Origin: Haematococcus lacustris
Lineage: Eukaryota > Chlorophyta > Chlorophyceae > Chlamydomonadales > Haematococcaceae
Assembly: GCA_030144725.1 (NCBI GenBank)
Contig: JASKMD010000017.1
Span: 9,900,308-9,964,307 of the forward strand
DNA length: 64,000 nucleotides
Direction: 5' to 3'
The position numbers and the translations under genes are program-made. Shown here in pieces: positions 1 to 64,000 of this stretch (positions are counted from its first letter, which is position 1; every line of letters begins with the position of its first letter). The notes beneath the pieces are model-generated. The model ran no database searches. It worked only from the letters and a program-made list of their open reading frames with translations, and was not told where the DNA came from.

Positions 1-210
1 GATAGCACGTGAAGTTGATGCATTGCGCATGCTTTGTGTACGTCTTGGTTTGCATGCGTGCCGGAGTTTCAACAGAATGCTAGAGCAACACACAAGCCTA
101 CTCGCATTGCTGCAGCGTGTCGTGTCTCACGCCTTCTTGGCCACAATGCCGCAGTGAGAGTGCCGGTCAGCTCCTTTGACTTCACCGCGACCCACAGTGT
201 CTTTCGCAGT

Positions 211-1920
211 ATGGGAGCATATCTGAGCACCCCAATCACTGACAAGGAGACGTTTGAAGGCGATGGGGCGTCCATCAAGTATGGAGGCAGCTCGATGCAA
301 GGATGGCGCCGAACTATGGAGGACGCACACCTGGCGGTCACCGCCTTGCCAGAGGACCCGAACTGTTCTTTGTTTGCCATCTTCGATGGCCACGGAGGTG
401 CAGAGGTCGCCAAGTTCTGCCAGCGCTACCTGGTTGCTGAGTTCAGCCGGTTGAGGGACGCAGAAGGCGTCGAGGCTGCACTGATCAAAGTTTTCCATCG
501 CATGGACGATATGCTGCGAGACACGAGGTGAGCCAGCACGGAAGCCTATATAATCATGCACCTGGCTAGCTTCAACATTGTCCGAGCAGGGTTTTCGCAG
601 GCCTCGCACTGCCTGGCGCGTCGTTCTTTCGAACACGCAGCTGACATGCGTGCTGCTGCTGCGGTTTCGTCTCGCAGCAGATTTCATACTGAGCTGGAGC
701 AGATGAAGACGAAAGAGAGCAACGACGACGAGGAAGCGGACGAGGAGCGCTCAAATGGCACCATGGACGCACTGGACTTGCTCAAGCGTGTTTTCCAGCT
801 AAAGCGGTTCATGGGAGGCGACGGCGATGCCCCTGCAGCCAACAGCGTCAGCAGTGGCAGCAGCAGTGCTACCAGTGACACCAGCAATGGCTTTAGGATG
901 GACGAGTCACCTGACCCCGACGAAGGCCTAGTCCAGGCCGGCTGCACCGCAGTCGTAGCTGTGAAGCAGGGCTCCGACCTGTACGTCGCTAACGCCGGTG
1001 ACTCGCGGGGCGTCCTTTGCCGAGCCGGCAAAGCGGTGGCATTGTCAGAGGATCACAAGCCAGCTCAGGAGGTTGAACGCTCGCGCATCATCGCTGCTGG
1101 GGGCTTCCTCAGCGAGATTGGAGGGGTCACTAGGTGGGCACTTGCTGCAAAGGCCTGCTATGGCTAGCCAGGCTTGCAACTGATGAAAGGACAGCGGATG
1201 CAGCCAGGATAAGCAGCTGGGTGGGTCATAGAGTGCTTGGATTGCGCTGGCTAGGGCCCCACAAGCTGTAGCGGGCTCTGTTGCTGCAGGGTGAATGGGA
1301 ACCTGAACCTATCGCGTGCCATTGGTGATCTAAAGTACAAGAGCAACGTCGAGCTTGAAGCAAAAGACCAGATCATCACTGCTCAGCCAGACATCATGAA
1401 GGTGCCCCTTACCCCTGAGGACCGCTTCTTTGTCCTAGCCTGTGATGGGGTCTGGGATGTCATGTCAAATCAGGTGAGCATGATAGGCTGTATGATGGCC
1501 TGTGTGGGTGTAGCTGTGCAACTGACACAGCTGTGCATGCAAGATGATCAGGGGCCAGGTCACAGCCCCATGCTATCTTGTGAGCCTCAGTGAGCTTGTT
1601 TGCAGCCAGCGCCCACCACCTCTGCTGTTGATGGCTGTGCAGCTGTGAAGGCACAACCGTCCGTGTCTTTGCAGGATGTGGTGGACTTCATTGGCTCTAA
1701 GCTGGACTTGGGCATGAGTGCATCAGCTGCTGCCTGCGCTCTATTGGATGCTTGCCTAGCGCATGACCCCAAAGAAGCACGTGGCGTTGGCTGCGACAAC
1801 ATGACAGCTGTGGTAGTGCAGTTGAAACCATCTGCAGCAGACAGCAGCCTGGCAGCAGCAGGAGCACCTGCAGCAGGATCAGCCAGTCTGCCAGCAGCTG
1901 CAGGGAAGCCGGGCACCTGA
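211..1920 (+). CDS. PP2C-type serine/threonine protein phosphatase
   Basis: Metal-dependent protein phosphatase of the PP2C family, which removes phosphate from Ser/Thr residues. Four exons: 211-527, about 678-1133, 1290-1473 and 1675-1920. All junctions are GT-AG with matching phase, giving about 400 residues. PP2C motifs appear in order: GWRRTMEDAH near residue 31, FAIFDGHGG near 57, NAGDSRG near 210, LSEDHKP, NGNLNLSRAIGD, FFVLACDGVWDVMS and GCDNMTAVVV. The Asp residues that bind the metal pair are therefore present. The start at 211 gives MGAYLSTP, the usual N-terminus of plant and algal PP2Cs with a Gly2 that could be myristoylated; an upstream in-frame ATG at 34 adds unrelated sequence. 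Exon 2 could start at 678 or 681, since both acceptors keep frame. An acidic, Ser-rich insert lies between DGHGG and NAGDSRG, and the C-terminus is Ala-rich. The exact substrate cannot be told. Confidence 0.9.
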
Positions 1921-4643
1921 ACAGGTGACAGGCTGCATGGCCAGGCCAACAGTGGCAAGCCAGGTAGCTTAGCAAGCGGCCAGGTGATGAACAAAAGACA
2001 GCTCCTGCAACCTGATGTTGATACCACCACTATGACAGGTTCATGATCCCTCAGATGCTACAGACACTTGGAAAGCCTGGCAGGTGTCATGCAACTTGAC
2101 AAGAAGGGCTAGGGAGTGTGACATCGGTTGCCTGTGTTGTTCTCTGCTCCCCGTTCCAGCAACCACACTCATGTGGGTGCTGCTTTGTAGGTGCAAGCCA
2201 ACCAAATGCCCTCCTCACCTCCATGTTGCATGGCATCCAGGGTCATAGGTCACACTGCGAGCACACACGCCATGCTAGTATCGTCAGACCATGCATGCAT
2301 TGCAGGATGTAGAATGATGGTATGTGTGACACGATGTCAGTTGCAGCGCACCAGGGCATGTGGCTTCTGTGTGTCCAACAGGGTGCCAGCCTACAAGCAG
2401 CACATGGCCGGCTGAGTGGCGCCTGACAGGACCTAGATGAGGTGGCACAGATGTACCTCACGACTTGGCTGCAGGCCCCGTCACAACGGCTGCACACCAT
2501 GGCAGGGCATGACATGGTAGGACAATACTCGATGTCGTGCCCTACATATTTCTCATGTGGGATGTGCAGGCATGTTTCACATGCCATTGAGGTTACAAGC
2601 AATGGTGAAACAGTGTAGGGGAGCATGAATGTAGTGAAAATGTTTGCCCTATGCTGAGCGTGGCTCCTCCGTACGAGACATGTATGCGGCTTTGCCGATG
2701 CCTGGTCATGCAGCATGTCGGCATATGCAAGAAAGGCTGGTTTGCTGGCTCTTATGTTTTAGAATGGGATGTAAAACTCGGCAGGCGATCCATGTGTACT
2801 TCGGCTTGGTGGGGGGTGTTTTGTCTTCGACAGATTAGTCGCAGCTTGTGGACCGCGGCGTGGTTGCGGGTTTTCCTTATTTTCCTGTTAATTCTTTAGA
2901 TTTACCTGTTGGCTTGAGATGGTCGGCTGTTAGTAAGTGTTCGTCTTTTGTGTGACAAAACTAAGTATTCCTAGTGTTTGTGATTGCTATGGCTAAATAA
3001 AAAGAGAGTGTCTGGGTCAGTGCCCGACGCTGACATATTGGACTGCAACGAGGCACTTGAGAAAGACCTTGCCGAGGCGCAACAGAAAGGGTTACGAAGA
3101 GACCCGCGCTGCCCGCGACGGAGACAACACCTACCACAGCCGGAAGCGCCGCTCAGTGGCATTGCTCTTGCCTCGTCGTATTTGTAACTGCACGCGCCGG
3201 ATATGCGGCAGTTCCTGGCTGACTGGTACCGCAGATCGCGGTGGCTGTCTCGCTGGGCAGGCCGCGCCTGCCCGACCTGAGCTCGGCAGAGTCGGCAACT
3301 GCGGCGAAAGCACGACAGCCTCGACGAGGTCACGGTCGAGATCTCATGTCTTGTGTGCATACAGCAGAGGCCGGTAGGGTCAGGTGATGTGGGGTGCGTT
3401 GCGTGCCTTGTCTTCATCCTCTTGGTGGGTTTCATACTCATGGGTTGTGCAGAGCGGGCCGCACACTCAGCTCACCATCACACACAGTGACATACACGGA
3501 CTATGGATGAGCATAACGTCGTAGCAAAACATAAAATACCCATTGTTGCACAGCTTTCACACACAAACGTACAGATCCTAACGCATAAGAATGTTACTCC
3601 TACACCATTGATAGCAAAGCTTAGGTAGTTAGTGGCTCGGAAAATGGGTTTATTCACCATAACGTCATGGCCCATGTGAGCGCCATCCTATCACAACTTT
3701 TGAAGGCTAGTTTTGTGTCGTGTCACCCACATATAACCCTACCACCGACATCCAAAAGGTGCTTCACGAGGAGCCCTGCCCATGTGCAGTGATGCTGAGC
3801 GCAGCCAAACAAAACATCAGGTAGGCAAAAAACCACCCTGACCAGTCTTTGTCCCTCAACCCACAGAAGCCCACAGGTGATTTACACAGACCTACCCAGC
3901 TGCCTGTGCCCCAGGCTAAGCCAGAGCCCAGGGGCCTGCACCATAACACTCGGCAGCAGCAGGACGGCATGGTAGGGGGTGTGCCTGGTCAGGGCTGGGC
4001 GCCAGGGCTAGGCCAGCCTCAGCTGTATGAGTAGCACATGCTGTGTGCTTGATGTCGTCAAGGGACCGCCCAGCCTTGGATCCACAGCTGCCCCGTGTCC
4101 CTAAGGCCCCGCCCACCCACCCCTCCTCCCTGGCTGTCAGCCAGCCTGCGGCCCACCTGGGCATCAACCCAGCCCCCAGACTCCCACCTGGCCACAGAGC
4201 GGCATCCCGGCCTGAGCCCCAGCGGCAGCAGGCAGCCCCAATGTGCAGCCCCAATCACACCCCTCACTCCAGGCTGTCCAGCCGCTCTGTCCCAGCTGTA
4301 GCATGGCTACATCCTGATCTGCTGGCCACCAGGTACCGGGACTTGTCAGGAAGTGATCCCAAAGCAAAAGGTGACCTGGACTTAGCCATGGGCCGCCTAC
4401 AAGGGTGTCGCGACCAAGATGACACCATTCCTGCATATATCCACATACCACCCCCGGTAGCCCGAGCTGCAGACTGGCCACTCAAAACCATCTGCACGTG
4501 CAATGCGACACCGCTTGAATTTGAACCCAGGACCTTCTTCAGGCCACAGGCCAGGGGACGAGGGGCTGCCAGGGCCTCCAGCCACAGCACTGGCCTGTTG
4601 CCTGAGCCTGGGACTCAGCATGCATTCCCAGGTTCTGCAAAGC
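1921..4643. other. Intergenic region, no supported gene
   Basis: No conserved coding segment was recognised between the phosphatase and the zinc-finger gene. Short open frames near 2984-3187 and 4043-4720 show no recognisable domain; the latter lies opposite the 3' end of the zinc-finger gene. The stretch 2796-2912 is a dispersed repeat listed separately. Confidence 0.4.
2796..2912 (+). repeat. Dispersed repeat, copy 1 (inverse of 18464-18578)
   Basis: About 115 bp are nearly identical to the reverse complement of 18464-18578, with only scattered substitutions. Both copies can be read as the same short peptide (FCLRQISRS, then WTAAWLR), but no longer frame supports a protein. Homology stops sharply at both ends, as expected for a fragment of an older mobile element. 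Confidence 0.75.
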
Positions 4644-7600
4644 TCATGACTGCAAGGTCATGGACGAGTCAAACTGCCTGGACCCATGGGCAGGCAGCCG
4701 GGGTGCAGCCCCCGGCCTGACTAACTGAGGCGCCCCTGGCATCGGGCTTCTTGCATCCACTGGCGTCAGCTCCGCCCCGGACGTGTTCAAGGCAGCCAGC
4801 AAGCGCTGCAGCTCCCCAGACATCTGGGATTGGACCTCTGCCTCCTGCTGCTGCCAGCTTGGCCGCCGTTGCTGTTGTGGCTGTGGCTGCGGTTGCCACT
4901 CTGCCTTGCTGATGCTGGCAAAGCCGGGGAAGGCATTGCTCCCTGTGGCAGTGGTAGTTGCGGCAAACTGGGCTGCAGCCAGCTGTTGCTGAGCCATCAG
5001 CAATTGCATGTCCATCCCGTACAGCTGCTGCTGCTGCTGCGCCATGCTGGCAGACAGCCTCCTGACCCGTTCAGCCTTCTCCGTTTCCTGCTGCATCTGC
5101 TGCCTGTGCTGCGCCGCCAGCTGCTGCATCTGCTGTTCATGCTGAGCCTGCAGCTGCAGCAGCAGCTGAGCCTGCACATGCGCCTGCAGCTGTGCTCCAG
5201 GGACGCTGGTGGCGAGGGGTGGCTCCACCATCCCTGATCTGCTAGGCCCCACCCCCTGGCCCCCCGCTGTTGGGTCAGAAACCCGGGTGGTACCCTGTCC
5301 TGCCTGCAGCTGAGTCATTGTCAGTTGGTGGTTGAGTCGTCGGTTGCTCCCCTCCTCATCCTCATCCCCCTCCTCTGACTCCTGCCCTGCCACTGCCCCA
5401 CCGTGCCCCACCCACTGGACCCTTCCCAGCTCTTTGCCACGCCCCTCAACCCCACCAAGATCCAAACCATCCCCGCAGCCAAGCAACGCATCAGGGCCCA
5501 GTGGGGCGCCCAGCCCGAGGACATGGCCCGCAGCAGCCTCAGCCCAGCGACGCACGCGGTCCGTCTCAGCCGTGTCGGTCCCCATTCCCATCGAGGGCAT
5601 CGGGTGGGCAGCCAGGGTGGGCAGGGCGGAGCTGCGAGAGGTGCCTGAATAGGCAGACTCAAAAGACGCACGCGCACTCATTAACGCCTGGGGAGGGCTG
5701 CCAAGCCAGGGGAAGGGGCTGCTGGCTGGGCCAAGGGCGCCCAGGGGGGCGGGGCCAAGGGTAGGGTAGGTGGGCCCTGGCAGGGCTGACTCCATGGAGG
5801 TACGTGAGGTGCGGGAATCTAGGGAGGTGCGGGTGGAGGTGCGAGCAGCGCCTGCCTGCTGCACCAGCTGCTGCACACGGCAGCCCTGGCCGCTGGTGCC
5901 ACTGGCAGCGCTGGTGTATAGGGGTGGGCTGGGAGGGGTGTGGGGGTTGCTGTTGCGCAGCAGCTGCAGGGTGGCCAGGGAGGGGGACGCCAGGGCGGGT
6001 GAGCTCAGGCTGCTCACGTCTGCTGAAGTGAGTCGGTCCATGTGGGTGGCCAGGTGAGTGGGTGTGTGGTGCTGCTGCCCTCCAGCACCCTGGCCCACAC
6101 TGCCTCGCATCACACTGGAGCTGCTGGGACTGACCTGCTGCTGCTGCTGCTGCTGCCGCTGCTGGCCAAGAGGGCTGAAGGAGAAGGCGTCCAAGGGTAG
6201 GGCCTGTGGGTAGGTGGGAGAGGCGTTGGAGGTGAAGGACGCCTGGCCGTGACTGTGCTGGGTGGAGCAGTTGGCCAGGTCTATGCTGCGTCGCAGCATG
6301 TGCGCTGCCAGTGGGGCTGGGAGCTCTGACGAGTTGCCAGCAGAGGCTGACAGCGCGTGGGGCGAGGTGGAGGTCTGGGAGTACAAGGCACTGGCCTGCA
6401 CAAGGCAAGCGCAGGGACCAGCGATGTTGGCAGGGTGTCCAGGAAGGAAAGGGCATATGGCAGGCGAGGGAGAGGTGGCGGTTTGTGTAAACCCTGCCGG
6501 TCAATCCATCACGCAGGGTGAACACCCTTGCAATCAGTGGAAGCCATGTCCCCTCTCCCCCACGTGCTAGTCAGGCTATCACTGAGGCCCCAGGCACTGC
6601 AGCAGGTCAGGGGTCAGGGGTCAGGGGTCAGGGGTCGGGGGCCTGGTCAGCGTAACAGAGGTGGCAGGGTCGCACCCACCTCCCCCCCCTGCACCTCACC
6701 AGCCTGCACTGGGATAGCCAGCCTGCAGGGCTGAGGGGCGGGTCTAAGGCAGCAACCATGCACCAGGCATCTCAGCCTTTGGGCAGCGGCCACGTCATCG
6801 TGATGGCCATGTTATTGAGCAGCGACAAGAACAGCGTCCCCTGCAGCTGCCAGAGCCAACTGCTCAGCCCACACCCCACAGCCCACACCTCCACAGCCCA
6901 CCCCTTCTCCCTTCCTCTCACGACCCCTGTTGCCAACCCTCCTCTCTGCGGCCTGCCGGCAGACCCTGCTCCACCTCGCCTGCAGGGGTGCGGCCTAGCG
7001 CCCTGAGGCTCGCCCCTGAGGCCCTGCCCCACGCACCAGGTGGGCCCGCTGTCCAGCCCGCAGCTGAGTGTCCCAGCTTCCCTCCAGCTGCACCTCCTCA
7101 GCCAAGTGGGCCCCGCTTTCCTCGCCCGTCTCGCCCAGCAGCAACAGGCCATCGCCGTTGAACAGGGCATTGGGGGCGGAGGTGTGTGCGTGGAGGAAGC
7201 GGCAGCGCGCGCCATACACGCAGGTCCCGTTCAGGGTGAAGGTGCGGCACACCTGGGCAGGGAGGTGGCAGGGAGGTGGGCGGGTGGGTGGGCGGGTGGG
7301 TGGGTGAGTGTGGGCGAATGTGGTCGACTGTGCTTTGCTTGGCAAAACATGAGAGTGAGGCAAGCAGGCGAACAGCACTCCCTGTGGCTCACCCCCGCTG
7401 TAGGGGGCTAGTAGGCCTTGGATTGGCTTGCTCCCTAAGGAAAGCAAGCTCAGCCCTTGAGCCAGCACAGACTGCGCAGTGCAGTGCAGGGCCCGTGGGC
7501 GACAGCGCCAGCAGACACCCCAGGGGAGAGGCAGCTCAGCAAGGCAGGGCCTTGGCTCCGGGTCTGCTCCCACCTCTGTCTTGTACTTTGGGTGCCGGGG

Positions 7601-9164
7601 CACGGGCCGCAGCTCTTCAGCACCATGTGCAAACTGCAGGCATGCACAGGCAGAGCTCTTCATGAGCTCCCACCACTGAATCGCAGGGATAATCAATGTG
7701 CGCAAATTGTGGAGCTCACTCCGCACCGGGAACACACACCACAGCGACCACATCACAACTGGGTAATAACACCGGGAACACACACCACAGCGACCACATC
7801 ACAACTGGGTGATAACATTGGGAACACACACCACAGCGACCACATCACAACTGGGTGATAACACCGGGAACACACACCACAGCGACCACATCACAACTGG
7901 GTGATAACACTGGGAACACACACTACAGCGACCACATCACAACTGGGTGATAACAGGGCTTGGTTCACGCAGCCCTGGAGCTGTACATCTGCAGACTTTG
8001 AAGGCATGGGCCCAGTGTGAGATGTGTGTAGCAGGACCCTGGTGACCCTGCGTTGCCTAGGTGCGGCTGCTTGGCTGATGCGATGCCCCAGGGCTAATGC
8101 AGGGATGCGGCATCAGGTCAGCAGGAGGCAGGGCTCCGTGTGATTGTCACTGGGCACTGCGAGGTCCAGCACCACAGTCATCCCTCAGGACTGCCACATG
8201 ACGGCGGGGCGGGGCAAGGGGCTCACCTGGCACTTGTGCCCATAGCGGCACGTCCCAGCCTCCATCCAGCCCTTGCACATCTCAGTCTGGAGCAGCATGG
8301 TGAGCAGCAGGCAGCAACAGCAGAGATATCCATCAGCAACAGCAGAGATATCCATAGCAACAGCAGAGATATCCAGCAGCCTGCCACCCGTCCGCATGTA
8401 TGAGGCATGATGATCCCCTCTGCTGCATGCATGAATGTTTTCTCCCATGCTCTCCCAAGCCGGCCAGGCATCAGGGAGCACAGCGTATGACCTACCTTGT
8501 ACAGGGCGTGCTGCTTCACCGGCCCCAATCCAGAGCCTGAGCTGTGGCTGTGCCGGGCGGCCCCAGCCCCAGCAGTAGCACCCGCTCCCCCTGGAGCAGC
8601 CAGGCTCAGGCCCAGGGACGCGCACTGCGCCACTGACAGCCCGCTGCTCAGCAGGGCAGCCAGCCCAGCTGCAGCCAGCGCCGACACCTGCTGTTGCTGC
8701 TGCTGCTGCTGGGCCTGCAGCTGCTGGCACAGGATGGCGGCGGGCATGGCAGCAGCCGGCACTGCGCTGCTCAGCTGCTGTGGTTGCTGCAAGAGCAGCT
8801 GGCCTTGCCCTCCCTGGAGCTGGGAGGTGAGCAGCTGGGCGCCACTTAACATGCTGCTGCCACTAGCAGGGTTAGGGAGGGAGGGCAGGCTGGTGCTAGG
8901 GGCAGCTGGGGCCTCTAAGCCAGCCACCAGCTGGGGATGGAGCAGCAGCCCTCCATCTGCATCCTGCATCACTAGCCCCAGGGCGCGGGCAAGCACCAGC
9001 AGGGACTCATCATCGGCTCCTGCGGCAGCGTGCTGGTGCCACGCAGCTGCTGCGGCTGCCACCTGGTCGGGGGACAGAGCTGAAGCCTTGGGCGCAGGTG
9101 CAGGGGTGGGAGGGGCATCTCCTGACACTGAATTGAAGGCCATGGATAGAGAATGAGGCAACAT
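4644..9164 (-). CDS. Tandem CCCH zinc-finger protein (tristetraprolin/TIS11 type) with poly-Q arms
   Basis: Probable RNA-binding regulator of mRNA stability. Exons on the minus strand: 9164-8496, 8286-8227, 7633-7574, 7252-7037 and 6395-4644; all junctions are GT-AG and in phase. Finger 1 spans exons 2-3 (CKGWMEAGTCRYGHKCQ then FAH) and finger 2 is in exon 4 (CRTFTLNGTCVYGARCRFLH). Both have C-x8-C-x5-C-x3-H spacing, and the linker HPKYKTEVCR matches the TTP family closely. The N-terminal exon is Ala/Gln/Ser-rich with a poly-Q run. The last exon encodes about 580 residues rich in Gln, Ser and Pro with several poly-Q runs, far longer than animal TTP. The first in-frame ATG is at 9164. The frame stays open to about 9535 without an ATG, so a further 5' exon is possible. 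The fingers are certain; the target mRNAs are unknown. Confidence 0.85.
7725..7954. repeat. 46-bp tandem repeat, 5 copies, in an intron
   Basis: Five nearly perfect copies of a 46-bp unit containing GGGAACACACACCACAGCG; the units start at 7725, 7771, 7817, 7863 and 7909. It lies in the intron between the two exons that make the first zinc finger, on the strand opposite the gene. Confidence 0.95.
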
Positions 9165-10488
9165 TGGCAGAGGGGCAGAGTGGGCGGAGGGGGCCCGGGG
9201 GTTTGGCGAACAAGGATCACAGGGATGCGGCTGGCTGGCATGCCCTGAGAGACTGGCAACGGCAACCAAAGCTCCAGGAGCATTTGGTGCGGAGCCTGCG
9301 GGTGTGTGCCTCTCGAAGGCCGACGAATGGCCGGGTAACGGCTGGTGTGTGCCGGTTAACGGCGTGGCAGCAGCAGGATCCGGCCAGCTTGAGGTTGATT
9401 GTTTTATCCACGATTCGTTATGACTAACCGCACAGGACTCCCTGTGCGGCTTTGGTGCCTCGTCAGCCCCGTCGGCGCCTTTACCCCCACCCAATGCAGC
9501 CTGAGCGCTGTCACCTGTGAGCAGCGAGGCAGCAGGCTAGCCATGGACGAATGTAAGCTTCCCAGTGCTGGAAGTGAGCGATGATTTATGCTGGACACGG
9601 CAAGGTAAACCCAGAGAAGCTGTTATAGTCGCGCCAAGCACAGCCCCACAGCAAGGCTGGCACTGCCGCTGGCACTGCCGCTGGCACTGCCGCTCACCAT
9701 GCTCGCTCAGAAAATGCTCACTCATAGCTTGGGTAATACTGCTCCAGCGACGACGGGAGCGTGTCGAGTCGCACGCAGGGGACCAGGGAGCGATGCAACT
9801 TCTGATACAACCAGCCACGCTACTTCACGCGACAGCACAATGCGTCGTGAGGGCCTAAAATGTATCCGTATGTCCGTGTAGGCCGGAAGAAGTGCGGGTG
9901 GTTTCGTCGGTTACTAAGCTTTTTGTGCGCGGATGGTGGCCGTGCTTTACATCCTGGAGGATATCTAGATGTTGGGATTCGGAGCGCCGTAATGCTAAGC
10001 TACCAGGACCGCCGAAGCCCGCCCACCGCTAGTTTAAATCCTCGCTTTCGGTTACAATCGGCGCCATCGCCATGCTTCAGACTGGACGCATGGAAAAGTG
10101 CGGCATGCCCGCTCTATGCCGCCGTGCAATCTTATCCTCTGATTCCTGTAACATTGAGGCTGGGGCTTCCCTTCCACACCACCAGCACGGCGGCTAGGTG
10201 GGCCTAACACACCTTCCACCCAATGCCCATGGGGGTGGCCTTGACCAGGGTGTCCAAGTTACTGCCAACATGGAGTTTGCTTCTTGGCTGTGCTGATGAC
10301 GTTGCCATGGTAAATTGTTGGCTGCCCACCCGCGTGTCAACCACACGGAAGCCATCGTCTGCGGGTCAGGCCCCCATGCAGCCAGGCCACGTGCACATGC
10401 CCCTCACATGCCCCCTCATGGCCCAATGCGGTACGTGAGTGTGGGTCTGGCATGAGCATGCCGGCTGCCTGCTGCCCATCATGGCTTC
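9165..10488. other. Gap upstream of the zinc-finger gene
   Basis: Probable 5' region of the zinc-finger gene (open in its frame to about 9535), then non-coding DNA. A 12-bp tandem repeat (GGCACTGCCGCT, about 3 copies) lies at 9657-9697. The short open frame at 10223-10438 has no recognisable domain. Confidence 0.4.
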
Positions 10489-10735
10489 AGAATGTCTCAA
10501 CATGGGGTTGGTCATCTTCATGCAAGTACTCTCTACAAAGTGCACCGTTTTCTGTAGCGTGTATCGCACTGGCTCTTGCACATCCATGCGCGTTTCCTGG
10601 CAAGCTGCGCGCTTACTTTTGAGAGTGAGGCCATGCCGGCGCAAGCGATCGCGGACACACCTCAGCTGGTCACTGTCGCTGGTCACTTTCGTTGGGCAGC
10701 TTTCAACTTGATATTGCATCAAACGCCCAGGACAT
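10489..10735 (-). mobile_element. Decayed end of the hAT-like family, inverted
   Basis: From about 10489 to 10560 the sequence matches, in reverse, the right end of the hAT-like elements at 17232-18456 and 34709-38676 (the GTACTTGCATGAAGAT block followed by CCCCATGTTG). The remainder to about 10735 matches weakly, at the peptide level only. The terminal repeat is degenerate and no target duplication was found, so this is a relic. Confidence 0.5.
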
Positions 10736-10814
10736 TGTGGGATGATTCATTCTAGCCAGTAGGGAGCGTCTCATGTACGTACATGTAACTGTTACAAAGC
10801 CGGTGATGTTCGGG

Positions 10815-11028
10815 TCAGGCGCCCCCAACATTCAAAAAATGGCAGTAAACCGACCCCTGGTAGTAGGACGGCTGTAACTCTGCACTCGCTGGGCCAAATT
10901 TAATGCTAGCTGGCTCAGTATGTAGCCAACCCAGCCAGCTACCTTTCACCCATCCAGAATAAACATACACCGAGTAGGCCGTGCACAACAAAGCGTCAAA
11001 GTTAGTGATTCATGTTGGGGGCGCCTGA
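10815..11028. mobile_element. Short non-autonomous hAT-like element (MITE)
   Basis: A 214-bp element flanked by perfect 17-bp terminal inverted repeats, TCAGGCGCCCCCAACAT and its complement, and by a 7-bp direct duplication GTTCGGG (10808-10814 and 11029-11035). The interior is nearly identical to the left-end 200 bp of the larger elements at 17232 and 34709, so it is an internally deleted derivative of that family. No coding capacity. Confidence 0.9.
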
Positions 11029-11879
11029 GTTCGGGGTGTTACACGGTTTGTTACACGCCAGTGAGGGGGTAATGGCTGGGACGACTTTTCTCGCTTCAGC
11101 TTGCAGCGTCTAAGCCGATATGACAATCTTATCCCGGGCTCACCTACGGCCGGCTGCAAGGCGGGACACTTTCGGTTAGCCATCCGCACACACACTAATG
11201 CACGCGTCCAGTCTATGGGACACACACATGCACATGGCCACACATGCACATGACTGCACACACACATGCACATGGCTGGCGCACTAAACGACAATAGACA
11301 ACTGCTGCAAGGCACGGGCCACCATGGGCTGGCCATCCACACACACACACAAGCACATGGACACGGTCTGGCTGGGATACGCTGACATACCCTAATACCC
11401 TCGACACCCACACATGGCACGCTAAGAGTCATGGGCGGCTGCAAGGGTTGGTGCCATACACGGTCAGCCTGCTGCTCACACCCACACATGGCACGCCTCA
11501 CATTGCCTCACGCAACCACCACTCCCAATGCCAACTTAGGGCTCACAATGACTGCGTGCTCCGCCCATTCTTTTGCATGGTCACCAACGCATTCCATACC
11601 ATCAGCACCTGCATGATGAGGTGAGCTTAAGATGCTTCAAATGGTTCCCATGTCATGGGCCATGTTACTACAGATCCATGGGCCACATGTTACTACAGAT
11701 CAGCTGAACGCAGATGATGTCGTAGCCTATGGCGTCACTATAGTAAAGGAGGTAAGGGAAGAAAGAAGCTAACTGGGCTCTTTTTTTGCCGGGTGTGATG
11801 CCACACCAATCTCCAGTGCGACAGCTCCCGTTTATATACAGTTCGATCTGCGACCGCTTGCCCGGTGGGAGCCAAGACA
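11029..11879. other. Gap upstream of the Lhca gene
   Basis: Contains a CACA/TG-rich low-complexity stretch (about 11180-11480) and the presumed promoter and leader of the Lhca gene. No coding exon is supported. I could not point to a TATA box with confidence. Confidence 0.4.
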
Positions 11880-13909
11880 ATGGCCGCCTCTATGCTGCGT
11901 TCATCGGTTGGCAAGGCTGGCGTGTGCAGGACCGCCCCAAAGGTGCAGCTGCAGCCCTTGCTACAAAGAGCCCTTACAGCTTGCTGTTGATGGATATCAG
12001 CTCAGCCTAGTCGAACATCGCATTTTCAGCAAGATTGGCCTCACGGTCGCAGGCCCGCTCTGTGCGTGTCGCTGCGGCTGTCGATCGCCCCGTGTGGTTC
12101 CCTGGCAATGCACCCCCACCGTACCTGAACGGGGAGGTGCGGGCTGCTCAGCCTGCTTCGCCCAGCCCTGCCCAGCCAGCTGCAGCCCAAGGCGGAGACT
12201 TTTTGCGCCGTGACGGAGCTGATGCTTGTTGCTGTGCTGCCCCTGCAGCTTGCTGGTGACTACGGGTTCGACCCCCTGCGGCTGTCCTCTGATGACCAGA
12301 CCAGGAAGTGGTGAGCCAGCCTCTTGCTTATAGCGACTGCCCTCAGCAAGGGCTGCAGGCTGACTGTTATGTCCTGAATGCAGGTTTGTCCACGCTGAGC
12401 TGATGAACGCGCGCTGGGCCATGCTTGGTGTGGCAGGCATCCTGTTCACCTCTGTAAGTGCTGGGCAGCCACACAAGCAACTGGGACAGGAGCCATGTCG
12501 TGGGCCACACAATGTCACAAGCCAAGCCTTGGGACCTGATGCAGCCTGTAGGTCAGCAAGGCAGGACCTCAGCGCTTGCTTTTGACTGGGGCGGTGTTTA
12601 TAGCAGTACAGTGTAGGCCAAAGGATGAAATGGGTCAATGGCAGTGCCAGCCTGATCCAGCCGTGCCTATGTGTGCAGATTGGGCGGAGGGCTGGGGCCG
12701 GCTTCCCAGACTGGTATGATGCTGGCAAGGTGTACTTGGACAACGGCTCCAGCCCCATCCCTCTTGGTGGGGCCTGCTTGCCAGCCACTGCATCCCAGCC
12801 ACGCACAGTGTCAGCAGAGCACACTTCTGACCGCTCATGCAGCCATCTGGCTCATTGCGCCATGTGCCCTGGCCACAGCGTGGTCTGTCCCCTGTGTGCG
12901 CCCTGCCTGCAGCCACCCTGACCATCATCGAGCTCATCCTGTTTGGGTTTGTGGAGACCAAGCGGTTGTATGACTTCCGCAACCCTGGCTCCCAGGGTGA
13001 TGGCTCCTTCCTGGGCATCACTGATGGCTTCAAGGGCAAGGAGAACGGCTACCCAGGTGAGTGGAAGTAGCCAGAACGCATGCATGGCTGGTGTGGCATG
13101 GTGGTGGCCAGAGGTCGTCAGCATCTATGGCACACAGGCAGCTGTAGGTGCAGTCGCATCCCAGCGCTTGAACAAGCTGCTGGCTGTCAGCCAAAACCGC
13201 CAAGCTGCAGTGCACCAGGCAAAGCGCGTGGGCGCTGGGTATGGCAGCCATGCCGTGCCTCTCTCCTTGGCTGTCCTGCAGGTGGCCTGTTTGACCCCCT
13301 GGGCTTCTCCCGGGGTGATGCAGAGCAGTACAAGCAGTACAAGATCAAGGTCAGCAAGCGTGGCCAGCACTGCGACACACACCCCTTGTCTGCCTGTCAT
13401 TGCATGATTGTGTATGGTGGCCTGTGCCCTGAACACATGGCCCACACCTGCCAGCTTTGTTGCAACTGACCATGACGGGTGGCTTGATGCACTTGCGATG
13501 GTTGACCATGACATGGCTAAGTGTTGAGGTTGGCTGGCTTGCTGCAAGCTTGTTATGCTGCCGTCTCTTTCTGCCATGCAGGAGATCAAGAACGGGCGGC
13601 TGGTGAGTCTGGGGCTGGTTGGACCAGATATAGATGTAAATGCTGTAGTATGTGAGGCTCAGTCCAGCTGTGCATTCGATGCAGTGCAAGGGCATTCACA
13701 TGCCATAGACATCCCCTCTTTACCCCTCGTATCATTCATGTTTGTGTTTGTGTGCGCAGGCCATGATTGCCTTCGTGGGCTTCATCGCTCAGCATCACGC
13801 CACCGGCAAGTCTCCCATCGACAACCTGTTCGACCACTTGGCGGACCCCTACCATAACACCTTTGCCACCAATGGCGTCAGCGTGCCCCACTTCACCGAG
13901 TTCCAGTGA
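11880..13909 (+). CDS. LHCA: Photosystem I light-harvesting chlorophyll a/b protein (Lhca)
   Basis: Antenna protein that binds chlorophyll and carotenoid at photosystem I in the thylakoid. Nine exons: 11880-11942, 12053-12136, 12249-12310, 12384-12453, 12679-12766, 12913-13056, 13282-13349, 13582-13602 and 13760-13909. Every junction is GT-AG and the phases add to 250 codons including stop. The N-terminus is a short Arg/Ser/Ala-rich chloroplast transit peptide. Then come [29 protein letters not shown], helix 1 with the chlorophyll-binding ExxxxRWAM motif ([12 protein letters not shown]), helix 2 ([17 protein letters not shown]) and helix 3 with ExKxGRxAM ([23 protein letters not shown]), ending in [14 protein letters not shown]. 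Length fits the family. The exact Lhca number is not assigned. The first intron boundary is the least certain. Confidence 0.93.
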
Positions 13910-14183
13910 ATGGAGCGCCTCAATAGCTAGAGTGACGTTGCCCACCATGGTGATGCACTGCCTTGCCTGACGAGAGCCAGACGACATGCACGCAGTATAG
14001 CCATGAGTGTGCTTGAGTATAGCCATGAGTGTGCAGTGCGCCCTGAGTGTGCTTAACTTTTAACAGCAACATGGGATTGCCTGAAGGTGTATCTGACAAG
14101 CATACGGTTGCGGACTAGGACAACTATGGGATGGATAGGAATTGTGTACACGAGTTCTCAATGGAAGTGCTCGCAATGGGGTT

Positions 14184-14188
14184 TGTAA
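14184..14188 (+). terminator. Possible polyadenylation signal of the Lhca gene
   Basis: TGTAA, the usual chlorophyte poly(A) signal, about 275 bases after the Lhca stop codon. The motif is short, so its role is inferred from position only. Confidence 0.35.
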
Positions 14189-14557
14189 ACTTGAATTGAA
14201 TACCGTGCATCGTACACAACCGCGCGGTCGTTGCGCGGCTGTCTATCATTCGCGTGCAATATGGCCGCGTTTGTATCATTCGCATGCAATATGTCCGGGT
14301 TGATGGCTTCACTATGATTTGCACGGCAAGATGCAAGAGTGAATGAGCTTTACTAACGACAGGCTGACCCACCGTCTCATCGCTGTGTCCCTTCGGGACC
14401 ACTCCTTGTTTATCGTAAACACGCAACTGTTCTCCTAAGAGTTGGTGGACACTCACAGCTTGGGCAGCGTAGCTTGGATTGTGATAGCACGGATGAGCAT
14501 AGCATGGACACTGCATGCACGTGACTGCTAGGGCGCTGTTGAGTTAATGAGGTCAGC

Positions 14558-15596
14558 ATGGTCATGGTTGCCCCTGTGCAGACTGCCCGGGCTCTAGTCG
14601 CTGCCATGAGAAGGAGCCCGGCTCTGCCTCTCCCACGGGTGTTGCAGAGTCCTTTGATTGGATTGGCTGGCGCCAGCGCGCTGCAGCCACAGCGGAAAAA
14701 GCGCAAGGCAGAAATCGCAACTACTACAGCCACAGATGCATGCCTTTAAGGAGCACATCAACCAGGCTACGGAGCTTGTGCAATGTCACTGCCGCATGTC
14801 ACTTACACAAATGTCACTGCCGCATGACCTGCTGCGGCAACAGCGGGCTACATCATACAACTTAGCGGCAGCAGCTGCTGCGGCTGGAGCAGGGACCGCA
14901 CCTGTGGGCGAGGCAGCAAGAACAACAGTTGGAGCTGCAGCAGATGTCCCAGACACGCTTTGCCAGCCTGTATGACATGTTGCAGAGTATCCAAGACAAT
15001 AAGCAAGTAAGCTGCTGCTGGTGCCAATGTTCTTGTTGCCGCTGCTAGTCATGTCACGCTATGGCTGATCATGTGTTGGTGCAGATGTGTGCTTGTGTTG
15101 CAACTGCTTTTGCTATTGCTGCTCTTGTGCTCTTGCGTTATTGCTGCTGCTGTTGTTGCTGCTGGTGCTACTACAAGCCAGGAGTTTTGGGCCAAGAACG
15201 AGTGGATTGTTGGCATGGGCACAACCTCTACCTTGCTCTTAATGTGCTGTTAGGCACGGTACGAGTTCCACACTTGGTGGAGTGTGGACTACATGACAAG
15301 AATGAAGCTGTCACCCCGCTCCTTCTCCCCTCTCTTGCTGCGTGACGTCAGAGTTGCTGAGATGGTGGGGGTGGTACGGCAAGCAGACCCCTGTGCTAGT
15401 GGAGGTGGCACAGCGGGTGTTCTGCACCCCAGCCACGTCAGCCGGTGTGGAGCGCCTGTTCAGTGTTTTCAACCTGCTTTGGAGCGACAAGCGCAACCGC
15501 CTGCTCATGGGGCGCATGTGGGCCTTGGCCTATGTGTTCTTCAACACGCGAGCGCTGAAGCGTGATGAGCAGCCCTTTGCTCCCACAGCTGCATAG
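14558..15596 (+). pseudogene. hAT-superfamily transposase remnant (C-terminal dimerisation region)
   Basis: The last exon, about 15349-15596, encodes LVEVAQRVFCTPATSAGVERLFS followed by KRNRL and LAYVFFNTRAL. This is the hAT transposase C-terminal dimerisation motif. Upstream pieces could be further exons: 14558-14749 (contains PQRKKRKAEI, a possible nuclear localisation signal), about 14890-15006 (Gln-rich, ends RFASLYDMLQSIQDNK before a good GTAAGC donor), and about 15256-15300 (ARYEFHTWWSVDYM). The DDE catalytic core (RNase H fold) was not found, so the copy is probably truncated. It differs from the hAT-like transposase at 35123-37786. The terminal repeats of this copy were not identified. 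Confidence 0.6.
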
Positions 15597-16670
15597 GAGG
15601 AGCAGTGGGAGGAGCTGTGGGAGGAGCAGTGGGAGGAGAGATGGATAGCCAAGCTGTAGGGGCTGCAGCGGCAGCGGACATTGCATAATAATGCTGGTAC
15701 AGGGTGCTGGAATGATTGCAACTGACAATGTGGGGGTGGACTAACCCTGCAACTAGCAATGTAGAGGTGGACTAACCCTTTGGGAGTGGGAGAGGGTGGA
15801 GGATGGGAATGGGGGTGTGGTAGTGGAGGATGAGGCTTGGAATGGCATGACAGACACTTGCATGAGGCCTGGGTGCTGGAATGAATGTACCCGACAGTGG
15901 AGGAGTGCGCTAGGGTGGTATAGTAGGGTCTAGGCGCAGATCTGAGCCTTCAAACCGATATCTGCTTGCTAGAGTAGGTGTGCAGGCCTACATACAGGCC
16001 GCATGCTGAAGGGGAGGCTGACAAACCATCGGCAACCGCTAAACTTCACTCGCGTGAAAGTCTTTCACATTTTCATGAAGATGCAGATACCTTTTTACTT
16101 TTATGCAAATTTTATCTTGCAGCCATGGCTGTTACGTAACACCCTCTCAGGCTGTGACATGTGACATCTAGGTTGTGGGGGCCCAGTGCCAGTGAGCTTC
16201 GTAGCCTCAATAAGTGCCAGTGGCGCTATGGTTATAATGGTTGGGATACACCGCAAGGGGACAAGAACGACCCGAGATGCTGTCTGCTGGTCTCGCCCGT
16301 CTCAGCCCATCGGTCGCTCGGCAGCTTTCGACCAGCTTCGACCGCCTTCGACCGCAATCGACCCTTTTTCGAGGCCCCATCGATGGGGGAAATGTCCGAC
16401 GTGTCGATTCTTAATGCCCCGCGGCCCAGTATCACATAGGAAAGGAAGCTCCCCAGCAAGCCTCCCCGGCAAGAGCTTCGTTGAAAGCTTCGTTTTCCGA
16501 TCACACACTCAGGCCCTGTTCGCACTCGCAAATCTCGAAGCTGCGTAGCTGTTCGTTGTGACCGTTAGACCCCGCATTCACAGCAGCCAGGTGAGCTGCA
16601 CAGCAGCCCAGAAGGAGACAGCGAGGGGCGGTCAGTTTCGGCGGTTGACGCACTTTAACGACAGTACCCG
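15597..16670. other. Repeat-rich gap
   Basis: Begins with GGAGGAGCAGTGG-type short repeats (15597-15650), then moderately AT-richer DNA. A run of TTCGACC repeats lies at about 16325-16360. Open frames at 16161-16548 on both strands have no recognisable domain. Confidence 0.35.
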
Positions 16671-16738
16671 CCCGTCATTCTTCATCATTCTAGCCTCGCC
16701 GCGTTTGAACCGAGGCTAGAATGATGTAGAATGACGGG
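16671..16738. repeat. 28-bp inverted repeat, 12-nt loop
   Basis: The arms at 16671-16698 and 16711-16738 are complementary over 28 bp with one mismatch (CCCGTCATTC at the outside, CTAGCCTCG at the inside). The RNA of either strand would form a strong hairpin. No gene is adjacent. Confidence 0.9.
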
Positions 16739-16919
16739 TCAGTTGATTTGGGTGAGGGCATCTTTCAAGCAGGGTTGCAGAGCAGGCGTCAAGAGTCACC
16801 GTGCCTTCTGTCGGGGAGCAGGGTAGCCGAGCGTGAAGTCTGTTGCGACAAATGCATCAATTTCAGCCCAACCCGACAACTCTGACACAAATGTAGGACA
16901 TGTGTCTCTTCTTATAGGC

Positions 16920-17100
16920 TCAAGCACAGACACAGACGCAACAGGCCCCTCATGCTCGGAAGCAGCTACAACAGGCCCTGTTGTTGCAAATGTTGAAGGC
17001 CTCGCAGGCTCGGACGCAGCTACAACAGGCCCAGTTGCTGCAGATGTTGCAGGCCCCGCGGACTCGGACGCAGCAGCCCCCGCGGACGAAGCTAGCCATC
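16920..17100. repeat. Imperfect ~60-bp tandem repeat, about 3 units
   Basis: Three related units built around GCTACAACAGGCCC and CTCGGACGCAGC. An open frame at 16833-17135 would read an Ala/Gly/Asp-rich repeat peptide, but nothing supports it as a gene. Confidence 0.5.
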
Positions 17101-17231
17101 TAAAGCACGGCAGTTATCTAGTTCACCGTCAATGACATCGAACATAGAAAGAATATAGCCTGCGCCCATTGCCCAACGTCACACATCAAGGCACTAGCAC
17201 AACCAGGCAAATGTGCGAACAGGACCTCAGT

Positions 17232-18456
17232 TCAGGTGTTCCCAACTAACAGAAAATGACAGGAAACCGACCCTTGGCAGTAGGACGGCTGTAACTCTGC
17301 ACTCACTGCGCCAAATATTATGCTAGATGATTCACAATGTAGCCAACCCAGCCAGCTACCTTTCACCCATCCAGAATAAACATACACCGAGTAGGCCGTG
17401 CACAACAAAGCATCAAAGTTAGTGATTCAAATTTGGGCCGTTGCGGGGCATGCCGTCATCGCTGCGACCGCCCGCGTCGTTCAGGCTGCTCTACATGAGC
17501 GTGCGCGCCGGCAGCAGCAGTCGGATCGGATAGCGGTTGCGGCGATGTGGCAATGAGCCCACCTCCCCCCAATACCTAGAGGGCAATGCCACAGCTCGAC
17601 CATCTCGACTTACAACATGCTACTTACTAGGTTTAGCTCCTCTCAGACAGTGTTACAAGCAGTCTTACTCAGATAAGCTACAAGCTCACATTGGTCTGTG
17701 ACCCCCAACTCCCTTAGCCAATCTCAGGACCAGGGCCATGCAGTCAGTCGCACAACTCCACACCATGACCGAGTTTGGACTGGGCTCCTCTAAGAGTTAC
17801 GCTCCACTACATGCCATCCACCTGCGTGCAAAGTTTCATAGCTCGACTGCCACCCCACAGCCCCGTGGCCCTGATTCTGCTTGGAGAAGATGATGTCACT
17901 TTGAAGATGTTAAACTGATAGAGGCCTGGGCTGTTTAAGGTGCGGTTTGTTGTACTAAATGCGCCAAGGGGTCAAGAACAAACATTTTGTGGCCATTTTC
18001 CTGTGGGTGCAGCGGGTGCAACACAGTGGAGGACACAGTGGAGGAGGGGGGGTGTAAGCCGGGTGATACCTTAGTGTTCGCCGACCCAGAAGGTGTGTTC
18101 GGCGGAAGCGAGCGCAAAACAATGTTTCAATCACCCCGTCTAGGTGCCTTGCACGCCCGGCAGACATCGCGTTGGGTGTTTGCCGGACATTCCATTTGTG
18201 CACAACCAGCTCACTACGCTAGGTAGATGGGGCCTCAGCGATGTGGCTCACCGTGCCAAGGAGACCCGTCTCGCCGATGTGATTTGTTCGCGGGCACATG
18301 TGGCAGTACGCGAGCAGAGAATCCAATGGCTAGCGCTGATGGTCAGATTACGCGGACTAAACCGCCAATGCCAATGTGATAGACGCTATCGAAAACAGTG
18401 CAGTATTGAGAGAGTACTTGCATGAAGATTACCAACCCCATGTTGGGAACACCTGA
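17232..18456. mobile_element. Non-autonomous hAT-like element, 1.2 kb
   Basis: Bounded by perfect 15-bp terminal inverted repeats (TCAGGTGTTCCCAAC and its complement) and flanked by a 7-bp direct duplication CCTCAGT (17225-17231 and 18457-18463). The left 300 bp match 34715-35035 and the right 560 bp match 38110-38676, which are the two ends of the transposase-bearing element at 34709. The transposase gene is absent. A shared peptide-like stretch (IPFVHNQLTTLGRWG, then LADVICSRAHVAVREQR) lies in the right arm in both copies. Confidence 0.88.
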
Positions 18457-18463
18457 CCTCAGT

Positions 18464-18578
18464 GCCAACAGGTAAATCTAAAGAATCAAACAGGAAAATG
18501 AGGAAAAACCGCAACCACGCCGCGGTCCACGAGCTACGACTAATCTGTCGAAGACAAAACAACCCCCACCAAGCCGCG
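18464..18578 (-). repeat. Dispersed repeat, copy 2
   Basis: Reverse-complement match of 2796-2912. It begins directly after the target-site duplication of the hAT-like element, so that element landed at the edge of this repeat. Confidence 0.75.
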
Positions 18579-18738
18579 ACGTCCGCAGCCACCCCAGACC
18601 CACACACCCCCGCAGGCCAAAGACATTCCAGCAAGCGTAAGACGTTCGGTGTGGGTTTGACCATTCGGCTGCCGGCCTGCCAAACACCGTTTAGTGCCAT
18701 CCAAACTCGATTGCTGCCGGCGCTACGTTCCGCCCATT

Positions 18739-21700
18739 TCAATGGAACATTTTCACATACTTTTGGCCACGACCCAGACTGCGGGGGTCCATGGGCCCGA
18801 GTGGCCAGCGCGGTAGCACCTCGACGTTCTTCTCTGCTGACTCCTCGTCTCGAGGTGCTCGGTGCGCCAACCCAAGCTGCAGGCGCTCAATGCCCGTCCA
18901 CGCCACCATCAACCCATTGTCAGTGCAGTACCTGTGGTGACGAGGCATTGATGGGCACGGACATGAGGTGGCAAGGCAACCATGAATCTTATCCCACTGC
19001 TGCCTAGTGGTGATGCCGAGGGCAGTCTAAGGACGTTCATAGCGTGCTGCTGGCTTAGCGGTGTCAACCGGAGACAATAGGCACGAAGGCAATAGGCACA
19101 ATAGGCACGGCCGGTGCATGCGTCAAGGTAAGGACAAAGCGTGCTGGTGATAAGAAGTGTCCCAACTGCATGGACTCACTGGGGTGGCGGGCAGACGAGG
19201 GGCAGATCCGCCTCCTGAGCAACGCTTGCCAAGCCCGCCCTTACCGCCTTGTTTGCAGCCACGCCCCCAGCCACAACCAGACAGCTCACGGCCGGGCCTC
19301 CGCCTTGCCTCTGGTCCTCCTGCTCCCATTGCAAAGCACATATGGTAATCAGTAAGCAAGCAAGCGGCAAGGTAGGCAGGGGGCCAGTCAGACGGGTATG
19401 TAGTCAGACAGGTCGATTGGCCCACACCCTTGCACAGCAGTGCACGTCAGCCCATGCTATCACACATCCAAAGAGATAGGTAAGAGCAGATGGAGAACAG
19501 CTCACCCACAAACACAGTGCTGTAGAGCATCAGGGGTAGCGAGGCCAAAGCAGCTGGCAAGACATGAGGGGTCACAGCTTAGCTGTACAGGCGGAGCTGG
19601 CTACCACTAGAGCCCTATGTGGCTCTGCCCGTTGCCATGGCAAGGCCCAGCCAGAGGCCCGCGGCACTGCAGCCTGCACCAGGGTGGCTGTGTACTCAAC
19701 CGGCCACGGAGGGGTGTAGCCTGAGGCACAAGCGGACTGGTGCAAGCCTCCTGTACAGCTACAGTGTGGGGCGCAGCGCACCTGCAGCCATGCCAGGGCC
19801 CGGCGGGTGCGCTGCTGCAGGAATGCCACGGCCGCCTTCTGGAACGCAGCGGCAATGTCAGCCGCTGAGCGGGACAGCTGGTCAGCCAGTGCAGGCGACT
19901 CAACAGGCGCAGACCCGCCCGCGTCAGCTGCAGGGGCTGCAGGGCTCTTGCAAGTGTCTTGGTGCGGTGAGGTGGGGCCTGGCTTGCCTGTCTCGGTGGG
20001 TGCAGCAGGTGCGCTACTGCCCAATGGCTGGGCAGGCAGGCAGGCTGTTGGAGTCCCTGGCCCTGGACAGCTGCCTGTGCCGGGCAGCGCTGACTGGGCG
20101 GGAGCGGCTGGGCAAGGGGTGCTACCTCCTGCGCTGCTGCTGGGTGCTGCTGCATCACAGCCTGGGTTGGTGGTTGGGGGCGGGGCCCGGGCGGAGGAGA
20201 GTGGCGCACCCAGCCGCTGCTCCTCCTCCTGCAGCAGTCTTGAGACCGCTGTCTTTAAGCCACTGAACGAGAAATTGCACGAGTCCTGCACCCACAGGCA
20301 GGCAGCCAGGGTACTGAGGGGTAGGGCACGGCAGGCTTGACACGGTCAAGTGCTAGACATCGCTGCCAGAGGAGCCCTGCATCCCATCCCATCCCATCCC
20401 ATCCCATCCCATCCCATCCCATCCCATCCCATCCCATCCCATCCCATCCCATCCCATCCCATCCCATCCCATCCCATCCCATCCCATCCCATCCCATCCC
20501 ATCCCATCCCATCCCATCCCATCCCATCCCATCCCATCCCATCCCATCCCATCCCATCCCATCCCATCCCATCCCATCCCATCCCATCCGCCATTACAGT
20601 CCAGCCCAACTCGGCCTGTCCTTGGACATAGCCACGGCAGGGGCCAGGAGGGGTCGGGACAGCTAGCTGGCAGTGGGCCCACAGCAGCACCTTGTGAGCT
20701 CCGGTCTGCAGGGGTAGGGGCATTTTGAAGCGCGATGCATCGCCCTTAGCAGCCAGGGCTTCCAGCAGAGGTCCCCCTGGCAGGGCAGGCACCATGGGGG
20801 GAGCAGGCTGGCGGCAAGGCCCTCTGCTGCTGGGAGCAAAGTAGACCCAGGCACTGCGCTGGCTGCAGGGGAGGCTGCTGGTGAGAGGGTGCTGTGCAGG
20901 CCCAGAGGCCGCCAGGCAGCAGAGGGAAGCAGTGGGCAGGGTGTAGGACAACAATACACTCACACAGGCCTAGCTCATGAGTTGCCCACTCTGGTCCTCA
21001 ACGCTCTCATGCTTGCTCACCAACCGTCAACCCAGTATGTTCTTGCCCTTCCCCCACCCTCCCCTACCCTCCCCTACCCTCGCCCGCCCTCCCTGCGCTT
21101 CCCTACCCTCCCCTGCCCTCCCCTGCCCTCCCCTGCCCTCCCCTGCCCTCCCCTGCCCTCCCCTGCCTTCCTCTACCCTCTCCCACCTGGGATAACAGTG
21201 ATTCCCAGCAGGCGTGCGATCTTGTCAAAGCTCTCCCCCAGGCTGTCATCCAGAGTGGTGCCCAGCAGGCGGTGGCGGCCCACCCCCTCCACCAGCACCA
21301 GCAGGTTGTGGCCCCCAGACACGAGCAGCACCAAGGCGGGGAACGTCATTGCGGGGCTCAGGCCCAGGGAGGGGAGGCGGGCTGTCAGCGCATGCGCCTC
21401 CATGTGATGCACTGGAATGAAGGGCAGGCCATGGCGGGCAGCCAGACGCAAGCCATGGCGAATCCCTACCTGGGCAAGGAGGCATAGAGGCAGGGGCAGC
21501 AGGGGTGAGGAGGGGGGCTGATGGGCAGGAGCAGGAGTGTGGGCCAAGGCGGAAGCAGCCACACGCACCTGCAGGCATAAGGACAGCCCCGGTCCTACTG
21601 TCACTGCCACGGCTGTGAGCTCGTGCGGTGCCACCCCTGCTGCAGCCAGGCAGTCGTCCACGGTGGCGGTAATGGCGGCGGCATGGGCGTCTCGGGCCAC

Positions 21701-23139
21701 GTCAGGCTTGACACCGCCCCACACCTCATGCAGCCCCACCTGCAGCAGAGGGAGAGGCAGGGGCTGTGGCTCACTGCTGGGGGGAGGGCCAGCAGTGGCC
21801 TGCCAGCCACGTTGTGGGAGGAGGAGGGGCCGCCCCCGCCAGTGCAACAAACCTATCCCTCCTCCCCTCCACCATGCCCTGACACCCACCTGGGAGGCAA
21901 TCCTCTGGCCCAACACGCAGCCGTCACCACGCACCACCGCAGCAGCTGTGTCATCACAGCTGCTCTCTATGCCCAGCACCAGCCACTTGGTGGGGTCAGT
22001 TTCCCGCACCCCCAAGCTGGCCAGCTTGCTGAGTAGGGTGCTGGGGGCAGCGGGGCCAGCGGGGCGCACTGACAGCCTGCTGGCCTGCTGCACACCCTGT
22101 GCCTCAGCCTGATCTGCTTGCACTGCTGGGCTGTGGGCTGACGCCCCTGACACATTATGGGGCAGCTGATCAGTCCCGAGGGAGGGAGGGCGAGAAGGTA
22201 GCTGACCATTGCCCGTGCAGGGGGTGGGGTCTAAACCTGGTGGCATGTAACCAGCTGTCCCACTGCTCTGGCCCAAGGCTTGGCTGGCAGCAACTGCGGC
22301 AGGCTGCTGCTGCTGCTTGCTGCTGTGAGTGGCTCGTAAGCGTGCTATGACGTCAGCGCACGGGTCATCTGGAGTGAGGGGTGTGAGGTTGATGAGGCGG
22401 CCAACAGCCTGTGCTCCCATACCACTGCACACACAGGGCAGCAGAGGTGATGGTAGAGCTGGCTAGGAAGCTGCGGGTGGTGGCTGGCGGCTATGCAAGG
22501 GGCATGCAGCACCTGGCTGGGAGGATCAGGCCCCCACCTGCCCGCCCCTTCTTGCAGTGGCCCCTGATGCAAGCAGCCATGGCAGTCCACACACCGCCTG
22601 GGCACCATGCAACCTTGCCTACCCACTTGCCTAGCTCAGGGCAGCACATTCAGGAGGACGGGTTCATAGTCAAGCATGCAGGACAGACAAGTCGCCCTGT
22701 GGCCGTACATCAGCAGTGAGCAAAGCTGTGAGCAAGGCTTCACGGAAGTGGAGGCAGAGGTGCAGTAGCGGGCAGTACAGGTGAGGCCACACCTGACCAG
22801 CACCTGGCAGCCGCGGTGTGGGAGCGCCATGACCTGGCGAGGCATGCGGTCCGGCCACTCCACCAGGCACACGTCACGCTGGAAGGCTGCGGCCCAGTCC
22901 AGCAGCCCAGCCATCTTGTCCACTTTGGTGCCCAGGCGGTAAGGGTCGATGTGGTGCAGGCTGCAGATGGGGCCCGCAGGCCTCACGCCGCTGCTGCTGA
23001 TGCTGGGGGTTGAGCCCTGCTCCTCTGAGCTCTGAGCATTGGGTGGTTGCACTGACTGACTAGGAGCTGCAGTCTGGACAGGGGCACAAGCAGCCTGCAT
23101 GGGTAGTTTGGGCGTTGCACAGAGTTTACTGTTTGCCGG

Positions 23140-23171
<32 letters not shown>

Positions 23172-24392
23172 GAGATGAGTTTGCTTCAGCCTCTGTCATG
23201 GTGGCGTCATAAGTACCATTGTGGCAATCACTCAGGCCCTCAGCAGCAGGACGCAGCTTTCCCTGCTGTGCCACTGGATGTTGTGGCTGCGCGCCCTCGC
23301 CCCTGCTGCCCTGTGTGGCCTGACGCATGGCTGGCTCTGGGGGCAGCAGCTGATGGCTGGCAGTGTCTGCAGCCTGCCCCTCCTCCGCATTGTATGACAA
23401 GCATAGCAGGAAGGTGGGTGACGGCACTTCCAGCATCGGGTTGCAGCAGAAGGCGCGCACAAAGCCCCGGGCGATCGTGGACTTGCCTAGTCAGCCATGG
23501 CATGCATGCAGGCAATGCAAGCGTGTGGCAATGACCAAGCAGGAGTCATGCTGGCTAGACATGTGCTGCATGCTGCATGCTAGCACTTCTCGTAGGTTAC
23601 CAATGCATTGCAGGCGGGGTCGCAAGGAGCCAGTGCCCCGCCCTCACCTGCCCCCAGCTCTCCTTTGAGGAGTACCACTGAGCCTGGGCTGCCACCCAGT
23701 GCCTCACACAGCATGCCACCAAACTCCTCCTGCTGCTCACTGCAGCCAGCCCAAAAGTGGAACCCAGGGGCGTGGCTGTCGGGCAGAGCGTTTTGAATGG
23801 CGGCAACCAGTGGACCTGCTCGGTCGCTGGTCAGCTGTGAGATAGGGGTGCCGTCTGCCTGTTGTGATGTGGGCGTTGACGGTGCAGCGTAGCAAGGGAT
23901 GAGCTGGAAGTGCAGTTGTGGGACGGTCTGGCCTGCAGGAGCTCCATTCTCCTGCACGATCCGCAGGCCTGCAAGCATGTAGCTCATGCATGATGTATTC
24001 CCACCACACAGCAATGCTGTTGAAGGCGCACCTGTGCAGCCGGTCGCTTTTTGGACAGCCCGGGCCAGAACTCCCAAGTCAGGGATGATGCCTTGTGCAA
24101 CATCGGGTGGCAACTCCTCTAGAATGGTCGCGGCAGCATGTTTGACAACCAGGAGGGCATGGCCGTGCGACTCTGGTTTCTGGCTCAGTATAGCGAAAGT
24201 AGCCGGCCTACTAAACAGCAGCAGTCCGGACTGCTGATGGTTGGAGACGCGCTCCAGCACATTGGGGTCGTGCCGTATGTGCGGCAAGTCTTTGCCCGAT
24301 GCGGCGGGGTGCACCATTTTACGCCTCTTGCTTCGTTCTTGCATATCAGCGTCACCGCATAGCGCCGCACTGTGCAGAAACACGACCTGCAT
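18739..24392 (-). CDS. Fused HIT - TsaE - TsaD protein (t6A tRNA modification)
   Basis: Ten exons: 24392-24032, 23968-23648, 23486-22793, 22424-21890, 21739-21569, 21469-21187, 20776-20691, 20285-19782, about 19319-19180 and 18931-18739. All introns are GT-AG and all phases agree, giving 1095 residues. Residues about 55-160 are a HIT domain (GQTVP, then QLHFQLIP at 138-145). Residues about 185-475 are TsaE, with P-loop GELGAGKST (223-231), VPSPTF (248-253), HHIDPYRL (405-412) and VEWPDR; a low-complexity insert of about 140 residues splits it. After a Gln-rich linker, TsaD runs from about 605 to 1095: ESSCDDT, the metal-binding HMEAH (716-720), LLVSGGHN, GESFDK, FSFSGLKTAV, VVAGGVAAN and CTDNGLMVAWTG. 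TsaD and TsaE act together in bacterial-type threonylcarbamoylation of tRNA A37. The TsaD resembles the mitochondrial/plastid Qri7/GCP1 type, so an organellar site is likely; no clear transit peptide was seen. Exon 9 could start at 19319 or 19310. Confidence 0.88.
20380..20589. repeat. (CCCAT)n pentanucleotide tract, ~42 copies, in an intron
   Basis: An almost perfect 5-bp repeat lying in the 405-bp intron between exons 7 and 8 of the HIT-TsaE-TsaD gene. The transcribed sense is GGGAT-rich. Long Gly-Trp-Asp and Ser-His-Pro frames across it are translations of the repeat, not genes. Confidence 0.98.
21055..21182. repeat. CCCTGCCCTC-type pyrimidine tandem repeat in an intron
   Basis: A 10-bp degenerate repeat (CCCTCCCCTA grading into CCCTCCCCTG) just inside the donor of the intron after exon 6 of the TsaD fusion gene. 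On the gene's strand it is G/A-rich. Confidence 0.85.
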
Positions 24393-25767
24393 GGCGCATC
24401 AACCCATGCTGTAGCAACCCCTAAATGTGCCCCCCGATTGTGCCTTGCAGTAATGACAAGCCTTCTCCGACCACCCGGAACCTGCCCTCCCACCCCCTCC
24501 CAGCCCCAGCCCCGCACTCCCACCCACTACCAGCCCCAGCCCCGCCCTCCCACCCCCTCCCACCCCTGCGCAACCCTTGCAGCCCCACCCCCTCCCAAGC
24601 CCAGCATAGCCTTCCCACCCCTTCCCACCCCCTTCAACCCCAGCATAGCCTTCCCACTCCCTTCAACCCCAGCCCCGCCCTCCCACCCCCCCTCCCAGCT
24701 GTCCTCCCACCCCCTCACTGCCCTCCCAACCCCGCCACCCACCTTTTCACCCCCTCACACCTTCTCACATCCCCTCACACCCCCTCACATCCCCTCCCAC
24801 CCCCTCCCAGCCCCGCCACTTCCTCCCAGCCCCGCCACCCCCTCCCAACCCCCTCCCACCCACGCTCTTCCACTCAATGGGCCGCAGCCGGTTGCGTGCT
24901 CATCTTCAAGCACTTGTAAAGCCACCAGCCGCAGCAAGGAGGGCTGACGGTATTGCTTTGGAGGTGCACGCCAGAAATGGGTTGTTGATGACCATGAGGG
25001 GCAGCATAGACTGGCAGCAGCATATGCTCTGGCCTACGATGGGCGCGATTACAGCCACACCACTGAGGAGCAGGCTCACAGTGGAGCTGGACACGAGCTC
25101 GCCACGCAAGCGAAGGGCGGGCGTGAGGCATCGGACCCAACCTGCCCAGCAAGGTAACACCTACACACCTACACACCATGTGAGGCCTTGCAGAGTTGCC
25201 AAATCATCAGTACTGCTCACGAAGGGGTCAACAACGCTCCAGCGTCGTGTATTTCCGTGCATGTGTAGAGGGGCGTTGTTACATCGGTCATGTAAGTCGA
25301 TGTAAGTGCCATGTAAGTCGATAAGGCTGCGCCGACTGTTCCTAACTGTGTGCAGGCTCTCCTAGGCCAGGTCGATCGCGGCGGTCTCCCGCGACGAGGC
25401 CCGCATAAGCAAGAACTGCATTAATTTGAATGCCAAGATTCGAGCCGCCATTGCACTCAGCAAACTGCACAGTCATTTCTGATACGAGTTGGACCGCATA
25501 GCTGACAGATTCGTCTATCCGGGGACGTGCGATACATAAATAGAAACTACGTGGCTGAGACGCGGCGTCGTTTTGATTACCAGGGGTAAGTTTTCTGTTA
25601 GTTGAGAACACCTGACTTAGGCAATGATCACGCTGCTTGTGCCTGATTACAACTCGTGCTTTGTTTTGGTGTATCATGAGTTCTGTAGGGGAAGAAAGTT
25701 GTAATGGCGATGAAAACAAAACAGGAAAACAGGATGCGAGAAAAATAAACAAGCAATCAGTGTATCG
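24393..25767. other. Divergent intergenic region between the fusion gene and RAE1
   Basis: 24470-24870 is a pyrimidine-rich low-complexity block (CCTCCCACCCC units). About 24890-25155 on the plus strand is open and ends at a good GTAACA donor (PRKRRAGVRHRTQPAQQ), so it could be an exon of an unrecognised gene or a gene fragment. 25160-25767 shows nothing coding and presumably holds the RAE1 promoter. Confidence 0.35.
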
Positions 25768-27140
25768 ATGTTCGGTGTGGCAGCTCCTAAGGCCAACTAC
25801 AATCCCAACTCCGATGTGGAAGTCGCAGTGCCGGCCGATCTCGACGGCATTTCAAGCGTGCGATGGAGCCCCACTGCCAACTTTCTAGCAGCAAGTAGTT
25901 GGAATCATAGCGTGTACGTGTGGGACATTCAGCCCACTGGTCAGACAGTCCCCAAGGCCCAGAATAAGGACCACACGCAGCCAGTGCTCTGTACAGCCTG
26001 GAACCAAGATGGCAGCCAGCTCTTTACGGGGGGGTGCGACAAGTCAGTCCGGCTGTGGAACCTGGCCACCAACCAAAGCCAGCAGGTTCGTGCTTGCGAC
26101 GTTCGTCCATTGCATTCGCATCGCATGTGTTGCACTGCAGACGGCATCCAGACGCAGTGGGGTTTGTTGTGCAGGTTGCCCAGCATGATGCACCAGTCGC
26201 GCACTGCTTCCACGTCCCCAGCATGAACATGCTGGTCACTGGCAGCTGGGACAAGACCATGAAGTTCTGGGATTGCCGCACCCCCACAGCTGCCCACTCT
26301 CAGACTCTACCAGAGCGCATTTATGCAATGGATGTCAACTATCCGCTGGCAGTCTTAGGCACTGCAGATCGCAACCTCATCATTTACGACCTTACCAAGC
26401 CACAGGCCGCCTTCAAGACGCTGCAGTCCCCTTTGAAATGGCAGACGCGTTGTGTGGCGTGCTTCCCAGACAAGCAGGGCTACCTAGTGGGCAGCATAGA
26501 AGGTCGAGTGGCAGTGCAGCATGTCGACGATGCTGTGGCCACCACTAAGAACTTCACCTTCAAATGCCACAGAGATGGCAATGACATCTATGCAGTCAAC
26601 TCCATCCAGTTCCATCCAGCCTACGGCACCTTCGTCACTGCTGGGTCAGACGGCACCTACAACTTCTGGGACAAGGACAGCAAGCAGCGCTTGAAGGCCA
26701 TGGCCAAGTGCACATACCCCAACGGCCCTGCCCCCATTCCCTGCAGCAGCTTCAACAAGGATGGCAGCTTGTACGCGTATGCTGTGAGCTACGACTGGAG
26801 CAGGGGCTACAGCGACTATCAGCCCCAGCAGATGAAGAACACCATCCTCCTGCACCAGGTAGGAGCAGTGGCACGCAGCAGTCTGGTATGCAGCAGCAAC
26901 ATGTGCTGCGCCAATGTATGCTAGGGACACCTGGCAGCACTAGGGACACCTTTTCCTAGCTGGGCCGCTGCACTGTGAAGTAGACAGCGCCGCGTTGCCT
27001 TGATCTTGCTGTGCCCAGCTTGTCACTAGCTGGTGGGACGCTGACAACGGAGGTGTGATGCTGTGATGCCTGCACAGGTCAAGGAGGATGAAGTGAAGGC
27101 CAAGCCCAAGGCAGCCACTTCTGTTGCCGGCAGGAAGTGA
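25768..27140 (+). CDS. RAE1: mRNA export factor RAE1/Gle2 (WD40 protein)
   Basis: Nuclear-pore-associated WD40 beta-propeller that binds the GLEBS motif of Nup98 and acts in mRNA export and spindle function. Three exons, 25768-26085, 26175-26858 and 27078-27140, all phase 0, give 354 residues, the usual length. Family markers include the N-terminal DGISSVRWSP, WNHSVYVWDIQ, GGCDKSVRLWNL, GSWDKTMKFWDCR, ERIYAMDVNYPL, PLKWQTRCVACFPD, FKCHRDGNDIYAVNSI and the C-terminal SFNKDGSLYAYAVSYDWSRG. All of these are typical RAE1 positions. The short last exon encodes a Lys-rich tail. No defects were seen. The neighbour COQ5 is on the same strand but functionally unrelated. Confidence 0.95.
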
Positions 27141-27330
27141 ACAGCTAGGTGCAGGCCACCCATCTTTCCTGTGACAGCACTGGAGGGCAGCACATTGCTT
27201 TGGCTCAGGCTGATGATGAGGTGCATGGCTGCCTCACTCATGTGTTGACATGACTTGCTGTGTACCTGTACCTGGAGTTGTAGCTTTCAAGGTTACCAGG
27301 TGTGAAGGGTAGGAGGATGTATAGTGGAGA

Positions 27331-27335
27331 TGTAA
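27331..27335 (+). terminator. Possible polyadenylation signal of RAE1
   Basis: TGTAA about 190 bases downstream of the RAE1 stop codon; called on position and motif only. Confidence 0.4.
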
Positions 27336-27340
27336 AACCC

Positions 27341-27804
27341 TTGCAGGATATGCTTTGCATAAGGAGGTTTTGTGTCGGTGCTGCTTCCCTGAACCCCTGA
27401 AACAAGCAGCATAGGCAGCACCCTTGTCATGCCAAGTAGGGGAAACAACGCTGATGCCAGGTGCTGCACGTGCTACATGTGGACGTTGCAGTGCATGTGA
27501 CTGTCAGGCTTTCATGCCAAGTCCCTGACTGCTAGAGTGACGTTTGGTAGTGAAAGTGTAGGTATGAACCACTTGCAAAGGTAAACCAATGGTAGGCTGT
27601 TAATCTGGAAGCCCCAAAGTTTCCAAGTCAGATGCCAGCAGCATGGGGAGGGTACATGATGATGCTAGAAGTATGCTGCCTCAGGGGAGTGGCCGTTGCA
27701 GGCTCAGGGCAGACAGGGAGCAGGGTCATGGACTTCTAACTGCATGGTGGTAATCTTCCTGTTCGAACACTCACAGCACAGATAAGCCCAGCCGTGGCAA
27801 CCTA
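27341..27804. other. Gap between RAE1 and the MITE, nothing recognised
   Basis: No coding exon, repeat array or RNA gene was recognised here. It should contain the 3' flank of RAE1 and upstream control sequence of COQ5. Confidence 0.4.
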
Positions 27805-27812
27805 GCTGTGGC

Positions 27813-28252
27813 CAGTGATGGGTAGTACAAGATACGTGTATCGATACCGATACGTATTTTTTGTATAATACCAAAATACACGTATCGTATTAAAAAATAC
27901 AAGTGCCGGCCGGCAAGTTGCGTGGATGCCTTCGATGCAGCTGCTGGTTGCTGCCACAACTAGAGTCCGCGCTAAAGGCATGCCGCGCGGGCTAAAGCCA
28001 TCGGCCTGCTCCCGGAGCAGTCGGTCGTATGTGCCGGTTATACATGCAAGAACATCAGAGTTGGGAGGCCCTGACTTTCCAACGTCGCCGTGCTGCCCAG
28101 ACATCAAGGACAGGCTGCAGACTGGCTGCGCTGCTCCTTTCACGCGTGACATGTTGCCTCTGTATCGCTGTATTGTATCGATACAAAAAATACACGTTTT
28201 TTCTTGTATTTTCTTGTATTTCCTGTATCGATACACGTATTACCCATCACTG
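27813..28252. mobile_element. hAT-type MITE, 440 bp, AT-rich ends
   Basis: Terminal inverted repeats start CAGTGATGGGTA and continue into AT-rich stretches containing GTATCGATAC on both sides. Flanking 8-bp direct duplications GCTGTGGC lie at 27805-27812 and 28253-28260. The 8-bp duplication and CAG...CTG termini are typical of the hAT superfamily. The interior (about 27905-28160) is GC-rich, carries no intact transposase, and may be acquired DNA. The element ends 12 bases before the COQ5 start codon. Confidence 0.92.
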
Positions 28253-28264
28253 GCTGTGGCACTC

Positions 28265-30921
<2,657 letters not shown>

Positions 30922-31422
30922 GCCCTATGGCATTACCATTTGCTGCCAGCCAGGCCGGTGACTAGCGCAGCCTGGCTACAGCGGTGCCGAGACTGCTCTG
31001 TGGCAGGGTCGCCAGCACAGCTTGGGTGCTGGCAACGGCTACAGCTGTGAGGCTGACGGCCACACTGTCTTGGCAGAGGCACTGGGCGCTAGGGTGTGTG
31101 GGTGAACAAGCGAGGCGGACGAGGTGCTGGAGGTCAGACCCTCCCAACTGCCAGTGGAGGGCCGCTGTGCGCTTGCTCGTAGAGAGGTGCTGAGAGCAGG
31201 CATGGAGCCCGACTGGCGACCACGCAGCCAAATGGCTGACGACTGTGGCGTTATAAACCACCATGTGCATGAACGGTACTGCCACGGCGGACAAGTGGCA
31301 CGGAAGATATGAAGCACTGGTCGGATCAGGGCTTGGAGGGGTAGAGCAGCCTGCTCTTTTCAAATCACCTTGACTGATCAACGGCATGATGATGTGGCTT
31401 ACACCGCTTAAGCCGTCAGCCG
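30922..31422. other. COQ5 3' flank and LINE 3' tail
   Basis: No coding exon recognised. The part nearest 31422 is presumably the 3' untranslated end of the LINE fragment that follows; a clear poly(A) tail or target duplication was not found. Confidence 0.35.
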
Positions 31423-31933
31423 TTAGGCTGCTAGGCCGCCCTCCCCCTCTAGGGGTTCGGGACTTTCTGTAACGCACTTCAAAGCAAGGTGCACAAACAA
31501 AGGTGCACATGGGCTCAACATGAAGTCATGCAAATTCTCATTATTGTTCTGTAAAGTCATGGCAAACTCCGGCTGGTCCCTGATGGAACTCGTGGCAGTG
31601 CACTCAAAGATGAAATGCATGGCGTCATCCACTACCCCCTCTGTGCATCTGGTGCATGTGCGATCAATGAAAGTTACCCCCTCAAACCGAGCCTTCTCCA
31701 CCCCCAGACCACTGTTGCCTAACCTGAACCTAGTCAAGCTCGTGCGAACTTCTGTAGATAGTTGTCTGTTAAGCAGGTGTGGTGCCATGTGATTGATGCC
31801 AATGCCGTCCCCATGCTTGAACCATGCAGCATACGAACATCTCTCCCGATGCACCGTCTCAGGCAATCTAGGGTCTCCCTCAAACCCAACCCAACGCCTC
31901 CCCCACCTCTCGAGCCACTTCACTTCCATAGCC
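31423..31933 (-). pseudogene. LINE reverse-transcriptase polyprotein, 3' part (after the CACTA insertion)
   Basis: Open frame of about 168 codons with the C-terminal zinc-finger region of non-LTR retrotransposons: RTSLTRFRLGNSGLG, then CTRCTEGVVDDAMHFIFEC (C-x2-C...H-x4-C). It is the downstream continuation of the segment at 42789-43531. The two are separated by the CACTA element, and joining the flanks after removing one TTG target copy keeps the same reading frame (…GTK|AMEVKW…). Confidence 0.85.
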
Positions 31934-31936
31934 TTG

Positions 31937-32190
31937 CCCTACACCAGGGGTACATGAGTTAAACGGCTAGTTTAGGCGTTTAACTGCCTAAACTGCTCGG
32001 TGAACGACGACGTATTTAAGCCAGGAGTTAAACTGAATCAGGCCGGGGTTTACCGAGGGGCTCGCCATACCAAGTTTAACCATGGCATCCGGTTTAACTC
32101 GTAGTTGAACTCCTGCTAAACTAGTTTTAGTCGAGGTGAACGACATGTTGAACCAGCAGGTAAACGACATGGTAAACTAGCATAAACTGG
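31937..32190. repeat. CACTA left subterminal repeat region
   Basis: Dense copies of GTTTAAC, TTAAACT and TAGTTTA in both orientations, interspersed with GGTGAACGACGACG and GTGAACGACATG. The matching right-end region is 42670-42785. The next 200 bp (32190-32395) recur in the solo end at 55413-55956. Confidence 0.8.
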
Positions 32191-32499
32191 CATCTCCCAG
32201 CCTAGATTGTATGTGACAAGGCACAATCACAAGGCTACAGCAAACTCCTGTGTGTTTGAACGTGCGCAATGCTGCACCCAGCTGCTCACAGCTGCCCTCC
32301 AACTGGCTGTTGCCCATGTGTGGCTGTTGCTGAGTAGCTGTTCCAAGGCTGTTCCAAGCTGCTCCAAAGCTCAAATGAAGCTTCCCCATACTTCCTGCAG
32401 AAAGGGCAAGTCACTACATTGTGTCCCTACTTTCCCCCGCCTACACACCCAACAAACATGTAGCATACGCTCACGACATGATGAATGCTATTGGCTCAC

Positions 32500-33755
32500 T
32501 CACCCAGGTGACTATGCAGGTCGGTGCCTTCTCTTTCTCTTGGTTGCACCAAGTTTAGCATTGGCACGGTCCTCAGCTGCATGATTAGCACAAGCATTGG
32601 CAACTTCAGTATGACAGTGGGCACGAGCAACAAGCCATGCAACGAACCTATACGCACACCTGCAGCCATCTCTCCTTGCACCTCATCTCCTGATGGTGTT
32701 GATGGAGCTACAGAGGCGCGTCTATCCTTGCCTGCGACAACAGAGTTGCAATGGGTCGTTGTCCTGCGCCACACAATAGGGATTAACACACATAGAATAC
32801 GGAAGGCATGTACCAAACACATGTAGCAAATGCCAAACATACCTGTTATGGCCTTCACTGGGGTAGCTTGCTCTGCATCTGCGCAAACAACAGCAGCATG
32901 AGTGGGCAATGCAAAGCCATATACAGGTGATGAGCTATGTTTGGATTAAGCATGTGCAAGTGGCAGCACCTTTGCAAGACGGCGATTTGCTCTGCTTGAT
33001 GGCGTTCTCCGCCTTTGTCTTTATCCACTGCAGAAACATTGCTCGCGCTGTGGCGTCCAGATGTGGCTTTGCTCCGTTCCCTGGAAGGAAAATGCTGTCG
33101 AGCTTGCCCCCGTACTCCGCTGCATGGCGCTGCCTCGAGTCTGCTACCATCCCACCCACGGCTTCCAGCACATCCTTCACAACCGCAGACAGTACAGCCT
33201 CGCCAGCCGAAGTTGGCTGGTTGAACTCTTGCGCCTTTCCCTTTGACAGAAAAAGAGGCTTAATGCCTTGAACGACGGAGGCTCCGTTGGCCACCGACGT
33301 GACCACATGTTGTAGGGCCGCTGTGATGAGTCTTTCTGGCCTTCGCCCTTGCTTGGTAGGGCCACCTGCAGCCGTGACCGCCGATGCGGCTTGGGGGCAT
33401 GGAGCAGCTCTGCGATTGAACATGTTGCATGTCGAATTTGTTTCATCGCTGTTGACTGAGCAGTACACTTGCTTACTGACATTCTCTTCACCGCTCGGAC
33501 GAATGCTTCCGCTTCCAGTTCGTCAATGTCCCAGGTGGCCCCGTTCGCGGACGCCACGGCCGAAACCATCTGTTGCTGAATTACAATTGCGTCCATCTCC
33601 AAGAACAGCTCTAGTCGAACAGGTCCAGACAGTCTAAAAGAGTAGGCACAGGCCTCGATTGCTGCGAACTCTAAACTCTTGTCGTCGTCAACGCCAAGGT
33701 CGGCTGCAATGCGCATGGGTAGAGGCAAGGTAGAGGAGCCACAGCAGAAGGGCAA
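32500..33755 (-). CDS. Second coding region of the CACTA element, function unknown
   Basis: Two overlapping minus-strand frames, 33755-33177 and 33468-32935, plus a shorter frame at 32909-32496. The first starts MRIAADLGVDDDKSLEFAAIEACAY in spirit and is acidic and Leu-rich. The second contains ALQHVVTSVANGASVVQGI and a Lys-rich end. They probably represent exons of one protein whose junctions I could not fix; simple joining near 33460 does not keep frame. By position this could correspond to the DNA-binding TnpA-like product of En/Spm elements, but no motif proves it. Confidence 0.35.
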
Positions 33756-33896
33756 GGAGGTAGGAGTGGGAGGGGAGGGTGAGGGTAGCGTTGTAGTCTG
33801 TGACTGTTACAAGAGCACCATAATGTGGCAGTAAAGACAAAGCGGTCAGCAACAGTGCATGTAAGCCACTGAGCCCTGCATGTGCTACATGTGCAG

Positions 33897-34343
33897 GGTG
33901 GTGTGCAGCTGGCAGCAGACGTGGAGTACTTCTGCAACGTCATGAGCGCGCTGCAGGTGGGCCACACCTTTTGTCCCATGATTAAGGGGCCTGCTGTTTA
34001 GCTAGGCATGCCTTGTGGCCGGGAGCTGCACCCCTTGTGCCCTCTTACGCCAGTGCCCGGACAGCAGAGCCAAAGCACCCGTAGCTGAAAGGATGCGGTT
34101 GCTGAAGCCAATAACTGGGGTGTCAGGCGGCGCTTGAGCTATGAGGGGTCCGCCAGCCTGAGGTGGAAGCTCGGGTGTGCGCAGGTGGCGCCGCCGGTGG
34201 GGCTGTTGGCGGTGCAACTGTATGCGGGGCTGGCGGCTGAGCAGTTGCAAGACGCTTGGAAGGCAGCGGTTGCAGAGACACGGGAGGACGTCGCTGCCAT
34301 CCGTGCGATCGCGGGCTTGCGGCGCGTCAAGCTCGACACATAG
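33897..34343 (+). pseudogene. COG7: Captured fragment of host COG7 (3' end of gene)
   Basis: Two exons, 33897-33956 and 34185-34343, separated by a GT-AG intron and in phase. They read GGVQLAADVEYFCNVMSALQ then VAPPVGLLAVQLYAGLAAEQ and end GLRRVKLDT-stop. This matches the C-terminal end of subunit 7 of the conserved oligomeric Golgi (COG) complex, where a D-(I/V)-x-Y-x-x-N-V-x-x-A-L block precedes the final helices. Only the last about 72 residues are present, with an intron retained, so it was copied from genomic DNA, not mRNA. It lies inside the CACTA element on the strand opposite the transposase. Confidence 0.65.
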
Positions 34344-35122
34344 TGGCACGCCCACTGTGGATGCTCTTTCCTCCTTGCTTGGTGTGAATGCTTTGATAAG
34401 GCGCTTTTCTTCATCCGCCCGCCCTTGCCCGTTGAGCTTCCAGCGCTAAGGACAGGCGCCAAGGAGAGTCCATGTCTGGGATACCTCGCGAGTCTAGGAA
34501 CGCTAGGAGCGTGAGGTTACCCACAGGCAACACCCTGCTCCATGTTGACAGGGGAGTTGTTGCTGACAAGCGCTCACCTCCATTGATATTCTTGCACTTA
34601 CCTCCCCCCTTCCCCCTTCCCCCCCTCACCCCCCTCCCCCCTTCCCCCCTTCCCCGTTCCCATTGGCTTAGAGCCTGAAGTCACGGGCGGCGTCTCCCGT
34701 TCTTCGGTAGGCGCGCGGCCCCAACATTCAAAAAATGGCAGTAAACCGACCCCTGGTAGTAGGACGGCTGTAACTCTGCACTCACTGCGCCAAATTTAAT
34801 GCTAGCTGGCTCAGTATGTAGCTAACCCAGCCAGCTACCTTTCGCCCATCCAAAGTAAATATCCAGTCAGTAGGCCGTGCACAGCAAAGCATCAAAGTTA
34901 GTAATTCAAATTCGAGCCGGTTCGGGGCATGCAGTCATCGCTGCGACCACTCGCGCCGCTTAGGTTGCTCTACACGAGCATGCGCATCGGCAGAAGCAGT
35001 CGGATCGGAGAACGGTTGCGGAAATGTGGCACGAAGGCGGTTGGCAGGTGGTTGGGGGAGGTGGACGGTACAGCCTTTGTTGCGCACTTTACAACCTGAG
35101 TTGGCGCTGGGGGCCTGTCTAA

Positions 35123-37786
35123 CTAAGTCTTGCGCTTGCGCTTGGCAGCTGTCTTGGGCAGCCCCAACCCAGCAGGTGTGGTACGCTTGCGTAGCGTGAA
35201 GCCAGGAGCCGGCGCTGCTGCACCTAGCTCACTACCTTGAGCCGGAGCAGCCTGCCCTTGGGTGGCGATTGCAGCTAGAGCCAGCTGATACATGTGCCGT
35301 AAATCAGGTGATGCAATAGGCCCCTGAGGCGACGCAATGGGAGGTGCCAGCATCTGCCCCTCTAGGGCTGTGCCCCACGAGCTCCGGCCCTGCTGCTGGG
35401 GTGGCTGCTGTGGGGGGGGCTGTTGTGGCAGGGGGGGCTGTGGAGGCGGCACACCTGCTGGCACAACTCGGCTGCACCCTGCTGCTGCTGCTGCTGCCAC
35501 CCGTTGCTGGCTTGCATGGTCCCCCACATTCACCACAACCCCCCCTACACAGCAAGCAGCTGCTGTGGCTTTGCGTGCTGCTCTGGCTGGTGCCCTGGCT
35601 GAGGCTGCAGCCACCTCCTCCAGCCGCACCGCAGTGCGAAGCTTAGGCAACTGTAGCGTGAAGTCATGCACATCAACGCTGTTGAGGGTGGTCCTCAGCG
35701 TGTGCAGGGACATGTGCTCCAGCAGAGCAGGCAGCTCCATGAAGCGACCAGCTCCATGCTTCAGCAGCTGTAGCAAGGACTCCACCGGGGCATTGGAGGT
35801 GGGACACGCCAAGAAGTACACCTCGAGGTGGAGGCGCAACCCGGTGCTGCATGGGCTGCCCTCAGCCATGGCATGGATGTCTTGTTCGAACTGTTGCCAC
35901 GTGCAGTGAGGGTCCCACACACCCGGGTCAGACTGCCCATCGTCCATGCGCAAAGCGGCACACTGAACCACCTTGGCGGCTACCTCCTTGCACGACTGCG
36001 GGTCTGACCCCCCAAGCGCAGCCATGAGGTGTGGCATGTCCAGCTGCCGTTTGCAGTGCTGTGTGTAGTACTCCTCCATGGCTGCACAGTGCTGCTGCAA
36101 GTAGGTGGCCAGCTGTTGCTTCTGATGCTCCCGTTGATCGGCTGGCACTAGCTGTTGTAGCTTGCTGTGCAGCTGTGACAGCAGCTGCGCGTTGTTGGCC
36201 CATGGCTGCTGCAGGCCCTTGCAAACCTGCTGGATGTGGCGGTATAGCTGGAAGGCATGCAGGCCATCGTCCTTGCTGGCCCACAGCAGCTCAGGCATGA
36301 GGTAAGTCTGGCCCACCACTGCCACAACAGTAATCTTCAGCAGCAGATCAGAGTCCTGCAAGTGCTTGCAGAGCTCACGAGCCCAGGCAGGCGCCCGCCG
36401 CTGCTGGCACTCTACTACCTCAGCCACTGCATCCCCCGCATGCCGCCAGATTGCAAGCAGTGATGAGGCTGCAGTAATGTAGCTGGCCCACCTTGTGTCA
36501 CATGGTGTCTCAGGTTTCGCACCCCACCGGTCGAGCTTCAGCGCCACCCAATGTTGCGCTAGGAGACTGCTGAGGTCAGTGATTGCTGCCCTGGTGCCTG
36601 GCAGGACCACCAGACCTTTGAGGAGGGTGTTGTGGATGCCGTGGCTGTAACAGGGCTGCGCCCGCGTCACCCCAACCTGCCCCTCCTCCCGCAACAGTTG
36701 GCTGATGCGTGCAATGACACCTGTGAATTCCCCCATGTTGACTGATGCACTGTCGGCGCAGATGCCGGCAATATTCATGCCTGCGAGGCCGAGGTCACCC
36801 AACAACCGCATGATGACCCGCACATGGGCCTCCGCTGTGCCGCTGGCCAACTGGATGACACCCAGGACGTCGGTGAAGATGGTGGTGAGGCGTGGGGCAG
36901 CAGTTGAGCATGACTGCCCCACATGCTCCACCTGCCCCTCGTGACCCGGTTGCCCCTGACCCACTGGCTCTTTCCCAGACCCCGGTTCCTGCTGAGCTTG
37001 CCCTCCCCCTTGCTCTGCTGCTTGCCCATGCTGCTCCTCCTGCCCCTGCGGCTTAGGGACTGCTGCTGTGACCCTGATGACGAGCACCTTCCCATGGCGC
37101 TTGGTTGTGCATCCGTCAAATGCCAAGTGTATCGCCTTGGCTTGCTTCAACATCTCTGCAGGCGCAGTAGCAAAGTAGAAAGCATGTCATCCCTGACTCA
37201 GCCCCTCATTCATCCACCACCTCCCAGACCACTATCGCCCAGCCCAGCCCAGCCCAGCCCAGCAGTCCAGCCCAGCAGTCCAGCCCAGCAGTCCAGCCCA
37301 GCCGTGGGTGTCTGGCCTGCCATAGCCATCCTCAGCACACCGCTGCAACACCTCCGGTGACACCCGGTGCCGCATCAGGATGTTCATTAGCTGCCGCTGA
37401 TGCCGGGTGAGCCGGGGGCCACTTGGACGGCAGCGCCGGACGTTGCGTAGCGCAAGGGATAGCCGGCGCTTGTCTTGCTCCAGCAGCTGGATTGCATGGG
37501 TGCGCTCCTCAGCCAGCTGCTCCAATGACACATTCTCACCCTGCACCTCTTGGTGTGCTGCCTGCAGCTGCTCCATGTCTGCCTGCAGCAGCTGATAATC
37601 TGCCACCGCATCACCGAGCTGCTGGTGGAGCTGCTCAACCTGTGCCCGCAATTTCATGGCCTCCACCTGTGCCTTGTTCCTTTGAGATTTCAAACCATTG
37701 GGGGTGCACTTAAACCCTGCCTTGGGTGAGGCATTCAGCTCTTGCAGGGATTGGCGCCGCGTCTTGCTAGGCCTCTTACCCCCCAT
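35123..37786 (-). CDS. hAT-like (DUF659-type) transposase
   Basis: Two coding blocks. The first, 37786 to about 37300, starts MGGKRPSKTRRQSLQEL, is a basic N-terminus followed by a Gln/Leu-rich coiled coil of about 100 residues, and ends with RHQRQLMNILMRHRVSPEVLQ. The second runs from about 37155 (acceptor CTGCAG) to 35123 and is 676 codons: LAFDGCTTKRHGKVLVI, ICADSASVNMG, CYSHGIHNTLLKGL, PCDTRWASY and ILLLLKHG-like C-terminal helices. The D-G-C/W, C-A-D-S-A and D-T-R-W blocks fit the RNase H-fold catalytic core of hAT/DUF659 transposases. A Gly/Gln/Lys-rich insert (about residues 35-70 of the second block) and an Ala/Pro-rich tail are low complexity. The donor of the intron between the blocks was not fixed. 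The long frame looks intact. Confidence 0.75.
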
Positions 37787-37791
37787 GGTGG

Positions 37792-38025
37792 TTGCTAGGG
37801 CTGGGGGTTAGGCTGGGAGGGGTAGGGCTGGGAGGGAATGGCCTGGGAGGGGGGGGGCCTGTGAGGGGTTGGGCTGTGAGGGGTTGGGCTGTGAAGGGGG
37901 GGGGGGGGGGGGGTGAGGGGGTGGGCTGTGAGGGGGGGGCCTGGGAGGGGTTGGGCTGGGAGGGGGTGGGCTGGGAGGGGGTGGGCTGGGAGGGGGTGGG
38001 CTGGGAGGGGGTGGGCAGGCTCAAT
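37792..38025. repeat. G-rich minisatellite upstream of the hAT-like transposase
   Basis: Degenerate repeats of GGGCTGGGAGGGGGT and GGGCTGTGAGGGGTT, including a run of 18 Gs near 37895. It sits immediately 5' of the transposase start codon (the gene is on the minus strand). Confidence 0.85.
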
Positions 38026-38758
38026 GAGGTGGGCTCCTGCAATGATGGGTGGAGGGGTGGCGGGCATGGTGGGTCGATGCATACCATGGTATAAATGTGC
38101 CTGGTGAACATGATGTAACTTTGAAAGAGTCAAACGGATTGAGGCCTGGGCTATTTAATGTGCGATTTGTTTCAAGAGATGCAGCAATGAGTCAAGAACA
38201 AACATTACGTATCGCTTTTTCTATGGGTGCAGCGGGTGCAACACAGTGGGGGACAGAGATGATGAGGGGGGGGTGTAAGCCGGTGATACCTTAGTGTGCG
38301 CCGACACAAATGGTGTATTCGGCGAAAGCGAATACGCCCAGATGTTTCAATCACCCCGTCAAGGTGCCCTGCACGCCCGGCAGGCATCGCGATGGGTGTT
38401 GGCTGGACATTCCATTTGTGCACAACCAGCTCACTACGCTAGGTAGATGGGGTCATAGCGATGAGGCTCACCGTGCCAAGGCGACCCGTCTCGCCGATGT
38501 GATTTGTTCGCGGGCACATGTGGCAGTACGCGAGCAGAGACTCCAATGGCTAGCGCTGATGGTCAGATTACGCGGACTAAACCGCCAATGCCAATGTGAT
38601 TAACGCTATCGAGAACAGTGCAGTTTTGAGAGAGTACTTGCATGAAGATTACCAACCCCATGTTGGGGCCGCCTGAGCCACACACATGCATCACACAGTC
38701 ACTCATTTGAGTTATGCCCATTTGAATTTGCCACATGATAAATACTTGCATGTTCCTC

Positions 38759-41700
38759 TTAGAGGGGCTTTGGTGGCTGGGGCCAGGGCACAGGCGCACC
38801 TACAACACGAAGGGGGTGCCATGTGTCAGTGATGGCTACCAGGTAACGTGAATCATGAGGATGGGGGCGCAATGCAAACTTGGTTGGTAGGACATCATTG
38901 CATGGCCAGATTGCAGTAATGCCCTTGGTGCACACTGCCTTGCTCAACAAGGGGCTCTGCAACTCAACATCATATGCACCACACCTTGGCGACCTGTGCC
39001 ATCTTGTGACAAAGAAATACCTGCGCCGCTGCAATCTAACATGGGAGATGATCTTCACAATCTGGCCCACCCACAGTGCCTTGGCGAGGGCTGTGTGTGC
39101 CAAGCCCTCATCTTGTGCATGCTCTGTCACGTCCTCAAAGCCTGGCCGTGCCATGAAATACTGGTTGGGCTTGAACAATACTCCTGAGATCCTGATGTTG
39201 TGGTGCTGTTGTGCATTCATGACAGTCCACAGCTCTGCAGCAGCACGAATCTCAGCATCAAATTCTGGGAACGGCTCACTACGGCCACTCATCCACACCG
39301 GCCAGTGGTGTCTCAACTCGACACACACTGCAGCAGACATCCTTGCATCTTGAGTAATGCCTTTGCCACGCCGCCATGCTCTTTTTCCATGTGCTTGAAG
39401 AGCATGCTTGCCTCTGGATACCTACGGTTCTTGGGGTCCCTCTGCATCTGTCCAAACATGCTCTCAACAGGGAACATGGTCAGCACGAATAGTGGTCCCC
39501 ACCTCCGTACGTTCTCCATCAACATCATCAGCTCATGCAACTTCACATCTAACTCTGACACTGGAAGGTACCTCTCCACCATGCAAACCGCAATAGCCAG
39601 CAAGCGTTGAAGGCGGGGCAGGGACTCTTTGTGCACCTCCTTGCACCACATTATGTTGATCACTTGCAGTAAGAGCATCAGCGTGGCATACGCTGTGGGA
39701 CGCAGCAGTGCCTTAGCTGAAGCCAAAGCATACAACCCTATGGGCCCAGCAAACTGCAGCATGGTGTGCACCTTTCTCTTCTTGGCAGGATCCATGAGCC
39801 TACCCAGGCGATATCCTACATCACCAGGAAGGAGCTTCTGAAGTTGCACAAGTGATTGAATGATAGGGGAGAGGGAGCAAGGTGCACAGGGTGAAGAGCG
39901 GGACAGATCACATTCATAGCGTTGCAGCTCAGACTCAATATTGATCACGGCAGGCACCCAGCGCAAGCCTAGCAGAACTCCCAACACAGTGTCCTTAACA
40001 ATCCCGCCTAACACATGCATGGGATCATACTGAACAGCATCATGGAAATCAAAGTGGGGGAGTTGCAAAAACAAGCAAGACCCATCTTGAAGCCCATCAC
40101 CCAAATCATCAATCAGCGGCTGTGCACTATCATCGATCTGATCTCCAGCCGCATCAAATGAAGCGTCACCCTCAGACTCATCATCTCCCTCTTCACAGTC
40201 CCACCCCACAGGCCGTTGGTCATCCCCCTCGTCTAACTCAGGGTCTAGGCTCCCTCCCTCGCCATCGCTGCCACTGTCCCCATGCACGTCCCCATGCACA
40301 CCTGGATCTGGTCCAAGCCAATAGGCACCTTCCCATCCCCGTCGCTCAGGCACTGCAGGCAACATGTGGGTGGGGTGGGGTGGGTGGTGGGGTGGGGTGG
40401 GGTGGGGTGGGGTGGGGTGGGGTGGGGTGGGGTGGGGTGGGGTGGGGTGGGGTGGGGTGGGGTGGGGTGGGGTGGGGTGGGGTGGGGTGGGGTGGGGTGG
40501 GGTGGGGTGGGGTGGGGTGGGGTGGGGTGGGGTGGGGTGGGGTGGGGTGGGGTGGGGTGGGGTGGGGTGGGGCTGGACACAACGAGGCACTCACCCGCAC
40601 CACAAAGCAAATCAGCATGGCCAGCTGGATTAGCTGGAAGAAGGACATTCTGGTGTACCTCTTTGGGGTGCCTCTTCCGGATGCCATTGGTATCAGGGAC
40701 CGGGAGCTTGACGCCACAGAGTTCTTCTTTCAGCCATTGGTCCTGCTCCGCAAGGAACCTGCAACAACAAGCTCAAGTGTCATGCTCACATGTCATACAT
40801 GATGGGCATGGTAGGCAGGCTCACACGTGCATGCACAACCATACACACGTGCATGCACAACCATACACCTCTGCATTGTACAACACATGAGCATGAGCGC
40901 ACACTCACTGTTGGTGGGTCTGGTATAATGTCTTGTACTTGCCATGGCGCTTGCCTTCAAGCCATGTCAAGAAGCACGGGTGCCTCGCTGGCGACTGCTT
41001 CTGATTGGAGCCCATGGCTAGGGCCAGGCCTCGGTAGTCACCCCTGACGCATGCAAGGATTGCCTTGACACGGCGGCTTTCCTCCAGGTAAGAGTTGTGC
41101 ACCTCCACGGCCCCGTCAAGGCTGAGCAAGTCTTCAACAATGAGCAGCAAGGCATCCACGATGCTCTGCTTCTCTCCGCGCTCCTTGGCCCCAGGCATGA
41201 GGCATACAAGGTGTGAAACTCCCGGTACAGATCTATGCTCAGCTGCCACGGTGAGGGGAGCCAACACAAATGCTGTAGTAGAGTACTTAGCGTCGTCCTT
41301 GTGGGGTTGGAAGCTGTCAAAGGAGAGGGACATGGGCACTAGTCCCGTCTCAGCTGTCCCGTCTCCATGCCTGCAAGACCACACCACGACAAACAGTCAC
41401 CATCCCTGTTGTGGGTGTGGGGGAGGGGGAGGTCAGGGTCAAGGTCAGGGTCTGGGCCAGGGTCAGGGTTAGGTGACACTGCTTTGCTGGCTGGCCTGAA
41501 TGGTTCTATAAGCGTGTGCCATATGGGCAACTGCAACACATTGTAGGCCACCCCAAGGATTACCCCACTCACCTCTCCAGCACTCTCTCAAATGCAGGGC
41601 TGTGCCATGCGTCAGACATGGTGTGGCTGTCGCGCGTGTACTCAGCCCGGAGATCCCGCCACAGGGTCAACTGCTCTGCCAGGGCTGGATACGCATACAT

Positions 41701-42669
41701 ACGCTGCAGCCACTTCCTGACAGGCCTGTACTTCAACTCAAGAGCTGAAGTACGTGGCTTGCTGCAGCACCTACAGGAGTCTGCATGCTGAGCCAAAGGC
41801 CCACGGTAGATATGACCACACGGACACATGTCATACACCAAGTATTCTTCTTGTGGCTGACCCAGCTCCTCCATAGCTGTGCGCATGGCCGAAGCTGACG
41901 CTGGGATGTTTGGCACTGTCGATGTAGATGCCAAGAGCTCCAACATAGCTGTGGTGTGCGCGTCTGAGGCGTGGTGCGCAACCTGCTTGGCTTGCAGGTC
42001 TGTCATCAGCTTGGCCAGCCTCGCCCGGTCTGCACCCGGCAGGCTGGGGTCATATTTAAAGTGGCCTTGCGGCCGCTTTGACCACCTGCCCCCATCTTGA
42101 CCGGGCACACACTTCAGATCAAAAGCACCTGCAATCGCAAAGGAAACATGTGGTCAACTTAGGCCAGATACCTAACATCTGATCATGCATGAGCATGCTT
42201 AACAACTTACGCTCAGCGGCCTGCACGTCCATCTCAATGCCACCAGGCACCTGCTCTAAGTCAGGGTCAGCTGGCAACGGCTCCTCCACAGCCTCCTCCA
42301 GTTCATGAGGACGAGGAGGAGTGGGATCAAGAGCAAGCGCAGGAGGCTGAAGATCTGCATCGGTGATTGGCAATTTGAAATTGCGACAGTTTGAAATTAC
42401 GATTACGGCGATTACAGACATCATACGTCGAACGTAAAGCGTTTAGGCTTCCTACCTTCAGGAGTGGGAAGTTGCCTGTTGCGCCCAAGGCTCTCGGGAT
42501 AGACGTAGTTGACCGCATGGTCACAGCCTTCAGCTTTGACGTGCGCATTGGCGCACCTAACGTGCACTGGCACCAAGGATTTCAGGCCGTAACATAGCTT
42601 GCACAGGCACAAAACTTTGGGATGGTCTGATTCGCATCGCCGGAGCTTCTTCCTCTGACCTAGGTACAT
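38759..42669 (-). CDS. Tnp2-like CACTA transposase, multi-exon
   Basis: Blocks from N- to C-terminus: 42669-42421 (Cys-rich, LCLCKLCYGLKSLVPVHVRC), about 42360-42200 (acidic), 42108-41569 (MCPCGHIYRGPLAQHADSC...CC zinc-binding), 41387-40905 (PMSLSFDSFQPHKDD, RGDYRGLA; Tnp2 core), about 40762-40594, 40350-39313 (FHDAVQYDPMHVLGGIVKD, then the DUF4218-like FPVESMFGQMQRDPKNRRYPEASM) and 39340-38759 (DUF4216-like C-terminus). This domain order is that of En/Spm Tnp2 transposases. The change of frame near 39330 could be a short intron or a frameshift. An intron at about 40350-40590 holds the GGGGT tract. Splice sites were only partly fixed, so exact length is uncertain. Confidence 0.7.
40371..40573. 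repeat. (GGGGT)n pentanucleotide tract, ~36 copies
   Basis: Nearly perfect GGGGT repeat inside an intron of the CACTA transposase gene. The gene's sense strand is CCCCA-rich. Pro/His and Gly/Trp frames across it are artefacts. Confidence 0.98.
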
Positions 42670-42788
42670 GTTGCTCCCACACTAGTTAAACTGGGTTCGT
42701 TCAACTCGGCGAGGTGGCCTTAAACTAGGTTAAGTGTGATAACTGACTAGTTTAGTCGTTTAACTCATGTACCCCTGGTGTAGGGTTG

Positions 42789-43531
42789 GTGCCTAGGACC
42801 ATGTCCGGGCTCAAGGTGAACTCACCCCCCATCAGCTCTCTGGCGGCAAGCTGGAACTGAGCACTCCAGCTGGTCTGGCAACCCCTGCCTAACTCCACAT
42901 CTGCCTTGATGACCCTCATTAGCAGGTCACTGTGGGATAGTTTGGCAGTGTTCCAGAACTTGCATGCAGCCCTAAGCCAGTAAAGTTGGAGGGGCAGCTG
43001 CCCCAACTCATGCAGCACCATCAGGCCTGACACTGAGCCACGTACCCTGGCAGCAAACCTGAGAAAGCTGAGCATGCGTGTTTGCACTGGGTTGGAGAGC
43101 TGCATACCGTGCCCAAGGAAGGCAGTGCCCCATACCTGGCTGCCATACAGCCCTAAAGGGAGCACAAACGCTCTAATGAGGTGACACAGGGCATAGGGAT
43201 CATGCAGGACCCCATACTCTCTAGCGCGCTTGCACGCCTGGCGCATGGCGAGGAACATGCCAGCCCTCATATGAGTGGCAGCAAAAGCAGGGGTGGCGCT
43301 GGGGTTGAAGTGCATGCCTAAGTACTTGAACTCTCTCACCACAGGCAGGATCTCATGCTTGTACCCAATCCTAGGTGCTGCAGTTTGTGAGTTGCCATTG
43401 AAGACCATCACCTTTGACTTGCCCACATTGACTGTAAGGTGTTTCCTGTCTGCAAAGCCTTGAAGCTGGCAGCTGGCATTGTTCTTCATCAACATTTCGA
43501 AGCCTATAAAATAAGCCCATGCTGCATTCAA
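42789..43531 (-). pseudogene. LINE reverse transcriptase, part upstream of the CACTA insertion
   Basis: Open frame of about 245 codons reading FADRKHLTVNVGKSKVMVF, FKYLGMHFNPSA, YGSQVWG and the conserved C-terminal helices of a LINE-type reverse transcriptase (palm end and thumb). The N-terminal half with the catalytic YADD box is missing, so the copy is 5'-truncated near 43540, common for LINEs. Its frame runs into the CACTA terminal repeat at 42785 and resumes at 31933. Confidence 0.85.
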
Positions 43532-43806
43532 GCTGGTGGAGTGTGTCCTAGGTTCGCCTCATGAATTTAGTACAGCCTGGTAATGCGTGTTGCGCTCGCC
43601 CGCATCTGTTTTTATCCTCGTCATGGTAATACATGGAAGGCACTGAATGAATGTACGCAGAACAAGCGTATGCACCGAGCTTCACTCTTCCACTTGTCAT
43701 GCGTCCGATCTGCAAGTTGTCAGGACCTGCACAATCTGCACATACCTATACTGTATGCATTGACACGCTTCGCCCGAGATGTAAGGTGGCCACGCAGCGC
43801 TGGCAC

Positions 43807-46800
43807 CTACGACCCAGACTCGCTGGGACGCGACACCTCCGCGGCGTTGACGAATGGGTGCTGCAGCAACTGGCTGGCGGAAGGGCGGTTCCGCGGGTCC
43901 AGCGTGAGGCAGGCGTCAAGGAAGTCAAGGGCCAGGCGGGACGCGGACGCAGGGCGGGGCGGTCCGCAAGGCGAGTTCGCAATTTTGAACATGCACGTCA
44001 GCGCGTTGTCCAGCTGCGTCCAGGCGAAGCGATGTTACCATTCAGTGCTACTGCCACCGCGATGTCAAGGCATGAGCATGTCGAGCGGCAGCCCCGTGAC
44101 GGGAAGCAAAGTCGTGGTGGCTGCTAGGTGCGGCGATGCGGGCAGGTGGTGTGACTGCGCAATTGTGCTCATACCTGAGGCCAGGGGTGTTTGCCAGTCA
44201 GCATTTCCAGCACCGTGCAGCCTAGCGACCACACGTCCGCCTTGGAGTTGTAGCCAGTGCCCTTGATGACCTCCGGGGCCATCCAGAACACGCTGCCCTT
44301 GATGCTCTTCATGCCGTCAGTGATGGTGTCACCCTAGCAGCACATGGAATGGCAGTGCATGCAGGCATGGAGAACCCAGGCATTACCCCCTTCTCCTTCC
44401 TCCCTTTCCTTCTGCGCCCCCGTCATCCTATCAGCCCCCTCCTGCAGCCCCCCTGCTGCCCCTCCTCCTTATGTACTGTCGCCACTGTGGCCACTCACCC
44501 ACCTGGAAGGCCTTGCTGGCACCAAAGTCAGCGAGTTTGACCACACCATCTCGAGTGACCAGTGCGTTGCCGCCCTTCAGGTCGCGGTGCACCACCTGCA
44601 GCACCAGCCAGCCCCCTGACCACACACAGCCTGCACTAGCCCGCAGGCACTGGCTAGTTCAGGGAGGGGCTGGACGCTGGCCTGCCTAATGGCTGCCAAG
44701 GTGGGCTGCCACAGCTGCTGTGCATTGCAGGGCCGTGTAGACGCTGACACCCGGAAGCCTGACCTGGGTCCTAGGCCACACCCTAACCCAGGACCCCACA
44801 CCCCACCACCCATAGCCATTAGGCCCCAGCCCCCAGCCTAGTGCCACCCAGCCCCACCCATCTATGCTGCAGACACCAGCTTAGCTGTGCTCAGAGGCTT
44901 AGCTAGGCTTGGCAAGGCTGAGAGGTTTAGCCGTGATTAGCTGGGCATAGAGGCTTGGCTTGGCTTAGGTAGTCACAAAGGCATCGCTGATCATAGCTAG
45001 GCTTAGATGGGCTTAAAGGCTTGGCTGAGCTTAGAGGCTTGGCTGGGGTTTGGCTAGGCATGGTGTAGATGCTTGACTTGGCAGCTGATGTAGTGTGCAC
45101 AGATCAGGCAGCAAGAAGAGCAGTGTTGATGGAGGACAAGTGGGTCGCTGAAGGAGGGCGGTTAGCGGAACCGGTGGGGGTGGCGGTCACCTTACAGGCG
45201 TGCAGGTACTCTAGGCCCAGCAGCAGCTGCCGCGTGTAGTTGCGCACCAGCTCCTCACTGAACCGGCCGAATCGCTCCAGCATGCTAGAGATGGAGCCGC
45301 CTGCATCCAGGACCAGGGCCGCCAGCAGACCCTCAGGGGAAGGCCAGGGGCCAGAGGCCGAGCGACAGACAACATGACCCTGAGCAGCACCTCAGGCCCT
45401 GGCACTGCTCAGTGGCTGCAGGAGGGCCCAGGGGCCCCTGCAGCGTCTCAGCTGGGTGTGAGATCTGAGTGTGATAACTTAATTGTGAGATCTGGGTGTG
45501 AGATCTGGGTGCTACCAGCGCTTGCCCAGGACCTCAGGGCCTGCACCGCTGCTCACACTGCAGGCGCTGCTCCACGCCCTCACCCCCCTGCCCCTCCGCA
45601 CCATGCACATGGCCTAGGTTGCATTGCCCCGACCCTGGCCTTCAAACCTGACCCTTGGCCACCATCCCTTGCCTGCCTGCCTTGCCTGCCTGCTTGCCCC
45701 CTTGCCTGCCTGGCTTGCCTGCCTGCCCCACCGCTTGCCTTAACCCTTGCCCTCCTGCTTGCCCCGCTGCCTCCCAGCCCTCACCCGGCACGTACTCCAG
45801 GAAGATGTACAGGGTGGAGGAGCGCGGCTCATAGTGGTGGTCCAGATACCCCACCACATGTTTGTGCGCCAGCTGCTTGTACAGCTCCAGCTCCTGGGGC
45901 CAGCGGTGGGCAGCGGTGTGGGAGCAGTGCTGGAGTGAAAGCCCTCAGCACTGCAGCCTTTGCCTCGTTCCTTAGCCACATCCTTGACGAGGCCAAGGAG
46001 GGGAAGCAGGGGTCATGGGGAGGAGCAGGAGGGGCAGCTAGGGCTGACAGGGGAAGGCAACATGGGGAGCAACATGGGCCATGGCGGACAGCTACATATC
46101 AGAGGCCAGGGGCATATCAGGCCAGCCTATCAGGGGCCAGGGGCCTGAGGCCAAGTGACGGACAGTGGGGCCGAGGTGATATTGGGTCAGGGCGGTACTG
46201 GGTCTGCGAGGACAAGGCGCAACCTGGGTGGCTGCTGCCAACACCACAAGTGCTTGCTGACCAGCTGCTGGCCCAGGCGCTGCTATGTCCTCTCTCACTC
46301 TATATCACACTTTGGTGTGTGTGTGTGGTGTGGTGTGACACACCTTGGTCAGCTCAGCCAGCTGCTGGGCCACCGCATCCGCCGGTCCTGAGCGCCGGCT
46401 GAGCAGCTGCAGCACCTTGACCGCCATAAGGCCTCCGGTCAGCTGGTTCAGGCCAGCATACACACGGCCAAACGACCCCTCCCCTACAGCCGGGCAAGGT
46501 GTGTTTGGGGTTGGGGCCGGCAGGCAGTAGTCAGGGGGTGGGGCTGGGTGAGGGTGGGGGTGGGGGCCTGCTGTGGGTGAGAGGGTGGGGGTGGCAGCAG
46601 GGGCCCGGTGCATGCAGCTCACCCAGGAGCTCGCCCCGTGTCCACTGCATGAAACCGGTCTTCACCTCCACACTGCGGTTGAAGAGCAGCGCAGCACGCA
46701 GCTGCAATGCCTCCTGGCTGGCGCCTGGGCCAGCGTTGGCTGCCAGGGCACAAGCGGCCTGCAGGGGGTGAGCAGGGGCAGGGGCCACAGGGGCAGGGGC

Positions 46801-47539
46801 TGCAGTGCAGGGGCCTCAGCGGCTGGGGCAGGGGCAGAGGCAGGGGCAGCTATGCTGCTGCTCCCTACACCCATTTCCTCCTCACTTCCTCCTCCCTTCC
46901 TTCCCTGCCTCCTGCTCTTGCCAAGGGTGCCATTCACTCCTCCCCGCCCAGCCCCTTGTCTGGCTGCTGCTGCTGCTGCGCCCTCTTACTCTGACCCCTA
47001 GCCCTCACGGCTCAACTTTCCTCACTGTCCAGGTCCATGCCCCCTTACCCACCATGCCGTACCCCCCGCCCCTGACCTCGGGCCCCACCCCTGCCTCCCT
47101 GGGCTGCTCCCTGGGAGCAGAGAGCTGTCCACCTCACAGCTTTGACAGCTGGAGCAGGAAACCAGGGCCTCCAGCCCTCCAGCCCTCCAGCCCTCTGCAC
47201 TGCCCCCCCTAGGGCTAGGGCTGCCCCCTTGCTGCCCCCCTCCCCAGCCCCTCAGAGCATCACACCTGTGTGACCCGCACAGGGTCCATGTGGCCCTCCA
47301 GGGCAGGCGCCCGGCCCCCCGGGGCTAGGGGCGGCAGCCCGGTGCTGGACCCACGCAGCCTGTGGGGGCCCTGGTCCGAGGGAGCAGCAAGGCCTGGGCC
47401 CCGCACCCCCCCTGCCTGCTGACCGCCAGCACCTGCTACACCCTGCCCCCGCGCCTGCAGGGCGGTCATGGCAGCAGTGGGTGCACCGCAGCAGCAACAG
47501 GGCAGCAGCTGCATCTACAGCAGGCTGTATGCAACAGCA

Positions 47540-47638
<99 letters not shown>

Positions 47639-50600
47639 GCAGCGGCAGCTCTGGCAAGGAGGTGTATAAGGAGGTGCTGGCGTACCTGCACAGCCCTGTA
47701 CGGCACAGGGGGGCAGTCCCCCGCCCCTGCCGCTGCCCCACCATCACCTGCCCCCCCTGCAGTCCCCGCTGCTGCTGCACCCCCCCGCTGCTGCCGACTG
47801 ATGCCACCAAGGGCATGACCAGCTGCACGTGGGCTGCCCGGCCTGCTGCTGATTGGGCTGCTAGTGGGGTGGAGGGGCGGGGCCAGGTCGCCCGACACCT
47901 CCAGGCTGCTCAGCTGGGGGCTAGGGCTGCGGGCATGGGGGGGGGGCCCAGGGGCATCCAGGCCGCCACCAGGGTGCCACTGGGCGTGCGGGGCTGAAGC
48001 GGGGGGAGGGGGGGCCAGGCCTGGTCCTCCTTGGCCCTCCCCCCCGCCTGCCTTGGATAGGCTGCGGCGGCGGAACGAGGGGGGGCGAGAGCTGGCTGGC
48101 ACCTGGGGGGCGTGAGCAGCCTGGGGGGTGGCAGGGGCTGGTGGGAAGGGGGCGGGGCCATGACCTGACCCATGGCCTGGCAGCAGGGCCTGCTGCCCCC
48201 CAGGGGTGCTGGTCAGGGTGGGGGCAGGGTCCGGGGCGGTGAGGGGGGAGGATGAGGGGAGGGAGCTCGGCGGCTGGGCCTGGGGCGGGCTGTCCACCTT
48301 GACGGGCAGGGGCCCCCTCAGCAGCAGCTCTGGCCCCCCTCCCCGCTCTCCATGCCCCTCCCCCCCTTCCCCCTCCCCCAACTCTCCTCCAGCTGGTGAG
48401 TGGGGGGGCAGGCCCTCAGGGGGTGGCTCCAAGGCCTCTGCCACGTCCTGCAGCAGTGTAGCACATCCACCCCAAACCTGAACCGCGGCACCAAGGGCAC
48501 TGCCGCAGCCAGGGCAGAAGGGGTGCGGCTGACAGGCGGTGAAGGGCCACAGGGGGAGCGGGGGGCGCAGCCACAGGCAGCAGGTGGGGAGGCTGAGCCC
48601 GCCCCCTGCAGCGGCTGCAGCAGGTCTGGGTGACAGCTGGGGGTTCCAGGGCCAGGGCCTGCCGGGGGGTCAGAACAAGCGGCTGGGGGGGTGAGAGAGG
48701 GAGTGAGGGGGTCGGGGGGTAGCCCAAGGTTTGGCCTGGCTGCTGTGGGGGTTGGGGGGGACGCTGACGGGGCAGTGCTAGGGGGCTGCCAGGGGAAGAA
48801 CAGGGGGGTGGGGGGCGCTGTCAGCAGCAGGCAGGCGCCAGTGGAGGACAAGCGGCGAGCCCCCTCCTGCTCATCAGCATCAAAGGCGGCCTGGATGTCC
48901 TGCAGGGAGGCAGGGAGGCAGGCTGGCAGGGTGAAAAAAAACCTGTGACCCCTGACCCCTGTCACCCCTGACCCCTGACCCCTGCTGCCGTGGCTCACCT
49001 GCCACACAGCCCCCTTGGACAGCTGCTGCCACACCCCCTTGGGCAGGGTGAGGGGCGGGGGTGGGGCCTGGTCGCCAGTGGCGTCAGGGTCGTCATGGGA
49101 GCAGGGGGAGCAGGGGGAGGAGGGGGAGGAGGGGGAGGAGGGGGAGGAGGGGCTGCACCAGGGGGGGGCTGCCAGGCCTGAGTCCCCTGCAGGGCCGAGG
49201 GCCAAGCCAGCAGCAAGGGGTCAGCATGACGGCCTCCTCCAGCAGCAGGCTGACCCAGCAACAGCCCATCCCAAACCCACTGCCCCGCTGCCCAGTGCTT
49301 GCATCACTACCGCCCCTGCTGCTCACAAGTTCTGAGTAGCGCCCCTACTGTGACTGTGACTGAGCCCTGCCTGCCAGGTTACAGTTTTTTCAGGTATTCC
49401 ATTTTCCTTATTCCACATTTAGAGTTGTAGTCTATGTCAGGGCTGAGGGGCCTTGCTTGAGCTTACGACTGTCCACTGAGCAGCAGCCCAGTCCTGACAT
49501 CTGCCTGCCAGTTCAGAGGTTACATCAGCGTCAGGGTCAGTATCAGGTCTGGGGGGAGGGCAGGTCAGGGTCCAGGTCAGGGGGTAGGGGTGCTCCAGCG
49601 CCCTGACCAGGAGAGGGGGGGGCCAGCGCCCCTGTGCACCCCCCATTGCAGCCACTGACCCAGGAGAGGAGGTCAGCTGGCTGGCGCAGGCACAGGAGGG
49701 TGCAGGCACTGCATCAGGCTCACCTGCTCCCCCGTGACCCTCTGCTGCTGAGGGGGAGGGGCCCTGCAGGCCGGCCAGGGTCTCAGCCAGCCCCTCCTCA
49801 CGGGCCCGGCCTAGCAGTACTGCCTGCATGCCTGCCTGCCCCTCAGCCAGCTCCACAGGGCTCAGCCCAGCTTCGTTCAGACGCCTACGGGTCAGCAGGG
49901 GCAGCGGGTTGAGCATGCTGACAACAGCAGCAGCTGTAGCAGCAGCAGCGCCACAGGGGGTGGGGAAGGGTTTGGCAGGCAGAAGCCCCAGCAGCCACAA
50001 CTGCTGCAACCCTGCTTGACTGAATGAACTTAGGTGCCCAGTGCATTGCCCAGTTCAGTCATGGCAGCAGCAGCAGACAGGGTGCCACAGGCAGCAGCAG
50101 CAGCAGCAAGGGCAGTGTGGCAGGCAGCAGTGCGGTTGCAGCACCCACCGCGCGTCTGCCCCCATGCTGAGCAGCAGCTGTGCCGTGTCCAGGTGACCGC
50201 CTGAGGCTGCGTAATGCAGCGCGGTGTCGCCGGCAACGTCAGCAGCGTGGATATCAGCGCCCAGATCCAGCAGCAGCGCCACCATGCAGCCCTCACCCCA
50301 GGCAGCAGCATGCAGCAGGGGGGGTCCCTGAGGCACACCAGGGGCATTGGGGAGGAGGACCAGGGTTGGGCTGAGCTGAGCAGCTGGGCGGGCTTGGACT
50401 CTGATGGGTCTTAGCGTTGTCTAAGGATGATGGCGCCATGATATGCTACAGGTGTGGAGGGGCCCGGGGAGGTGGGGCTCTGACATCCGTGCCCGGCCCC
50501 GCCCCGCCCCGCCCCGCCCCGCCCCGCCCCGCCCCGCCCCGCCCCGCCCCGCCCCGCCCCGCCCCGCCCCGCCCCGCCCCGCCCCGCCCTGCCAAGCATT

Positions 50601-51247
50601 GCAGGATTGCCAAAGCATGACGCACCGCCGTGGCGTGCCCAAGGTTTGGGTCCGCTCCCGCGCCCAGCAGCAGGCGCACCATGTCCATGCTGTTGAGCAT
50701 GACAGCCTCGTGCAGGGGGCAGCGGCCGGTCACCAGGTGCCGCTGGTTCAGCCCTGGCGGGGGGCAGGGGGAGGGGGGCAGGGGGGAGGGTCAACAGAGG
50801 GAGGGGGGAAAGAAGACACAGGAGATGGTGGCCTGCCTCGCCCCTACCTCGCCCCTGCCTCGCCCGCCCCTCCCGCCTGCCCCTCTTGCCTGCCACGCTG
50901 CCCCCTGGCTGCCTCAGTGCCAGCAGTGCGTCCCGCAGCTTGCCAGTGTCCTTGGAGCGCACTGCGTCCACCAGCATCTGCACTGGCACCACACGCCCAC
51001 TGGGCGGCCGGGTGAGCGAGCCAGGCGCTGGTGAAGGCCCCAAACCCGAGCTTGGAGCAGGCTGCTGGGCAGGGGTGGAGATGAGTTGCAGTGGCTTGGA
51101 GTGCTGGGGTGGTGGTGGCAGAGGGAGGGGCTGTGGAGTGGGGTCGAGCCGTAAGGCAGGTGGGGGAGGGAGGGGCCCAGGGGCAGGGGCCGGGAGGGGT
51201 GATGCTGGGACCTGGCTGGATTGTGAGGACCCTTGCGGCTGGGGGCC

Positions 51248-51283
<36 letters not shown>

Positions 51284-51811
51284 GACCTGGTGCTGGTGCT
51301 CCTGCTGCTGTACAGGCCCAGGTGCTGCTTCAGCTGGAGTGGCAATGTCAGTATGAGCCGCACCAGGTGCAGCGGGCACCGCGGCTGACAGCGCGCTGAG
51401 TGCGTGCATGAGGTGGTTGGGTCTCCAGCTTGGCCCTATCCTGCCAGCTGCTGTGGCAACAGAGCCAGGAGCAGCAGCTGGGCATGCCGCACCAAAGGGA
51501 GAAGTGGCTGGGGCAGTGTTTGGAGCTGGGGCAGCCGAAGCCATGTTGCTCAGGTGCATGGCTGAGCCAGTTGGGCTGCGCAGGGCTGGGGGGTGGAGAG
51601 GGGTGCGGGCAGGGCTGCTTGGTGCCAGGGGCAGCAGGGGGGGGCGCTGAGCTGGGCTGCCCACCCTGCTGGGGCTGGGGGAGAAGGTGGAGGCGTGGGT
51701 GGTGGCTGGGCTGGCCTGTGAGCTCCCTGCGGGGTGAGGGCCAGGCAGCACGGGGTGGGGCCAGGGCAGCAGCAGGGGCAGCAGCTGGGGGGCAGTAGCT
51801 GGTCGTAGCAG

Positions 51812-51864
<53 letters not shown>

Positions 51865-53943
51865 CTGTGAGGGGCAGGAAGGGGTAGGGGCAGGCAGTGG
51901 GTCGTGAGCAGCAGGCGGTGTGGCGGAGGTGTGGCAGGCGGGCAGGGTGTGCAGCACCAGGCAGCACCTGGCGTGGAGCTGGCTGGGGGGCTGGCCTGCC
52001 CTGCCTCCTGACCATGGCCCTCAGTGACAAGGGACCGGCGGCGCGTGCGCACTGGAGGAGGAGGCAGCCCGCCCCAGCCCCCGCTGCCCACGCCAGGGGC
52101 TGCCAGGGGGGGCTTGGGCCGCAGCCCTTGGCCCAGCCTTGGCGACCCTGAGGTGTGACCCCTGGGAGTGTGACTGCCTGGTGTGACGCCCTGGATGACC
52201 AGGCCAAACTCATGGCCTGGGCCCGCAGGGGTGGGGCTGCTGCAGTCTCGGCTGGGCAGGGCAAGCGGACTGAGCAGCGCAGGGCTGGAGGGAATGTGGC
52301 GCAAGTGTGACGAGGGCGATGGTGTGATGTGAGATGTGGGGTGTGAGGTGAGGTGTGATGAGGTGTGAGGGGGGGAGCCCGTCAGGCCAGGGCCAGCTGC
52401 ACTGCCCAGCTGACCCTGGCGTGGCAGCAGTGAGGTGGTGATGCGTGTGGCACCCGGGCCAGGGGGGCTGGACACGTTTGCCAGGCGGTGCTGGAGAGAG
52501 AGCTGTGGCGGGCTGTGTGGCACAGCAGCAGATGCCACTCCCCCACAGCTGAGCGTGCGGGATGGGCTGGGAGGGCCCCCCGCCACTGCTGCTGCTGCTG
52601 CTGCTGCTGCTGGCGTGTCCCCCAGGCTTAACTGTTGAGCACGGTCAGGGGGCGCGTCAGCTGCCCGGGGCGAACCCCAGCACCGCACCCTGCCCCGGCT
52701 GCTCCCGCCCGCTGTGCTGCTCCCACCCCCCACCCCCCCGCCCCCTGCACTGCCGCCGCCTGCCCCTATCCCGCTGCTTCCAGCTCCCACAGGTGGGGAG
52801 TGGCGGGGCACAAAGCGCAGGTTGGCGCTGTGGGGGCGTACGTTGCCAAGGGTGGTGTGGGTGTGGGTGGCTGGAAGGCTGGGGGCCCCATGGGGTGGGT
52901 CAGGGCCTGACGGCTGCAGTAGGTGACGCCAGCTGTCGTGGCTGGGGGGCAGGCTGGCAGGGTGCAGTGCTGAAGGATGTGGGGTGAGCTGCTGCAGCCG
53001 GCTGGTCTGGGAGTCTGGCGCTGACACTGTACGCCGGGAGGACAGCCCTGCGCCAGGCAGCTGTTGCAGATTAGAAACAGGGGCAGGGGCAGGGGCAGGG
53101 GCAGGGGCAGGGGCAGGGGCAGGGGCAGGGGCAGGGGCAGGGGCAGGGGCAGGGGCAGGGGCAGGGGCAGGGGCAGGGGCAGGGGCAGGGGCAGGGGCAG
53201 GGGCAGGGGCAGGGGCAGGGGCAGGGGCAGCAACGCAGTTGAACACGTACCTAGCCTGTTCCTGTTTCCTTTGTCAGCACCTGGCCCTGCCTGAGTCCCA
53301 GTCCTTGCCTTGCCTCTGGGCCTGCCCCTGCATGCTCGCACTGCGCAGCCAGATGTTTCTGCCCTGGCCCTCTGCACCTACTGTCAGGGCAAGCGGCCTT
53401 GTCCTCGCCACCACAGCCCCTGAGGTGCAGTATGGACATGGGCAGCTGCCGCTCCTGTCCCAGCGTGCAGGTTTGTTTAGCGCTGGGCGACGGCGGCAGA
53501 GCAGGCAGGGCGCCCGCGTTGCTGGGGGCATGGCTTTGCCCCGGGCGCCTGCTGCTGGGAGACACGGCCCCATGAACTGCCTGGCTGGGCGTGTGCAGGC
53601 GCAGAGACTGCATCTGTGAGCAGGCATGTCAACCTTGTGCAAAACATCACGCAAGGCATGCTGACCGGCAGAACGGGTGATGGCTGTTGGTGCTGACCTT
53701 GACGAGGCAGCTGTCTTCATTGTTTATTTCGGCCACGGCAGCAGCATAGATGTCTGAAGGCCTGCATGGTCGAGGAGGGGTGGATAAGGGCGAGATGTTT
53801 GCAGCACTATTGAAATGGCTGTGTTGTACCTCATTGAGCCGGAGGTGCGTTTTGCTGCCGGTGGGGCCATCAGCGGGCAGCCCACCAAAGAAAAATCGAA
53901 CGGCGTTCGTGACATCAGATGGACTGCTGCTGCTTGCGAGCAT
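43807..53943 (-). CDS. Ankyrin-repeat MAP3K-type protein kinase
   Basis: Large signalling kinase. The kinase exons are firm and in phase: 47266 (end of preceding exon), 46758-46623, 46483-46344, 45893-45785, 45300-45191, 44595-44503, 44333-44175 and 44013-43807. They read [19 protein letters not shown] (ATP lysine), [82 protein letters not shown] and [13 protein letters not shown], the MEKK/ANP signature. Upstream are low-complexity exons (47515-49205; includes [17 protein letters not shown]) and ankyrin repeats: about 50733-50640 ([28 protein letters not shown]), 50314-50150 ([35 protein letters not shown]) and 49890-49750 ([13 protein letters not shown]), phase-consistent with each other. 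A likely first exon is 53943-53698 ([21 protein letters not shown]). The N-terminal exon chain and the bridge from ankyrin to kinase are inferred from order, strand and open frames; two separate genes cannot be excluded. Confidence 0.65.
44840..45100. repeat. Degenerate GGCTTAG/GCTTGGCT repeat in a kinase intron
   Basis: Irregular short repeats (AGGCTTAGCTAGGCTTGGC and variants) fill most of the intron between the HRDLK exon and the preceding one. No function seen. Confidence 0.7.
47534..47649. repeat. CAG/CTG trinucleotide tract
   Basis: About 38 CAG units with a few CGG interruptions, within the linker region of the kinase gene. On the gene's strand it reads CTG/TGC/GCT; the frame that stays open longest gives poly-Ala. 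Whether it is exon or intron is not certain. Confidence 0.95.
50495..50588. repeat. (CCCCG)n pentanucleotide tract, ~19 copies, in an ankyrin-region intron
   Basis: Perfect CCCCG repeats between two ankyrin exons of the kinase gene. The transcribed sense strand is GGGGC-rich. Confidence 0.98.
51810..51862. repeat. CAG/CTG trinucleotide tract
   Basis: About 17 uninterrupted CAG units in the N-terminal low-complexity part of the kinase gene. Shorter CTG tracts occur at 51250-51290 and 52585-52612. Confidence 0.95.
53080..53230. repeat. (GGGGCA)n hexanucleotide tract, 25 copies
   Basis: Perfect 6-bp repeat. On the minus strand it could encode Ala-Pro repeats, but a good donor (TAG then GTACGTG at 53249) and a possible acceptor near 53060 place it more plausibly in an intron of the kinase gene. 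Confidence 0.97.
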
Positions 53944-55412
53944 CAGGGGCTATCAAAGCATGCACTTCGCGATACGAGCAGTGGCCTCGATCAACCGGCT
54001 CATGCACTTCTGCACGTACTTTTGAAACCTATACAAAACTGCTATATGTGTTCCAGACCAACAAAACTTGTCCAACAAGGAACAACATGTTTGCCTGTGG
54101 GTAATCTCACTCAGCTACTACAAACAAGTTGTAGCATCCTCGGTCGCACCCTTAATGACTACCAACCCCACGCCGGTCAGCTGTGACACGTCCTGAGGAA
54201 ATTTAAATATTTTTCGCATATCACGTACAGGCCATCCCAGCATGTAAGACTTGCACCGCTGGGCTCAGCTCGTCGCTGTTAGCTCCCTGCCGGATGTCCA
54301 CCTCCGCCTGCCAAGAATCTGGACCAAGCGTAGCCTAGAGAACTGTCCAGTCGACGGAGTGCGGTACAATAGACCCCATGCGCATCGCAAAGCTTCTAAT
54401 CGCTTGAGCGCTGACTTTCGTGCCCCTTGCAAGTGGAGCGACCGACGATGCCAGTGAGAACATTGGCTCTTGTCTCGCTGCGTAGCTGCCAAAATGAACG
54501 CGTGGGACTCATAAACTGTGGACCCGACTGCGACCATGCAGAACTGCTGCAAACCCGGCCCCCGGTCCAGCCACAGCGAATTTGAGGCTGAAAACATACC
54601 TGTAGGCTCGTCATGGCACAAGGTACGCAATAGATTAGGTTGCATGACGATGCACTAAGTGTGTGCATCTTGGCAGGGAATAGTACCACATCACACATGA
54701 TGTGGTGTCACATGGCACATGTGTAACATTTAGGCCTGAAACTTGTGTGGTGATGTGACAGTGCTCATAGCAACCCCTTGCCGCAGTTTCATCTAAAGGT
54801 AATATTGCAGGCAATTACAGCATAGTTTCAACCGCAGACTCCATTGTTATGGATGATGTCGTTGTCCATGCCTACGTTCCCACATCCTCTTAAAGGCCGG
54901 TCCGTGCTGCTTCATCACCTTGTTCATCTGCTTGCTGGCTGATGCGTGCGTAGTTCTCAACAGCTAGAGCATGACAGGTGTAGCATGGCTTTGTGATTGC
55001 GAGGAAGGTGGTAGCGGTGTAGAGCAGCAACCAACAAGGAGCCAGCAAGGAGTCAGCAAGGCATGACATGAAGCAAAACTGTAAGTGGCCAGCCCCTGCA
55101 TATAAGTGGTCCCCAGCCTTATTGCAAGGATGCCTCTTGCTGGCTGCAGGTCTGATGGAAACACTCCCGCCCCCTCGGCCCCCTTCTCCCTTCCCCCTTC
55201 CCTGCCCCATCCCACCACCACCACTTCTGCCTACCTACCCTCCTCCCCTCTCCTCCCCCCTACCCCACGGCACCCAGCAGCCCTTGGCGTAACAGCCTGG
55301 AGCAGGCAGCCTGGAGCGGGCAGCCTGGAGCGGGCAGCCTAGAGCAGGCAGCATGGAGCGGGCGCTTGTAGTTATCGCCAACCCAGCTCACTCCCACACA
55401 CCACAATGCCAT
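53944..55412. other. Repeat-derived gap
   Basis: Apart from the inverted-repeat arm at 54420-54916 and a short array of CCTGGAGCGGGCAG units at 55297-55352, nothing coding was recognised. A polypyrimidine block lies at 55165-55270. Confidence 0.4.
54420..54916 (-). repeat. 0.5-kb inverted repeat, arm 1
   Basis: Diverged reverse-complement match of 56430-56990. The shared blocks are the start AAAGGCCGGTCCGTGCTGC, the central CATGGCACATGTGTAAC and a peptide-like stretch GWTGGRVCSS readable in both. The arms are separated by about 1.5 kb that contains a CACTA end. Confidence 0.7.
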
Positions 55413-55956
55413 CTGGAGCTTTGGAGCAGTTTGGAACAGCTTTGGAGCTACTCAGCAACAGCCACTCATGGGCAAAAGCCAATTGGTTGAGGGCAGCTTT
55501 AAGCAGCTGTGAGCAGCTGGGTGCAGCATTGCGTACGTTGAAACACACAGGAGTTTGCTGTAGCCTTGTGATTGTGCCTTGTCACATACAATCTAGGCTG
55601 GGAGATGCCGATGCTAGTTTTACCATGTCGTTTATCTGCTGGTTCAACATGTGACAGCGGGTTACACGCGCAGTGTAACTTGTTAAACTACGTCGTCGTT
55701 CACCTCGCCTAAATCGAGTTTAGCGGGAGTTCAACTACGAGTTAAACTGGTTGCCATGGTTGCCTAGTTGCCATGGTAAACCTGGTTTGATGAGCCCCTC
55801 AGTAAACCACGGCCTAACTCAGTTTAACCCCGAGTTTAATTTCTAACCTAGGAGGTTAACTCAGAATTGAACTCAGAATTGAACGTCGTTCACCGAGCAG
55901 TTTAGGCAGTTTAAAGCCTAAACTAGTCGTTTAACTCATGTACCCCTGGTGTAGGG
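55413..55956 (-). mobile_element. Solo CACTA element end, inverted
   Basis: Matches in reverse the first about 460 bp of the CACTA element at 31937, including subterminal GTTTAAC motifs, and ends with the full terminal repeat (GTACCCCTGGTGTAGGG at 55940-55956). The other terminus is absent, so this is a truncated or strongly deleted copy. It shows that the family has moved more than once in this region. Confidence 0.85.
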
Positions 55957-56402
55957 CCAGCCCCACACCCTACACTCCTGCCCCCCCCCCACCCACCACC
56001 CCTGTTGCTGCTGCTGCTGTTGTTGCCCGGCGCTGCGCCAAGTGGCTGAGAGCGAGTGGGGGATAATGCCCACTGCCCCAGCCCCACACCCTGCCCTCCT
56101 GTCCCCCCCCCACCACCACCCCTGCTGCTGCTGTTGTTGCACGGTGAGTGTGGGCAAATGCTAGCCTCCACCTTTAACCGTTGCACACACTTATAGTGGG
56201 CCACAAGGGGGAGGCGCATTGCCTCACACCCAACTCGGAGTGTGTTGTCCACAAGGGTGGTTGGCCCTAGGGCATCACCACGCGCTGGGCCGCTAAGTTT
56301 AGAAGTACCACGTACTTCCCATATAGCGTCTGTCCCCTCCATTAGGTGCCACGCATAAATCTGTCCATGTTTCCCCCAGTCGACACCGTGCAAAGAACGC
56401 AT
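55957..56402 (-). other. Open frame beside the solo CACTA end, unrecognised
   Basis: A minus-strand frame (56402 downwards) reads MRSLHGVDWGKHGQIYAWHL, then LVAHYKCVQRLKVEASICP, then a Gly/Ser low-complexity tail that runs into the CACTA terminus. The first 95 residues have ordinary composition and could be a remnant of a retroelement interrupted by the CACTA end, but I recognise no domain. Confidence 0.3.
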
Positions 56403-56429
56403 CGGCCTAACTTCATCACAATGCCCTGA

Positions 56430-56990
56430 AGCAGCACGGACCGGCCTTTATGGGGATGTGGGAACGTAGGCATGGACCTGCAGAGCACACACAGCAAGTG
56501 ATGCATGGGATGTATTGTTGGGCAATGACATCATCCATGGCATTGCAGTCTGCGGTTATAACTATGCTGTAATTGCCTGCAATTTTACCTTTGAATGAAA
56601 TCACGGCAGGGAGTTGATATAAGCACTGTCAGCACACCACACAAGTTTCAGGCCTACTGGTTACACATGTGCCATGTGACACCTCGTAGTGTGTGACATG
56701 ATATGAATCCCTGCCATTGTTCACTCACTAAAAGCATTGTGGTGCAGCGTAACCCATCGCGTACCTTATGCCAAAGTGGAGCTGACTGTGAAGTTTCAAT
56801 TCAGAACTCGCCCAGGCTGGACCGGGGGGCGGGTTTGCAGCAGCCCTGCATGGTCGCGGTCGGGGCCACGGTTAGTTAAGCTCACGCGCTCATTTCTGCA
56901 GCTACGCATCGGAACAAGAGCGAAATGTTCTTACTGTCAGCTAACCCAGCAAGACGGCCGACGACATGTGTTCGGCAAAAGGTCACAACT
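56430..56990 (+). repeat. 0.5-kb inverted repeat, arm 2
   Basis: Counterpart of 54420-54916 in opposite orientation, at moderate divergence. Confidence 0.7.
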
Positions 56991-58780
56991 CGAGCACGGG
57001 GCTACGTGGGGCTCACCACAGCGCTTCTAACCTTCCAGCTATGACCCAAAAAAGCTTTGCTTCAAGGGGTCCACTTTGGCGGGCGCAAGGAATAATCAAG
57101 GGACAGCCCTGACTAGACCTATGCAGCAAGCGGGTGCAAAAATCGCGGCACGAGGTGGCCTGGTTGGCCCATGCTGGCCCATTCGAACGTTTTCTCACGG
57201 GTGTCACAGCTGACTTGCATGCTCCTAATCAAAGATGTCAAGCTCCTCAGCTGCAGCGGCCGGAGCAGCCTATGTGCAATGTACAAGCCTTGTAGCATGC
57301 GATGCTAAGGTTGCTATTGCTATTGCTTTAGCAAAAGGGGTCAGCAAATTCGAAATGCTCGGCGGTTGGGTCCGACGGTTGGGTCGCCACGGGTCGTCCA
57401 TTTGCGCTGCTGAGACGCTCCCCAAGCAGCTACAGGTGTGCAGGAGAACAGTGTGGGGTCAGACCGCGCATCGCGCTAGCCACTTTTGCACACGGCCGAA
57501 AAGTGCAGCGGTCGAGAGCAAATGGGATTCTAGAAACATGGGAACAGGGCCCATAGCTTGTTGTTGATGCGCAATTGACTTTGGTTCGGTTTTGGCTTGA
57601 TCATATTTCATCATATTCTCTGGCTTGATCATATTGGGTCATATCTTAAAGATTTTTTCGGGCGCGCCTTAACGCCCATATAATTATAGCTGGCTCGGAT
57701 TCTACAAAAAGCTATAATTATATGCTGTAAGACTATAATTATATCTTTTTATAGAATCACGATTGTGTTCACGAGTCCTATGCATCCTCAGCACGGCGCT
57801 GAGACTGTGCCTGTCATGCTGCTGGAGGCCTGCTACTGGAGGCCTGCTACTGGCTGCTGTTGTAGAGCTAGTACATGCTGCTGAAGAAGGTACAGGTCCA
57901 ACTCATCACAACATACCACAGCAACCAAGCCACGGCATGTGGTGACCAAGCCACAGTGGTCGGCACCCAGTAAAACAAAACAAAAAAAGGACGCATGCGA
58001 ACATTGACGCGACAGCATACCTGCTGCAGTGCGCAGTAATAGGGGCAAGGAGCTCTTCTTGCGGGGAGAATATAAGGGCGCGTCTCTAGCGTCGTGTCGT
58101 CCGAGCTGTCGCGGTACACCCCGTGGCAGCAACAGGAGCCGGTCACACGCGCCAGGTACAGCCTAACAGCGTTCATTGGGGCCCTAAGGCTAAGCCCTGG
58201 CCGACTATTACAGTGCCCGCGCTCCAGTGCCCTTGCGGCCGGTCCAGTGTCAACACCAAGTTCAACAATCCAGCGTCGCCATTAACCATTTCATATTCGG
58301 TCTCAAGCCGCGTAAACGACTCGGCTACGACTCGTTGATTACTGCGACTTCAGACGAGGTCTCGGTCGTTACTTTCCCGTAAGAGCTTGACCTCCGACAT
58401 ATATACTATACGTACAATCGTAACGTAAATCAAAGGTAAATGTACTATGTACCGTACTCTCTCTTTCAACTCTTTTTTTCTTTTTTTTTTGCCTCGCGAA
58501 GTCGCGAACGAGTAAACAATGTGATTTTTGGCTGAATCGCGAAGTGGTCAAACAATTATCTGACCTGCGTGAATGGTGTTGCGATGGACCGCTTCGTGGT
58601 CCGTGGCATCAGTGCCGACGACGCAGCCGAAAATCTGCTACGCCAGGTTGACCAACACGAAGATGGCCCTTGCACAGTGGCTGTGACTTGGTGATCGGGT
58701 GGTTTGACTTGGGGACCTGTGCAGAAAGTGTCCACGGAGGACACCCACGTTGTCCCCCACGAATCAAAAGGGAGAGTACG
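56991..58780. other. Gap with an AT-rich palindromic patch
   Basis: No gene recognised. The patch 57676-57745 is AT-rich with three copies of CTATAATTATA in both orientations (TATAATTATAGC ... GCTATAATTATA), unusual for this GC-rich DNA. TTTGGCTTGATCATATT units repeat at 57590-57650. Short open frames (57235-57567, 58123-58338) lack recognisable domains. Confidence 0.4.
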
Positions 58781-59244
58781 GACCTTTTTCTGAAAACACG
58801 TTAAATTCAAAGATAGTTTGAACCTTCTTGTGAAATTTGCCGGGGTTGGGCAGCAGCTTAGCGACCGCCAACCGCACTACGTGCTACGTCGTAGTGCGCT
58901 TCAGATTCGGTGCCCCCAAGGAGGCGTTGAGGCGCGGTAGGTTGCTAACACACTTTTTTAAGTTACTTGTAACTACTTCGATTATCTACGAGGACCCCCG
59001 CACGTGGGCACCGAAGGACGTAGATAAATACAGTAATCCTTGCTCGTAGATAAATCCAGTAATTTTAAAAAGTGTGTGCGCAAGCTACTGCGCCTCAACG
59101 CCTCCTTGGTGGCCCTGAACCTGAAGCGCACTTCGACGAGGCACGTAGTGCGGTTGGCGGTCGCTGAGCTGCTGCCCAATCCCGGCAAATGTCATAAGAA
59201 GGTTCAAACTATCTTTGAATTTGGCGTTGTTTCAGAAAAAGGTC
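58781..59244. repeat. Foldback element: ~180-bp inverted arms, ~100-bp spacer
   Basis: The arm 58781-58961 is complementary to 59065-59244 over nearly its whole length with scattered mismatches (outer ends GACCTTTTTCTGA and TCAGAAAAAGGTC, inner ends AACACACTTTTT and AAAAAGTGTGT). The spacer contains two GTAGATAAA repeats. Either strand would fold into a long hairpin. Each arm can be read as a similar 60-residue peptide, but only as a by-product of the symmetry. Confidence 0.9.
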
Positions 59245-60268
59245 CTACGGTAATTCACGTATCTCTCTAATTACATTCTCACTCCGAGGCTCTCTACTAT
59301 ACAAACAACACCTCCTCATACTTGCTAGTTGTGCACTGATTTGCGTGTGAGACGTTGGACGAAGTTGCGGATCAGCCGATCAACACAGGCCTTCTGCTTC
59401 TAACCAACTATGGCAGGACATTGAACTCTCACATCGTTCAATAGTGTGCAATGGCGCTGTGAAGCGGTGGCACGGTCTTCCGGCCCTGACAATACCCATA
59501 TATATCCATGCTTGCCCATCCCAACTAGCAGCAGGTGGAATCCTTCCTTTGTCACATCTACAACAAAGCATTCATACATCAACGTTGTTGCAACGAGTTG
59601 TCAAGTACCATGCATACATGTGTCCATGCATGGCTAAGCTCCGTCTAGCCTCCACTCAGCCAAGTAGCTCTAGCACGTGCGGCAGCTACTGCCATACTAG
59701 GCTGCGTACCCTGCTCCTTAACAGTCAGGCTAGGATTGGGTATACGCGCCCGACAAGGCACAGATACGCAAGTAGCAACAATCGTCAGCTACAACATGTC
59801 CACTCCACCATGCTTCCCCAAGCTGGTGACATCGCACATGACCCACTGGCTGCATTTCGAAACAGCTGTGTGCACCAGTAATCAGGAGCCTGCAGTAGCC
59901 TGCAACCTGGTTGCGGTAGGAGTGTCGACAGGCCTTGGCGTCACACTCTAAAGGCTCAGCAGTCTGCTCATCCATAGCGAACAGTATGTATCCAACTGGC
60001 ACGGGGGTGCTGTGTCCAAGCCCTCAGGCTGCTGTGAGTGCTGCCTCATTTGCGCCCCTCACCCTGTCAGAAGGCTCTAGCCATCTCCCCTTCCTGTCCC
60101 TCTTGCACTTCTCCATCCCCACATCACACACTGAGTCTGGTTGATAACCCTCCCAGGCCAGCAGCAACCAGCTGTCTAATCGACTCAGACAGGCGATAAG
60201 ATCACTTCACGGCTTTGCCTGTCTCAGCAGGGGATGCACACAAAACAGGTTTGTGTTGTGGTCCTTAC
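59245..60268. other. Gap, nothing recognised
   Basis: No coding exon, repeat array or RNA gene recognised on either strand. This may include the 3' exons of the gene whose pieces lie at 60269-60584, but I could not identify them. Confidence 0.35.
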
Positions 60269-60584
60269 CATTGCCCAGCTGCAGCAGCTCTGCAGGCGAC
60301 AGGTAAGGGCCATTGAACGAGGAACTGCTGATGGAGTAGCCCAGCCTGCAGGCATCCCAGGGCGCCCAGCGCATCAGCAAAGGCAGTACATTGCAGCGCA
60401 TCAGTAAAGGCAGTACTATGGGCGCCACCGTCTGCAATGCAAAGCCACAGCATCCACCACCCCACCCTCCTCCTGCACACCACAGGAGTATGAGCAGCCT
60501 GACCTGGTAAGCTCCATCACAAACTCTTCGGGCTTACGGGCATTGCCCCTGAGCAGCACGGTGTTGAACTCGACCATCAAGTAC
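60269..60584 (-). CDS. Two exons of an unknown gene, possibly an FkbM-type methyltransferase C-terminus
   Basis: Exons 60584-60504 and 60345-60269 have good splice sites (CTCAG acceptor, GTCAGG donor, CTGCAG acceptor, GTAAGG donor) and matching phase. They read YLMVEFNTVLLRGNARKPEE, then FVMELTRLGYSISSSSFNGPYLSPAELLQLGN. The pattern of a beta-strand followed by a helix, GY-S-x-SSF-x-GPYLSP, recalls the C-terminal half of FkbM-family SAM methyltransferases, but this is weak. The rest of the gene was not found on either side; upstream lies satellite DNA. It may be a fragment. Confidence 0.4.
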
Positions 60585-60837
60585 CTGAGCCAAGTAGACA
60601 GGTAGACAGGTAGGGTAAGTTAAGGCGGCTTGTGAACACTTGTCAACACACACGCCTGCCCATCCAGACAGCAAGATGACTGCCTGCACTCACGATAAAC
60701 AAGGACCGGTCGCGATTGGACCGACCATAGCTCATTGGAAAGAGGAGTAGAAGGCCGTTCGAACGGTATAAGTCTTACGTAACTCCGTGCATCCGTTGCG
60801 ACGTAATTTGGCCGCGATTTTCCTAACCAAGCAATCT

Positions 60838-61215
60838 GTGCAGATGTCGGTTGTCTTTAGTCTGCACAGCTGCTGATAGTCGACATCTGCACAGATGCAG
60901 GCGATGTCGACATCTGTGCAGCTGTGGGAAGTCGACATCTGCACAGATGTCGTATACCGCGACCAACATCTGTGCAGCTGCTGACGACGACATCTGCACA
61001 GATGTCGACTATTACATTCAATGCTCGGCTGTGCAGATGTCGATAACGACATCTGTGCAGCTGCTGATACCGACATCTGCACAGATGTCGACTATTACAT
61101 TCGAGCCTTGGCTGTGCAGATGTTGTTTGTAGCATCTGCACAGATGTCGACTATTACATTCGCGGCTTGGCTGTGCAGATGTCGTGGCTTCACCTGCACA
61201 GATGTCGACTAATTC
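60838..61215. repeat. Palindromic satellite array 1 (CGACATCTG-NN-CAGATGTCG)
   Basis: About a dozen copies of CATCTGCACAGATGTCG or CTGTGCAGATGTCG, with spacing of roughly 20-60 bp and alternate orientation. The full unit is a 9-bp inverted repeat around a TG or CA centre. Spacer pieces such as ACTATTACATTC recur. A second array is at 63706-64000. Confidence 0.92.
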
Positions 61216-61230
61216 ATCGACTCTTACATC

Positions 61231-61735
61231 CGCAAAACACATGTATTGACATCCCGCAACATCCCCGCAAAACACATGTATTGACCACTAAACACCCCGC
61301 AACACTCCGCTACACCCCCGCAAAACACATGCATTGACACCCAAAACACCCCGCAACACCTCGCTACATCCCCGCAAAACACATGTATTGACCACTAAAC
61401 ACCCCGCAACACTCCGCTACACCCCCGCAAAACACATGCATTGACACCCAAAACACCCCGCAACACCTCGCTACATCCCCGCAAAACACATGTATTGACC
61501 ACTAAACACCCCGCAACACCTCGCTACACCCCCGCAAAACACATGCATTGACACCCAAAACACCCCGCAACACCTCGCTACATCCCCGCAAAACGCATGC
61601 ATTGACACCCAAAACACCCCGCAACACTCCGCTACACCCCCGCAAAACACATGTATTGACGACCAAACACCCCGCAACATCCCCGCAAAACACATGTTTG
61701 GACACCCGAACACCCCGCAACACCTCGCTACGCTA
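61231..61735. repeat. 53/54-bp tandem repeat with 107-bp higher-order period
   Basis: Units start at CCCCGCAAAACACATG; successive GCAAAAC positions are 61267, 61320, 61374, 61427, 61481, 61534, 61588, 61642 and 61685. Two monomer types alternate at first (TGTATTGACCACTAAAC and TGCATTGACACCCAAAAC), giving a 107-bp dimer. The alternation breaks down toward 61590. Confidence 0.95.
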
Positions 61736-61859
61736 CTCCTATACACATGTCCACCATCACCCCGAGACACCTCCCTATGGGAATGCTAAGCATATGCATT
61801 AATGCATCAACGACTTGCAACACCGCCGCATAAGGTGACAAGGTGACAACACCATAAAA

Positions 61860-61985
61860 CACCAACAATGACATCACCAACACCAACACCAACGACAACA
61901 ACAACAACAACACCACACCACACCATGGCGACAACACAAGAACACAACGACACACCACACCACACCACACCACACCACAATGACA
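61860..61985. repeat. CAA/CACCA low-complexity tract
   Basis: Runs of CAACAC, CAACAA and CACAC simple repeats on the plus strand. Thr-rich open frames here are repeat translations. Confidence 0.85.
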
Positions 61986-62331
61986 ACACAACAACATTGC
62001 AACAAGGCGGCAAGATGACGACGAGTATGGACGCTACAACAAGGGTGATGCTACACTCTCCTTGGTAATGTACTAAACCGGGTGCAACTTCATAGGCTCC
62101 TCTTACGTGCTCCCGCTATCCTTGACCCACCACACTACCATTGACGCCCACCACAACAAGCACGGGCTGACAACCACCCAAGTGCTATACCATCAAGCTA
62201 TCGTCCCCTTAGGAGAGGGATGGGTAGGGTCATTGCGGTGTGTGTGCATGGCATGGCAAGGGTGGGCTGGGTGGGCTGCTACTACGGGATCCCACTCCAA
62301 GCTGCCCGCTCCGTGTTGCCCGCTCCAGATT

Positions 62332-62581
62332 GCTACGCCAAGGGTAGGGTAGGGAGAGGGCTGCTACGCCAAGGGTAGGGTAGGGAGAGGGCTGCTACGC
62401 CAAGGGTAGGGTAGGGAGAGGGCTGCTACGCCAAGGGTAGGGTAGGGAGAGGGCTGCTACGCCATGGGTAGGGTAGGGAGAGGGCTGCTACGCCAAGGGT
62501 AGGGTAGGGAGAGGGCTGCTACGCCAAGGGTAGGGTAGGGAGGGGGCTGCTACGCCAAGGGTAGGGTAGGGAGAGGGCTGC
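62332..62581. repeat. 31-bp tandem repeat, 8 copies
   Basis: Nearly identical units GCTACGCCAAGGGTAGGGTA plus GGGAGAGGGCT, period 31 bp, with single-base variants. The GGGTAGGGTAGGG core is G-rich. No gene overlaps. Confidence 0.95.
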
Positions 62582-62922
62582 AGCGTGTGTAGTGGGGCGG
62601 GGGGTGGGAAAGGCGGGAGGTAGGTGGGGTGCCAGGCTTGGAGGTGGTGGGACAGGGGAGGGGAGGGGGAAGGGGGAAGGAGGAAGGGGGGAAGAGGGAA
62701 GGGCTGACCGTGGGACCTGCAGTAAACAATGGGCATCTTTGCGGTTAGGCTGGGCATCGGACCACCCATGTGCATGGGCTGGCCACTCACTCTTTGCTAG
62801 CGCCGCTTTTATATCTACCTGGCAGCGCCGCCATGGCTGCAGCTCCTGGCTGCTCTTGCGCTCCATGCACCTGCTTCTTGTGGTAGGGTGATGAAGGAGG
62901 TGGTGGTGGGGGAGGGAGGGGA

Positions 62923-63025
62923 GGGCTGGGCTGGGCTGGGCTGGGCTGGGCTGGGCTGGGCTGGGCTGGGCTGGGCTGGGCTGGGCTGGGCTGGGCTGGG
63001 CTGGGCTGGGCTGGGCTGGGCTGGG
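62923..63025. repeat. (GGGCT)n pentanucleotide tract, ~20 copies
   Basis: Perfect GGGCT repeat. Gly/Trp/Ala and Pro/Gln/Ala frames across it are artefacts. Confidence 0.98.
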
Positions 63026-63705
63026 TGTGGTGTAGGGAAGGGGAGGTTGGGACCATTGAACCTGCAGCTATTGAGTGGTTGGCAAATAGTTAGGCAAGGT
63101 ACTTGGAGACTGCAAGATAACTGCAAGATAAACTACTCACCATTCGCTAGGGTGGGGTTTGTGTGGGTGCACCCAACTTTGTTTCATGTGCACCCAGCTT
63201 CGTCTCTTGCATGGCTCCTGACCGCCTCTCTGGGCTCCTCCACTCCTCTTCCGCTCCGTCTCATAGGCTTCGGGCTACGTGTCCTAGTTGCACCTCGTGC
63301 ATTTCTTATGCCGCATCGCTGCATCGCTGGGTCGCTGCATCGCTGCACCTCCTTCCGTTTTCTGTCGCTATCTCTTGATCCTATCGCTCAACCTGATGGC
63401 ATCTTTTTATGGCTGGTCGCCAACGCTATGCGGCTGGTCGGCTCATAGCTAGCCTTTTGGCGACGGTTTTGTTGGCTGCTCCTGGCCGCTCCTGGCTGCC
63501 AATGCCAGCTTATTAGTCTGGATCCTTGCGTGATTCCTTTGCTTCCTTCGCGGTACCTTCATGCAGGTCTCCATGCAACCTGGTTATTTTGTAACCTTAG
63601 GGCATACCGTGTTATGTTGAAAGAGTCTTGCTTCCTTTGCGGTTACTTTGCTGCCTTCGCGGTGCCTTTGCGTAACCTTCATGCAAGCCTTTTCTTCATG
63701 TGCAC
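63026..63705. other. Gap between repeat arrays, nothing coding recognised
   Basis: Contains short direct repeats (GCATCGCTG near 63310-63350 and CCTTTGCGGTTAC/CCTTCGCGGTACC near 63545-63680). No gene or RNA recognised. Confidence 0.4.
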
Positions 63706-64000
63706 ATCTGCACGACTTGGCATCTGTGCAGATGTCGAGGGATGAGGCTGTGCAGATTTCGAGTGTGCCAACAGCTGTGCAGATGTCGAGTGATACATCT
63801 GTGCAGATGTCGACTGTGTCGACAGCTGTGCAGATGTCGAGGGATGCATCTGTGCAGATGTCGACATTGTCGGCATCTGCACAGATGTCGAGGGATGCTT
63901 GGCTGTGCAGATGTCGACTGTGTCGACAGCTGTGCAGATGTCGAGGGATGCATCTGTGCAGATGTCGAGTGTGTCGACAGCTGTGCAGATGTCGAGGGAT
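63706..64000. repeat. Palindromic satellite array 2, runs off the window
   Basis: Same CTGTGCAGATGTCG unit as 60838-61215, here mostly in one orientation, with spacers GAGGGATG or ACTGTGTCGACAG. At least 11 units, continuing past position 64000. Confidence 0.93.

What the first reader, a model, noticed from the sequence alone, without database searches (positions are those of the whole stretch)
18739..24392. One gene fusing HIT, TsaE and TsaD
Seen directly: ten exons with GT-AG borders and matching phase at all nine introns form one 1095-codon frame. The TsaE-to-TsaD junction is the critical one. Donor AG|GTGTGG at 22793 and acceptor GCAG|T at 22424 complete a Ser codon, and the TsaE C-terminal strand (QVLVSGMGAQAVGRLINLTP) continues into the linker before TsaD. 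Known: TsaD and TsaE are separate subunits of the bacterial-type t6A machinery (TsaBDE), where TsaE is the ATPase that regulates the complex. Inference: covalent linkage would fix their ratio in an organelle and may replace the TsaB dimer platform. I know of no described fusion that also carries a HIT domain.
Basis: partly seen in the sequence, partly recalled or inferred. Interest (0 to 1): 0.9.

Follow-up and report, generated by a model that had tools for sequence, protein, structure and literature searches.

The report
Three-part tRNA-modifying enzyme in algae
A green alga encodes one long protein that joins three normally separate parts linked to a universal tRNA-modifying reaction, and related joined forms occur in other algae, which may mean these cells run this step in a way not yet described.

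Summary
Ten GT-AG exons (18739-24392, minus strand) give one 1095-codon frame with HIT, TsaE and TsaD domains. Both junctions lie inside single exons: exon 2 holds the HIT motif strand and first TsaE strand, exon 4 the last TsaE strand and helix plus the first TsaD strands. A second copy in the same genome (Haematococcus lacustris) keeps all ten exons. Twelve three-domain database proteins were found; 40 of 55 rows are TsaE-TsaD without HIT, with dinoflagellates and haptophytes among the named sources. The 45 TsaD domains put in a tree form one clade.

The 'organelle' inference is doubtful. No presequence is visible, and the genome holds a separate organelle-type TsaD and a separate TsaE with an Arg-rich leader. 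No Kae1 or TsaB locus was detected, but this exon-by-exon search misses many exons.

Best reading: a TsaB-independent, probably nucleocytosolic t6A enzyme of Qri7 type with a built-in TsaE ATPase; HIT was added in green algae and looks degenerate here. Bold reading: it stands in for KEOPS.

The parts
18739..24392 (-). whole gene, 10 exons, HIT-TsaE-TsaD fusion, 1095 aa
24032..24392 (-). exon 1: start (M1, alternatives M17 and M26) and most of the HIT domain
24318..24329 (-). KRRK basic patch (aa 22-25), nuclear-signal-like; a K[KR]x[KR] motif lies in the first 60 aa of 7 of 14 HIT forms
23892..24221 (-). HIT domain by Pfam (aa 58-146, interrupted by intron 1); motif QLHFQ in place of HxHxH
23648..23968 (-). 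exon 2: HIT motif strand plus first strand of TsaE up to the Walker A loop, one open exon
22328..23768 (-). TsaE domain (about aa 188-491; Walker A GELGAGK, HHIDPYRL, VEWP; low-complexity insert about aa 266-395)
22793..23486 (-). exon 3: most of TsaE, ends inside TsaE between its last two strands
21890..22424 (-). exon 4: last TsaE strand (aa 468-474), TsaE C-terminal helix (482-491), linker, first TsaD strands (607-636)
18739..21988 (-). TsaD domain, exons 4-10 (about aa 605-1095), alphaproteobacterial/mitochondrial type; HHMEAH and CTDNGLMVAW motifs

Best explanation
The gene encodes one polypeptide, HIT-TsaE-TsaD, a eukaryotic t6A enzyme that carries its own TsaE and probably does without TsaB. 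Shown: one conserved frame, three recognisable folds, conserved TsaE ATPase motifs and TsaD motifs, purifying selection on TsaD and the TsaE core, and a TsaD that groups beside alphaproteobacteria and with the stand-alone organelle-type TsaD of the same genome. Inferred: the TsaD domain self-associates as Qri7 does and transfers threonylcarbamoyl from TC-AMP to A37 of tRNA; the tethered TsaE docks on its own or the partner TsaD, hydrolyses ATP after each transfer and resets the active site, a cis version of the bacterial TsaE cycle. Inferred: it acts in the nucleus or cytosol, not in an organelle, because it lacks a visible presequence and separate organelle-type TsaD and TsaE genes exist. Inferred, weaker: the HIT domain, added in green algae with an altered triad (QxHxH), binds or hydrolyses AMP-linked compounds such as TC-AMP or the AMP product; in Haematococcus (QxHxQ) this activity is probably weakened or lost.
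Against: No transcript, protein or enzyme data from Haematococcus were seen. [quoted passage not shown] NLS-like motifs in C-terminal tails of HIT-less forms exceed chance only modestly (14 of 31 observed, 6.8 expected) and 0 of 13 HIT forms with a tail have one there. Location rests on sequence alone. The N-terminus of the stand-alone TsaD was not resolved. TIGR00150 (TsaE) is below its cut-off. By BLAST the stand-alone TsaE is nearer to TsaE-PF01636 proteins than to the fusions, so the origin of the fused TsaE is open.
Confidence: 0.6

Rival explanations
1. It is the organelle t6A enzyme: the fusion is imported into plastid and/or mitochondrion and fixes the TsaD:TsaE ratio there.
For: TsaD is of the alphaproteobacterial/mitochondrial type. 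Chloroplast tRNAs carry t6A and the enzyme in Chlamydomonas is called unknown (PMC8877259, passages). Dual or unconventional import cannot be excluded.
Against: No visible presequence in the family; N-terminus with 5 D/E and KRRK; a separate organelle-type TsaD and a separate TsaE with Arg-rich leader in the same genome.
Confidence: 0.22
2. The fusion is a paralogue of the organelle enzyme whose domains act on something other than tRNA A37, such as free nucleotides, or serve regulation.
For: Two organelle-type TsaD genes coexist. TsaN of Pandoravirus, a TsaC/TsaD-like fusion, makes t6ADP/t6ATP (PMC11077089, passages).
Against: HHxxxH, SGGH, GGVAAN and DNG motifs invariant in the 12 aligned fusions; TIGR03723 equivalog cut-off passed; dN/dS 0.024 in TsaD 604-840.
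Confidence: 0.12
3. Two or more products: alternative splicing or internal starts (for example at the Met just after the intron 3 acceptor) give HIT-TsaE and TsaD separately.
For: An in-frame Met lies at the start of exon 4, and intron 3 read-through would end a HIT-TsaE product at 22636.
Against: Such a break would take the last TsaE strand and helix from TsaE; relatives and a transcript labelled complete keep the fusion.
Confidence: 0.05
4. Assembly or annotation artefact.
For: Contig C64 looks mirror-duplicated: both TsaD genes occur twice in opposite orientation.
Against: Other species show the same order; both junctions are inside single exons.
Confidence: 0.01

Closest known systems
Bacterial TsaD-TsaB-TsaE complex
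   Same: TsaD and TsaE domains with conserved motifs; TsaE ATPase works on TsaD
   Different: TsaE and TsaD in one chain, extra HIT, no TsaB detected, intron-bearing eukaryotic gene
Qri7 / OSGEPL1 / GCP1 (mitochondrial TsaD)
   Same: alphaproteobacterial-type TsaD; groups with the stand-alone organelle-type TsaD of the same genome
   Different: carries TsaE and HIT, no visible presequence
KEOPS (Kae1-Bud32-Cgi121-Pcc1)
   Same: would do the same reaction in the same compartment if the location inference is right; its ATPase Bud32 is described as an analogue of TsaE (PMC9654439, passages)
   Different: Kae1 is a different TsaD branch; Pfam finds no kinase domain in the fusion
HIT superfamily (HINT branch, MccH)
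   Same: Pfam HIT and solved HIT proteins matched; MccH is a HIT with a substituted triad that cleaves an aspartamide-adenylate (PMC7157772, passages)
   Different: first motif His is Gln in 14 of 14 HIT forms; third is Gln in the two Haematococcus copies
Other joined t6A-type proteins: archaeal Kae1-Bud32, Pandoravirus TsaN, TsaE-PF01636
   Same: t6A subunits or their kin joined in one chain
   Different: these do not join TsaE to TsaD

Membership tests
TsaD (t6A transferase, TIGR03723) | TsaD domain over the curated equivalog cut-off | tested here: met
   311.6 bits against 296.1
TsaD (t6A transferase, TIGR03723) | metal-site His/His/Asp and SGGH, GGVAAN motifs | tested here: met
   H369, H373, S417-H420, A570-N576 and D604 (P0014 numbering) invariant in the 12 aligned fusions; motif roles recalled; the window itself reads HHMEAH, SGGH, AGGVAAN, TDNG
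TsaE ATPase | Walker A, HxDxYR, EWP motifs and complete fold | tested here: met
TsaE ATPase | TIGR00150 equivalog cut-off | tested here: not met
   40.9 bits against 60.1, in two stretches; the Pfam cut-off is met, 63.2 against 26.6
Bacterial TsaDBE complex | TsaB partner encoded | tested here: inconclusive
   no TIGR03725 match in the own genome, 5 candidates scored; the search misses split genes
Qri7/OSGEPL1/GCP1 mitochondrial TsaD | TsaD of the alphaproteobacterial/mitochondrial lineage | tested here: met
   no cyanobacteria and no named Qri7, OSGEPL1 or GCP1 of plants in the trees
Qri7/OSGEPL1/GCP1 mitochondrial TsaD | single-domain protein | tested here: not met
   three domains
Qri7/OSGEPL1/GCP1 mitochondrial TsaD | mitochondrial presequence | tested here: inconclusive
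   none visible by sequence inspection only; no targeting program was available
HIT hydrolase | HIT fold | tested here: met
   E 8.8e-11; solved relatives
HIT hydrolase | HxHxH triad | tested here: not met
   QxHxQ in the two Haematococcus copies, QxHxH in the 12 other HIT forms
KEOPS/Kae1 | Kae1-type TsaD | tested here: not met
   TIGR03722 157.5 bits against 375

The most novel reading that the evidence does not exclude
Chlorophycean algae such as Haematococcus have lost Kae1/KEOPS and make t6A on nucleus-encoded cytosolic tRNAs with this single-chain, TsaB-free, bacterial-type enzyme, while separate TsaD and TsaE serve the organelles; the HIT-less TsaE-TsaD of dinoflagellates, haptophytes and others does the same. 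KEOPS, held to be general in the eukaryotic cytosol, would then not be. Basis: three searches of the whole genome (PF00814, TIGR03722, a bacterial TsaD) returned only exons of the fusion and of one stand-alone organelle-type TsaD, no Kae1. Weakness: PF00814 showed only two of the fusion's seven TsaD exons, and Bud32, Cgi121, Pcc1 and a Sua5 positive control were not obtained.
Probability: 0.27. Interest if true: 0.93.

Novelty: new variant of a known kind. Interest (0 to 1): 0.72.

Why it matters
t6A is nearly universal, and its eukaryotic enzymes are described as KEOPS in the cytosol and Qri7/OSGEPL1 in mitochondria (PMC9654439, abstract and passages). A TsaE-TsaD fusion in several algal groups fits neither description: it suggests that TsaE can work with a Qri7-type TsaD without TsaB, gives a natural single-chain system for studying how TsaE resets TsaD, and opens the question of which compartment it serves. 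If KEOPS is absent, a complex held to be general in eukaryotes has been replaced. The t6A enzyme of the Chlamydomonas chloroplast is listed as unknown (PMC8877259, passages); the stand-alone TsaD and TsaE found here are candidates for organelle work in this alga.

Tried and rejected
Separate-gene reading: rejected, because exon 4 holds both the TsaE end and the TsaD start. Its patterns favour proteobacteria-like TsaD, so a cyanobacterial origin was not tested. I first took the second TsaD locus (3.77/11.38 Mb) for Kae1 (note); (56-57% identity to an alphaproteobacterial TsaD over one exon) and one search corrected this. My note says 44 of 55 rows carry TsaD; the right figures are 41 of 55, 40 of them with TsaE. 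Mapping the Thermotoga TsaD residues that touch TsaE was not achieved: those chains were not among the printed alignments. Model coordinates are not given, so docking of TsaE on TsaD could not be measured; the structural second look is dominated by TsaD. Paper searches with no TsaE-TsaD or HIT-TsaE-TsaD fusion among the titles and abstract starts listed: 20 of 26; 20 of 53; 15 of 36; 15 of 39; 10 of 1,065; 10 of 14; 8 of 52. Passages were read from PMC9654439, PMC3223725, PMC8877259, PMC11077089, PMC11648230, PMC3695523, PMC7157772, PMC10321239; no whole paper was read. PMC6009658 is not held.
Full report
What is there. On the minus strand of 18739-24392 ten exons with GT-AG borders form a 1095-codon frame. 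Pfam finds HIT (58-146), TsaE (two stretches, the best 199-262) and TsaD (629-1043); NCBIfam places TsaD over its equivalog cut-off, TsaE below its own. The contig that carries the closest database protein, P0001 (QJQ45_018726, Haematococcus lacustris), is 12,486,648 bases long, the same as the contig of the window, so the genome is taken to be that species.

Is the fusion real? Four lines say yes. First, both domain junctions lie inside single open exons. With the secondary structure of the P0009 model mapped to the window, exon 2 holds the HIT strand with the motif and the first TsaE strand, and exon 4 holds the last TsaE strand (468-474), the TsaE C-terminal helix (482-491) and the first three TsaD strands (607-636). 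Second, a second copy at about 5.54 Mb of the same contig has the same ten exons, GT-AG borders and a single terminal stop. Third, differences between the two copies follow the domains: dN/dS 0.024 in TsaD 604-840, 0.065 in 966-1095, no nonsynonymous change in TsaE 195-265, 0.165 in the rest of TsaE, against 0.9 and 1.4 in the TsaE insert and the linker and 0.39 in the TsaD insert. Fourth, relatives: 11 of 14 rows carry all three domains (Haematococcus itself, Chlamydomonas sp. UWO 241, C. incerta, Astrephomene, Pleodorina, Gonium, two Volvox, Tetradesmus, an MMETSP transcript and an unnamed protein); the other three carry TsaE and TsaD. (14 rows) added P0068 with all three and P0069, a gene call that covers HIT, TsaE and the first residues of TsaD before it leaves the reading frame.

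How old is it? Searching with the TsaE part of a HIT-less relative gave 55 rows out of 8000 scored candidates: 40 with TsaE and TsaD, one with TsaD alone in the precomputed list (P0049, Effrenium, although its match is to the TsaE region), and 14 with TsaE and PF01636. None of the 55 lists HIT. Named sources include Symbiodinium, Effrenium, Prymnesium and Chrysochromulina; 'symbB' and 'Hpha' are probably Breviolum and Hemistasia (names recalled); most rows have no species name. A tree of 124 TsaD domains puts the 45 rows of this set (window and P0049 included) in one clade (SH-aLRT 100) beside alphaproteobacteria; the 13 HIT-bearing ones cluster inside it with P0011, which starts inside TsaE and may be truncated. 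So TsaE-TsaD looks like one old joining and HIT like a later addition in green algae. In the 80 bacterial loci kept no match reaches into TsaE.

Which TsaD is it? These TsaDs carry the MxAW signature in 45 of 45 cases, alphaproteobacteria in 38 of 46, gamma/betaproteobacteria in 1 of 28 (five loci of other or unclear kind not counted here). With the stand-alone TsaD of the same genome they are one side of a branch, 46 rows against 30 bacteria (support 100). The program warned of long branches meeting in that tree, and cyanobacteria and named mitochondrial TsaDs were not in it.

Where does it act? In the HIT-less fusions the Walker A lies at residue 50 or earlier in 34 of 39 cases, so the protein starts about where TsaE starts. 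Seven of 14 HIT forms have a K[KR]x[KR] patch within the first 60 residues; C-terminal tails of HIT-less forms have one in 14 of 31 against 6.8 expected by shuffling, a modest excess, and tails of HIT forms have none. The genome also encodes a stand-alone TsaE in two copies (C2 and C96) whose first 42 residues, from the Met I chose, hold 8 R/K and no D/E, and a stand-alone organelle-type TsaD in two places, 3.77 and 11.38 Mb of C64, of which I read the first. Its N-terminus was not resolved. These are the natural organelle enzymes; the fusion looks like an additional, nucleocytosolic one. This step is inference.

What else is in the genome? TsaB: no match (the family rings in 12 of 14 control genomes). 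Kae1: PF00814 gave 10 matches, TIGR03722 gave 10, a bacterial TsaD gave 16 at E up to 1, and by position all of them lie on the fusion or the stand-alone TsaD or their copies. So Kae1 was not detected. The limit of this evidence: the search works exon by exon on a short list of candidates. It did not list the fusion's own TsaE exons, and PF00814 showed only two of the fusion's seven TsaD exons, so a gene cut into short exons can be missed. Bud32, Cgi121 and the Sua5 control were asked for and never answered. In print, Chlorophyceae are the only chlorophytes found with Sua5 (PMC10321239, passages), so the class that carries the HIT form also has an unusual TC-AMP synthase.

How it likely works. 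In bacteria TsaE binds at the TsaD-TsaB interface, its ATP contacts TsaD, and hydrolysis resets TsaD for the next tRNA; TsaE was reported not to bind TsaD homodimers (PMC9654439 and PMC11648230, passages). Qri7 works as a homodimer with Sua5 alone, on the surface that bacterial TsaD uses for TsaB, and can complement KEOPS in yeast (PMC3695523, passages). The fusion combines the two: a Qri7-type TsaD, which could self-associate and so dispense with TsaB, with a tethered TsaE that could act in cis or across the dimer; tethering might overcome weak binding. TsaE motifs and fold are complete. The HIT domain has a substituted triad, QxHxH in 12 of 14 forms and QxHxQ in the two Haematococcus copies, with the central His in all 14. 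HIT enzymes with substituted triads can be active: MccH cleaves an aspartamide-adenylate with the central His as nucleophile (PMC7157772, passages). TC-AMP is also an acyl-type adenylate, so a role in handling TC-AMP or AMP is the natural guess. Between the Haematococcus copies HIT (26-150) shows 1 synonymous and 3 nonsynonymous changes, too few to prove relaxation but consistent with decay.

Novelty. Each domain is known; the architecture and its spread were not seen in the listed hits of the paper searches, which cover open-licence papers only. Public databases already hold the proteins, under names such as 'hypothetical protein', 'GCP1' or 'Glycoprotease 1'. I rate it a new variant of a known kind, with a bolder reading (KEOPS replacement) that existing proteomes could decide quickly.

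Noticed in passing
contig C64 of G000, 3.77, 5.54, 9.92, 11.38 Mb: Both TsaD genes occur twice in mirrored orientation (minus, plus, minus, plus) around about 7.6-7.7 Mb: a palindromic join of two haplotypes or a large inverted duplication.
   Followed up: partly
L090 (C2:6972088-6972480) and L091 (C96:125175-125567): Single-exon stand-alone TsaE with Arg-rich leader; its best BLAST match among the held proteins is the TsaE part of a TsaE-PF01636 protein (43%).
   Followed up: partly
L102, about 245-752: Long hexanucleotide-like repeat (Pro-Ser, Pro-His, Leu-Thr frames) in an intron of the stand-alone TsaD.
   Followed up: no
window about 20377-20590: Long GGGAT pentanucleotide array in intron 7, shorter in the second copy.
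   Followed up: no
window about 25750-26924, plus strand: Divergent neighbour that by eye resembles the WD40 mRNA export factor RAE1; the two genes face away from each other across a region rich in GGGTGGGAGG repeats.
   Followed up: no
window 35123-37186, 39313-40590 and 42752-43558, minus strand: Open frames that by eye look like a hAT-type transposase, another transposase-like protein and a non-LTR reverse transcriptase fragment.
   Followed up: no
P0012 (Tetradesmus obliquus): The Walker A region reads LLLSPVDPSPFTAIARG instead of a P-loop; perhaps a gene-model fault, else a dead TsaE.
   Followed up: no
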